The notes below the pieces were generated by a model, which saw nothing but the letters and a program-made list of their open reading frames with translations, did not search any database and was not told the origin of the DNA. The position numbers and the translations under genes were made by a program. Shown piece by piece: positions 1-43,902 of a DNA stretch of 43,902 nucleotides (position 1 is the first letter of the stretch; each line of letters starts with the position of its first letter). The stretch is from Amoebophilaceae bacterium. GTDB lineage: Bacteria > Bacteroidota > Bacteroidia > Cytophagales > Amoebophilaceae. The stretch spans positions 1 through 43,902 of the forward strand of contig WTJV01000053.1 of assembly GCA_011524725.1 (NCBI GenBank), given 5' to 3'.

Positions 1-48
1 CTACTTTTTTCATTTTCTGCAAGGTTTTGAAGGGAAATCACACTTTTC

Positions 49-255
49 TTGTGTTCTTTGCTAGTCTTTTTGGATAAAATTCGGGTAAAAATATTAATGC
101 ACACGTTATCATTGAGTAAATTTCCTTTTCTTAAGGGACAACTAACCACACGTGTAGGTGGGTTTGTATTGAATCACAGTTTCATGATCCTGGGCCTTGT
201 GGTCACTGCTACCGCTACGGTTATTGCGGGGGGAGTAATTAAGTTTATTTTTTAA
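49..255 (+). CDS. small hypothetical membrane protein
   Basis: This is an open frame of 68 codons with one clear hydrophobic segment near the C-terminus (about residues 44-67, rich in V, A, T and G). A second ATG at 97 would give a 52-residue protein that keeps the membrane segment. Neither start has a convincing ribosome binding site. I do not recognise a family. It lies at the window edge and converges with the minus-strand lipoprotein locus. A small weak hairpin (AACTTC/GAAGTT) follows the stop near 257-274. It may be a real small protein or a chance frame. Confidence 0.35.
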   Translation: MCSLLVFLDKIRVKILMHTLSLSKFPFLKGQLTTRVGGFVLNHSFMILGLVVTATATVIAGGVIKFIF

Positions 256-314
256 ACTTCGTTGGAGAAGTTGTAAACCTCAATATGTTTTTTTCTCCTA
301 ATCTAAAACGGGCG

Positions 315-668
315 TCAGTCTATTTTTGCGTCGTTCGACAATGCTAATTCTGTTACTCTATTCACTTTTGAATTGGCACGTATATAATGTATTACTTCTT
401 TTATATCTCTACTCCCTTTTTCTGTTCTTCTAGATCTAGCCAAATTAAGTAGTTCTCCACTATTCAATCCTTCCAAGAGGGAGCTAACAGCTGTAGCAGA
501 AAGATTTTTATAAGTTTCCTCCTCGGAGAGAAGCTCATAGCTACTCTTCTTATTAAGAAGTTCTTCGATGTCGTAAGTGGGACTAGCACTTTTGTAGCTG
601 CTGTCACCGTCTTGAAGCGGTCTTAAAAGAGGAATTATCTTCTTGTTCTTCTGTGGTCGGAGCAACAT
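315..668 (-). pseudogene. 3' part of the split lipoprotein gene (other frame)
   Basis: This 117-codon frame overlaps the end of the lipoprotein frame at 604-1776 by 65 bases and continues in the same direction, shifted by one base. Its composition (acidic, Ser/Glu/Leu-rich, helical, for example SSLLEGLNSGELLNLARSR) resembles the upstream protein. Its nominal ATG at 668 has no ribosome binding site and lies inside the upstream gene. I infer that it is the C-terminal part of the same protein, separated by a +1 shift. The T4 run on the coding strand (625-628) is a likely place. It could also be an independent overlapping gene. No domain is recognised. Confidence 0.45.
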
Positions 669-1776
669 TCAGAGGACAAGTCACTTCGTTTGAGGGACTT
701 TTAGTCCCTGAAGCATAATCTGTAAGAGTGATTGAGGGTATGCATTCCTCTTCTTTAATTTGAAATCTTTCCACTAGCCTAGCTGCCATTTCCTTATTTT
801 TCTCTTCAATTGTACATTCTACTAGCCTAGCTTCTATCTTCTTGTTTTGTTCTTCGACCGTATCCTCTTCATTACTAGCTGTTTGTATGGCCATACTCTG
901 TGAAACGTCCAGACACTCCACTTTCCTTCCTACCTGTTCTTCATTAGTAGTGCTGTCATTCTTTTGACCTGGGATAGCTCGGTAGACATGGCTTGCTACA
1001 ACTTCTTCGCGATCTGACTTAATACTTTCCTGAGGGATAGTCGCCACATCATCTGAAAAATCTTTAGTCACTGCGGTATGGTCTGTAGAAGCGACTGAAG
1101 GAACAGGCTCTTCTCCTTCATTTTTTTCAGCAGTGCCCCTTTTTCGACCACGCGCTTCGGCCACTTTCATCTCTTCTAAAGCCTCGGCTGGGTCCATCTC
1201 TTCCTCTTCTAGAATATGGTGTACTCGAGAAACTTCCCTCATTAGGTACTTACTTTTTATCCTTCCTGCTATTGCCTTGTTTTCGTCTTCTATGCTGACA
1301 TTGTCTCTTCTCGCTTTTGCATTAATGCCATTTGTGCCGGCCGAACACTTTATCCTTCTTTCAGTACTTCTATCTTCTACTCCTATGACCACCATAACTT
1401 TCGGTAGTAGTTCGCGATTACTCTTCGAGCTTATGGGAGTACCCCCGCTGATACCAGTGAGAATACTACCCGCATCTCCAAGGGTGAGGTTCACTACGCC
1501 GTGGGTAATTATTTGCTCACCACTTATTTGCCCCGAGGGCGGCGTGCTGTCGAAAGGTCCTTCCTCCTTCCTACTACGAGCCTCTCTCGTCTTCATAGAT
1601 TCGCCTACCCCTGGTTCAGAACCTGCGTGGAGCCCAAGATCGCCGGGAGTACCACTCTCTTGATTATTAACCTTGGGTTCATGATTGCAATCCTTACTAC
1701 GTTCTCCACAACTGAACGATAAGCATACCAGCAGCATGAAGTATATAGGTCCTGAACAGTGAGAAGTTTTGTACAT
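604..1776 (-). CDS. repeat-containing putative lipoprotein (likely frameshifted)
   Basis: The protein starts with a short hydrophobic signal (from M at 1776: PIYFMLLVCLSFSCGE) ending in a loose Bacteroidota-type lipobox with Cys as the presumed lipidated residue. A start at 1809 would add 11 residues before the signal and is less likely. The body is hydrophilic and acidic with degenerate internal repeats: IEEKNKEMAARLVER, EEQNKKIEARLVEC and SIEDENKAIAGRIKSK are versions of one unit, and a segment around PSVASTDHTAVTKDFS recurs as PSITLTDYASGTKSPS. This frame ends at 604 in a short out-of-register tail while a second frame (315-668) stays open. The gene is therefore probably interrupted by a frameshift. 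The family is not recognised. Lipidation would use LspA, encoded at 29610. Confidence 0.6.
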   Translation of the reverse strand: MYKTSHCSGPIYFMLLVCLSFSCGERSKDCNHEPKVNNQESGTPGDLGLHAGSEPGVGESMKTREARSRKEEGPFDSTPPSGQISGEQIITHGVVNLTLGDAGSILTGISGGTPISSKSNRELLPKVMVVIGVEDRSTERRIKCSAGTNGINAKARRDNVSIEDENKAIAGRIKSKYLMREVSRVHHILEEEEMDPAEALEEMKVAEARGRKRGTAEKNEGEEPVPSVASTDHTAVTKDFSDDVATIPQESIKSDREEVVASHVYRAIPGQKNDSTTNEEQVGRKVECLDVSQSMAIQTASNEEDTVEEQNKKIEARLVECTIEEKNKEMAARLVERFQIKEEECIPSITLTDYASGTKSPSNEVTCPLNVAPTTEEQEDNSSFKTASRR

Positions 1777-1872
1777 AGTATAAAAACGATTAAATGTGTC
1801 TCCAGTCACTAAAGGTGGATCTTACATAGCCAACACAAAAATCCATAAGTAGTGAAACAGCAACCATTACAA

Positions 1873-2679
1873 CTATTTACCCGCGCCCGCGCCTTGCGCG
1901 CCTGGCTTGACACTCTTTAAGTCTGTCTTGACGCTCTGTATTTCCGTATTCATTGTATTTACTTCGTTACCTAAAACCTCGGTTGCCTTTAATAGTACAT
2001 TTAGCTGACTGTTTGTAGTATCTAAACCTTTCCTTTGGTCAGTTACAGTATTTTCTAGTGTTTTCAATCGCTTATCAAGTCTTTGTACTAATTCTGGCTG
2101 ATTCTCAGTAGGTTGCCCTGTAGTTTGTGTAGTAACGTTACTACTACCCCCATTCCTGAACCTTGCTATCTCCAGATCTCTCTGTCTCAATAGCTGCTCA
2201 CTGATACTTTCTTGGTGCGAGCTCTTCATTTTTTGTCGACTACGGTATACCCAGATTCCTACCACTGTTCCCAGCGCCATACCGCCTAACCCGCAGCTTA
2301 CCCCCACATACACATCTCTTTGGCTAAGTGGGCGATCGGGACCGCTGAAACGAGGCCGCTCGTTTTTATAATGCAATAAATCAGCTGTGCAGGTAGTTAA
2401 TGCAGCTTCATAATGAGTTAGGTTAGCCTCCGTTTCATATGACGCTACTTCTAGCTGTTGTAGGCGACTGGTACAATCCTGCAACTCCGTCTGTTCTCTT
2501 CGGTGTTCTCCCCATAACGTTCGGTATGCCGGGGTACACTTTGTGTTTATCATACCCGGGAATGGGCCACATTTGGGTTCATCTTGTTCTGTGGCGGTTA
2601 ACTTTGGAGAAGCACCGCAACTGCAAAGCAAAAATATGCCCCATATGGTTAAAAAATATGTAGTTACTTTTTTGTTCAT
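1873..2679 (-). CDS. putative lipoprotein with internal transmembrane segment and coiled coils
   Basis: The 268-residue protein has a signal peptide (residues 1-20, ending LLCS) before Cys21, a likely lipidation site. A polar region with coiled-coil character follows (about 55-105). A strong membrane helix (about 123-145, GLGGMALGTVVGIWVYR) is followed by basic residues. The C-terminal part has a second long coiled coil (about 190-255, with heptad-like V/L/T spacing) and a GAQGAGAGK tail. Lipidated N-terminus plus internal membrane helix is unusual and suggests a protein attached to the envelope at two points. No family is recognised. It lies upstream of, and in the same direction as, the other lipoprotein locus. 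Confidence 0.65.
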   Translation of the reverse strand: MNKKVTTYFLTIWGIFLLCSCGASPKLTATEQDEPKCGPFPGMINTKCTPAYRTLWGEHRREQTELQDCTSRLQQLEVASYETEANLTHYEAALTTCTADLLHYKNERPRFSGPDRPLSQRDVYVGVSCGLGGMALGTVVGIWVYRSRQKMKSSHQESISEQLLRQRDLEIARFRNGGSSNVTTQTTGQPTENQPELVQRLDKRLKTLENTVTDQRKGLDTTNSQLNVLLKATEVLGNEVNTMNTEIQSVKTDLKSVKPGAQGAGAGK

Positions 2680-2876
2680 CTCTTTGTGATATTTTGGCGC
2701 TCTGTGCGCTTGCAGTTACACTTAAACTGTTAGACCTGGTTATTGTCAGCTCCATTAAAGTTCACATCTCGTCTGTAAAGGTGTTACAAAGAAATATAAA
2801 TTCCAAATCCCAAGTACATTTATTTGTTCTTTCGAGCTAGCACACTCACACACGCTATCGCGCCATGTCATAAGCG

Positions 2877-3533
2877 TCACCATGCTGCTAGTATAGAAGC
2901 CCCGCCTTTTACTTTTTCTCCTATATCGACCTTGACCTTGACGTTGGGCGGTAGAAAGACGTCTACTCTAGAACCAAACTTGATAAAACCAAACTCATCA
3001 CCTTGTTGTACTGTGTCATCCTCGCTAAGATAAAATTTAATTCTTCGAGCCAAAAACCCTGCGATCTGACGAAATAGAATGGATGCCCCCTGTTCATGTT
3101 CGACAACGATGGTAGTCCGTTCATTTTTGGTACTAGATTTAGGGTACCAGGCCACCCAGTGCTTGCCGGGGTGATACTTCAAAAACTTAACACTGCCCGA
3201 GATAGGATTTCTATTGACGTGTATGTTGAAAGGAGACATGAATACGCTTATTTGTATGCGATTGTCTTTGAAATATTCCTCTTCGTATACTTCCTGAATA
3301 GCCACAATTCTACCGTCTGCGGGTGCTAGCACACTTCCTGTTTGCAGGGAGATAGCCCTACGTGGGTCACGAAAAAAATAAATGAGCCATGCATAAAACA
3401 GGGTGCTTATCCCCGTAAATAGGGCATAACTCCGATGACTTATTAAAGCGCGCTTCATGAGCGTGTAGTGAACGCTCAATAGCAAAATAGACGCAATGAA
3501 TACGATACTTTTTCCTTCTTTGTGAATACGCAT
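2877..3533 (-). CDS. psd: phosphatidylserine decarboxylase proenzyme
   Basis: Psd converts phosphatidylserine to phosphatidylethanolamine at the inner membrane. The 218-residue length fits the short Psd class found in Bacteroidota and archaea. Two hydrophobic segments lie near the N-terminus (about 9-25 and 37-53), followed by FFRDPRR and LAPADGRIV, both typical of the family, and SPFNIHVNR in the middle. The self-cleavage motif is KFGSRVD with Gly187-Ser188. Cleavage there turns the Ser into the pyruvoyl cofactor of the small alpha chain. The gene is downstream of cdsA on the same strand, so the two probably form a phospholipid operon: CdsA makes CDP-diacylglycerol, and Psd acts after PssA, which is not in this window. 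Confidence 0.93.
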   Translation of the reverse strand: MRIHKEGKSIVFIASILLLSVHYTLMKRALISHRSYALFTGISTLFYAWLIYFFRDPRRAISLQTGSVLAPADGRIVAIQEVYEEEYFKDNRIQISVFMSPFNIHVNRNPISGSVKFLKYHPGKHWVAWYPKSSTKNERTTIVVEHEQGASILFRQIAGFLARRIKFYLSEDDTVQQGDEFGFIKFGSRVDVFLPPNVKVKVDIGEKVKGGASILAAW

Positions 3534-3675
3534 CCTGGAGTTCTTACTATTTGAATGATTATTGGCTGAGGCCGATTCTCGCGTGTCGATATGACCAGTA
3601 TCTTACTTTTCTAGCGAAGAAATTACGATTTTCATCTATTTAACGGGTAGATGTGGCCAACAAGCAGGTTGCCTA

Positions 3676-4494
3676 CTATGATAACTTGATCAAGGTTGTA
3701 ATGCAAGGTAAGGCTAGTAAAAAACTATCAAACCGATCTAATAAGCCCCCGTGTCCTGGGATCATATGTCCTGAATCCTTGACATTGAGGCTTCTTTTGA
3801 GCATAGATTCTACGAGGTCACCGTAAGTGCCTACGATCACAATAATGCTACTGATACCTAGCCATGTATTGAGGCTGATGCTACTAAAGTAGCTCCCTAC
3901 ACTATAGCCCACCATCAATGCTAAAACAGCCCCTCCTGCAACCCCTTCCCAGGATTTGTGAGGCGATATACGCTTGAAGAGCTTGTGCCTTCCTATACTC
4001 GAACCCACTAGATAAGCTCCTGTGTCATTAGCCCATAGAATAAGTAAAATGCCTATAACAACCTCAGGGCTATAAGCACCATGGGCAAATGTGGCGATAT
4101 GTAGCAATGCAAAGGGACCACCCACATACACAATGCCCAGCAGTGTATAGGCGATATTTGTGAAGGGGGTAGTACTTTGCGTATAGAGTGCCGCCAGACA
4201 AATAAGCGCCACCACAAGACACAATATATAAAGATAGTTAACCGGTATGTTTCCACGAGCATGTAGGAAAGTGAGTATATAAATGATCACCCCCCCGGCA
4301 ATTCCTCCCCATTTATTGGGATATATGCCCCCAAGGCTTACCAGTTGATAAAATTCTAGCATTGCCAGCATAGTCACCAGTAAAAAAAGAACAAAGTAAC
4401 TCCAGGCACTCCATTGTATAGCAGCCAGGACAACAGGTATAGAGACTAGAGCAGAAAGGCTTCTTTTTTTAAATTGGCTATTTTGTAAAGACAT
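3676..4494 (-). CDS. cdsA: phosphatidate cytidylyltransferase (CDP-diglyceride synthase)
   Basis: CdsA makes CDP-diacylglycerol from phosphatidic acid and CTP in the inner membrane. The protein has about eight hydrophobic helices. The C-terminal CDP-diglyceride synthase signature is present and complete: SMLKRSLNVKDSG followed by PGHGGLLDRFDS. Upstream of it, SPHKSWEGVAGG and GTYGDLVES are also typical. I chose the ATG at 4494 (MSLQNSQFKKRSLSAL), which gives 272 residues and puts a basic stretch before the first helix. The frame is open to 4584, but the extra 30 residues are not family-like. psd follows 142 bp downstream on the same strand. Confidence 0.93.
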   Translation of the reverse strand: MSLQNSQFKKRSLSALVSIPVVLAAIQWSAWSYFVLFLLVTMLAMLEFYQLVSLGGIYPNKWGGIAGGVIIYILTFLHARGNIPVNYLYILCLVVALICLAALYTQSTTPFTNIAYTLLGIVYVGGPFALLHIATFAHGAYSPEVVIGILLILWANDTGAYLVGSSIGRHKLFKRISPHKSWEGVAGGAVLALMVGYSVGSYFSSISLNTWLGISSIIVIVGTYGDLVESMLKRSLNVKDSGHMIPGHGGLLDRFDSFLLALPCITTLIKLS

Positions 4495-4711
4495 TGCTTC
4501 TGTATGGTGTAATATCTGTAGTATTAGCTGTTTAGGTGCTACAGTAATGACCAGTAGCGATTCAGTTATGGTATTTACAATCACGCTACCACAGTTACAT
4601 CTCTGAGTAGCCTATTTTGGGGTTAATATTACCATGATGATCACAAAGCTAATAAAAAGCCTTCAGTCGATAAGTAACGCTGTGCGTGCTCGGATTAACT
4701 AGTCGATAGAC

Positions 4712-5392
4712 ATGTTACGTGATTTGCTTAACTTATTCTTTCCGCATTACTGTTTAGCTTGTTCTAAGGTACTTGCTGCAGGTGAAACTTGGCTTTGTAC
4801 AGGCTGTCTCTATGATCTACCGCAAACAAATTACCATCAAGAGCCGGATAACTTAGTCGCCCAAAGACTCTCAGGAAGACTTCCTGTACAATACGCTATG
4901 GCCTTGTACAAGTTCCAGAAGTTGGGTAAAGTGCAGCGCCTTCTACATCATTTAAAGTACAAAGACAAACCCGAAATTGGCAAAGTGCTAGGCCATCGAT
5001 ACGGAATACTCATGAAGGAGGCCAATTTGAATGCTACTTTTGACCTCATTGTTCCCGTACCTTTGCACAGCCATCGACTGTGGCAGCGAGGCTATAACCA
5101 AAGTGATTTCTTTGCACAGGGGCTTTCAGAGTCACTTCACATACCTTGGAGCAACCAACACCTTAAGCGTATTAGCGGGGCGCGTACGCAGACAAATGAA
5201 AGCAAGCTAGGGCGCTTCCAGCGTGTAGAAAATGCTTTTTGTGTAACTGATGTTTCCTCTATACTCGATCAACACCTACTTCTGGTAGATGATATTATCA
5301 CCACGGGAGCCACGTTAGAGGCCTGTGGCAGGGCGTTGTTAGCGGCTGGGATCCAGAAACTCAGTGTGGCGACCATAGCAATGGCAGAATAA
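4712..5392 (+). CDS. comF: ComF family phosphoribosyltransferase-like protein
   Basis: The 226-residue protein has the ComF layout. An N-terminal zinc-ribbon-like region carries Cys14, Cys17, Cys29 and Cys32 (YCLAC and WLCTGC). It is followed by VPVPLHSHRLWQRGYNQ and a C-terminal phosphoribosyltransferase PRPP-binding loop, LLLVDDIITTGAT. In naturally competent bacteria ComF helps take up transforming DNA; its biochemical role is poorly known. Here it stands alone between cdsA (divergent) and the SPOR gene (convergent), with no other competence gene in the window. The ATG at 4712 begins the conserved MLRDLLNLFFP start, so the start is secure. Confidence 0.9.
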   Translation: MLRDLLNLFFPHYCLACSKVLAAGETWLCTGCLYDLPQTNYHQEPDNLVAQRLSGRLPVQYAMALYKFQKLGKVQRLLHHLKYKDKPEIGKVLGHRYGILMKEANLNATFDLIVPVPLHSHRLWQRGYNQSDFFAQGLSESLHIPWSNQHLKRISGARTQTNESKLGRFQRVENAFCVTDVSSILDQHLLLVDDIITTGATLEACGRALLAAGIQKLSVATIAMAE

Positions 5393-5423
5393 GGCCTTAC
5401 TTTTTTTCTTGGATGAAAAAAGT

Positions 5424-5464
5424 AGGGGCTGCCGTAGATTAGGTGCTAATCTACGGCAGCCCCT
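5424..5464 (-). terminator. rho-independent terminator overlapping the SPOR gene stop
   Basis: An 18-bp perfect stem (arms 5424-5441 and 5447-5464, arm sequence AGGGGCTGCCGTAGATTA) closes a 5-base loop. On the minus strand it is followed by ACTTTTTTC, so it terminates the dapF-secA-SPOR operon. The TAG stop of the SPOR gene lies at 5446-5448, so the right arm of the stem encodes the last residues of the protein. On the plus strand a weaker A/T hairpin at about 5399-5424 may serve comF. Confidence 0.88.
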
Positions 5465-6048
5465 GGTACGTGCTTGCTGTTGGTGGCTACCGGAGCTGTG
5501 TTTGCTGCTTTCGTATTGAGGAAGGTGTCAGGTCGATTGATAAGAGAGATAGGCCTGATGATCGCTTGAGGCATCCATCTTCTGATCGCGTCATAGGCAG
5601 GATATGCCTCCAACTTATCCAAGAACTTACCAAGACTTACTATGTAATTAGGTAAATGGTAGATTACCTCAGGCGTTATAGCAGGGTAACACGTGTATAG
5701 TTTATGTTTTATCTTGAACGCCTTCTCTCTGCTTCTTCCTGCATATACTTGAATGGTATAGCCTTGAACATATTGTGTTTGTTCATTGACTGCTTTTTTT
5801 CGTGTTAGCAAGTAGTCTAACTGGTCATTAATGGCGTGTTTAGGGGTTATGTGGCCAGGCTTTTTTCTATAAATTTTTCGATGAAGCTTTTTGCTTGTTG
5901 CCTTGGTGGTTTTCCATGACTTCCTATGTACAGCAAGATTTTCGCTGTAGGCGTTGTGTATATTCTTTTTGCACCACGTGCCTGACGTGCTTGTTGCAGC
6001 TAGTAACAACAGTGCTACGCTCGCAAGATGTTTTGTTGGATAGTCCAC
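5446..6048 (-). CDS. SPOR-domain-like exported protein
   Basis: The 200-residue protein starts with a signal-peptide-like segment (about residues 8-24, ASVALLLLAATSTSG). A very basic linker follows (about 40-70, many K, H and R). The C-terminal half resembles a SPOR domain (about 95-170): YTIQVYAGRSREKAFKIKHK, then YIVSLGKFLDKLEAYPAYD and a closing beta strand IIRPISL. SPOR domains bind peptidoglycan strands lacking stem peptides and often mark division or wall-remodelling proteins. The gene follows secA by 54 bp on the same strand, and a strong terminator overlaps its stop. The SPOR assignment rests on the pattern only. Confidence 0.72.
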   Translation of the reverse strand: MDYPTKHLASVALLLLAATSTSGTWCKKNIHNAYSENLAVHRKSWKTTKATSKKLHRKIYRKKPGHITPKHAINDQLDYLLTRKKAVNEQTQYVQGYTIQVYAGRSREKAFKIKHKLYTCYPAITPEVIYHLPNYIVSLGKFLDKLEAYPAYDAIRRWMPQAIIRPISLINRPDTFLNTKAANTAPVATNSKHVPGAAVD

Positions 6049-6102
6049 GGTGCTCTCGGGTGGGTTATTCTAAAAAGATTAACATGAGAAGCTATATAGC
6101 GT

Positions 6103-9100
6103 TTATACACTTTCTACCACTATGCACTTTTGGCTGGCTACATCGTCTTCTACTGTTTTGAACTTCACATTTTCTTTGACTTGGCCATTGGCATAACGTA
6201 CCGTTACCCGCTGGTTGCGCTGTGCTACTTTCTGTGCTTTCAGTGGCTGCGCGGCCGTAGGATTACTCGAGTCTGGCTCGCTCGCGTAGAGTGCAGATGC
6301 GACATTCTGTTTGCTCTCTTGTAGTTGCGTGTGGTCGGTGGTAGGTTGCGCGCGCTGCGCCATATCAGGAGTTAGTAGTTGCAAGTCTGCGTTATTAAGA
6401 AAAGTAATTGTAGCATGATTCACCTTTTGAATGAACTGTTGGAATAATTTGTAGCTCTCAAATTTATAAATCAACAAGGGATCTTGACGTTCATAAACGG
6501 CGTTTTGTGCAGACTGCTTCAGGTCATCCATGGCTCTAAGATGTTCCTTCCAGTAATGATCTATAAAATACAAGGTGGTTACTTTTTCCATACTATTGAC
6601 AAGTGCTTCTCCCTCAGATGCGACACATGTGGGAAGCGATGCTGTTGCATGCAGTACCGTTGTTCCGTCAGAGAAGGGCAAGGAGAAACGCGTTAGATCT
6701 TCTCCTTGCGTTTGGTTTATGGTGTCTATAAGCGGCCAAGATTTGGCTTTTATATGTGCTCTTCTATCATTGTATAGCTTTAAGGTTGCTTGATAAGTAC
6801 CCTCGATTCGTTGCATTAGGTCTGCCTGATTCCCCAATAGTTCGGGCTTCATTTGTTGGCCGAATATTTTGAACATGTCCAGGTGGAGCGCTTCACGGTC
6901 CGGGGCACTGTTGTGACGGGTGAGTAGCTCTTCTACGGTATCATACATCATGCTCATGGTATCTAGGTGCAGGCGCTGCCCTACCAGGGCATGCTTTCTC
7001 CTTTTGTAGATGACTTCTCGTTGTGCGTTCATCACATCATCATACTCTAGAAGGCGCTTTCGAATGGCAAAATTGCTTTGCTCTACTTTCTTTTGTGCTC
7101 TTTCTATAGAGCGGGTAATCATGCTGTGCTGTATCACTTCTCCTTCCTCTAGGCCCATCCTGTCCATGATCCGTGCAATTCTCTCAGAGCCAAACAGCCG
7201 CATGAGGTTGTCCTCTAGCGATACAAAAAATTGAGAAGAGCCTACATCGCCTTGCCTACCCGCTCGGCCGCGCAACTGCCGATCGACCCTCCTGGACTCA
7301 TGCCGCTCTGTGCCAATGATGGCCAATCCTCCTGCTGCTTTAGCCTCTGGCGTAAGTTTAATGTCTGTACCTCTACCTGCCATATTGGTGGCAATAGTGA
7401 CGGTGCCTGCCTTACCTGCTTCCGCCACAATCTCCGCTTCTCTTTGGTGGTGCTTAGCATTCAGCACTTGGTGTTTGATCTTTCTTGTGGCGAGCAATCT
7501 ACTCATTAGCTCAGAAATCTCTACCGAGGTAGTACCTACCAAAACAGGTCTTTGTTGCTGTATGAGCGTGGTAATTTCTTCGATAATAGCCTGAAATTTC
7601 TCTCGAGCAGTCTTGTATACTTTGTCGTCTTTGTCTGCTCTGGTGACAGGCCTATTGGTAGGGGTGACGATAACGTCTAACTTATAAATCTCCCAGAATT
7701 CGCCAGCTTCCGTGGCTGCTGTACCTGTCATACCTGCCAGCTTATGGTACATGCGGAAATAGTTTTGCAGGGTAACGGTAGCGTAGGTTTGCGAAGACTT
7801 TTCTACTTTCACTTGCTCTTTGGCTTCAATGGCTTGGTGTAAGCCATCTGAGTACCTTCTTCCTTCTAATACCCTTCCTGTTTGTTCATCTACAATTTTG
7901 ACTCGGTTGTTGACTACGATGTATTCTATATCCTTCTCAAACAGCGTATATGCCTTCAAGAGCTGGTTCAGCACATGGATCCGCTGTGACTTGATGGTGT
8001 AGTCCTTGATCAGTATGTCTTTTTTAGTGAGCTTCTCTTTCGTATCTAGCAGAGAACTGTTCTCTATATCGGCAATTTTTAGGCCGATATCTGGCAGTAC
8101 AAAAAAGTGTGGATCTTCTTCTTTCCGAGTGATGTATTCTAGCCCTCGTTCTGTGAGCTCTATGTTGTTATGCCGTTCATCGATTGTGAATAGCAAGGGC
8201 TCATCCGCCTCCGGCATCATCCTGGAGTTATCCTGTAAGTAATAATTCTCAATCTTGCGCAGAATCTTTTTTGTCCCTACTTCGCTCAGGTATTTGACGA
8301 GTGGTTTGTACTTAGGCAACCCTCTGTAGACCCTGAATAATGCTAAACCGCCCTCTTGCTCATGTCCGTCTCTAAGCTGCTTTTTGGCTGACTGTAGCAA
8401 CTGGGCTACGAGATTCTTTTGTGCCTCGTAGAGTTTCTGTATCCTAGGTCTTAGTTCATTGTAGTCTTGCTCGTTGCTATTTTCGACAGGTCCCGAGATG
8501 ATCAACGGCGTTCTTGCATCATCGATTAAGACAGAATCTACCTCATCAACCATGGCAAAGTGAGGCTCCCGTTGCACCAATTCTTCGAGGCTAGTAGCCA
8601 TGTTGTCGCGTAGGTAATCAAAGCCTAATTCGTTGTTGGTGCCATAGGTGATATCAGCCTGATAAGCTTGCCTTCGTTCTTGTGAATGTGCTTGGTGGTT
8701 GTTAATACAATCTACAGTAAGCCCATGAAACATGTAGAGTGGTCCCATCCATGCTGCATCTCTTCTGGCCAAATAGTCGTTGACAGTGACAATATGAACT
8801 CCCTTACCTACCAAGGCATTCAAGAAAGCAGGTAGTGTGGCCACTAGGGTCTTCCCTTCGCCTGTGGCCATTTCGGCAATTTTCCCTTGGTGCAAGATAA
8901 TCCCCCCAATGAGCTGCACGTCGTAGTGGAGCATATCCCATACTATGTGGTTGCCGGCTGCTTCCCACTGGTTGTGCCAGATAGCCTGATCTCCTTGTAT
9001 TGTTACATAGTCGACATTTGCTGCCAAGGCTAAGTCCTGCGTAGTAGCCGTTACTACGAGCTGTTTGTTTTCTTTGAACCTTCGTGCTGTTTCTTTTACG

Positions 9101-9441
9101 ATAGCAAAAGCTTGTGGCAGGATGTCCATGAGTACTTCATCGAGCCGCTGGTGGTACTTTTGTGTTAGCTTGTCTGCGCCTTCATAGAGTTGTTCTTTGG
9201 TGTCAATGTCAGCCGATGTGTCTTCTTCCGCCTTCTTCTCTGTGGCACGTTGTTCGTCTACGATGGGTTGTAGCTGACGCTTGATGTGTGCTTTTAGCTT
9301 GGACGTTTCCTCCCTTAGCGTATCATTGCTTACGTCTCTCAGCCGTTCGAATGCTGTGTTGATTTGTGCAACATAAGGCCACAGGGCCTTCAGATCTCTT
9401 TCTGATTTAGTGCCAAATACTTTGGTAAATAATCGGAGCAT
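6103..9441 (-). CDS. secA: preprotein translocase ATPase SecA
   Basis: SecA is the cytoplasmic motor that pushes unfolded preproteins through SecYEG. The 1112-residue protein is long, as in Bacteroidota. Visible motifs in order are Walker A MATGEGKTLVATLP (Lys about 197), TVNDYLARRDAAWMGPLY, YGTNNELGFDYLRDNM, Walker B-region MVDEVDSVLIDDARTPLIIS, GMTGTAATEAGEF, TNMAGRGTDIKL, and the arginine-rich LRGRAGRQGDVGSSQFF. The C-terminus lacks the SEC-C zinc motif and ends in a RYANGQVKENVKFKTVEDD-type segment, which I associate with Bacteroidota SecA. It starts one base after the dapF stop, so the two genes are probably translationally coupled. It should act together with SecDF, encoded at 33187. 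Confidence 0.97.
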   Translation of the reverse strand: MLRLFTKVFGTKSERDLKALWPYVAQINTAFERLRDVSNDTLREETSKLKAHIKRQLQPIVDEQRATEKKAEEDTSADIDTKEQLYEGADKLTQKYHQRLDEVLMDILPQAFAIVKETARRFKENKQLVVTATTQDLALAANVDYVTIQGDQAIWHNQWEAAGNHIVWDMLHYDVQLIGGIILHQGKIAEMATGEGKTLVATLPAFLNALVGKGVHIVTVNDYLARRDAAWMGPLYMFHGLTVDCINNHQAHSQERRQAYQADITYGTNNELGFDYLRDNMATSLEELVQREPHFAMVDEVDSVLIDDARTPLIISGPVENSNEQDYNELRPRIQKLYEAQKNLVAQLLQSAKKQLRDGHEQEGGLALFRVYRGLPKYKPLVKYLSEVGTKKILRKIENYYLQDNSRMMPEADEPLLFTIDERHNNIELTERGLEYITRKEEDPHFFVLPDIGLKIADIENSSLLDTKEKLTKKDILIKDYTIKSQRIHVLNQLLKAYTLFEKDIEYIVVNNRVKIVDEQTGRVLEGRRYSDGLHQAIEAKEQVKVEKSSQTYATVTLQNYFRMYHKLAGMTGTAATEAGEFWEIYKLDVIVTPTNRPVTRADKDDKVYKTAREKFQAIIEEITTLIQQQRPVLVGTTSVEISELMSRLLATRKIKHQVLNAKHHQREAEIVAEAGKAGTVTIATNMAGRGTDIKLTPEAKAAGGLAIIGTERHESRRVDRQLRGRAGRQGDVGSSQFFVSLEDNLMRLFGSERIARIMDRMGLEEGEVIQHSMITRSIERAQKKVEQSNFAIRKRLLEYDDVMNAQREVIYKRRKHALVGQRLHLDTMSMMYDTVEELLTRHNSAPDREALHLDMFKIFGQQMKPELLGNQADLMQRIEGTYQATLKLYNDRRAHIKAKSWPLIDTINQTQGEDLTRFSLPFSDGTTVLHATASLPTCVASEGEALVNSMEKVTTLYFIDHYWKEHLRAMDDLKQSAQNAVYERQDPLLIYKFESYKLFQQFIQKVNHATITFLNNADLQLLTPDMAQRAQPTTDHTQLQESKQNVASALYASEPDSSNPTAAQPLKAQKVAQRNQRVTVRYANGQVKENVKFKTVEDDVASQKCIVVESV

Positions 9442-9442
9442 G

Positions 9443-10225
9443 CTATTCTAGATTTACTTCTATAGTCCCCTGAAAAACCATCTTTGCAGGACCTATCAAG
9501 TGAATTTGTTGGAAGTGGCGGTTGTTTCTTTTCGTGAAGCCTACCTGCAGCAGTCCTCCCTGGGTACGAGCACTTATAGGACTTGTGTAGCCCTGGGTAG
9601 CGGCCGTTAGTGCGGCGGCTACGACTCCTGTACCACAGGAGAGCGTTTCATCTTCTACCCCTCGCTCATAAGTCCTCACAGTAATGCTGTTGTCTTCTTC
9701 TAGGCTCACAAAGTTAACATTGATCCCTGTCTTTTGAAATGGCGGACTGTTTCTAATCTGTCTTCCCTCTTTGTAAACGTTGAGGTTCTTCAAATCATCT
9801 ACGCGTTTCACGTAGTGAGGCGATCCTGTATCGAGTAAATATCCGTCCTCTAGCATTTGTATCTCAGAGACGTCGTGCAGTTGCAAATGAATGAGGCCAT
9901 CCTGGAAGCATGCTCGGTGGGGGCCATCAGTGGCTAAGAAGTAGGCTTCTTCGTCAATGATTCCTAGTTGCTTGGCAAGGTGTACCGCACATCTGCTGCC
10001 ATTGCCACAAAGGCTTTGCGTGCCATCCGCATTGTGATAGATCATCTCAAAGTCATATTCGCGGTGTTCTTGGATTACTATCAACCCATCTGCTCCTATG
10101 CCCCAATGGCGGTCACATAATTTTTGAACAAAGCTAGCAGGACAGCCGTTCAATACACTTTTTCTATTGTCAATCATGATGAAGTCATTGCCGGTGCCTT
10201 GGTATTTGTAGAAAGGTAGATGCAT
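9443..10225 (-). CDS. dapF: diaminopimelate epimerase
   Basis: DapF interconverts LL- and meso-diaminopimelate, the last step before meso-DAP is used in peptidoglycan or lysine synthesis. Both catalytic cysteines are in their motifs: SLCGNGSRCA (Cys73) and ETLSCGTGVVAAA (Cys197). The N-terminal KYQGTGNDFIMIDNR is also characteristic. I chose the ATG at 10225 (MHLPFYKYQG), giving 260 residues. The frame stays open to 10267, but that extension would run into the terminator at 10260-10293. secA follows after one base. Together with murC, murG and glmM in this window, the gene suggests that cell-wall precursor synthesis is kept. Confidence 0.95.
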   Translation of the reverse strand: MHLPFYKYQGTGNDFIMIDNRKSVLNGCPASFVQKLCDRHWGIGADGLIVIQEHREYDFEMIYHNADGTQSLCGNGSRCAVHLAKQLGIIDEEAYFLATDGPHRACFQDGLIHLQLHDVSEIQMLEDGYLLDTGSPHYVKRVDDLKNLNVYKEGRQIRNSPPFQKTGINVNFVSLEEDNSITVRTYERGVEDETLSCGTGVVAAALTAATQGYTSPISARTQGGLLQVGFTKRNNRHFQQIHLIGPAKMVFQGTIEVNLE

Positions 10226-10259
10226 TCTGCAGTCTTTATGGAGAATAATGCAAGGTACA

Positions 10260-10293
10260 AAAAGCAACAGCCCCTACAGGGGCTGTTGCTTTT
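10260..10293 (-). terminator. rho-independent terminator after rplS
   Basis: Two 16-base arms (10260-10275 and 10278-10293, arm AAAAGCAACAGCCCCT) pair perfectly around a 2-base spacer. The arms themselves supply the A-run and U-run. It sits 17 bases past the rplS stop and 35 bases before the dapF start, so it should separate rplS from the dapF-secA operon. Its symmetry means it could also work on the other strand. Confidence 0.85.
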
Positions 10294-10310
10294 GCAATCT
10301 TTTTATGAGG

Positions 10311-10667
10311 CTACACGCGCTTTTCTTTGACCTTGGCTGCCTTGCCTTGCTTGCCCCGCAGGTAGTAGAGCCGTGCTCTCCTGACCCTACCTCGTCGTAC
10401 TACCTCTATTTTGTCGATATTAGGAGAGAGAAGAGGAAAAATTCGTTCCACGCCTACGCCACCAGAAACCTTCCTGACCGTAAAGGTCTCTCCGTTGGTG
10501 TTCGGATTCTTGCGCTGTATGACGGTACCTTGGAACTTCTGTATTCTTTCTTTGTTGCCTTCCTTGATTTTTACGTGTACGCTGACATCGTCGCCCGCCT
10601 TGAAGGCTGGAATAGCTTCTCTGCGTTCGTTGTATTCGGCTTCTACGAGTTTGATAAGGTCATTCAT
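10311..10667 (-). CDS. rplS: 50S ribosomal protein L19
   Basis: L19 sits at the interface between the 30S and 50S subunits. The 118-residue length is normal. The sequence carries the family core: [52 protein letters not shown], then [19 protein letters not shown] and [17 protein letters not shown]. The gene is monocistronic here: a promoter-like TACATTTG lies upstream (10694-10701, minus strand) and a strong terminator follows. It is divergent from lepA. In many bacteria rplS lies next to trmD and rimM; neither is present here. Confidence 0.97.
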
Positions 10668-10693
10668 GATGCTGACGTATAATCCCTGGGAAG

Positions 10694-10701
10694 CAAATGT
10701 A
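10694..10701 (-). promoter_or_regulatory. putative -7 box for rplS (TACATTTG)
   Basis: The minus strand reads TACATTTG, an exact match to the Bacteroidota -7 consensus TAnnTTTG, 27 bases before the rplS ATG. I see no good -33 TTTG at 19-21 bases upstream, so confidence is moderate. Confidence 0.4.
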
Positions 10702-10786
10702 ATGAAATATATGAGAATGACTTTCCCTTCTATCTAGAGAATACCGTTGCTACTTTTAAGGTGATTCCTGCTAGATCACTTTGTAC

Positions 10787-10808
10787 ACATTGCCATTAAT
10801 GACAATGT
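10787..10808. promoter_or_regulatory. near-perfect 22-bp palindrome between rplS and lepA
   Basis: ACATTGCCATTAATGACAATGT is symmetric in 20 of its 22 positions; only positions 7 and 16 break it. The centre CATTAATG is itself a palindrome. It lies between two divergent translation genes and has the shape of an operator for a dimeric regulator. No regulator is identified, and chance cannot be excluded. Confidence 0.3.
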
Positions 10809-10911
10809 TGTATGTAGTCTACGATAACAAAAGCAAGCCCGCAGTAGTTACATGCTCCCTTGAAACACGCCTCACGTCCTTTCCATGTATCTAACATCCC
10901 GCTCATCTGCG

Positions 10912-10919
10912 TAGCTTTG
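10912..10919 (+). promoter_or_regulatory. putative -7 box for lepA (TAGCTTTG)
   Basis: TAGCTTTG matches the Bacteroidota TAnnTTTG box exactly and lies 18 bases before the chosen lepA ATG at 10938. A transcript starting just after it could not use the upstream in-frame start at 10860, which supports the shorter protein. The -33 element is weak. Confidence 0.4.
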
Positions 10920-10937
10920 CTTAGAAACTTATGCATC

Positions 10938-12725
10938 ATGGACCACATCCGCAATTTCTGCATCATCGCTCACATTGACCACGGCAAGAGTACCCTGGCA
11001 GACCGCCTACTAGAAGCTACACAAACAGTATCAGATAGAGAGTCGCAGGCGCAATTGCTGGATGACATGGACTTAGAGCGTGAGCGGGGCATTACGATCA
11101 AGAGCCATGCGATTCAGATGCAGTACACTTTTTCAAACCAAACGTATGTGCTCAACTTGATCGACACACCGGGTCATGTAGATTTCTCGTACGAAGTGTC
11201 TCGTTCTATTGCTGCTTGCGAGGGAGCCTTGCTTGTCGTAGACGCTGCACAAGGCATTGAGGCACAGACTATCTCTAACCTCTATTTGGCACTAGACCAA
11301 GGCTTAGAAATTATCCCCGTACTCAACAAGATCGATCTACCCGGTGCCATGCCGGAGGAAGTTAAAGACCAAATGGTAGACCTTCTAGGCTGTGAGCGGG
11401 AAAGTATTATTGCTGCCAGTGCCAAGGAAGGGGCTGGTATTGATACCATCTTGGAAGCCATTGTGGCTCGTATTCCTGCCCCCGTTGGCAATCCTGATGC
11501 TCCCTTGCAAGCCATGATTTTTGATTCTGTATATAACCCTTTTCGCGGCATAGAAGCCTACTTCAAGATCCTTAATGGTACGATCCGTAAAAGTGACCAA
11601 GTCAAGTTCTTGAGTACAGGAAAAACCTATACAGTAGACGAGATGGGTATTCTTAGGTTGCGCCAAGTACCCCAGTCATCGCTAAGCGCGGGACATGTAG
11701 GTTACCTTATCTCTGGCATCAAAGATGCCCGTGAAGTCAAAGTAGGGGATACCATTACCCATGTAGATCGTCCCTGCAGTGAAGCTATCAAAGGCTTTTC
11801 AGAAGTCAAACCCATGGTTTTTTCGGGTATCTATCCGGTAGAGACCTCCGACTATGAGGACCTAAGGGCCTCTATGGAAAAGCTTCAACTCAACGACGCT
11901 GCCTTAGTGTGGGAGCCTGAAACGTCGGTTGCATTAGGCTTTGGCTTTCGCTGTGGTTTCTTAGGAATGCTCCATATGGAGATCGTGCAAGAGCGGCTAG
12001 AGCGAGAGTTTGGTATGACGGTCATTACGACAGTGCCTTCGGTACAGTTCCATGCCATTGACAAGAAAGGACAAGTACAAGTGGTCAACGCTCCCTCGGA
12101 GATGCCTGACCCTGGCCAAATAGATCGGATCGAAGAACCCTTTATTCACGCGCAAATCATTACTAAGCCCGAGTTTATTGGCAGCATCATGCAATTGTGC
12201 ATAGACAAGCGTGGGACGCTTAAGGATCAGGTATATCTCACCACTGATCGGGTAGAGCTTTCTTTTAAACTGCCCCTGACCGAGATTGTGTTTAACTTCT
12301 TTGACAAGTTGAAGAGTTTATCTAAGGGCTATGCTTCGTTAGATTATGAGTTGACTGGATTTGTGCCTTCTCGGCTGGTGAAATTAGATATCTTACTTAA
12401 TGGAGATAAGGTAGATGCATTTTCAGCCATTGTACACCGAGACAAGGCTTATGCGTGGGGGAAGAAGCTTTGTGAGAAACTCAAAGAACTACTACCTCGC
12501 CAGATGTTTGAAATTCCTATTCAGGCCGCTATTGGTGCCAAGGTAGTGGCCCGCGAGACCGTAAAGGCTCTCCGCAAGAATGTCATAGCCAAGTGCTACG
12601 GAGGGGACATATCGCGGAAAAGAAAACTGTTGGAGAAGCAGAAAAAAGGGAAAAAGCGCATGCGACAAGTAGGTGCTGTGGAGGTTCCACAAGAGGCTTT
12701 TTTGGCCGTACTCAAGTTAGATTAG
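10938..12725 (+). CDS. lepA: elongation factor 4 (LepA) GTPase
   Basis: LepA is a ribosome-bound translational GTPase that back-translocates or remodels stalled or initiating ribosomes. The G1 motif [15 protein letters not shown]2-region [12 protein letters not shown]3 [12 protein letters not shown] and G4 NKIDLPGA are intact. The C-terminal LepA-specific part includes [21 protein letters not shown] and [19 protein letters not shown]. The start at 10938 ([16 protein letters not shown]) gives 595 residues, the usual length. An extension to 10860 would add 26 unrelated residues. The gene is divergent from rplS. Confidence 0.97.
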
Positions 12726-12796
12726 CCTTGTTGTAGACAGATTCATTGAGGGCGAAATAAGTTAGAGGTATTAGAGCATTTATGTCTTTTTATACA

Positions 12797-12804
12797 TATT
12801 TTTG
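12797..12804 (+). promoter_or_regulatory. putative -7 box upstream of the Rpn nuclease (TATTTTTG)
   Basis: TATTTTTG fits TAnnTTTG and lies 51 bases before the ATG at 12855, in an AT-rich stretch. The -33 element is not clear. Confidence 0.3.
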
Positions 12805-12854
12805 CCTATGCCTATGTATAATCTTGTGCCAAACCATTTTTACTACATACTGCC

Positions 12855-13802
12855 ATGAATATCAGTAGAACGCCGCATGACGATTTCTTTTATCAAGTGA
12901 TGAGCCGAAGAGAAACAGCCATGGCATTCTTCGAACGGTACCTTCCCCAGAAAGTGCTAGCCATGATCAATCTAGGAACTATCACACTCGCTGAAAGCAA
13001 ACATGTGAGCGATGAAGGAGTTAGCCTCTACAACGATGTACTCTATCGCTGTGAGCTATCTGAGGGACAATTAGGTTACTTGTGTGCTATGTGTGAGCAT
13101 CAATCTACCCCAGAATCCCAGATGCCACTCAGGCTATTGGAATACAATATTGGTGTGATAAGAAAGCATCTCAAACAAGCCCAAGGTAAATTCCCGGTCA
13201 TTGTCAATATCGTCCTCTACCACGGGAGTAAACCCTGGAACTACTCAACGACTTTTTCAGACTACTACGCCAATCCGGCACTGGGCAAAGAATTCTTGGA
13301 TATGGCTCCCTTCACCTTAATTAATATCCCCACGCTTCCCGAGGCAACGATACTTCGAGATAGAGAGCTTGGCTTCTGTTTTGCAGCCTTCCGTTGTACA
13401 AGCCACCCCGACCCCTACGAATCTTTCAAAAACACGATGCAGGGATCTGCTTTTAAAACTTATTTTTATACTTTATCCAAGGAAATGCGTAACCTGGTAT
13501 TAGCATATTTATTAAATTGCGTCGATCGTGGTAAGCATAGCATAGAAGATTTAGTTAACTTGGTGAGTAATAATCCACAAGAAAAAACAGATATCATGAC
13601 TAGTATCGCACAAGCTATAAGGCAAGAAGGTATACAGGAAGGTAGACAGGAAGGCAGGTATACTAAGGGGTTGGAGATTGCCAAGAATATGCTATATGCT
13701 AATGAGTCCAAGGAGAGGATTCATCAGTTTACGGGTTTAAGTCGGATAGAAATTGAGGCATTGATAAGAGAGCAAGAGAAGTTACAAAACAGTAGGCCAT
13801 AG
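12855..13802 (+). CDS. Rpn family PD-(D/E)XK nuclease / YhgA-like transposase
   Basis: The 315-residue protein matches the Rpn (recombination-promoting nuclease, YhgA/Transposase_31) family. It has an N-terminal PHDDFFYQVMSRRE with a conserved Phe/Met pattern, then YNDVLYRC (Asp61) and MCEHQSTP (Glu81, Gln83), which fit the D...ExQ nuclease core. NIVLYHGSKPWNY and the PFTLINIPTL region are also typical. The C-terminus carries the usual glycine-glutamate repeats (EGIQEGRQEGRYTKGLEIA) and a helical tail ending in LSRIEIEAL. Known members cut DNA and promote RecA-independent recombination. Such genes are often multicopy in symbionts, so this is a probable mobile or selfish element. An IS1-like remnant lies just downstream. 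Confidence 0.88.
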   Translation: MNISRTPHDDFFYQVMSRRETAMAFFERYLPQKVLAMINLGTITLAESKHVSDEGVSLYNDVLYRCELSEGQLGYLCAMCEHQSTPESQMPLRLLEYNIGVIRKHLKQAQGKFPVIVNIVLYHGSKPWNYSTTFSDYYANPALGKEFLDMAPFTLINIPTLPEATILRDRELGFCFAAFRCTSHPDPYESFKNTMQGSAFKTYFYTLSKEMRNLVLAYLLNCVDRGKHSIEDLVNLVSNNPQEKTDIMTSIAQAIRQEGIQEGRQEGRYTKGLEIAKNMLYANESKERIHQFTGLSRIEIEALIREQEKLQNSRP

Positions 13803-13812
13803 GCATTGCTTA

Positions 13813-13998
13813 TTAATAAATTGGCATAGCCATTTTGGGGTACTTCAACGGATACAAGGAAAGCATTACTAACGTTTCTGACTTGGAGTAACATCTAGTC
13901 CTTCCGCTAAACCTGGCAAGGAAACTCCCTTTTGTATTAGCATTGCTAGATTCTATAGTCGCCCCATAAGAAAGGGAGAACTCATCGAATATTAAGCG
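13813..13998 (-). pseudogene. decayed IS1-family-like transposase C-terminus
   Basis: A 61-codon frame without a start codon (a stop lies directly upstream at 13999-14001) translates to a peptide containing FLARFSGRTRCYSKSETL. This resembles the C-terminal LARFxRRTxCYSKSxEM signature of IS1-type transposases of bacteria and archaea. The following SLYPLKY fits the helical tail. The N-terminal zinc region and most of the DDE core are absent; FDEF at the start may be what is left of a DE motif. I infer an old, deleted insertion sequence. The match is from memory of the family pattern, not from a search. Confidence 0.4.
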
Positions 13999-14099
13999 CT
14001 AGGAGAGCTGTTTTCTCATTCTGCAGCTGCGGATTTTTTAACGCGCTCTCCACCAAGGCGACAATTCTCCGTTACCTCATCTCTAAGATACTGTGCTAT

Positions 14100-14330
14100 T
14101 CAAAGGACCCGCCTAAGGGATTAGGGCGTGAGCTTGGCGCCGCGTCAGGCGCAAAGCGAGGCACTGTCTGAGCACACCTGCGGTGTGCGAGTTTGGTTCG
14201 TCTGCGCCTAAGAGCAAGCCAAGGTAGGCCGGTTCCCTCAGCGGTGACTTTTTTCGATTCCTTTTTGTGTGGTAGACAAAAAGGAACGCCCGCCTGGCGA
14301 GGGCAAACCACGTATGCCTCGCTGAGTGCT
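14100..14330. repeat. GC-rich structured intergenic block, probable extragenic repeat element
   Basis: The 562-bp gap 13803-14364 holds the IS1-like remnant and then this block, which is clearly richer in GC than its surroundings. It contains an 11-bp perfect hairpin (14258-14268 / 14276-14286, arm TTCCTTTTTGT, 7-base loop). A second hairpin (14172-14178 / 14182-14188, GCACACC/GGTGTGC) is enclosed by complementary AGGCGCA (14147-14153) and TGCGCCT (14203-14209). The segment around the large hairpin resembles extragenic repeats I have seen in Bacteroidota genomes. Short open frames cross it on both strands, but none looks like a protein. It could instead be a structured RNA. Confidence 0.4.
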
Positions 14331-14364
14331 CAATTTAGAAATGAGTTGTTAAGGCTCAACTATA

Positions 14365-15324
14365 CTAATCCTGAACATCTAAGAGTGTTACCTCAAAGAT
14401 AAGGGTGGCATGGGCTGGGATTAAGCCATTGCCTGCGCCTCGACTCCCATAGGCCAGTGTAGAAGGAATAAACAAGCGCCCTTTAGCTCCCTGTTGTAGA
14501 CGCATAATCCCTTCGTCCCACCCTGGAATGACTTGCCCTACACCTACCTGAAACTCAATGGCCTCATAAGTTCTTTGGGGGTTATAAATGCCATGTTTCT
14601 TAGCTACATCTACCAGACTCGTATCAAATACTTTGCCATCCAGGAGCCTTCCCGTATAGTCTACGCTTACCCTACTTCCCTGCTTGGGCTGAATACCCTT
14701 TCCTGGTGTATCAATCACATAATATAAGCCTGAAGAAGTAGCCTGAGCTGAGATTCCACTTTCTTCTAAATAGCGAATGATAGCCTTTTTGTCTTCCATA
14801 AGTTGCTGCTCGGCCTTTTCTTGATGTTTTCTCTGTAGCATAGTGATTTGTTCTTTCTCCCATTTTTGATACGCTTCTTCTGGCATGATATCTTGTAGCT
14901 GTAGGTGCAAAAATATTTTTTCGTTCTGCTTCAACCCATACTGATCAATCACATATTCTAGCATTTTTCCATCTAACTTACAGACTAGCTGATCTCCCTT
15001 TTTCTGAAGTAGACTAAATGCCTCCAAGAGACCTCCATCTTTTTTTGAATCGTCCTGTGAGTAAGGTAGTGCCATGGGTAATTCCTGATCTGTAGTATCA
15101 AATAGCACATCCCCCTTACCCGTTTTATAGCGCACATGAAACAAGACTATGTCTCCTGATTGGGGGCTAGGTCCTTTGCCCCGGCTAGCTACTTGATACT
15201 GCAGTCCTGTAGCTGTTTTTTGAAATAATGTGCGGTGGTAAGTCCTTAGTAGAAGCACCGAGACAACTATAACTAGGAGGCCCCCAAAGATAAATAGGGA
15301 ATATTGACGCTTTTTATTCTTCAT
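14365..15324 (-). CDS. membrane-anchored FKBP-type peptidyl-prolyl isomerase with two FKBP-like domains
   Basis: The 319-residue protein has an N-terminal membrane anchor (about 9-27) after a basic start (MKNKKRQ). A divergent FKBP-like domain spans about 38-150 and a helical linker rich in K, E and Q about 150-190. The canonical C-terminal FKBP domain (about 200-318) shows VSVDYTGRLLDGKVFDTS, FQVGVGQVIPGWDEG, FIPSTLAYGSRGAGNGLIPA and a closing LIFEVTLLDV. These enzymes speed prolyl isomerisation of exported proteins. It follows the DHH phosphoesterase gene by three bases, so the two are co-transcribed. Confidence 0.92.
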   Translation of the reverse strand: MKNKKRQYSLFIFGGLLVIVVSVLLLRTYHRTLFQKTATGLQYQVASRGKGPSPQSGDIVLFHVRYKTGKGDVLFDTTDQELPMALPYSQDDSKKDGGLLEAFSLLQKKGDQLVCKLDGKMLEYVIDQYGLKQNEKIFLHLQLQDIMPEEAYQKWEKEQITMLQRKHQEKAEQQLMEDKKAIIRYLEESGISAQATSSGLYYVIDTPGKGIQPKQGSRVSVDYTGRLLDGKVFDTSLVDVAKKHGIYNPQRTYEAIEFQVGVGQVIPGWDEGIMRLQQGAKGRLFIPSTLAYGSRGAGNGLIPAHATLIFEVTLLDVQD

Positions 15325-15327
15325 AGG

Positions 15328-16338
15328 TCAGGAGGTTAAGAGGGCACGCTTGGCTTCGACCAAGTCTTCAAACTTTCTTATTGTCTCTTCCAGAGAAAGG
15401 TAAGAAACACCACCTGCTGCATTCTGGTGCCCCCCTCCTTCAAAATATTCTTTGGCCCATAAATTAACTGGAACTTCTCCCGAAGACCTCAAGGAAAGAC
15501 GCACGGCATCTTTCTTTTCTTTAATGGCAGCAGCAAACACAATACCCTTCACCCCAAGCGCCTGATCCACAAGGCCTTCTGTATCACCTGTCTGTAAGTT
15601 ATACGTTTGATAATCTTCCACCTTGATAAAAAAATAAGCGGTTTTGTAGTCTGGAAGTACAACAAAACGATGGTTCAAAGCAAAGCCTAGGAATTTCAGC
15701 TTATTCAAGTTATTATTCTCGTATATCAGCCTACTCACTTTGGCTACATCGGCTCCGTGACGCATCAAACTGGCTACGACACAGTGGGTCTTGGGAGTGG
15801 TATTGGCATGCTTGAACGAACCCGTATCGGTCATGATACCAGCATAGAGACACTCAGCAATGCCTCGGTCGACCAAAGCTTGTTCGCCCAGTGCTTCTAT
15901 GATTTCATACAAGAGCTCGGCAGTAGCTGCTGCCTTTGTCTCTCGAAAAACCAAGTCGCCAAATTGATCTGTCGTTGGATGATGGTCTATGATAACCTTC
16001 ACAGCGGCAGAATTTCTAACCACTGGTTCCATCTCATGGAGGCGATTCAGTGTAGGAAAATCTATACAAAAAATGACATCAGCTCTTCTTATGAGTTCAA
16101 AAGAACGCTCCTGGTTCCCCTGAGAACAAATGACGACCTCTGAGGCACCGGGTAACCAATCGAGAAAGGCAGGGTAGGCTGTGGGCGCAAGCACATGCAC
16201 TTGGTGCTGCCGCTTTTTGAGCAAAGCAGCTAGTCCTAATCCAGTGCCTAAAGCATCTGCATCAGGACGCTGATGTACAGTGATCACAATACGCTTGGGG
16301 GAACTTATTAGTTCCTTCAAAGGCAATAAGTTATCCAT
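15328..16338 (-). CDS. nrnA: DHH/DHHA1 phosphoesterase, NrnA-like (oligoribonuclease / pAp phosphatase)
   Basis: NrnA-type enzymes degrade very short RNA oligomers and can dephosphorylate pAp. The DHH domain shows HQRPDADALGTGLGLA, IFCIDFPTL, IDHHPTTDQFG and GIMTDTGSF, which supply the metal-binding Asp and His residues. The C-terminal DHHA1 substrate-binding motif is GGGHQNAAGG. The 336-residue length is normal. It is the first gene of a two-gene unit with the FKBP isomerase and lies 96 bp after mnmE on the same strand. The exact substrate cannot be told from sequence, so the symbol is by similarity. Confidence 0.9.
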   Translation of the reverse strand: MDNLLPLKELISSPKRIVITVHQRPDADALGTGLGLAALLKKRQHQVHVLAPTAYPAFLDWLPGASEVVICSQGNQERSFELIRRADVIFCIDFPTLNRLHEMEPVVRNSAAVKVIIDHHPTTDQFGDLVFRETKAAATAELLYEIIEALGEQALVDRGIAECLYAGIMTDTGSFKHANTTPKTHCVVASLMRHGADVAKVSRLIYENNNLNKLKFLGFALNHRFVVLPDYKTAYFFIKVEDYQTYNLQTGDTEGLVDQALGVKGIVFAAAIKEKKDAVRLSLRSSGEVPVNLWAKEYFEGGGHQNAAGGVSYLSLEETIRKFEDLVEAKRALLTS

Positions 16339-16434
16339 GGGAAAAGCGGTCTCTAAAAGAGGCCCTTAGCCGGGTGACAAAGGTGCGAATATCTACATGG
16401 AAAAACAAAGAAGCATAGCCCCTACCCGATCATA

Positions 16435-17829
16435 CTATTTTCCGATGCAAAATTTGGCAAATAGATTGCCCAATAGCTCCTCTGTAGTTACCTCACCAGT
16501 AATCTCTCCCAAATAGTAGCGTGCACTACGGAGGTCTTGTGCCAACAACTCATGGGTTAGATTACTTTCTATGCCTTCCAATACATCTTCTAGCGCTTTT
16601 TTGCACTTATTCAAGCTGTCATGGTGTCGTGCATTGACGACAATAGTGTCTGTTTTAGACAACCGATCTAGCGATACACACGCTAGAAGTCGTGAATTAA
16701 GTAGATGTAGGTTTTGTTGTTGAGCCGCCGATATGAGTACAAAATCCTCTTGCTGAAGTGCTTGCAATAAATCAGGTGGCGCAGCATCCATCTTGTTACC
16801 CACTTTGATACAAGGGACCTCTGAAGACGCTAACCGTAAGTTCGTCTGCCGGATGCTAAACAAAGTTTCAGTAGTCAAGTCAAATAGATAGATGACGATG
16901 GCCGCTTTTTGGAGCTGCTCTTTCGTTCTGGCTATACCGATAGCCTCCACAGGATCGTCTGTCTGGTCCCGTAGCCCTGCAGTGTCAATACACCTGAAAT
17001 GTACCCCCTCGATATTTACCTCGGCTTCAATAAAATCGCGCGTAGTACCAGGAATATGGGAGACAATCGCTTTTTCTTCATTGAGCATGGCGTTGAGTAG
17101 GGTAGATTTTCCGGCATTGGGCTTACCAGCAATCACAGTAGAAACGCCATTCTTGATGACATTGCCAAGTTGAAAGCTTTGTATGAGCTGTGTAATAGGG
17201 ATTAATAATTCCTGCACCAGCGTTTTTAAGGCTGTTTTATCGATAAAATCTACATCTTCCTCTGAAAAGTCTAAATCTTCCTCTGAAAAGTCTAACGCTA
17301 ACTCAAGCATAGAAGCCAAGTGAATGAGCTGCTTCTTGAGTTGTCTAATCTTGGAGGAGAAGCCACCCCGCATCTGCTGTAGTGCTGCACGGTGTGCCGC
17401 AGCTGAGTCAGCAGCGATAAGGTCTGCTACAGCTTCTGCTTGCGCCAGATCTAGCCTGCCGTTCAGGAAAGCACGCATGGTAAACTCTCCCGGCTTGGCT
17501 AGACGTGCTCCACGCCGCACCAAAAGCTGGATGATCTGCTGTACAACGAAGTTAGAGCCGTGGCAAGAGATTTCTACAGCATCCTCTTGCGTAAAGGATT
17601 TAGGTGCCCTGAAGATAGACACAAGTACTTCGTCAAGTAATCTCTTGTTGTCATGGATAGTGCCAAAATGAATGGTATGAGACGTTTGCTGCGTCAAATC
17701 CTTGCCCAGAAATACTTGGTTCACGAGTTCAATCACACCCATTCCCGAAAGTCGTACGACTGCAATAGCACTGCTCCCAGGTGGGGTAGCTAAAGCAATA
17801 ATGGGATCTTCTTGGCGCACGTTTTCCAA
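16435..17829 (-). CDS. mnmE: tRNA modification GTPase MnmE
   Basis: MnmE works with MnmG to modify U34 in certain tRNAs. The N-terminal folate-binding domain begins at [21 protein letters not shown]. The G domain has [16 protein letters not shown], a G2-region [22 protein letters not shown] and NKMDAAPP. The protein ends in the catalytic CxGK motif (FCIGK). I chose the TTG at 17829 (reads [12 protein letters not shown]), which gives 464 residues, the usual length. An ATG at 17901 would add 24 residues and overlap the divergent aspartate aminotransferase start. The frame stays open to 18048, but that part lies antisense to a real gene. Confidence 0.93.
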
Positions 17830-17899
17830 AAGTGAATAGTTTAGTTTACAGGCAAATATGTGTAATTTCACCGCAAATCTATAAGTATTCGCCTGCAAC

Positions 17900-19120
17900 A
17901 TGGAGCACTTTCTGGCTGACCGCGTCGACGCTTTGCCCCCATCAGCGACAATCGCAATGAACCAAAAAGCAATAGACTTACAGGCGCAAGGGCACAACAT
18001 CATCAACCTGAGCATCGGAGAACCCACCTTCAAAACACCCCTATCCATTCAGCAGGCGGCAAAGAAGGCCATCGATACGGGGCTTTACTTCTCTTATACC
18101 CCAGTGGCAGGCTATGCTGATCTTCGAGCAGCCATCGCTGAAAAACTTTATACGGAGAACAATATTCCTTGCGAGCCTATTCAAATTGTTGTGTCGAATG
18201 GGGCCAAGCAAGCAATCAGCAATGTGTTTTTGTGTCTACTCAATCCTGGAGACGAAGTCGTGGTTTACACTCCTTGTTGGGGCAGCTATCTGGCGCTCAT
18301 CCAGTGGGCGGGCGGGAAACCTGTACCCATCCGAGGCGCACTAGACAATAACTTTGAGATTACCCTAGAGCAACTCGATCAGGCTATTACTGCCAAAACA
18401 AAAGCCATAATTTTCTCTAGCCCTTGCAATCCTACGGGCCATGTCTTCTCCGAGCAAGCGTTTGAAGCCATGGCAGTAGTGCTGTCCAAACACAAGCATG
18501 TCTTTGTTATTGCGGACGAGATCTATGAATACATCAACTTTACAAACAAACACGTGAGTATAGGTGCGTTGCCAACGCTGCAAGACCGCGTTATCACCAT
18601 CAATGGCTTTTCTAAAGGCTTTGCTATGACAGGCTGGCGAATAGGGTATATGGCAGCACCAACATGGTTAGCCCAAGCGTGTGAGAAGGTCCAAGGACAG
18701 ACCACTGGTGCGCCTTCTTCTATTGCCCAGCGTGCTGCATTAGCAGCTATTAAAGGAGACAAAAGGCCCATACAACAAATGGCCGATAGCTATAAAAAGC
18801 GACGCGACCTCTGCATAAAACTACTGAAAGAGATTCCAGGGATTCGCTCTAACACGCCTTCGGGCGGGCTTTTTCTCTTTCCTGATGTTAGTGATTATGT
18901 GGGTTGTTCAGATGGACAAGAAGTAATTCAAAACACAGATATGCTGTGTATGTATCTCCTGCAGAAAGCGCACGTATCGGTGGTAGCAGGCAGTGCATTT
19001 GGCGAACCCAACTGTGTTAGAATATCTTATTCAGCTCCAGAAGAACAACTCATAACAGGACTGCAGCGTATAAAAGAAGCGTTAGCTAGGCTAAAGCCTC
19101 GCTACTTGGTGGGCCCTTAA
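17900..19120 (+). CDS. aspC: pyridoxal-phosphate aminotransferase, aspartate aminotransferase class I
   Basis: The 406-residue protein is a fold-type I aminotransferase that probably moves amino groups between aspartate/glutamate and 2-oxo acids. Typical motifs are [50 protein letters not shown], and the cofactor-lysine segment [20 protein letters not shown]. The C-terminal [16 protein letters not shown] supplies the carboxylate-binding Arg. It is divergent from mnmE with about 70 bp between the chosen starts, and convergent with the ABC exporter gene. The substrate is not fixed by sequence, so the symbol is the likely family name. Confidence 0.92.
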
Positions 19121-19172
19121 GAAGTAGGGATGTCATTGCCCGAGCCCATACAAAGGCCTCAGGCCAAAGTCA

Positions 19173-20921
19173 TCATGTGGCCTGATACAGTGCTGTATAG
19201 TATCCCCCCTGAGCAAGTAAAGATGAATGATCTCCTACTTCTTGAATCTTACCCTGTTTGAGCACTAAAATTTGATCCGCATGCTGAATGGTAGCAAGTC
19301 GATGTGCTATGATGATACAGGTTCTGTCTTTCATCAACATGGTAGTAGCTTCTTGAATCAGTCGCTCACTCTCTGTGTCTACAGAAGCGGTAGCTTCGTC
19401 CAGTATTATGATACGAGGATTGTATACTAAAACACGTGCAAAAGCTAGCAATTGTCTCTGTCCCACAGACAGCGCAAGTCCCCCTTCCATGACACTATAG
19501 GAATACCCACCGGGTAGCTTCAAAATAAAATCGTGAATACCTATAAGCTGGGCAGCCTCTATGACGCGTTCTCTACCGATGTTAGAGTCACCCAAAGTGA
19601 TGTTATCGTAGATCGTCCCAGAAAATAGGAGGAAATCTTGCGGTACAAGACCAACATGGGCACGCAAGGCCTGAAGTGTATACGCTTGAATATTAACACC
19701 ATCGATCGTAATCACTCCCTTGGATGCGTCATACAAGCGCTCCAGCAGATGAACGATGGTAGACTTGCCAGCTCCAGTTTTCCCTACAATAGCCAAAGAT
19801 TCGTGAGCTCCCACTTGAAAAGAGATATCCTTCAGGACGTAGTCCTCTTCTTGGTAAGCAAACCATACATTCTGAAAGACGATATTTCCCTGGAGGCGCT
19901 TAGGGATATAGGTGCCACTGTTGCCTACCTGCTGACCATTTCCCAGTAAGCTCATGATCCTATCCATACTTACAATGCCCATCTGTAGTGTATTAAAGCG
20001 ATCTGCAATGAAATGCAACGGACGAAACAGCAAGTTAACGTACATCAAGAAGGCTACAAGTTCGCCCACAGTGAATAAGCCATCTATAGCGCCTTTAGCG
20101 CCATACCCAATAAGTAGGCTAATCGACACGGCATTGATGGTGCTAAGCAATGGAAAGTAAAACGCGTAGTACTGTGCTGCTTTGATACTAGCGTTTTGGT
20201 GCCTTTTGTTAAAAACCTTAAACTGAGCCAATTCACGCTGTTCTCTTCCAAAAATTTGTACCATACTCATCCCCATAATACGCTCTTGTACAAAAGCATT
20301 CAGCTGATCTACGATACTCCTCACTGCCTTGAAGGCATGCCTAATCTTATTTTTAAAGACATAAGTGGCTATCGCTATCAGGGGTAAAGTAGACAAACTG
20401 AGCAGGGCTAACCGCCAATTGATGTAGCACATCAGAACAACAATGAGTAGTATTTGCAGCAGGTCACCAATCAACGCGGCCATACCTTCGCTAAAGACAT
20501 TAGCAAGCGTCTCGGTATCAGAAATACTAAGGGTGACTAGCCTTCCGACGGGCGTCTTGTTGAGAAATTGGGTACGAAGCTTAAGGATGTAAGTGTAGAG
20601 CTGAATACGAATATCTCTAATCACGTGCTGTCCAAGCCAATCGGAAAGATAGATTTGATAATACTGAGCAACGCTCATGGAGGTGAGTAAAAGAATGAGG
20701 ACACTCGTCATCCGTACCAACCCCTTGTAATTGCCCTTTAAAATATAATCATCAATAGTGATCTGGATTAGGTAAGGTTGCAATGGTGTTAATGCCCCCA
20801 GCAAGAAAGTAAGGAAAATAAGAATGTAGAAAGTACGCCTGTAGGGCTTCAAGAACAGAGTAAGTCTTCGTAAGGCTCTGGAATGGGCGGTCCTTACACT
20901 TGGTTGCTTTGGGTCAGACAT
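19173..20921 (-). CDS. ABC exporter half-transporter (MsbA/MdlB-like)
   Basis: The 582-residue protein fuses a six-helix membrane domain (about 30-310) to an ATPase domain (about 340-575), the layout of homodimeric exporters such as MsbA and multidrug ABC transporters. The nucleotide-binding part has Walker A VGKTGAGKSTIVH, Q-loop GLVPQDFLLFSGTIYDNI, signature LSVGQRQLLAFARVL, Walker B RIIILDEATASVDTES and H-loop IIAHRLATI. A coupling-helix region (FVQERIMGMSMVQIFGRE) is typical. The substrate (lipid, drug or peptide) cannot be read from the sequence. It starts 45 bases after the truA stop and may be co-transcribed with truA. Confidence 0.93.
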   Translation of the reverse strand: MSDPKQPSVRTAHSRALRRLTLFLKPYRRTFYILIFLTFLLGALTPLQPYLIQITIDDYILKGNYKGLVRMTSVLILLLTSMSVAQYYQIYLSDWLGQHVIRDIRIQLYTYILKLRTQFLNKTPVGRLVTLSISDTETLANVFSEGMAALIGDLLQILLIVVLMCYINWRLALLSLSTLPLIAIATYVFKNKIRHAFKAVRSIVDQLNAFVQERIMGMSMVQIFGREQRELAQFKVFNKRHQNASIKAAQYYAFYFPLLSTINAVSISLLIGYGAKGAIDGLFTVGELVAFLMYVNLLFRPLHFIADRFNTLQMGIVSMDRIMSLLGNGQQVGNSGTYIPKRLQGNIVFQNVWFAYQEEDYVLKDISFQVGAHESLAIVGKTGAGKSTIVHLLERLYDASKGVITIDGVNIQAYTLQALRAHVGLVPQDFLLFSGTIYDNITLGDSNIGRERVIEAAQLIGIHDFILKLPGGYSYSVMEGGLALSVGQRQLLAFARVLVYNPRIIILDEATASVDTESERLIQEATTMLMKDRTCIIIAHRLATIQHADQILVLKQGKIQEVGDHSSLLAQGGYYTALYQAT

Positions 20922-20965
20922 GTTGTATGAAGATATATAATCGCGAAGCCCTCAACGGTACTACA

Positions 20966-21730
20966 TCATTGCGTTAAAAAAATAGCTTTTGGATAGGTCA
21001 CCTGCATAAGTGTTAGGCCCCGGGCAGGGACCAAGCAAGCTACTGGGTTACGCTCTTTAGCGTCAATCAGCGCTTCAAAATCTGATAAACTCACTTTTTT
21101 CTGTCCTACTCTCAGTAAAAGGCTGACAATAACTCTCACCATACCGCGCAAAAATCGATTGGCTCTGATACAGAAGGTTAATTGTCCTTGCCGTACCGAC
21201 CAAGTCGCTTTCATAATCGTACATAGAAAATGCACATCGCTCGAACGGATCTTACAAAGATTTCTAAAGTCCTGCTTTCGGCATAGGATTTTAGCGCCCT
21301 CATTCATCTTGGAGATATCCAACGAATTGTTAAAGAAAAAGCTAGTGTCATACTGAAAAGGCGTTTTTTGTTGTGTAATCGTATAAACGTACGTTCTAGC
21401 TAGCGCATCGAACCGAGCGTGGGTAGTGGAACTTACCGGCCGAATGGCCAAAACAGCAATATCTTTGGGTAAGACTGCATTGAGCCGGTATTGGAGATGG
21501 TCTACGGCCACAGTACACGCTAAGTCTACATGGGCAAATTGCTGCTGCGCATGTACACCGGCATCGGTTCTGCTACTCCCTACTACTTGCACGTTACTTT
21601 TTAGTATTTTGGACAACCATGACTCAAATACTCCTTGCACTGTTACCGCATTCTGTTGTTTTTGCCATCCACTATAGGGGGTACCTCGATAAGCGATTTG
21701 CAGAAAGTAGCGAAAAGTTTTTTCTTGCAT
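20966..21730 (-). CDS. truA: tRNA pseudouridine synthase A
   Basis: TruA makes pseudouridine at positions 38-40 of tRNAs. The protein shows FLQIAYRGTPYSGWQKQQNAVT near the start split by the usual spacing, and the catalytic Asp in SSRTDAGVHAQQQ. RANRFLRGMVRVIVSLLLRVG is the second family signature. I chose the ATG at 21730 (MQEKTFRYFLQIAY), giving 254 residues. The frame is open to 21790, but a promoter-like TATCTTTG lies between the two starts. The gene is divergent from the antiporter gene. Confidence 0.94.
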   Translation of the reverse strand: MQEKTFRYFLQIAYRGTPYSGWQKQQNAVTVQGVFESWLSKILKSNVQVVGSSRTDAGVHAQQQFAHVDLACTVAVDHLQYRLNAVLPKDIAVLAIRPVSSTTHARFDALARTYVYTITQQKTPFQYDTSFFFNNSLDISKMNEGAKILCRKQDFRNLCKIRSSDVHFLCTIMKATWSVRQGQLTFCIRANRFLRGMVRVIVSLLLRVGQKKVSLSDFEALIDAKERNPVACLVPARGLTLMQVTYPKAIFLTQ

Positions 21731-21758
21731 AATATGAGCATGGGGGAAGTGGGGAGTG

Positions 21759-21766
21759 CAAAGATA
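21759..21766 (-). promoter_or_regulatory. putative -7 box for truA (TATCTTTG)
   Basis: The minus strand reads TATCTTTG, an exact TAnnTTTG match, 28 bases before the chosen truA start at 21730 and downstream of the alternative start at 21790. It supports the shorter protein. The -33 element is weak. Confidence 0.4.
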
Positions 21767-21860
21767 GTGAGAACAACCAGGGACGTGCATCAGCGGTGGT
21801 TATATTTCTTTTTATGACAATTACTAGCCACCCTAAGGTGGTATAAATATAGATAAAGCA

Positions 21861-23324
21861 ATGAATTTTACAGTCGAAGCTATCCTCATTGTAGGCTCCT
21901 TTCTGCTTTTTGTCAGCATCCTAGCAAGCAGAATATCTACCCAGCTAGGTATCCCTACTTTGTTGATATTTTTAGTGGTCGGCATGTTAGCAGGATCTGA
22001 AGGAATAGGGGGCATTAGCCTACATAATGCTGCCTTGGCCAAGGTATTAGGGGCCGTAACTTTAACGCTCATTCTTTTCTCAGGTGGTCTAGATACAGAA
22101 TATGCCCACATCAGACCCATCATATGGCACGGAGTACTGCTGTCAACGATAGGCGTGCTGGTGACGGCTTTTGGCATTGGCTATTTTATCTATTGGGTGA
22201 CCGACTTCAATCTGGTAGAAAGCCTCTTGGTAGGCTCTATTATCTCTTCCACCGACGCAGCAGCAGTATTCTCCATCCTACGCTCTAAAAATATGCATCT
22301 CAAGTATAACCTCAGCCCAACGTTAGAGCTGGAATCAGGTAGCAATGATGTTATGGCTTTCTTCTTAATGATGTTCTTCATGGGCTTGCTGCGCAGTGGT
22401 GGCGAAATGGCCTTGTGGACTGCTATCCCCATATTCTTCAAAGAAATGGTCATAGGCGGTATAGTAGGCTTTCTGGTAGGCAAGGCCATGGTACTGGTAG
22501 TCAATAGAGCACAACTTGCCAATGAAGCGTTGTACCCAGGCATAACACTCTCTATGATCCTGTTTACTTATTCTGGTACCAATTTTATCCATGGCAGCGG
22601 CTTCTTGGCGGTCTACATCGCTTCCTTGGTCTTGGGTAGTCAAGATTTCTTGCATAAAAAGAGCTTAATCCGCTTCTACGAGGGGGTAACCTGGTTGATG
22701 CAGGTAGTTATGTTCATCGTCTTGGGCTTGCTCGTCTTTCCTAAACAGCTCATTCCCGTGGCCGGTGTGGGTATTTTAATTTCTTTGGTGTTGATGTTTA
22801 TTGCCCGCCCCTTGGGGGTATTTCTCTCGCTGGCTTTTTTCAAAGAAATAGGTCAGCAGCAAAAAGTGTTTATCTCTTGGGTGGGTCTTAGAGGGGCAGT
22901 ACCTATTGTATTTGCTACGTACCCCTTGCTGGAACGTATCGATAAATCGGATACTATCTTTCACATCGTCTTCTTCATCGTACTTACTTCAGTTCTATTT
23001 CAGGGAACCACCCTGCATCCCCTAGCCAAATGGCTCAAACTCGATAGCAAGTTATCTGCCAAGAAAGCGAAAGCAATAAGTCTATCAGAAGACGTCAAAA
23101 GCGAACTACTAGAACTAGAGGTAGCACACAACTCGGCTGCTGCTGGGAAAAAGATTGTAGCCCTGGGTTTTCCTAAAAATTCGCTGATTGTGTTGATAAA
23201 TAGAAAAAAGCAATATTTAACCCCTCGTGGAGACACCGTCATCGAAGCAGGCGATAAGTTGATGGTCATGACCGACGATAAACGAGATATCAAAGACTTG
23301 AAAGCCTGCTTGGGGGTTCGGTAG
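21861..23324 (+). CDS. K+/H+ (CPA1-type) antiporter with C-terminal RCK_C/TrkA-C domain, NhaP2/CvrA-like
   Basis: The 487-residue protein is a cation:proton antiporter of the NhaP2/CvrA type. About twelve membrane helices run to about residue 390. Family segments include LGIPTLLIFLVVGMLAGSEG, LFSGGLDTEYAHIRP, IISSTDAAAVFSIL with the transport-site Asp, LELESGSNDVMAFFL, and WVGLRGAVPIVFATYPLL. The C-terminal regulatory domain (about 405-485) has the RCK_C pattern: GKKIVALGFPKNSLIVLINR, then TPRGDTVIEAGDKLMVMT. In well-studied members this domain binds a ligand that controls transport. It lies 67 bp upstream of the symporter/hydrolase fusion on the same strand, so co-transcription is plausible. 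Confidence 0.92.
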   Translation: MNFTVEAILIVGSFLLFVSILASRISTQLGIPTLLIFLVVGMLAGSEGIGGISLHNAALAKVLGAVTLTLILFSGGLDTEYAHIRPIIWHGVLLSTIGVLVTAFGIGYFIYWVTDFNLVESLLVGSIISSTDAAAVFSILRSKNMHLKYNLSPTLELESGSNDVMAFFLMMFFMGLLRSGGEMALWTAIPIFFKEMVIGGIVGFLVGKAMVLVVNRAQLANEALYPGITLSMILFTYSGTNFIHGSGFLAVYIASLVLGSQDFLHKKSLIRFYEGVTWLMQVVMFIVLGLLVFPKQLIPVAGVGILISLVLMFIARPLGVFLSLAFFKEIGQQQKVFISWVGLRGAVPIVFATYPLLERIDKSDTIFHIVFFIVLTSVLFQGTTLHPLAKWLKLDSKLSAKKAKAISLSEDVKSELLELEVAHNSAAAGKKIVALGFPKNSLIVLINRKKQYLTPRGDTVIEAGDKLMVMTDDKRDIKDLKACLGVR

Positions 23325-23391
23325 TATCGGATAACGGAGTAATAGAGCCTAAAAATTCGTCTTTGGGCCAAGGACAGATACAGAAGTACGC

Positions 23392-26300
23392 ATGATGCTC
23401 AACTTCAACATAGACCACCTCATCGTTTACATTTTCTTATCCATCACTCTTGCAATAGGCTTACTAGCAGGAAGGAAAGTAACGGATATCCGCGAGTATG
23501 CGGTTGCGAATAGGCAGTTTGGAACTGGGGTGCTCACCATGACCATACTAGCTACTTACATCACAGGGTCGAAAGGCATCGGATACGTTGGCTATGTTTT
23601 TGACGATGGTATCTTACCTGTTTTTTCTATCCTCATTTGCGGGGCTATTATCACTTTCTTGTGCATTGCCTGGTATATAGCGCCTAATATCCAGTATTTC
23701 AAAGGTTGCCTAACCTTACCCGAACTCATGGGCCAGTTATATGGACAACAAGTGCGGTTATGGATGGGGATTCTGGGCACTTTTTATAGTGTTGCCTTGG
23801 TGACTTTGCAAATAATCTGGCTTGGCTATGTTGGCATATTATTTGACTTACCTAGCCAATTAAGTATCTTCTTGGGGGGATTTTTCTTAGTAATCTATGC
23901 CGCTCGTGGGGGCATGAAAGCTGTGGCAATCACCGATGTGTTACAGTTTATCGCTATCCTAGTTTTTGTACCTCTAGTAGCTTATGTGGTGCTCTATCAC
24001 GTAGGGGGTATCAAGGCATTGTTCAGCCAGATACCTTCGCAAACATTTGATGTATTGCACCACCCTAGTCTCAAGAACTACGTAGTCTATTGTATATGGG
24101 ACCTTTTTCCTGCCTTTCCGCTTAGCTTCCCCTTCATACAGCGTATGCTCATGGCAAGAGATAAGCGTCAAATTGTTGATAGCTATTACATTGGTTTGTG
24201 TTTTCTTGTTGTGTTCTATGTGTTGTTGACACTAATTGGCCTAGCTGCTATTGCCCTACGTGCTAATGTTGATGCACATATACCCCAACAGGGCAGTAGT
24301 GTCTTTATTTATATTGTTAAAAATTATTTACCTCTTGGTGCAAGAGGAATTATTTGTGCTGGGTTTATTGCGGGTGTCATGTCTACCGCTGATTCCTTCT
24401 TGCATACCGCTGGGCTCACGTTAGTGCATGATGTGTTACAGACAAAGATCAAGAAAAAAGATGCACTCATTTTTGCAAGATATCTTACATTGCTCATTGG
24501 CCTTGTAGCACTGGTGTTGGCACTGAGTTACAAATCGTTACCACGGGACTTATACGGGGGGTTAGATCTAGGTAAAGGATTGAACTTGATAACAGAAGTC
24601 GTGGCACTCATTTTTACCATTCCACTAGTTGCCGGTATTATGGGGCTTAAAACCGAGGCACGCTCTTTCTGGATCTCAGCCTTCATTACGGTAATAGTAT
24701 TTTTGCTTAGCCGATATTATTTAAGCAACGAATTCGTCTTGCCTTTGGCTATCACTACCAATGTAGGTAGTTTCTTTGGCACCAATTATCTATGCAACAA
24801 AGGTTTTGTGGTAGGTAGGCGAGCACTAAAACAACAAATAGATTACATATGGGAACCCACACGAGCAAGGAAACACAACAGTTTATTAACTCGTGTGTTG
24901 CATGCGCCTCGGAGTCTGTTACGCTATTCCCAGAATAGACTCGAAAAGTACGGGGCCAATCCTACGTTATTTGCGCTCTTTATCTCCCTAAGCTACATGA
25001 TTCCCTTCTTCATGCATAGCTATGCAGAACCAGCTATTTACAATTGGTTATTGGGTATAAGGGGTATAGGAGTCTTACTTTGTGTAGGTTTAATGCTCGA
25101 ATCCTATTGGCCCAAGCAGCTTCTACATTATTTCCCTAGCTATTATCACTTCAGTCTACTGTACTGTCTGCCTTTTGTTACCACACTTATATTCCTGTTA
25201 GAAGGTGGCAGCGTAGAGTGGTTACTCAATGTAGCCCTTTCTATTATGCTACTCATTGTACTAGTAGACTGGCTGAGCTTCATATGGCTATCTATTATCG
25301 GCACAGTATTAGCATTGGGCGTTTATAGGCTGGGATTAGGGCCATTATCAATAAGTATAAGCTTGGATATAGAGACCAAATACACCTTAGTGTATGCAGT
25401 GCTTTTTTCAACTCTCATCGGCCTACTCTTTGCACGCAGGAAGCAAAAAGGATTTGATGCCCTAGCCATCCAAAAAGCAGGATTAGCTAGCGATCATCAA
25501 GAGGCACAGGATGAACTCTTTGAGGCTACTCAAGACAAATTCCAAGTAGTGAAGTCACTTCAAAAAGCAGGTATAGAAGAACTAGGCAACATAGCGCAAT
25601 TGAGCAAGGAGCTCTTAGAGATCAGTCGACAAGATGGACGTAACAATCAGCTCGCCTCTTTAGCACAACAGCTCAACGATAAGCTAACCCCCATGGCCTT
25701 ACAGTTAGACAAGTTTGGGCATAGAGCCACTGGATTCTTGCTCTTAGAAAACGTAGAATGGGTAGCTATTGAGAAGTTTTTACAGATGCTACAGCAAGAA
25801 ATCTATGCCAAAGGCCACGAGCTCAAGATAGTTCTACGCACCCAACGCAAAACGATACAATGCGATGTAGAGAAGATGATGAAAGTCTTAATTAACAGCT
25901 ATGCCTTCATACAAGCAGTGGCCGGAGAAGAAGGGGCTATTTTATTGGGAATAGAAGATACGCAACTAGGCTATTCATTAGACACAAAGACAACAAAGTA
26001 CACCAAGCAGGTAACCGCCGTGCGATTCACCATCACTACGGCACTTGAACTTCCTAAGTTAGAAGAACGATACATATCACAGATGGATAAGGAAATGAGG
26101 GGCAAGCCCGAAGCAGCAACTGGGTTACTCCTGTTAACCAACGAGCGGATCGTGAAGGCTCATTATGGCTACAGCAACACAATTAGTGAAGGGAAAGACC
26201 TGAACCTAGTTTACGTGATCCCTGTCGATATCCGAGAGGTACGCTCCAAAGACATGGATGTCCCGCAGATGAAGCTAGGAGCAGAATGGCCACGGGCTGA

Positions 26301-26910
26301 CGACTCCTACCCAGGCGCACAGGAGCAGGAACGAGAATTACTAAGTGTCGTCAAGAAGAAGACTGGAGCAGATCTCAGCCTAGTCGAGAAAGCCATCGAT
26401 TTGATTAAAGATTATCACGGCCCCGTGATGCGCAAGTCTGGTGAACCTTTTTACCTCCACCCAATCGCCGTCGCCCAAATCGTACTAGATTATGACGCCG
26501 ACGAAGCTACTATACTGGGAGCACTCTTGCATGATACCGTAGAAGATACACCCCTAACGCTAGAACAAATAGAATTGTTGTTTAACAAAGAAGTACGCCA
26601 CATTGTGAGTGGGGTCACACACATGGAAAGTAATAGAGAGACCAATTACAAAGTCCTACTATCACACCCTGAAAACATCCACCGACTCCTAGAGGCAGAA
26701 GACCGGCGAGTATTGTATGTCAAACTCGCCGACCGTATGCACAACATGCGCACCATCGAGGCAAAATCTTATACCAGCCAACAAAGAACTGCTGAAGAGA
26801 CACTACTCTTCTTTGTGCCTTTGGCCAAGTACTTAGGTCTTATGGAAGCTGCCGAAGAGCTCAAAGAGAGAAGCTTTGGTGTGCTGGGCAAAAAACTTGC
26901 AGACAGCTGA
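23392..26910 (+). CDS. SLC5 symporter - CqsS-like receptor - degenerate histidine kinase - (p)ppGpp hydrolase fusion
   Basis: This is a single 1172-residue frame with four parts. (1) About 1-480 is an SSS/SLC5 sodium:solute symporter: AARGGMKAVAITDVLQ and GFIAGVMSTADSFLHTAG, with Ser331-Thr332 at the expected sodium-site loop. (2) About 525-690 is a six-helix module resembling the V. cholerae CqsS receptor: YAEP at 544-547, WPKQLLHYFPSYY, and CLPF at 592-595. (3) About 695-960 is a histidine-kinase-like region. It keeps an N-box-like VLINSYAF (Asn835) and a G2-like ATGLLLLTNERIVKAHYG, but has no HE-R-P phosphorylation box and no DxGxG. (4) About 975-1172 is a RelA/SpoT HD domain with RKSGEPFYLHP, LLHDTVEDT and KLADRMHNMRT. 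His1023, His1047, Asp1048 and Asp1114 match the metal ligands of Rel_Seq (53, 77, 78, 144) in spacing, and Glu1051/Asp1052 match its catalytic pair. The chain stops at the end of the hydrolase domain; no synthetase is present. Confidence 0.9.
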   Translation: MMLNFNIDHLIVYIFLSITLAIGLLAGRKVTDIREYAVANRQFGTGVLTMTILATYITGSKGIGYVGYVFDDGILPVFSILICGAIITFLCIAWYIAPNIQYFKGCLTLPELMGQLYGQQVRLWMGILGTFYSVALVTLQIIWLGYVGILFDLPSQLSIFLGGFFLVIYAARGGMKAVAITDVLQFIAILVFVPLVAYVVLYHVGGIKALFSQIPSQTFDVLHHPSLKNYVVYCIWDLFPAFPLSFPFIQRMLMARDKRQIVDSYYIGLCFLVVFYVLLTLIGLAAIALRANVDAHIPQQGSSVFIYIVKNYLPLGARGIICAGFIAGVMSTADSFLHTAGLTLVHDVLQTKIKKKDALIFARYLTLLIGLVALVLALSYKSLPRDLYGGLDLGKGLNLITEVVALIFTIPLVAGIMGLKTEARSFWISAFITVIVFLLSRYYLSNEFVLPLAITTNVGSFFGTNYLCNKGFVVGRRALKQQIDYIWEPTRARKHNSLLTRVLHAPRSLLRYSQNRLEKYGANPTLFALFISLSYMIPFFMHSYAEPAIYNWLLGIRGIGVLLCVGLMLESYWPKQLLHYFPSYYHFSLLYCLPFVTTLIFLLEGGSVEWLLNVALSIMLLIVLVDWLSFIWLSIIGTVLALGVYRLGLGPLSISISLDIETKYTLVYAVLFSTLIGLLFARRKQKGFDALAIQKAGLASDHQEAQDELFEATQDKFQVVKSLQKAGIEELGNIAQLSKELLEISRQDGRNNQLASLAQQLNDKLTPMALQLDKFGHRATGFLLLENVEWVAIEKFLQMLQQEIYAKGHELKIVLRTQRKTIQCDVEKMMKVLINSYAFIQAVAGEEGAILLGIEDTQLGYSLDTKTTKYTKQVTAVRFTITTALELPKLEERYISQMDKEMRGKPEAATGLLLLTNERIVKAHYGYSNTISEGKDLNLVYVIPVDIREVRSKDMDVPQMKLGAEWPRADDSYPGAQEQERELLSVVKKKTGADLSLVEKAIDLIKDYHGPVMRKSGEPFYLHPIAVAQIVLDYDADEATILGALLHDTVEDTPLTLEQIELLFNKEVRHIVSGVTHMESNRETNYKVLLSHPENIHRLLEAEDRRVLYVKLADRMHNMRTIEAKSYTSQQRTAEETLLFFVPLAKYLGLMEAAEELKERSFGVLGKKLADS

Positions 26911-27010
26911 CACGCACCACCCACCTCATCGCGCAGCATAAGTATCGCCTCTTACATGTGTGTGTAGGTACATACCAAGGTATGTCTGTATATAAGCTAA
27001 CTAGCAAAAA

Positions 27011-28132
27011 ATGAAAACTATCATCAGTGGAGGGGGGACCGGAGGTCATATCTATCCTGCTATTGCTATAGCCGATGCATTAAAGCAACATGATTCGGCC
27101 ACAAGCATCCTATTTGTAGGGGCTCGCGGAAAAATGGAAATGCAGCAGGTACCCAAGGCAGGCTATCCCATTGTGGGACTAAGCATACGGGGGTTTCAGC
27201 GTAATAAAATACGCTCCAATCTCGTCCTTCCGTACCAGGTACTCGCCAGCTTATGGAAAGCCCGAAAGCTTCTCAAAGACTTTCAACCCCATGTAGTCGT
27301 CGGCACAGGAGGCTACGCCAGTGCACCCATACTCTATGCAGCTGCCAAAAGTAAGATTCCAACACTCATCCAAGAACAAAATGCAACACCGGGTCTTACC
27401 AACCGCATACTAGCACGTCATGTGGATACGGTATGTGTGGCCTATCAAGGCATGGCAAAGTACTTCTCCAAGGTTAAGACTGTGCTTACTGGAAATCCCG
27501 TACGAGAAGACCTGATGAGTCTGGACAAAAAACGAAAAGCTGCTTATGCCTATTTTGGTCTAACACCCGAAAAAAAGTGCCTATTGGTGCTGGGAGGCAG
27601 CCTAGGAGCTCAAACAATGAACGAAAGCATACTACATGCCGTTCAATCCTTGAGTCAGGCGGGTCTCCAGATCATCTGGGCAACCGGCCAGCGATACTTT
27701 GATGCGATAAAAGCGCAACTCACACAACAGCAGCAGCACCACGTCAAGGCTTATCCTTTTATCAGAGCCATGGACCTGGCTTACGCAGCAGCAGATATCG
27801 TGGTTTCCAGGGCAGGCGCTTTGACTGTTTCCGAGCTATGTACCGTTCACAAACCCACTATTTTTGTTCCTTCTCCCCATGTAACCGCCGACCATCAGAC
27901 CCAAAACATACAGCCCCTGGTAGCCCAAAATGCGGCGTTGATGGTCACAGATCACGAAGCACCCCAACAGCTTGCACAAGCTGTGCTAAGACTCATACGC
28001 TCTGAAGCACAACAAAATACTTTAGCCAACAATATCAAAACTTGGGCCAAGCCGAACGCTACCGTGGACATAATCAAGGAAATCATTCGCTTATCCAAAG
28101 TCACCACCACTAGATCTACAATCACACACTGA
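27011..28132 (+). CDS. murG: UDP-GlcNAc:undecaprenyl-PP-MurNAc-pentapeptide GlcNAc transferase
   Basis: MurG adds GlcNAc to lipid I to form lipid II on the inner face of the membrane. The N-terminal ISGGGTGGHIYPAIAIADAL glycine loop, VVGTGGYASAPILYAA, LIQEQNATPGLTNRILARH, VLTGNPVREDL, LVLGGSLGAQTMN and the donor-site VVSRAGALTVSEL with FVPSPHVTADHQTQN are all present. At 373 residues it has the normal length. Its stop overlaps the murC start by one base (TGATG), so the two are translationally coupled. It begins 100 bp after the fusion gene; a small inverted repeat (ACATACC/GGTATGT, 26970-26985) lies in the gap. Confidence 0.96.
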   Translation: MKTIISGGGTGGHIYPAIAIADALKQHDSATSILFVGARGKMEMQQVPKAGYPIVGLSIRGFQRNKIRSNLVLPYQVLASLWKARKLLKDFQPHVVVGTGGYASAPILYAAAKSKIPTLIQEQNATPGLTNRILARHVDTVCVAYQGMAKYFSKVKTVLTGNPVREDLMSLDKKRKAAYAYFGLTPEKKCLLVLGGSLGAQTMNESILHAVQSLSQAGLQIIWATGQRYFDAIKAQLTQQQQHHVKAYPFIRAMDLAYAAADIVVSRAGALTVSELCTVHKPTIFVPSPHVTADHQTQNIQPLVAQNAALMVTDHEAPQQLAQAVLRLIRSEAQQNTLANNIKTWAKPNATVDIIKEIIRLSKVTTTRSTITH

Positions 28133-29517
28133 TGAAGAATTATACCTATGTTTACTTGCTAGGCGTCGGAGGGATTGGGATGAGTGCACTAGCCCGGTGG
28201 TTCAATGCCCAGTCCATCCAGGTTTTTGGATATGATCGTACCTCAAGCGCGCTGACCGATCGGCTCACACAAGAAGGCATCACCATACATTTCGAAGACG
28301 ACATAAAAGCCATTCCCCCACCAATTATAGACCACAAAGTACATAGCCTGGTTGTATATACGCCCGCTATTTCGTCCCAAAATCGCCTATTAAATTATCT
28401 GATTGCTGAAAACTATATGGTGCATAAACGGGCCGAAGTGCTGGGTATGATCACCCAAAATCGCCCTACACTAGCTATAGCAGGCACCCACGGCAAAACA
28501 ATCACTTCTGCGCTTGCAGCACATACACTACACCAGGCAGGGAAAAAGATAGTGGCTTTCTTAGGCGGTATAGCAACAGGTTATGCCTCTAATTTGCTCA
28601 TCAAGGGTCCCATTGACAAAGATACGGTCATCATTGTAGAAGCTGATGAGTTTGACCGGTCCTTCTTGCACTTGGAACCCCACTGGGCCATTGTCACTAC
28701 GATTGACCCAGACCATCTAGACGTTTACGGGGATACAAGGAGGTACCAAGAAGCCTTTCAATCGTTTGTTGCATGCGTACCACCCTACGGGAAAGCGATT
28801 ATGCATCGAGACGTAACCCAACAGTTGGCGCTCGAGGAAGATACTACCCGCATAATCTGCTATGCTTTAAAAGGAACAGCTATTCATGCTGAGAATGTAC
28901 GTATCCAGCAGGGTAATTTCTACTTCGACTATGTAAGTCATGAGGCAAGAATCAATGATATACAGCTTGCAGTACCGGGCTACCACCATGTAGAAAATGC
29001 ACTAGCCGTAATCACGATGTGCTTGATCTTGGGCTTAGATGCAGGGGCTATTCGTAGGGGTATAACAACTTTCAAAGGGGTACAACGACGCTTTGAGTAT
29101 GTGATACGAACCGATCAGGTGATCTTTTTAGATGATTATGCACATCATCCGGTAGAAATCACTGCCTTGCTACAGACTATTCGTGCTTTGTATCCTACAA
29201 AAGAAATCACCATCGTTTTTCAGCCTCATCTATATACAAGAACACAAGCACTGGCCAGCGAGTTTGCCCAAAGTCTGGACTTGGCCGACCGGGTCTTCTT
29301 GTTAGATATTTATCCGGCACGCGAACTACCCATCAAGGGAGTAACTAGCGCATACATATTCGATCAAATGACCTTGGAGAAGAAGTGGATGTGTACCCAA
29401 GAAAATCTTGTAGCAGTACTGAATCGACAAAGTCAACCAGAGATTTTGGTTACGGCAGGTGCGGGCAACATTAGCGACCTAATTCCAGCCATTAAACATA
29501 GCTTGTTAGCACGCTAA
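28132..29517 (+). CDS. murC: UDP-N-acetylmuramate--L-alanine ligase
   Basis: MurC adds L-alanine to UDP-MurNAc using ATP, the first peptide step of peptidoglycan precursor synthesis. The N-terminal Rossmann motif LLGVGGIGMSALARWF, P-loop IAGTHGKTITSALAAHTL, VEADEFDRSFLHLEP, TTIDPDHLDVYGD and the C-terminal DDYAHHPVEITALL and VFQPHLYTRT identify it. The length of 461 residues is usual. Its ATG overlaps the murG stop. The next gene, lspA, is convergent, and I see no clear terminator in the 92-bp gap. Confidence 0.96.
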   Translation: MKNYTYVYLLGVGGIGMSALARWFNAQSIQVFGYDRTSSALTDRLTQEGITIHFEDDIKAIPPPIIDHKVHSLVVYTPAISSQNRLLNYLIAENYMVHKRAEVLGMITQNRPTLAIAGTHGKTITSALAAHTLHQAGKKIVAFLGGIATGYASNLLIKGPIDKDTVIIVEADEFDRSFLHLEPHWAIVTTIDPDHLDVYGDTRRYQEAFQSFVACVPPYGKAIMHRDVTQQLALEEDTTRIICYALKGTAIHAENVRIQQGNFYFDYVSHEARINDIQLAVPGYHHVENALAVITMCLILGLDAGAIRRGITTFKGVQRRFEYVIRTDQVIFLDDYAHHPVEITALLQTIRALYPTKEITIVFQPHLYTRTQALASEFAQSLDLADRVFLLDIYPARELPIKGVTSAYIFDQMTLEKKWMCTQENLVAVLNRQSQPEILVTAGAGNISDLIPAIKHSLLAR

Positions 29518-29609
29518 AAGTAGTTGTGCACTGGTGCTGATTCTTCCGTAGAGGTTGTTACTCTGGATATACCCCAGCTATCTCCCTGAATAGCGCTTCA
29601 AAGGCTCGA

Positions 29610-30209
29610 CTAAATGACGGCTACACTGTCTTTGTAATAGCCACTCCTTCTAGATCCCAAAATCGCCACAACGCCAAGAAATATAGCTGCGTCCGCAATG
29701 TTAAAGATGGGCAGCATGGCCCAATAGCTACCCCCCACGAGGGGAAGCCAAGTAGGTAGATTACCGGACCAAATATCCAAGTAAATCATGTCGATCACTT
29801 GCCCATAAAACCAAGACATCGGCGCATTGTATGGGGCGTTGTCCAGAAAAACGGCATAGAACACACTGTCGATCACATTGCCAAGGGCACCCCCAAGTAT
29901 CAGTGCCCAGCCCCACAAGAGCAACGTAGGTATCCGTTCTGCCCGCACCAGCTGACTCATGTGCCACCCTATGACACCTGTAGCAACGATGCGTCCTAAG
30001 GTGAGGATCAGTTTGCCGTACTTAAAACCCAGCTGAATGCCAAAAGCCATACCTGGGTTGAGCGTGTAATGAATCTTGAGCCAATTGCCAATCAGCTTAA
30101 TAGATCCAAGATAGCCCATTTCCATGTTGAAGTGCACCCAAAGCTTAGAAAGCTGGTCAAGAAGAATGACAATCAGGGCAATCAAATAATATTCCCACAA
30201 GTTTTTCAT
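29610..30209 (-). CDS. lspA: lipoprotein signal peptidase (signal peptidase II)
   Basis: LspA cuts the signal peptide from prolipoproteins after lipidation of the Cys. The 199-residue protein has four membrane helices and is longer than the E. coli enzyme, as in Bacteroidota. The catalytic aspartates are in GGALGNVIDSVFY (Asp114) and PIFNIADAAIFLG (Asp173). LDQLSKLWV and HYTLNPGMAFGI are further family segments. Its clients probably include the lipoproteins encoded at 604-1776, 1873-2679 and 36281-37050. Confidence 0.95.
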   Translation of the reverse strand: MKNLWEYYLIALIVILLDQLSKLWVHFNMEMGYLGSIKLIGNWLKIHYTLNPGMAFGIQLGFKYGKLILTLGRIVATGVIGWHMSQLVRAERIPTLLLWGWALILGGALGNVIDSVFYAVFLDNAPYNAPMSWFYGQVIDMIYLDIWSGNLPTWLPLVGGSYWAMLPIFNIADAAIFLGVVAILGSRRSGYYKDSVAVI

Positions 30210-30326
30210 CGTTGGACTTCAAATATACGATGCTTTGAACGATAATAGTGGTGCAATGCTCACAATAAGCGTCTGCCGAGCACCCCCCAAAGCAGGTCTT
30301 AGAACAAAAGCTTAACAGGGACTAGC

Positions 30327-31466
30327 CTATCCAGGAAATTTACCAAGTGCACTCAGTTGTGCTACCACATAGTCTATTTCTTCGACTGTATTGTATTTAC
30401 TAAAAGAGAAACGTACCGTACCCCGCTGTTGGTCAGCACCTAAAGCTTCTAACACATGAGAGCCTACCTGGCTACCACTAGCACAGGCGCTACCTACCGA
30501 AGCCGAAATTTTCTGAATGTCCAGGTTAAAAACGAGCATGTCATGACTATCGGAGGGGGGCAAACTAACGCTCAAGATAGTAGGCAAGCTAGCTTCAGTA
30601 TCGGCACTAGTCCCGTTAAAGGTAACACCAGGAATACAGGCTTGAAGGCGCTGGATCATGCAGTCTTTAAGGCTTTGTATGTATTGGCCATCTTTGGTCA
30701 TATCTCGATGGGCTATTTCGAGGGCCTTACCAAGCCCCACAATACCCGGCACATTCTCTGTACCTCCCCGCATGTTTCGCTCTTGAGCCCCCCCATGGAT
30801 GAGCGGGGCAACCTGGACGCCTCCACGGATATAAATAAGGCCTACTCCTTTAGGACCATGAAACTTGTGGGCCGAACCTACCGCCAGGTGCACGGGCAAG
30901 TCTTGCAGGTCTAAGGCACAGTGGCCCATGGTCTGCACCGCATCAGTGTGGAAGATTGCTCCATAACTTTGACAAAGCGTTCCAATCCGCCTGATGTCAT
31001 TGTAATTTCCTATCTCGTTGTTCGCATGCATCAAGCTTACCAACGCACCTGGATACGTTTTTAACAAGTGCTCCAAATGATCATAATGGAGACCACCCTG
31101 TCGGTCTAGCTGCACCCAGTGTACCTGTGTATGACCTGTCTGAGCCATCCTAGCCAGCGGCTGAAGGACTGCCTGATGCTCTATAGGCGAAGTGATCACA
31201 TGACCTAGGCCCAAAGCTAGCACGCTGCCAAAGAGTGCCATATTGTTACCTTCGGTCCCACCTGAGGTGAAGAATATCTCTGCTGGAGATGCGTTGAGGA
31301 GTGTAGCTACTTGTTTGCGGACTTTTTCTACAGCTACCTTGGCAATTCTTCCGTGGCCATGGATCGAAGAGGGACTTCCACATACCGCGCTCATGTAAGG
31401 CAACATAGTTTCTAGCACTTCTGGGTCCAGGGGCGTAGTGGCTGCATTGTCTAGGTATACGGTCAT
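30327..31466 (-). CDS. cysteine desulfurase (NifS/IscS family)
   Basis: The enzyme removes sulfur from cysteine as a persulfide for iron-sulfur clusters and tRNA thiolation. From the ATG at 31466 (MTVYLDNAATTPLDPEVL) it has 379 residues, a normal length. SGGTEGNNMAL, HANNEIGNYNDI, HTDAVQTMGH and the PLP lysine in GSAHKFHGPKGVG are visible. The reactive Cys is in SVGSACASGSQ. The frame is open to 31541, but the extra 25 residues are not family-like. No iscU or suf gene is adjacent. IscS and NifS cannot be told apart here. Confidence 0.93.
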   Translation of the reverse strand: MTVYLDNAATTPLDPEVLETMLPYMSAVCGSPSSIHGHGRIAKVAVEKVRKQVATLLNASPAEIFFTSGGTEGNNMALFGSVLALGLGHVITSPIEHQAVLQPLARMAQTGHTQVHWVQLDRQGGLHYDHLEHLLKTYPGALVSLMHANNEIGNYNDIRRIGTLCQSYGAIFHTDAVQTMGHCALDLQDLPVHLAVGSAHKFHGPKGVGLIYIRGGVQVAPLIHGGAQERNMRGGTENVPGIVGLGKALEIAHRDMTKDGQYIQSLKDCMIQRLQACIPGVTFNGTSADTEASLPTILSVSLPPSDSHDMLVFNLDIQKISASVGSACASGSQVGSHVLEALGADQQRGTVRFSFSKYNTVEEIDYVVAQLSALGKFPG

Positions 31467-31604
31467 GATGGGTGCGTAGGAATGCCGATAAAAGCAAGGA
31501 AAGATACAGGTAATTTGATAAGGCCTATGGGCTACAACCACTACAAAGCATGGTACGCCTCATAATCTAAACAGAACTCCAATAATAGTGGATAAATAAA
31601 ATAC

Positions 31605-32996
31605 TTACCCGACAAGTACCATAGAACGCTTCATGAGCGCTATCAGCTGTTCCACCATCTGGTGGGCGCGGTCTTCAGTCGCTGCTTCGGCGTAGAGACG
31701 AACAATCGGCTCAGTATTGGATCTTCTAAGATGGATCCATGCTTTCTCAAATATGATTTTAATGCCATCTTCTGTGTTTATAGGATACGCTTGGTATTGT
31801 CTTCTTATCGTATCTAAAAGCGTGGCCCAGTCAGTACCAGGAGTCAAGGCTACCTTCTTCTTGAGAAGCACATAATCAGGGAAGCGAGCCCGTAATTCAG
31901 ACGCTGTTTTACCGGCACGCGCTAGGTAAGATAAAATAAGCGCAATACCCACCAGTGCGTCACGGCTATAATGCAGTGCAGGGTAGATAATACCGCCATT
32001 ACCTTCTCCACCAATCACCGCTTTTGTCGCTTTCATTTTAGCGACTACGTACTGTTCTCCCACGGGGGTATTGAAGTGGTGTGCCCCGTGCTTCACGGTA
32101 ATGTCTTGTAGTGCTTGCGACGAAGATAGATTGGAGACCGTATTCCCAGGCATATGACGCAATACATAGTCAGCCACGGCTACCAAAGTATATTCTTCGC
32201 CCCAGGACATACCGTTTTCATCAAAAACAACAAGTCGGTCTACATCAGGATCTACCGCCACCCCTAAGTCATATGTACCGGTCCGAACAACATGCGTCAA
32301 TGCTGTAAGATGGGCAGGCAGTGGCTCTGGGTTGTGTGGGAATTGGCCACTGGGCTGACAATACAACGCCGTAATGTGTTCGACCCCCAAGGCCCGAAGC
32401 AGCTGAGGAACAGCAATACCTCCTGTGGAATTAACAGCATCCACAGCAATGCTGAACTTGCTATGACGAATAGCAGGGACGTCCACGAGGGGCAGTGCTA
32501 GAATACGTTCAATATGCTGGGCTATGGCGGACTCGTGGGTAGTATACTGCCCTAGCTCCGCCACAGAAGCAAAGGAGCGATCGTGTTGTACGTCTTCTGC
32601 AAATACCTCAGACGCAGCCATAGCATCAATCAACACGCCCTCTTTGTTAAATAACTTCAAGGCATTCCACTCCGCAGGATTGTGGCTGGCTGTGATGGCG
32701 ATACCGCCGCTGGCTTGTTCGTGCAATACAGCCATAGATATAGTAGGCGTCGTAGAGAGGCCTAAGTCAATCACATCAATACCTAAGCTTTGCAAAGTAG
32801 TGCTTACCAAACGGCTGATAAGGAGACCAGAAGGGCGTGCATCGCGTCCTATGACAACAACTTTGTGGTCAGACTGCTTGAGGAGCCATCCTCCAAATGC
32901 GGCAGTCATAGTTACCACATCGATAGGAGTCAGGGCATCCCCTACCTTACCACCTATCGTACCCCGAACACCCGATATAGATTTGATGAGCGCCAT
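31605..32996 (-). CDS. glmM: phosphoglucosamine mutase (phosphohexomutase family)
   Basis: The enzyme is an alpha-D-phosphohexomutase, most likely GlmM, which makes glucosamine-1-phosphate for UDP-GlcNAc. The active-site serine loop is ITASHNPAEWNALK (Ser104), the metal-binding loop is VAVDPDVDRLVVFDENG, and the sugar-binding loop is GGEGNGGIIYP. The C-terminal phosphate-binding HLRRSNTEPIVRLYAEA is intact. At 463 residues the length fits. GlmM is favoured over phosphomannomutase because the SISGVRGTIGG start and overall layout fit GlmM-like proteins of Bacteroidota, but a ManB activity cannot be excluded. It is divergent from secDF and supplies the same pathway as murC and murG. Confidence 0.88.
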   Translation of the reverse strand: MALIKSISGVRGTIGGKVGDALTPIDVVTMTAAFGGWLLKQSDHKVVVIGRDARPSGLLISRLVSTTLQSLGIDVIDLGLSTTPTISMAVLHEQASGGIAITASHNPAEWNALKLFNKEGVLIDAMAASEVFAEDVQHDRSFASVAELGQYTTHESAIAQHIERILALPLVDVPAIRHSKFSIAVDAVNSTGGIAVPQLLRALGVEHITALYCQPSGQFPHNPEPLPAHLTALTHVVRTGTYDLGVAVDPDVDRLVVFDENGMSWGEEYTLVAVADYVLRHMPGNTVSNLSSSQALQDITVKHGAHHFNTPVGEQYVVAKMKATKAVIGGEGNGGIIYPALHYSRDALVGIALILSYLARAGKTASELRARFPDYVLLKKKVALTPGTDWATLLDTIRRQYQAYPINTEDGIKIIFEKAWIHLRRSNTEPIVRLYAEAATEDRAHQMVEQLIALMKRSMVLVG

Positions 32997-33085
32997 AATG
33001 TCGTTGGGAGATTAAACTATTAAGCTAATGGTACACTAAGCTGAGTTAGCCCTGGCGTGGCACTTTGGCCCACAGGAAAACCTCA

Positions 33086-33093
33086 CAAAGATA
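33086..33093 (-). promoter_or_regulatory. putative -7 box for glmM (TATCTTTG)
   Basis: The minus strand reads TATCTTTG, an exact match to TAnnTTTG, about 90 bases before the glmM ATG in the glmM-secDF divergent region. The -33 element is weak. Confidence 0.35.
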
Positions 33094-33121
33094 GTAAGCA
33101 GCCGAGAAGCGACCGTAGTGG

Positions 33122-33153
33122 CTTGTATACCTTGATAGCATAGGGTAATTTTG
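33122..33153 (+). promoter_or_regulatory. probable promoter for secDF (CTTG-N20-TAATTTTG)
   Basis: A -33-like CTTG (33122-33125) is followed after 20 bases by TAATTTTG (33146-33153), a full Bacteroidota-type promoter. The predicted start of transcription, near 33160, lies before the ATG at 33187 but after the alternative TTG start at 33151, which supports the shorter SecDF. Confidence 0.5.
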
Positions 33154-33186
33154 AACATATTTCTGATTCTATCTCACCATTCTGTC

Positions 33187-36153
33187 ATGCAAAATAAAAG
33201 ACTCATTGTTTTTCTTACGGTCATCATCTCACTGCTATGCTTCTATTACCTTTCCTTTACGTATATAGCTGCTAAGGTCCAAAGCGAAGCGACACTCCAT
33301 GCCACCAATGAAAGTGGGCATATCGATTTCGAAAAAAAGCAAGCGTATCTAGACTCCGTTTGGAAACAGCCTGTATATCGTCTTCTAGGCTTTAAATACA
33401 CCTATGAAGAAGTCAAAGAAAGAGAACTAGGCCAAGGTCTGGATTTACAGGGTGGCATGCACGTGACGTTAGAGGTGTCTCCGGTAGCACTCATCAAGGG
33501 ACTCGCAGGAGGTAGCCAAGACAAAGCCTTTTTGGCGGCATTGCAACAAGCAGCACAAGCGCATCCACTACAGCCCCAAGCGTCTTTTACTACCCTCTTT
33601 CACCAGGCCTATCAAGCACAGACCCCTACAGGAAAACTCAGCGATATCTTTGCCACAGCAGCCAACCGCTCACGCCTCAGCTACGAGTCAACAGACAAAG
33701 AGGTGCTGCGCATCATCGACCAAGAGATAGATAAAGCCATTGATCGTTCTTTTGAGATTATCAGAACACGTATTGATCGTTTTGGTACTACACAGCCTAA
33801 TATCCAGCGCCTCCATAATACAGGCAGGATCCAAATAGAGCTACCTGGCGTCAACAACCCAGAGAGGGTAAAAAAGCTACTACAAGGAGTCGCCCAACTG
33901 CAGTTTTGGGAAGTATATGAAATGGCAGAGCTGAGCGAGGCTTTACAGTCTATCGAAGAGATGCTCGTAGCAGAACAAAAAACGGCCTCACCGATGCCCC
34001 CCACAAGCGCACTAGCACCCCAAGACAACAAGCCATCGGAGCACAAAGAAGAGTTATCGCCAGCAGGTACTTCAGCTACATCGCCGCTCCTGGGGTTGCT
34101 AAAAGCAACATATGGGTTGGTCTACGCAGTAGATGATGTGGCGGTTATCAACGGCATTCTTACCCGAGGTGATGTGAAGGCTCTTTTGCCAGGAGATTTG
34201 CGGTGGCTTTGGGATGTGAAGCCCCATACACTCCAAGACGGCACCGAAGTCGCAGCACTCTATCCCATCAGACAACGTCGCGGTGGCCAAGCTGCCCTAG
34301 AGGGTGATGTTATCACGGACGCACGCCAAGTATTTGATGACCGTGGTCAACCTGCTGTGAGTATGAAGATGAGCAACAGCGGGGCTAGAGCTTGGAAGAG
34401 GGTAACAGCCAATAATATCGGGCGACGTATTGCTATTACGTTAGATGATCATGTGTATTCAGCACCAGTGGTCAACACAGAGATTCCTGGCGGAAATTCT
34501 CAAATAACAGGCAATTTCACCATAGAAGAAGCCAAAGACTTGGCCAATATACTCAATGCTGGTTCTTTGCCTGCCCCCGTCAAGATTGTAGAAGAAGCCA
34601 TTATAGGGCCTACCTTGGGTAAAAAAGCGCAAATAGAAGGAATCTCTTCCATGCTCTTGGGGCTAGGGCTCATCGTTCTATTCATGCTTCTCTACTACGC
34701 CCAAGGAGGACTGATTGCTAATATGGCACTGTTCTTCAATATGTTGTTCATACTGGGTATACTAGCACAGCTGAATGCCGTTCTGACGCTACCCGGTATT
34801 GCCGGTATTGTGCTCACCATAGGTATGTCTATCGATGCTAATGTGCTGATATTTGAGCGGATCAGAGAAGAACTCAAGAGGGGTGCATCGATGAAAGTAG
34901 CTATCGACCGTGGCTATCAAAAAGCCTACAGCTCCATCATAGATTCGAACATCACGACGTTCCTGACTGGTGCTATTCTGTATGCATTAGGCCAAGGCCC
35001 CATCCGGGGATTTGCCACAACCTTGATGATCGGCATCGTGTGCTCATTTTTCTCGGCAGTATTTATCACACGGGTAGTGATGGATTGGTGGGTTAGCCGT
35101 GGTCATGGAAGAAGTTTGACATTTTCTTTTTCCTACAGCAAAAATCTGTTGAACAATCTCCGCATCAATTTCCTAAAAATACGTAAATGGTCCTATGCAG
35201 TCTCACTAGCCTTCATCGGCGCAGGATTCTTGATCATGGTCCAACAAGGAGGACTGAATCTGGGCGTCGACTTTACAGGAGGCCGGTCTTATGTGGTATC
35301 CTTTGGGCAGCCCATGGAGCCTTCTGTACTAAAAACACAACTGGCCAAGTACTTGGGCGAACAAGGAACAGAAGTGAAAACTTATGGATCCAATCGTGTG
35401 CTAAAAGTGACGACAAGCTATCTCATACAAAACGAGACCGATGAGAGCGATGTAGCGGTAAGAAACGCACTCCTCCAGGGCATACAGCACCTCACAGGAT
35501 TTACCTACATCACCGACGCAGTAGCCCCGCAAGCATCTGATACATTTACAATTGTCAGCACCTCCAAAGTAGGCGCCACGATTGCGCATGACATACAAGC
35601 TGCTGCCCAGCAATCTGTCTTTTTCTCTTTGGTCATGATCTTCCTATACATTCTGGTGCGCTTCCGTAGATGGCAATTTGGCCTAGCAGCTGTGATTGCC
35701 TTGCTGCACGACACGCTAGTGATATTTGCTGCTTTTGCCATGGCCAGACTTTGGGGATATAGTTATGAAGTAGATCAGGTATTTATCGCGGCTATCCTGA
35801 CCGTCATTGGCTACTCTATCAATGACACGGTAGTTGTGTTTGATCGAATTAGAGAACGAATGGGTATACATACCAACAAGACCCTTCGGGAAGTAGCCAA
35901 TCTTTCCATCAATGAAACCATGAGTCGTACCCTGATTACTTCCTTGACCACACTCCTCGCGGTAGTGATTCTGTTTCTATTGGGTGGAGAAGTGTTGCGA
36001 GGATTCTCCTTTGCCATGCTAGTAGGCATCATATTTGGGACCTATTCTTCTGTTTTTATTGCTACACCGCTAGCGGTAGATCTTGCGAATATAGCACAGC
36101 GCAGTAGCCGATCTGCAGCCAAAAGACGTCGTATAAAAAGAAGGGGGGCATGA
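33187..36153 (+). CDS. secDF: protein translocase SecDF fusion
   Basis: SecD and SecF use the proton gradient to help pull proteins through SecYEG. Here they are one chain of 988 residues, as in Bacteroidota. The SecD part has an N-terminal helix, LGQGLDLQGGMHVTLEV, a periplasmic domain with RTRIDRFGTTQPNIQR and IQIELPGVNNPERVK, and EAKDLANILNAGSLPAP before five helices with GMSIDANVLIFERIREE. The SecF part begins about 36 residues after the last SecD helix and has LNLGVDFTGGRSYVV and GYSINDTVVVFDRIRER. A low-complexity linker rich in P, S, A and E (about 260-300) sits within the SecD periplasmic domain. The ATG at 33187 (MQNKRLIVF) is chosen over a TTG at 33151 because the promoter precedes it. 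Confidence 0.96.
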   Translation: MQNKRLIVFLTVIISLLCFYYLSFTYIAAKVQSEATLHATNESGHIDFEKKQAYLDSVWKQPVYRLLGFKYTYEEVKERELGQGLDLQGGMHVTLEVSPVALIKGLAGGSQDKAFLAALQQAAQAHPLQPQASFTTLFHQAYQAQTPTGKLSDIFATAANRSRLSYESTDKEVLRIIDQEIDKAIDRSFEIIRTRIDRFGTTQPNIQRLHNTGRIQIELPGVNNPERVKKLLQGVAQLQFWEVYEMAELSEALQSIEEMLVAEQKTASPMPPTSALAPQDNKPSEHKEELSPAGTSATSPLLGLLKATYGLVYAVDDVAVINGILTRGDVKALLPGDLRWLWDVKPHTLQDGTEVAALYPIRQRRGGQAALEGDVITDARQVFDDRGQPAVSMKMSNSGARAWKRVTANNIGRRIAITLDDHVYSAPVVNTEIPGGNSQITGNFTIEEAKDLANILNAGSLPAPVKIVEEAIIGPTLGKKAQIEGISSMLLGLGLIVLFMLLYYAQGGLIANMALFFNMLFILGILAQLNAVLTLPGIAGIVLTIGMSIDANVLIFERIREELKRGASMKVAIDRGYQKAYSSIIDSNITTFLTGAILYALGQGPIRGFATTLMIGIVCSFFSAVFITRVVMDWWVSRGHGRSLTFSFSYSKNLLNNLRINFLKIRKWSYAVSLAFIGAGFLIMVQQGGLNLGVDFTGGRSYVVSFGQPMEPSVLKTQLAKYLGEQGTEVKTYGSNRVLKVTTSYLIQNETDESDVAVRNALLQGIQHLTGFTYITDAVAPQASDTFTIVSTSKVGATIAHDIQAAAQQSVFFSLVMIFLYILVRFRRWQFGLAAVIALLHDTLVIFAAFAMARLWGYSYEVDQVFIAAILTVIGYSINDTVVVFDRIRERMGIHTNKTLREVANLSINETMSRTLITSLTTLLAVVILFLLGGEVLRGFSFAMLVGIIFGTYSSVFIATPLAVDLANIAQRSSRSAAKRRRIKRRGA

Positions 36154-36280
36154 AACACAGCGCAGTTTATTGTAGAATTTAGTCGCGCTTTGCCGACCAA
36201 ACACAGGGCGCAGTAGCTATATCAGGTATAAAACTCAGTAAATGTTACTTCTGACACACCACAAGGCAAAAGCAGTCACC

Positions 36281-36463
36281 ATGTCGTATGGCAATAGTTT
36301 TTTGTTAGGGATCACCTTTATGGCAGTTGTCTCAGCATGCAATCAAAATACTGCCCCAAAAAAAAGCATAACGCATCACAATAGCAAGGTCCACAAACCG
36401 AACGCAACGCCCTCTACACCAGAAAAAACGACGACCCAGAAAGAACGCCCCCCCAAAAAGTGA
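36281..36463 (+). CDS. 5' part of a lipoprotein gene ending at a C7 tract
   Basis: From the ATG at 36281 the frame encodes a signal peptide (MSYGNSFLLGITFMAVVSAC) with a good lipobox, VSAC, and then a basic Ser/Thr/Pro/Lys-rich stretch. It stops at a TGA (36461-36463) shortly after a run of seven C and five A (36448-36459). A second frame, open from 36385 to 37050, continues the same hydrophilic, charged composition. I infer one lipoprotein of about 256 residues split by a -1 shift. Alternatively the 60-residue product is made as such. A longer start at 36242 would put 13 residues before the signal and is less likely. The family is not recognised. Confidence 0.55.
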   Translation: MSYGNSFLLGITFMAVVSACNQNTAPKKSITHHNSKVHKPNATPSTPEKTTTQKERPPKK

Positions 36464-37050
36464 GACAAGTCCCGGCACCAGCTAGGACGCAACCCGTGAA
36501 ATCACCAAAACGCCGTAGCCATCCACAAGATGATAAAACCCCAAAACGCAGTAACGTAAAGGGAAGGAGGCAGCGATATGTACCAGCACAGACGCTAGAG
36601 GAAGCTACAAATGAGTGGGATGCTCAACACGAGCCGGATAATGCCTCAATACAAGCACCTCCCGATATACGCATAGAACCGCCAGAAGTATCAGGAATAT
36701 TAGACAAAGCACCTGCCGATGATGTCTCTTTATCTTCCTTGGGTGGTATTGCGCCAAGCATAATACAGCAGGAAAAAGATATCGAAGCGTCGATGGCTAA
36801 TGAACTATTAGAGTTCCGAGAAAAAGCCAAAGAGATCAGTGATCACCATTCGCAGAATGCCTCGACCGAAGAATCAGTGTTAGCAGAGACGCAGCAAGAT
36901 AAAGGTGGTAATGTAGAGGAACCGCTGAGACACGATAGCGATATACAACTACCACCAGATGATGCTACAGCACGGCAAGCTCACGCAGATAGTCTGGAGG
37001 ACGAAATAGCAGCATTAGGGCAAAGACTGAGTGAACTCAGGATAAAATAA
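36385..37050 (+). CDS. 3' part of the same lipoprotein gene, -1 frame
   Basis: This frame is open from 36385 (after a TAG at 36382) to 37050. Its first candidate start is a GTG at 36460 that overlaps the TGA of the upstream frame (GTGA) and has no ribosome binding site, so a frameshifted continuation is more likely than an independent gene. The product is very hydrophilic: a basic Pro-rich part (PVKSPKRRSHPQ) is followed by acidic helical stretches (QQEKDIEASMANELLEFREK and DSLEDEIAALGQRLSELRIK) likely to form coiled coils. It has no signal peptide of its own. The family is not recognised. Confidence 0.55.
   Translation, partial: QGPQTERNALYTRKNDDPERTPPQKVRQVPAPARTQPVKSPKRRSHPQDDKTPKRSNVKGRRQRYVPAQTLEEATNEWDAQHEPDNASIQAPPDIRIEPPEVSGILDKAPADDVSLSSLGGIAPSIIQQEKDIEASMANELLEFREKAKEISDHHSQNASTEESVLAETQQDKGGNVEEPLRHDSDIQLPPDDATARQAHADSLEDEIAALGQRLSELRIK
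36448..36454 (+). other. C7 tract, candidate -1 frameshift or phase-variation site
   Basis: Seven consecutive C read as C CCC CCC in the lipoprotein frame. That is the phase required for an X XXY YYZ -1 slippery heptamer, and it lies six bases before the zero-frame TGA. Gain of one base in the tract would also fuse the two frames. It could equally be a simple loss-of-function mutation or a sequencing error. Confidence 0.45.
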
Positions 37051-37120
37051 AAATAGCTGACGATAGGTAGCAACAACGCGGGGTAAGGAAAATCGGCCTA
37101 TAACAAGGAATCGGGTTCGC

Positions 37121-38596
37121 TCAATACGCTTGTGCAAAAACTACCCGGCGCCTAGATGGCTTACCGGTATAGATGCAACAACCCTCCTCCTGAGGAGCGT
37201 CTAGCGGAATACAACGAATCGTCGCTTTGGTTTCTGCTTGGATCTTTTTCTCTGTCTCAGTTGTTCCATCCCAGTGCGCCAGCACAAAGCCTCCCTTTTT
37301 CGCCATGGTCTCTTTAAACGCTGCATACGTGTCTACTGAAGTAGTATAAGATTGCCTGAAATCAAGAGCACGCTGGTAGAGCGCGTCCTGGATAGCTACG
37401 AGTAGCTGTTGGACCACTGCTACAGCATTGTCTACACGGACGATGATTTTTTCTTTGGTGTCTCTTCTAGCGAGTTCTACTGTCTTATTCGCTAGGTCTT
37501 GGGGACCTATGGCCATACGCAAGGGTACACCCTTGAGCTCGTACTCGGCAAACTTACGCCCTGGTTTGTAGGCATCGCGGTCGTCTAGCTTGACAGCCAC
37601 AGCTTGTGCGGTAAGCACTTCCTGGAGGAGGGCTGCTTGTTTCAGAACAAGCACTCGCTCTGCCTCGCTTCTATAGATAGGGATGATGACTAACTGTATA
37701 GGCGCTAACTTAGGCGGTAATACCAGGCCCTCATCATCAGAATGGGTCATAATCAAAGCACCAATCAGGCGGGTAGTCACCCCCCACGAAGTGCCCCATA
37801 CATGGTCTAGTTGACCCGCTTGGTTGGCGAAAGTGACCCCAAACGCCTTAGAAAAATTTTGTCCCAAAAAATGAGAAGTACCTGCTTGCAAAGCCTTGCC
37901 ATCTTGCATCAGCGCTTCGATAGTATACGTTGCCTCTGCTCCGGCAAATCGTTCATGGTCGGTCTTAGTGCCTTTGAGTAAAGGCATCGCCATGTAGTTG
38001 CGGGCAAAGTCCTCATAGACATGGAGCATCTGGAGGGTCTCTTGCTCAGCTTCTTCGCGCGTAGCATGAGCGGTATGCCCCTCCTGCCATAACACCTCAG
38101 CAGTACGAAGAAACAGGCGAGGGCGCATCTCCCAACGTACCATGTTGCTCCACTGATTGATCAGCAAAGGCAAGTCTCTATACGACCTAATCCAGTTTTT
38201 GTAAGTATGCCAAATGATGGTCTCTGACGTAGGGCGGATGATCAACGCTTCATCAAGCTGTGCCTCGGGATCAGCTTCTACACCGGCCCCACTACTCGCC
38301 TTTTTTAAGCGATAATGGGTCACTACAGCGCACTCCTTGGCGAAACCTTCTATGTGTTCTGCCTCTTTGCTCAGGTAGGACTGGGGAATCAACAAAGGAA
38401 AATAAGCGTTGGCATGTCCCGTAGCCTTAAAGGCTTGGTCCAAGATGGTCTTCATCTTTTCCCAGATAGCAAAGCCATAAGGCTTGATGATCATACAACC
38501 CCGCACAAGAGAGTTTTCAGCTAGATCTGCCTTCTTGACCAACGTGTTGTACCAAGCTGAGAAATCTTCGGTTCTTTGGGGTAGTTTGGGGGTCAT
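37121..38596 (-). CDS. proS: prolyl-tRNA synthetase, archaeal/eukaryotic type (ProS type 3)
   Basis: The enzyme charges tRNA-Pro. From the ATG at 38596 ([20 protein letters not shown]) it has 491 residues, the length of the short archaeal-like ProS without the bacterial editing insertion. Class II motifs are visible: [17 protein letters not shown] (motif 1 region), [20 protein letters not shown] with [14 protein letters not shown] (motif 2), and [20 protein letters not shown] (motif 3). The C-terminal domain ends with RRVVFAQAY, the usual Tyr carboxylate. The frame is open to 38683, but the extra 29 residues are not conserved. It is convergent with the split lipoprotein locus. Confidence 0.95.
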
Positions 38597-39044
38597 GGAG
38601 AAAAGTTGTGTTTTGCCTATGCGTAAGGTATTGGTGTTGAAAAGTCGGATATATTCACTTAAAGATATAACAGAGGTGATCATGTAAATCTAGGGAAGTT
38701 CCATGTACCATCTATGATGCGTTTGCCGAGCATGCGCCTTTTGTTTTCTTGGACTCCGACAAGTGCCGCACCTATCTCTGACACGATCATGACCCAGTAA
38801 ACAAGCATACACAAGATAGTTTATAGTAAAAGATGGCTGCAAAAAGCATTGGTATATATCTTTTTTACGTATGTTACTAGTATGATTACGAATGATTTTT
38901 GCTATATCTAATAGGTATTTTTACCATTTTAAACAATTTTGAATGGCTTACTAGCAATAATCAGTTGAGTTTAGTATCGAAACTAATGCGAGTATGATAG
39001 CAAAAAATGGGTATGCATACTGATCAACTAAAACCTTACCGATC
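38597..39044. other. intergenic region, AT-rich, no gene seen
   Basis: This 448-bp gap between divergent proS and the SRPBCC gene holds no convincing gene or tRNA. The part from about 38820 to 39000 is markedly AT-rich. A perfect 10-bp palindrome, GTATGCATAC (39011-39020), is directly followed by the palindrome TGATCA, 19 bases before the next ATG. It may contain promoters for both genes. TATCTTTA on the minus strand upstream of proS is close to the -7 consensus. Confidence 0.5.
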
Positions 39045-39611
39045 ATGAATATCATAAGAAAAATATTGATGGCGCTGGCAGCGAGTCTGGTGCTTATCGT
39101 TAGTATAGGATGGTTTCTGCCTTCTAAGCGGCATCTAGAGCGCTCTATTACCATTCATGCACCTTCTGCTGCTGTTTTCAAAGAGGTCAATAGCCTAAAA
39201 AGGTGGGAACATTGGTCTCCTTGGCTAGATGTAGATCCACATACCGTTGTCCATCATGAAGGCCCAGAGGAAGGTGTTGGATGTACCATGTCTTGGGTTA
39301 GCGAAAATCCCAAGGTGGGCAAGGGGGCTCAGCAGATTGTTGTCAGCGAACCCAACCAACACATTGCCCTCAACGTAGACTTTGTAGACTGGGATGGGAC
39401 TATTGCTGCTGGTTGGAAATTTGAGGAGAAAGGAGAAAATGAAACCTTGGTCACTTGGAGCAATGACAGCGATAACCGCGGTAAACTGCTGAACAAGTAT
39501 ATGGATCTCATCATATATCCTGCGCTTGGCAAAAGCTATGAGCAGGGACTTGGGAACCTCAAAGCGCACGTAGAAAGTCTGCATGCACAACAGACAGTGC
39601 TAGAGGAATAG
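39045..39611 (+). CDS. membrane-anchored SRPBCC (START-like) family protein
   Basis: The 188-residue protein has an N-terminal membrane anchor (about 8-26, LMALAASLVLIVSIGWFLP) and then a single SRPBCC/polyketide-cyclase-like domain: ERSITIHAPSAAVFKEVNSLKRWEHWSPWL, GPEEGVGCTMSWVSENPK split by normal spacing, and a C-terminal helix GKSYEQGLGNLKAHVES. This fold has a deep pocket for a hydrophobic ligand. The ligand and role are unknown. It is convergent with obgE and has its own upstream AT-rich region. Confidence 0.85.
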   Translation: MNIIRKILMALAASLVLIVSIGWFLPSKRHLERSITIHAPSAAVFKEVNSLKRWEHWSPWLDVDPHTVVHHEGPEEGVGCTMSWVSENPKVGKGAQQIVVSEPNQHIALNVDFVDWDGTIAAGWKFEEKGENETLVTWSNDSDNRGKLLNKYMDLIIYPALGKSYEQGLGNLKAHVESLHAQQTVLEE

Positions 39612-39703
39612 ACGAAATATGCCATCTCCCAAAAATTGTTACGAACAATACCGAAAGTAGGGAAAGGTTATCCGAGTGAACAGCGTCCTCTTGCACGCTT
39701 TAT

Positions 39704-40711
39704 TCAAGCGTCATGCAAAAGCTGCCACACTTTTTCTTTAAGTGCATCGATGCCCTGCCCTGTCACGGAAGAGATGAGGGTATGGTCTATGCCTGATGGT
39801 AAGTTGGCTACCAGCGTCTGTCTTGCCTGCTCATCTAATAGATCTATTTTAGAACATACCAGTAGTCGGGGTTTGTCCAACAGCTCAGGACTATAGGTCT
39901 GGAGTTCTTGGACAAGGTTAGTGTAGGTTTGTGGTATGTCGGGAGTATCTGCAGCGATGATCAGTAGCAACACTGTATTACGCTCGATATGTCTTAAGAA
40001 ACGGACTCCTAATCCTTTGCCGGTAGCTGCTCCTTCGATGATGCCGGGAATATCTGCCATCACAAAAGATTGCTGTTTCTTGTAAGCTACGATACCCAAT
40101 TGAGGTACCAGCGTAGTGAAGGGATAGGGGGCAATCTTAGGTTTGGCAGCAGAGACTACCGATAGTAAGGTAGACTTTCCCGCATTAGGCAGTCCTACCA
40201 AGCCCACATCGGCCAGTAGCTTTAGCTCTAAGGCCACCCAGCCTTCACTCCCTGGCTGCCCAGGCTGCGCATAGCGAGGCGTTTGTTGGGTGGCTGATTT
40301 GAAGTGAACATTGCCCCGCCCTCCCCTACCTCCCTGCACTAATATCTCCTGAGCACCGTCCTGGACTACCTCCAACAATATCCTACCTGTCACTGCGTCT
40401 TTAGCTACAGTGCCCAGAGGAACCGGCAAGACTGCATCGGTACCTGTAGCACCAGATCGCTTCCCTCCTGCCCCAGATTGACCCTGTGCTGCTACCACGT
40501 GCTTCTTGTAGCGCAGATGCAATAGGGTAGATAACTGCGCATTCCCTTGCAAAATGACGTGCCCACCCCGGCCACCGTCGCCGCCATCAGGCCCCCCTTT
40601 GGGCACTGACTTCTCCCTTCTAAAATGCACGGCACCTGCTCCGCCCACACCAGACCGGACATATATCTTTACATAATCAATGAAGTTAGCAGTAGACACG
40701 GTTCTCTTCAT
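39704..40711 (-). CDS. obgE: GTPase Obg (CgtA)
   Basis: Obg is an essential GTPase that acts in 50S assembly and binds (p)ppGpp in several bacteria. The N-terminal glycine-rich Obg domain is clear: FIDYVKIYVRSGVGGAGAVH, VPKGGPDGGDGGRGGHVI, VQGGRGGRGNVHFK. The G domain has [48 protein letters not shown] and CSKIDLLD. The 335-residue protein lacks the extra OCT domain of some Gram-positive members, which is normal here. A good promoter lies directly upstream. Its family link to (p)ppGpp is of interest next to the alarmone hydrolase fusion in this window. Confidence 0.96.
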   Translation of the reverse strand: MKRTVSTANFIDYVKIYVRSGVGGAGAVHFRREKSVPKGGPDGGDGGRGGHVILQGNAQLSTLLHLRYKKHVVAAQGQSGAGGKRSGATGTDAVLPVPLGTVAKDAVTGRILLEVVQDGAQEILVQGGRGGRGNVHFKSATQQTPRYAQPGQPGSEGWVALELKLLADVGLVGLPNAGKSTLLSVVSAAKPKIAPYPFTTLVPQLGIVAYKKQQSFVMADIPGIIEGAATGKGLGVRFLRHIERNTVLLLIIAADTPDIPQTYTNLVQELQTYSPELLDKPRLLVCSKIDLLDEQARQTLVANLPSGIDHTLISSVTGQGIDALKEKVWQLLHDA

Positions 40712-40735
40712 TTAGGAAAAGTACGTAGACTGAGG

Positions 40736-40767
40736 CAAAAGTACGTCGCCTGCTTACACTCCCCAAT
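40736..40767 (-). promoter_or_regulatory. probable promoter for obgE (TTG-N20-TACTTTTG)
   Basis: On the minus strand ATTG (40764-40767) is followed after 20 bases by TACTTTTG (40736-40743), a Bacteroidota-type promoter about 25 bases before the ATG. A ten-base repeat, AAAAGTACGT on the plus strand, occurs at 40717-40726 and 40737-40746. The second copy carries the -7 box, and the first gives a near-copy, TACTTTTC. Confidence 0.5.
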
Positions 40768-40901
40768 AAATCTTACTCACGTGAACCACTGCCTGCACGC
40801 TCATGGGGGCATTTTATAGCACCACAGCACGTATAAGACCTCCATAATACCTACTGAATTGGATCCGGGAAACTCATGCTAATCCAGCGTAATACACAAA
40901 G

Positions 40902-40910
40902 TTATCCACA
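40902..40910 (+). promoter_or_regulatory. single perfect DnaA box (TTATCCACA)
   Basis: TTATCCACA matches the DnaA box consensus exactly. I see no cluster of further boxes near it and no dnaA or dnaN gene in the window, so this is not evidence for an origin by itself. It could titrate DnaA or occur by chance. Confidence 0.3.
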
Positions 40911-40920
40911 ATCGCGGCGC

Positions 40921-40947
40921 GTTCCCGGGGCGATTAGCCTCGGGAAC
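40921..40947. terminator. GC-rich hairpin downstream of the NACHT gene
   Basis: An 11-bp stem (GTTCCCGGGGC / GCCTCGGGAAC, one G-T pair as written on the plus strand) closes the loop GATTA. It lies about 155 bases past the stop of the minus-strand NACHT gene. No U-run follows on either strand, so a classical terminator is not certain. Confidence 0.35.
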
Positions 40948-40981
40948 CCCTACACACCCAAAGGCCCTAGTACCAGCACAA

Positions 40982-41103
40982 CTACTCCAAGGTTCCAATA
41001 TAGGCTACGCCGCGGATACTTACTACCAACACGCCAAGTCTCCAAAGATCAATGGCCAAGGAGCCAAGTCCAACCCACGCCAAGGATCCAAAAATCCAAT
41101 GGC
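40982..41103. repeat. CCAA-rich tract after the NACHT gene stop
   Basis: The 392-bp gap 40712-41103 holds the obgE promoter, the DnaA box, the hairpin and this tract. CCAA occurs 11 times between about 40987 and 41100 (TTGG on the coding strand of the NACHT gene), and CAATGGCC occurs twice. Spacing is irregular. No gene is evident. It may be a decayed tandem repeat or the 3' untranslated region of the NACHT transcript. Confidence 0.4.
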
Positions 41104-43902
41104 CTATAACTTCCAGCAACCAGCAACGCCGACATCACTATCAGCATAGAGGCTGCTGTGGTAGACAGGGAGACCAGAAGCCTCGAAGCCCCCAACAACG
41201 AGAGGCCATATTTCATTAACCAGCTGCGTGGCTGTACAACGCGTATAAGTCAAAGGATTAGCGCCATACAACCGCTCCCCTGTGCGCACATAATGTGCCA
41301 GTATCCCCGTCGCGGCTTCCAATGCACTGGGCAATTCGTAGCCTTGACGAGAATATTTCTGCACCATTGCCTTTTGGGCACCATATCTTTCGCCCCGGCT
41401 GCCCTCCAAGATAGTGCGCGTCAACAGCAACCAATACGACTTATCAGGAGATACGACGCCGAACTGGGCGCGTACATCCGAAGGATATAACTCGTACTGG
41501 GTCCGATGTGCGGATCCCAACGGGTACTGAATCAGGTCTTCCAACGCATCTAGCGTGAATGGCTCCCCATCTACCTCTGAGGGGATCAGCACCAGACAAT
41601 GATTATCGCTCACACGGCTTGGAGTCGTTTCCCCCTCTAGCAGAAACGGGCTGATGCGGTTGAGAATCTCCTCGGTATCATCAGGAAGGGGAGGCTCGTT
41701 AGACACCTCTACCCCAAAATATTCCCGCCATGACATCGCACCAAAGGCCGCCGACGGAAGCGTAGGGGAGGATAACACAGGGGAATCAATAGGGGGATCC
41801 GAAAGGAGGAAACGCGCCGTATCCGAAATATAACCGCTCTGATCACTAACAGCAGTACGGAGATGCGATAACCAGAACTCAGAAACATCATGGTCTAGCT
41901 TCGATAGATTTCCATAGGCACTAAGAACCAACGCATGAACAAAAGCATCTGACTTACCAAGGAACGATAGAACCCTATGGGCAGACTCAGGGGCTGCAGG
42001 TACTAGCGAAGCAAAGGCGTAGCGCGCTGCTCTACGGACCGCTACTTTCTGCAAGCCAGTGGCCAAGACGTCAAAAATGGCTGGAGCCAGCTCCTCCGGG
42101 GCTGCTTTACCCGCTTCTCCTAAGGCCGCATACGCTGTCCGGCGGACAGACAATGTAACCGCAGGCGTAGTGGCTGCATCACGTAGCGGAGCGAAGCACG
42201 GGACGGGAAGCACCGGGGCCAAAGCCTTCAGCGTAGCGATGGCAGCACTATAAACTTTTTCCTTCTCATCTCCACAAACAGTACCTAGGTAGTCTAGACT
42301 GATCTGAGAAGCAGGACGAGCCGCCGCACGAAAGTCCTGAAGGCCACGCGTGAGACGGGATAATAAGTCGTTATGATTATGTCTTTTTTTGCGCACTTCA
42401 GCTATGCTACGCTTAAACAGATTTTTCAATGACGTAGACACGCTGAACTCTTCTACGAGATTCGATGTTGAGCCGTCAAGGCAATAACACTCATGCAACA
42501 GACGCAACTGAAGTAGGACATGCACTTCATACGCCCTCCAGAGCGCCATGTCCTCATCTTCAGAGTCTTCATCTCCAAACTCATCGGGGGAAGCGGGAAG
42601 AGTAGGAGCCTCTTCATTAGCTAGCTCTAGTAACGTCCTTACCCCCGATACACCTTGCGACCTGGACACAGACACAGCGCCAGCCAAGAACGACAGCATA
42701 CGACCATAGCGAGCGTCATAACGATGGGCTTTAAAGAAGGATTTTGCTCCGTTGGACTCCTCTCCAGCACCTGAAAAAAGCTGCGCCGAAAGGCAGCTCC
42801 CCGCAAAGTATTCGTGGAACGTCAGGTGCGGAAACTGATACTGGCCGCCACATACTAACCGTTGCAACAGTAAAAAGCCCGTGTCTTGAAGATTCCGCAT
42901 ATTGGGATCCCTCAGACCGGAAGAATGCAACAAGTCCTCCACACGCTCCTCATTGATCAAAATCTCACCATCCTTAAAAGAGGCAAGGGCGATAGCTTCC
43001 AACGTAGGGAACACCACAGCACGATCTTCGGAAGTAGCGCCTAGGGCCTTCGAACGAGACTCATAACGCTTCCATATTTCCTCTGTAGCTACCCGATACA
43101 AACCCGATAGACTGCCTTGGCTTAAGGCAGTACGAACTTGTTCGCGCGGGGCGGGGGTTTGCCATAAATAACACAAAATCTGGAGGTTCACCGGTACTTG
43201 GGCAATGTCGGACATAGCACGATCGCCTCCAAGCAGACTGAGTAGCTCTGACCCTTTCGAAGTGGATAAACCAGCCACGTTATGGATATAATCTTCTACC
43301 TGAGCATCACTCAAGCCCACATGCTCTACCTCTATATCGGCCATGGCCCGCTCTTTTGACATCCGGTAGGACCGAGATAGCATCAAAAGCTTGTGGCGGC
43401 CTTGACGGGCAGCTTTGATAAGTGGTTCATGGACGTCTGAGCGCTCATCAAGGCCATCTAATATGACCAGGGTCGTCGACTTCTGAAGCTCGGCGTGTAT
43501 CTCATCTAAAAGGGCCTTATATGCTTCGTTATGGGAATTGGGACAACCCGATCCCCAGCAATTATTCAAGATAGCCTGAGGAAGCGTTGCATCGGAGCCG
43601 TGGTAACGGGACCGTAGTGCCCGGACAGGGAGTAAATACAACGTATCAAAGTCAGGACCCCACTCCTCTACTGCCCACAAGTACGCTAGCTGTTTACTGA
43701 GCGTTGTCTTGCCCGTGCCGGGAGCACCGATAATCAGAACTTTGTTCGGCACGCGTGCAGGCTTACGCGGATCCCAAACTCTGCTCACAAACAAGTCATC
43801 TCTAAGAATGGGTGTCTTCGCCCACTTATGCTTGCGGCGGGCATAATGCGGATCCCAAACTCTGCTCACAAACAAGTCATCTCTAAGAATGGGTGTCTTC
43901 GC
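41104..43902 (-). CDS. NACHT NTPase with HEAT-like repeats, 5' end beyond the window
   Basis: The frame is open to the right edge, so the real start is outside the window; the first in-window start codon is only a TTG at 43875. In order: part of a 27-residue tandem repeat (VSRVWDP ... AKTPILRDD), then a NACHT-type STAND NTPase with Walker A LIIGAPGTGKTTLSK (about 43705-43740) and Walker B TTLVILDGLDERSD. A winged-helix/arm region with HLTFHEYFAGSCL is typical of NACHT proteins. Alpha-helical HEAT-like repeats follow (about 42300-41870, VRRTAYAALGEAGKAAP and similar). The C-terminal domain has SYWLLLTRTILEGSRG, LPSALEAATGILAHYV and VVGGFEASGLPVY. STAND proteins switch on ATP binding and can act in defence or host interaction; the role here is unknown. 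Confidence 0.85.
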   Translation of the reverse strand, partial: AKTPILRDDLFVSRVWDPHYARRKHKWAKTPILRDDLFVSRVWDPRKPARVPNKVLIIGAPGTGKTTLSKQLAYLWAVEEWGPDFDTLYLLPVRALRSRYHGSDATLPQAILNNCWGSGCPNSHNEAYKALLDEIHAELQKSTTLVILDGLDERSDVHEPLIKAARQGRHKLLMLSRSYRMSKERAMADIEVEHVGLSDAQVEDYIHNVAGLSTSKGSELLSLLGGDRAMSDIAQVPVNLQILCYLWQTPAPREQVRTALSQGSLSGLYRVATEEIWKRYESRSKALGATSEDRAVVFPTLEAIALASFKDGEILINEERVEDLLHSSGLRDPNMRNLQDTGFLLLQRLVCGGQYQFPHLTFHEYFAGSCLSAQLFSGAGEESNGAKSFFKAHRYDARYGRMLSFLAGAVSVSRSQGVSGVRTLLELANEEAPTLPASPDEFGDEDSEDEDMALWRAYEVHVLLQLRLLHECYCLDGSTSNLVEEFSVSTSLKNLFKRSIAEVRKKRHNHNDLLSRLTRGLQDFRAAARPASQISLDYLGTVCGDEKEKVYSAAIATLKALAPVLPVPCFAPLRDAATTPAVTLSVRRTAYAALGEAGKAAPEELAPAIFDVLATGLQKVAVRRAARYAFASLVPAAPESAHRVLSFLGKSDAFVHALVLSAYGNLSKLDHDVSEFWLSHLRTAVSDQSGYISDTARFLLSDPPIDSPVLSSPTLPSAAFGAMSWREYFGVEVSNEPPLPDDTEEILNRISPFLLEGETTPSRVSDNHCLVLIPSEVDGEPFTLDALEDLIQYPLGSAHRTQYELYPSDVRAQFGVVSPDKSYWLLLTRTILEGSRGERYGAQKAMVQKYSRQGYELPSALEAATGILAHYVRTGERLYGANPLTYTRCTATQLVNEIWPLVVGGFEASGLPVYHSSLYADSDVGVAGCWKL
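43767..43902. repeat. 81-bp tandem repeat at the right edge
   Basis: Bases 43767-43821 and 43848-43902 are identical over all 55 positions visible, with a period of 81 bp (27 codons, in frame). The array continues past the window. It encodes repeats of the type VSRVWDPHYARRKHKWAK in the NACHT protein, just before its Walker A. Exact DNA identity implies recent duplication or active homogenisation. Confidence 0.9.

Follow-up and report, generated by a model that had tools for sequence, protein, structure and literature searches.

The window analysed here, a stretch of 43,902 nucleotides from an Amoebophilaceae bacterium (contig WTJV01000053.1), contains an ORF on the forward strand (23392..26910, +) which runs without interruption from ATG to stop and codes for a protein of 1172 aa. 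The first-pass annotation described a single unbroken frame joining a symporter, a CqsS-like receptor, a dead histidine kinase and an HD-type (p)ppGpp hydrolase, and this four-part anatomy was borne out by domain searches and fold comparison. Five further full-length paralogs are present in the same genome (six copies in total), and the fusion gene is confirmed as real. It lies 67 bp downstream of a gene for a Na+/H+ exchanger with a TrkA_C domain (21861..23324, +), a gene order repeated at its positional ortholog in another genome (L009). The gene is a mosaic with an approximate boundary at aa ~601-680 (25192..25431, +), the part upstream being nearest to L009 and L019 and the part downstream nearest to the same-genome paralog L002. 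The organism is intracellular, and its family is that of Amoebophilus and Cardinium.

The SLC5/SSF symporter domain occupies aa 36-380 (23497..24531, +), with 11 hydrophobic segments in aa 1-444. The SLC5 motifs noted earlier are upheld by a Pfam SSF match of 1.6e-26 (93.6 bits against a curated cut-off of 22.8) and by a retained Na2-site pair, Ser331/Thr332, its equivalence to PutP Ser340/Thr341 being assigned by motif position without PutP in the alignment. S331 is found in 31 of 33 family members and a T/S at position 332 in all 33, and because this pair is conserved the predicted transport may be real. In a genome-wide profile search, all SSF domains of the window's genome belonged to the fusion family.

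A CqsS-like region of six transmembrane helices (6TM) follows at aa 525-681 (24964..25434, +). By profile-profile comparison it is homologous to Vibrio CqsS (P=3e-11 against three reference proteins, namely those encoded adjacent to CqsA), and its CLPF motif is conserved within the CqsS-like clade. The 6TM regions of other family clades are linked to CqsS through intermediates only (direct P 0.3), while relatives with a live kinase match CqsS across both 6TM and kinase (6e-36). YAEP, previously read as another CqsS-like marker, is ruled out as a family motif, since just two of the 37 relatives aligned have it, the window protein and its positional ortholog. A profile search of the window's genome, which is 99% complete, gave no match to a CqsA synthase gene.

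Residues 683-965 (25438..26286, +) resemble a degenerate histidine kinase with a DHp-like helical hairpin and a HATPase-like alpha/beta domain. Intact kinase motifs were looked for and are absent, with zero Pfam matches to HisKA or HATPase even at E<=1, and NCBIfam returned only a weak ZraS match (aa 742-858). The description of the kinase as dead stands for the H-box context, the G1 glycines and G2, all of which are lost, but does not extend to every element across the family copies, where the N-box Asn persists in 20/33 and the G1 Asp in 25/33. An 'AHYG' motif contributes an invariant His and Gly (H924 and G926 in the window protein). The region is placed among kinase cores by fold only; its profile matches PDB kinase cores at 1e-5, the modelled fold is still DHp/CA-like, and Foldseek on the pseudokinase model finds ZraS (1.2e-6) and RetS (5e-6). 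The usable AlphaFold model was built with an 11-row alignment and has a pTM of 0.48, its interdomain geometry being unreliable; single-sequence modelling of aa 681-1172 (pLDDT 35) was useless. The proposed loss of the phosphorelay is supported by the lack of kinase motifs in the protein and of any Response_reg domain in the window's whole genome, in a profile search positive for 12 of 14 control genomes. No domain was reported between SLC5 and kinase, the place of STAC in CbrA/CrbS, by a Pfam scan whose library may not include STAC. Among 247 Bacteroidota genomes surveyed, the pseudokinase was found in the window's genome only, with generic weak kinase matches elsewhere.

The C-terminus carries a SpoT/Rel-type HD hydrolase domain (aa 985-1166; 26344..26889, +). 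The earlier claim that residues 970-1172 correspond to a SpoT HD domain, with full metal-ligand and catalytic sets at Rel_Seq spacing, is supported by a Pfam HD_4 match above cut-off (aa 1001-1150, 6e-28), by alignment to Rel_Seq (1vj7, E 7e-32) with a constant offset of 970, and by a fold search which finds Rel/SpoT at 8e-12. The eight Rel_Seq catalytic residues (R1014, H1023, H1047, D1048, E1051, D1052, D1114 and N1118) are complete within the span R1014-N1118 (26431..26745, +), and of the 29 family members tested, 28 also keep all eight. Among solved structures the closest are Rel/SpoT hydrolases, at 113 bits, with MESH1 at 45. No SYNTH domain was detected on the fusion chain with Pfam or NCBIfam. 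The predicted enzyme is a SpoT-type (p)ppGpp hydrolase, and from sequence we infer that it is catalytically active. In a tree, the SSF-HD domains fall together with free-standing hydrolases from Amoebophilaceae and from the rickettsia Megaera (n=2, both from plasmids), apart from all Rel, with 100/99 support for the split from Rel. This tree rules out that the domain arose as a duplicate of the Rel of the family itself.

Whether the genome also has a Rel or RelA synthetase had been raised as a question; a Rel synthetase is present and has lost its own hydrolase site. The same applies to Rel in all 16 fusion-bearing genomes, where the hydrolase active site is destroyed and the SYNTH motifs are kept; in most of them TGS/ACT is missing as well. 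Fusion-bearing symbionts have one Rel copy, with two in several Cardinium. G017, alone among the family genomes in having an intact Rel HD, carries no fusion and no HD_4 domain besides that of its Rel. Outside the family the hydrolase site was intact in 16/16 Rels sampled; the losses seen all lie within one family and may represent a single event. Because Rel in the fusion-bearing genomes is nothing more than a synthetase, a hydrolase would be needed there, and the fusion family would supply this half of the alarmone cycle. The membrane proteins are not the sole hydrolases everywhere, as some family genomes (G001, G018, G019 and G016) also carry stand-alone small hydrolases.

A survey for the same architecture identified at least 92 long fusion ORFs with HD across 16 of 21 Amoebophilaceae genomes, single-contig genomes included, and an annotated full-length copy is found on a Cardinium plasmid. 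Genome-wide statements here rest on profile searches, and Rickettsiales were covered through plasmids and papers. Relatives with a live kinase and without HD are an SSF-6TM-HATPase protein with an H-box in G015 and SSF-6TM-HisKA-HATPase proteins on Megaera plasmids. On sequence comparison the live-kinase form, SLC5-6TM-HisKA-HATPase, shows the ancestral arrangement and the fusion descends from such SLC5-6TM-kinases. Two-gene split versions also occur in relatives, including a Rosetta-stone pair in G015 where a stand-alone HD gene precedes a 6TM-pseudokinase gene by 120 bp. Purifying selection was detected in every domain. In the pseudokinase dN/dS was 0.14/1.08 and in HD 0.07/0.43; SSF and 6TM, which are saturated in the window pair, were assessed with a different pair. 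Among the closest paralogs the HD is 72-86% identical, while the input halves diverge or swap. Some full-length copies of about 955 aa lack HD, and in Cardinium the SSF is degraded or the HD mutated in some copies (L075).

The best explanation of these features, to which we give a probability of roughly 0.6, is that the gene product is a membrane 'transceptor' with alarmone hydrolysis as output, providing the hydrolase half to a synthetase-only Rel. The SLC5 symporter domain and the CqsS-like receptor domain would form the input, and the non-phosphorylating kinase core would pass on a change of conformation to the C-terminal HD hydrolase, probably within a dimer. Since paralogs place different input halves on one conserved output half, the rate of (p)ppGpp removal, and hence permission for growth, would be set by whether particular host-derived solutes are available or being transported. 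Here we infer the solute or ligand gating, the identity of the ligand and the direction of regulation. There are precedents for such coupling: the CqsS 6TM region grafted onto adenylate cyclase gives a CAI-1-regulated cyclase (PMC4821796), and in the transporter-kinase CbrA the SLC5 domain modulates autokinase activity (PMC7096432). Covalent linkage is no proof of ligand gating, however, as L-histidine had no significant effect on any of the CbrA activities (PMC7096432).

It is also conceivable, though unlikely, that the HD is an active but unregulated hydrolase tethered to a symporter scaffold, receiving no input signal, in a family inflated by mobile elements or conversion. Gene conversion among paralogs, the many broken copies in fusion-bearing genomes and the loss of SSF or pseudokinase from some (L075, and a decayed copy at C28) would suit this, as would the treatment of SSS/HD fragments as MITE candidates (PMC12039267) and the association of rickSpo genes and their expansions with mobile or transposable elements in Rickettsiales (PMC3153485). 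Given the broken copies and the rickSpo association, part of the expansion may indeed be non-adaptive. A passive scaffold does not readily account, however, for full-length copies which stay intact across genera at 26-58% identity with a constant module order, for low dN/dS in all four domains, or for pseudokinase residues (H924, G926) that are invariant without kinase function.

Signalling could also run in reverse, with the HD serving as a sensing or clearing site that binds (p)ppGpp and with solute uptake through the SSF domain gated by the state of the alarmone, but this appears improbable. The conserved Na2 site makes real transport possible and the genome's SSF domains are all within the fusion family, but conservation of the HD extends to every catalytic residue and beyond those for binding. 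Relatives join the same input to kinases, a pairing that speaks for a sensor feeding a cytosolic output, and the loss of the Rel hydrolase site in the same genomes calls for a hydrolase. Still more improbable is that the HD acts mainly on another substrate, such as NADPH (as for MESH1) or ppApp, making the link to the stringent response misleading. Small alarmone hydrolases can be promiscuous, with Mesh1 hydrolysing NADPH and an orphan SAH described in bacteria (PMC9765508); however, the domain is far nearer to Rel/SpoT HD in sequence and fold than to MESH1, RelH or the ppApp hydrolase, and the genome's Rel synthetase lacks its own hydrolase site. An assembly or frame artefact fusing two genes, which the split versions in relatives might suggest, is excluded by the six full-length copies, the long HD ORFs on other contigs and in the 16 genomes, the Cardinium plasmid copy and the syntenic positional ortholog.

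The transceptor interpretation, as best read from the sequences, would mean that (p)ppGpp hydrolysis has been handed from Rel, ordinarily a soluble protein, to a diversified membrane family, and sensing has probably been handed over likewise. Nutrient sensing may then be wired directly to alarm switch-off in this intracellular bacterium. A wider and more tentative proposal, which we rate at somewhat under even odds, is that the stringent response is rewired in Amoebophilaceae. A hydrolase-dead Rel, mostly without TGS/ACT, would make (p)ppGpp, transceptors that each respond to their own host solute or signal would remove it, and its level would be set mainly by gated membrane hydrolysis. If active, the protein would be a transporter-receptor with a direct alarmone-hydrolysis output, and the system a natural case of the two functions of Rel being divided between proteins, the sensing going with the hydrolase. 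It would also offer a testable case for the conversion of kinase cores into phosphorylation-free relays.

All the parts of the fusion are already known; their order and role are new, and in agreement with the first-pass annotation no SLC5-linked SpoT-type hydrolase was found in the literature consulted. Atkinson et al. (2011; PMC3153485) counted 15 RSHs in Amoebophilus as a 'Rel[HS] + rickSpo[H] expansion', and these rickSpo small alarmone hydrolases belong to the same lineage as the SSF-HD domains (100/99 in the tree). In that work they figure as proteins made up of a hydrolase alone, and transmembrane or symporter regions go unmentioned; the Rel of Amoebophilus is given there as Rel[HS], hydrolase included, whereas its HD active-site residues are lost in our analysis. 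The 'sodium/solute symporters' of A. asiaticus (19) and C. hertigii (12) have been read as nutrient uptake (PMC8831229). These unexplained sets and the rickSpo expansion, not linked to each other before, would gain a concrete role. Like the fusion, the CbrA/CrbS SLC5/STAC kinases carry an SLC5 domain and a signalling module on one chain, and CbrA has been called a 'transceptor' (PMC7096432, PMC13022988); in the fusion, however, a CqsS-like 6TM stands in place of STAC/PAS, and a dead kinase leads to an alarmone hydrolase as output and not to a phosphorelay. The Vibrio CAI-1 receptor kinase CqsS shares a homologous 6TM, but the fusion has no H-box, receiver or genomic CqsA, and its 6TM is preceded by SLC5 and followed by HD. 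With the long RSH Rel/SpoT it shares an HD with all catalytic residues at Rel_Seq spacing; unlike them it is membrane-anchored, without SYNTH, TGS or ACT, and its HD does not derive from the family's own Rel. In Orientia, a distant intracellular lineage, PutP-type symporter-HisKA-HATPase(-REC) proteins and HATPase-SpoT hydrolase (HATPase-HD) fusions have been reported separately (PMC10732058); the single SSF-6TM-pseudokinase-HD chain is not described there.

The SSF-HD gene (23392-26910, forward strand) is a single open frame coding for 1172 amino acids, in which Pfam identifies an SSF domain (residues 36-380) and an HD_4 domain (residues 1001-1150), both far over the cut-off. Hydropathy predicts 17 membrane segments, 11 within the SSF part and six thereafter. 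Against Rel_Seq (1vj7) the HD region scores an E-value of 7e-32, and it possesses the eight hydrolase residues R1014, H1023, H1047, D1048, E1051, D1052, D1114 and N1118, confirming the first-pass annotation, which had placed all catalytic residues at Rel_Seq spacing with a constant offset of 970. Immediately upstream lies a Na+/H+ exchanger with TrkA_C (21861-23324), possibly for local Na+ supply.

The first-pass annotation had also read the 6TM region as CqsS-like, citing YAEP and CLPF. The likeness stands, as three CqsS proteins of Vibrio, recognised by neighbouring CqsA (NF005526), align to this region with their sensor part (P 3e-11), and CLPF is kept throughout the CqsS-like clade of the family; YAEP, however, is limited to the window protein and L009, its positional ortholog in another genome. 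The 6TM of other family clades is diverged and connects to CqsS through intermediates only. In the SSF part, family members conserve a Ser-Thr pair at residues 331-332, where PutP has its Na+ ligands; CbrA has lost those ligands (PMC7096432).

The kinase-like region had been described as lacking its phosphorylated His box and DxGxG, and this holds: Pfam gives no HisKA or HATPase match in the window protein even at E<=1, and the family lacks the H-box context, G1 glycines and G2 box, with the N-box Asn present in 20/33 members and the G1 Asp in 25/33. A profile of this part against PDB gave weak histidine kinase matches (ZraS, 1.1e-5). In an AlphaFold model built from an 11-row alignment (pLDDT 67.5), a long hairpin of helices leads into an alpha/beta domain, and the HD domain is confident; a Foldseek search with this model returned Rel/SpoT (8e-12) and, independently, the histidine-kinase cores of ZraS (1.2e-6) and RetS (5e-6). 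The lost motifs, taken together with these kinase-core matches, argue that the predicted domain is a true pseudokinase, kept for a role other than phosphotransfer. No Response_reg domain was found in the window genome. Relatives with live kinases occur in the Amoebophilaceae genome G015 (SSF-6TM-H-box-HATPase_c) and on Megaera (Rickettsiales) plasmids (SSF-6TM-HisKA-HATPase_c), all without HD, and live-kinase members match CqsS across 6TM and kinase at 6e-36. Contig C36 of the window genome also encodes a 434-aa protein (L083:496-1800) with a CqsS-like 6TM and intact HATPase_c, without SSF, its H-box His being replaced by Thr. A Megaira plasmid SSF protein (L081:4004-6793), labelled 'alkaline phosphatase' in its record, resembles the SSF-6TM-histidine kinase L080.

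An artefact joining genes is ruled out by five further full-length paralogs in the same genome (1.10 Mb, 99.1% complete; 30-57% identity) and by the fusion family across relatives. There are also several broken copies, and all SSF domains found in this genome belong to the fusion family. A survey for the same architecture in other Bacteroidota and symbionts found portions of the window protein matched in 20 of 21 Amoebophilaceae genomes and long SSF-HD ORFs (>=1000 aa with HD_4) in 16; the matches listed include at least 92 of these ORFs. Two of the Amoebophilaceae genomes, G001 and G008, we take to be A. asiaticus 5a2 and Cardinium cEper1. Across a further 270 genomes of the order, nothing beyond ordinary Rel-type HD appeared among the matches listed. 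When the pseudokinase profile was run over 247 genomes of Bacteroidota, no genome but that of the window yielded the family. One Cardinium plasmid record labels a full-length copy 'HD domain-containing protein'. On Cardinium plasmids p_B (L079) and p_A (L183), NUDIX hydrolase genes adjoin each SSF-HD gene, the p_B copy being broken into two frames. A Cardinium cEper1 member (L075:2310-5663), its SSF unrecognised by Pfam and its HD Glu-Asp changed to Gln-Asn, is by its sequence apparently a decayed or regulatory copy.

An unfused state is found in G015 (L146:1784-3952), where 120 bp separate a stand-alone HD gene (215 aa) from the 6TM-pseudokinase gene downstream of it, which stops at the point where HD starts in the fusions. 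In A. asiaticus, copies lacking HD lie next to a stand-alone HD gene, and two-gene versions occur too. The window gene is a mosaic. It shares with L009 the gene order ABC transporter, TruA, Na+/H+ antiporter, SSF-HD, and over residues 1-480 its protein has 66-82% identity to L009; over residues 681-1168 the identity is 64-86% to L002, a paralog in the same genome, but only 35-58% to L009. Divergence therefore affects the input halves and homogenisation the output halves, and each of the four domains has a low dN/dS.

The decisive context for the fusion is the status of Rel. The window genome does have a synthetase, its one RelA_SpoT protein (L047:679-2505, contig C12, 608 aa) keeping SYNTH motifs and TGS, with no ACT match and with its HD site destroyed (RKSG to WEEG, HP gone, LLHD to LLYD, HNM to QKM). 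This HD-site loss with SYNTH motifs kept is common to 16/16 fusion-bearing Amoebophilaceae genomes, and Rel is shortened to about 370-435 aa in Amoebophilus, Cardinium, G016 and G020. G017 has an intact Rel (751 aa) and no other HD_4 domain; G005, G006 and G015 gave no RelA_SpoT match. Outside Amoebophilaceae, Rel is intact in 16/16 sampled. In G020, 47 bp separate a synthetase-only Rel gene from the full-length SSF-HD gene downstream of it (L149:599-5313), so that both halves of the alarmone cycle adjoin. That the SSF-HD hydrolases are copies of Rel is ruled out by the tree, where they cluster with stand-alone hydrolases of Amoebophilaceae and Megaera, split from Rel at 100/99, while the dead Rels cluster with the intact Rel of G017. 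This grouping agrees with the rickSpo group (PMC3153485). Because the stand-alone hydrolases L151:2157-2831 (G018, Bacteroidota) and L182:3959-4636 (Megaera plasmid, Rickettsiales) are sisters (100/100), lateral transfer between these symbionts is suggested.

The hydrolase expansion in these symbionts (rickSpo) has been published (PMC3153485) separately from that of symporters (19 in A. asiaticus, 12 in C. hertigii; PMC8831229), and SSS/HD fragments have been named as MITE candidates (PMC12039267). In the literature reached, mostly outside subscription journals and possibly lacking the original A. asiaticus genome paper, no paper was found joining the two expansions or reporting loss of the Rel hydrolase site.

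Alongside the observed anatomy, conservation, selection and co-degeneration of Rel, we infer hydrolase activity, gating, ligands and direction. Most likely, solute binding or transport at the SSF, a ligand acting on the 6TM, or both would alter a dimeric helical hairpin and the pseudokinase, which in turn would set HD activity. Precedents are the CqsS 6TM, which can drive a foreign enzyme, adenylate cyclase, ligand-dependently (PMC4821796), and CbrA, whose SLC5 domain modulates its kinase, histidine itself being without significant effect (PMC7096432).
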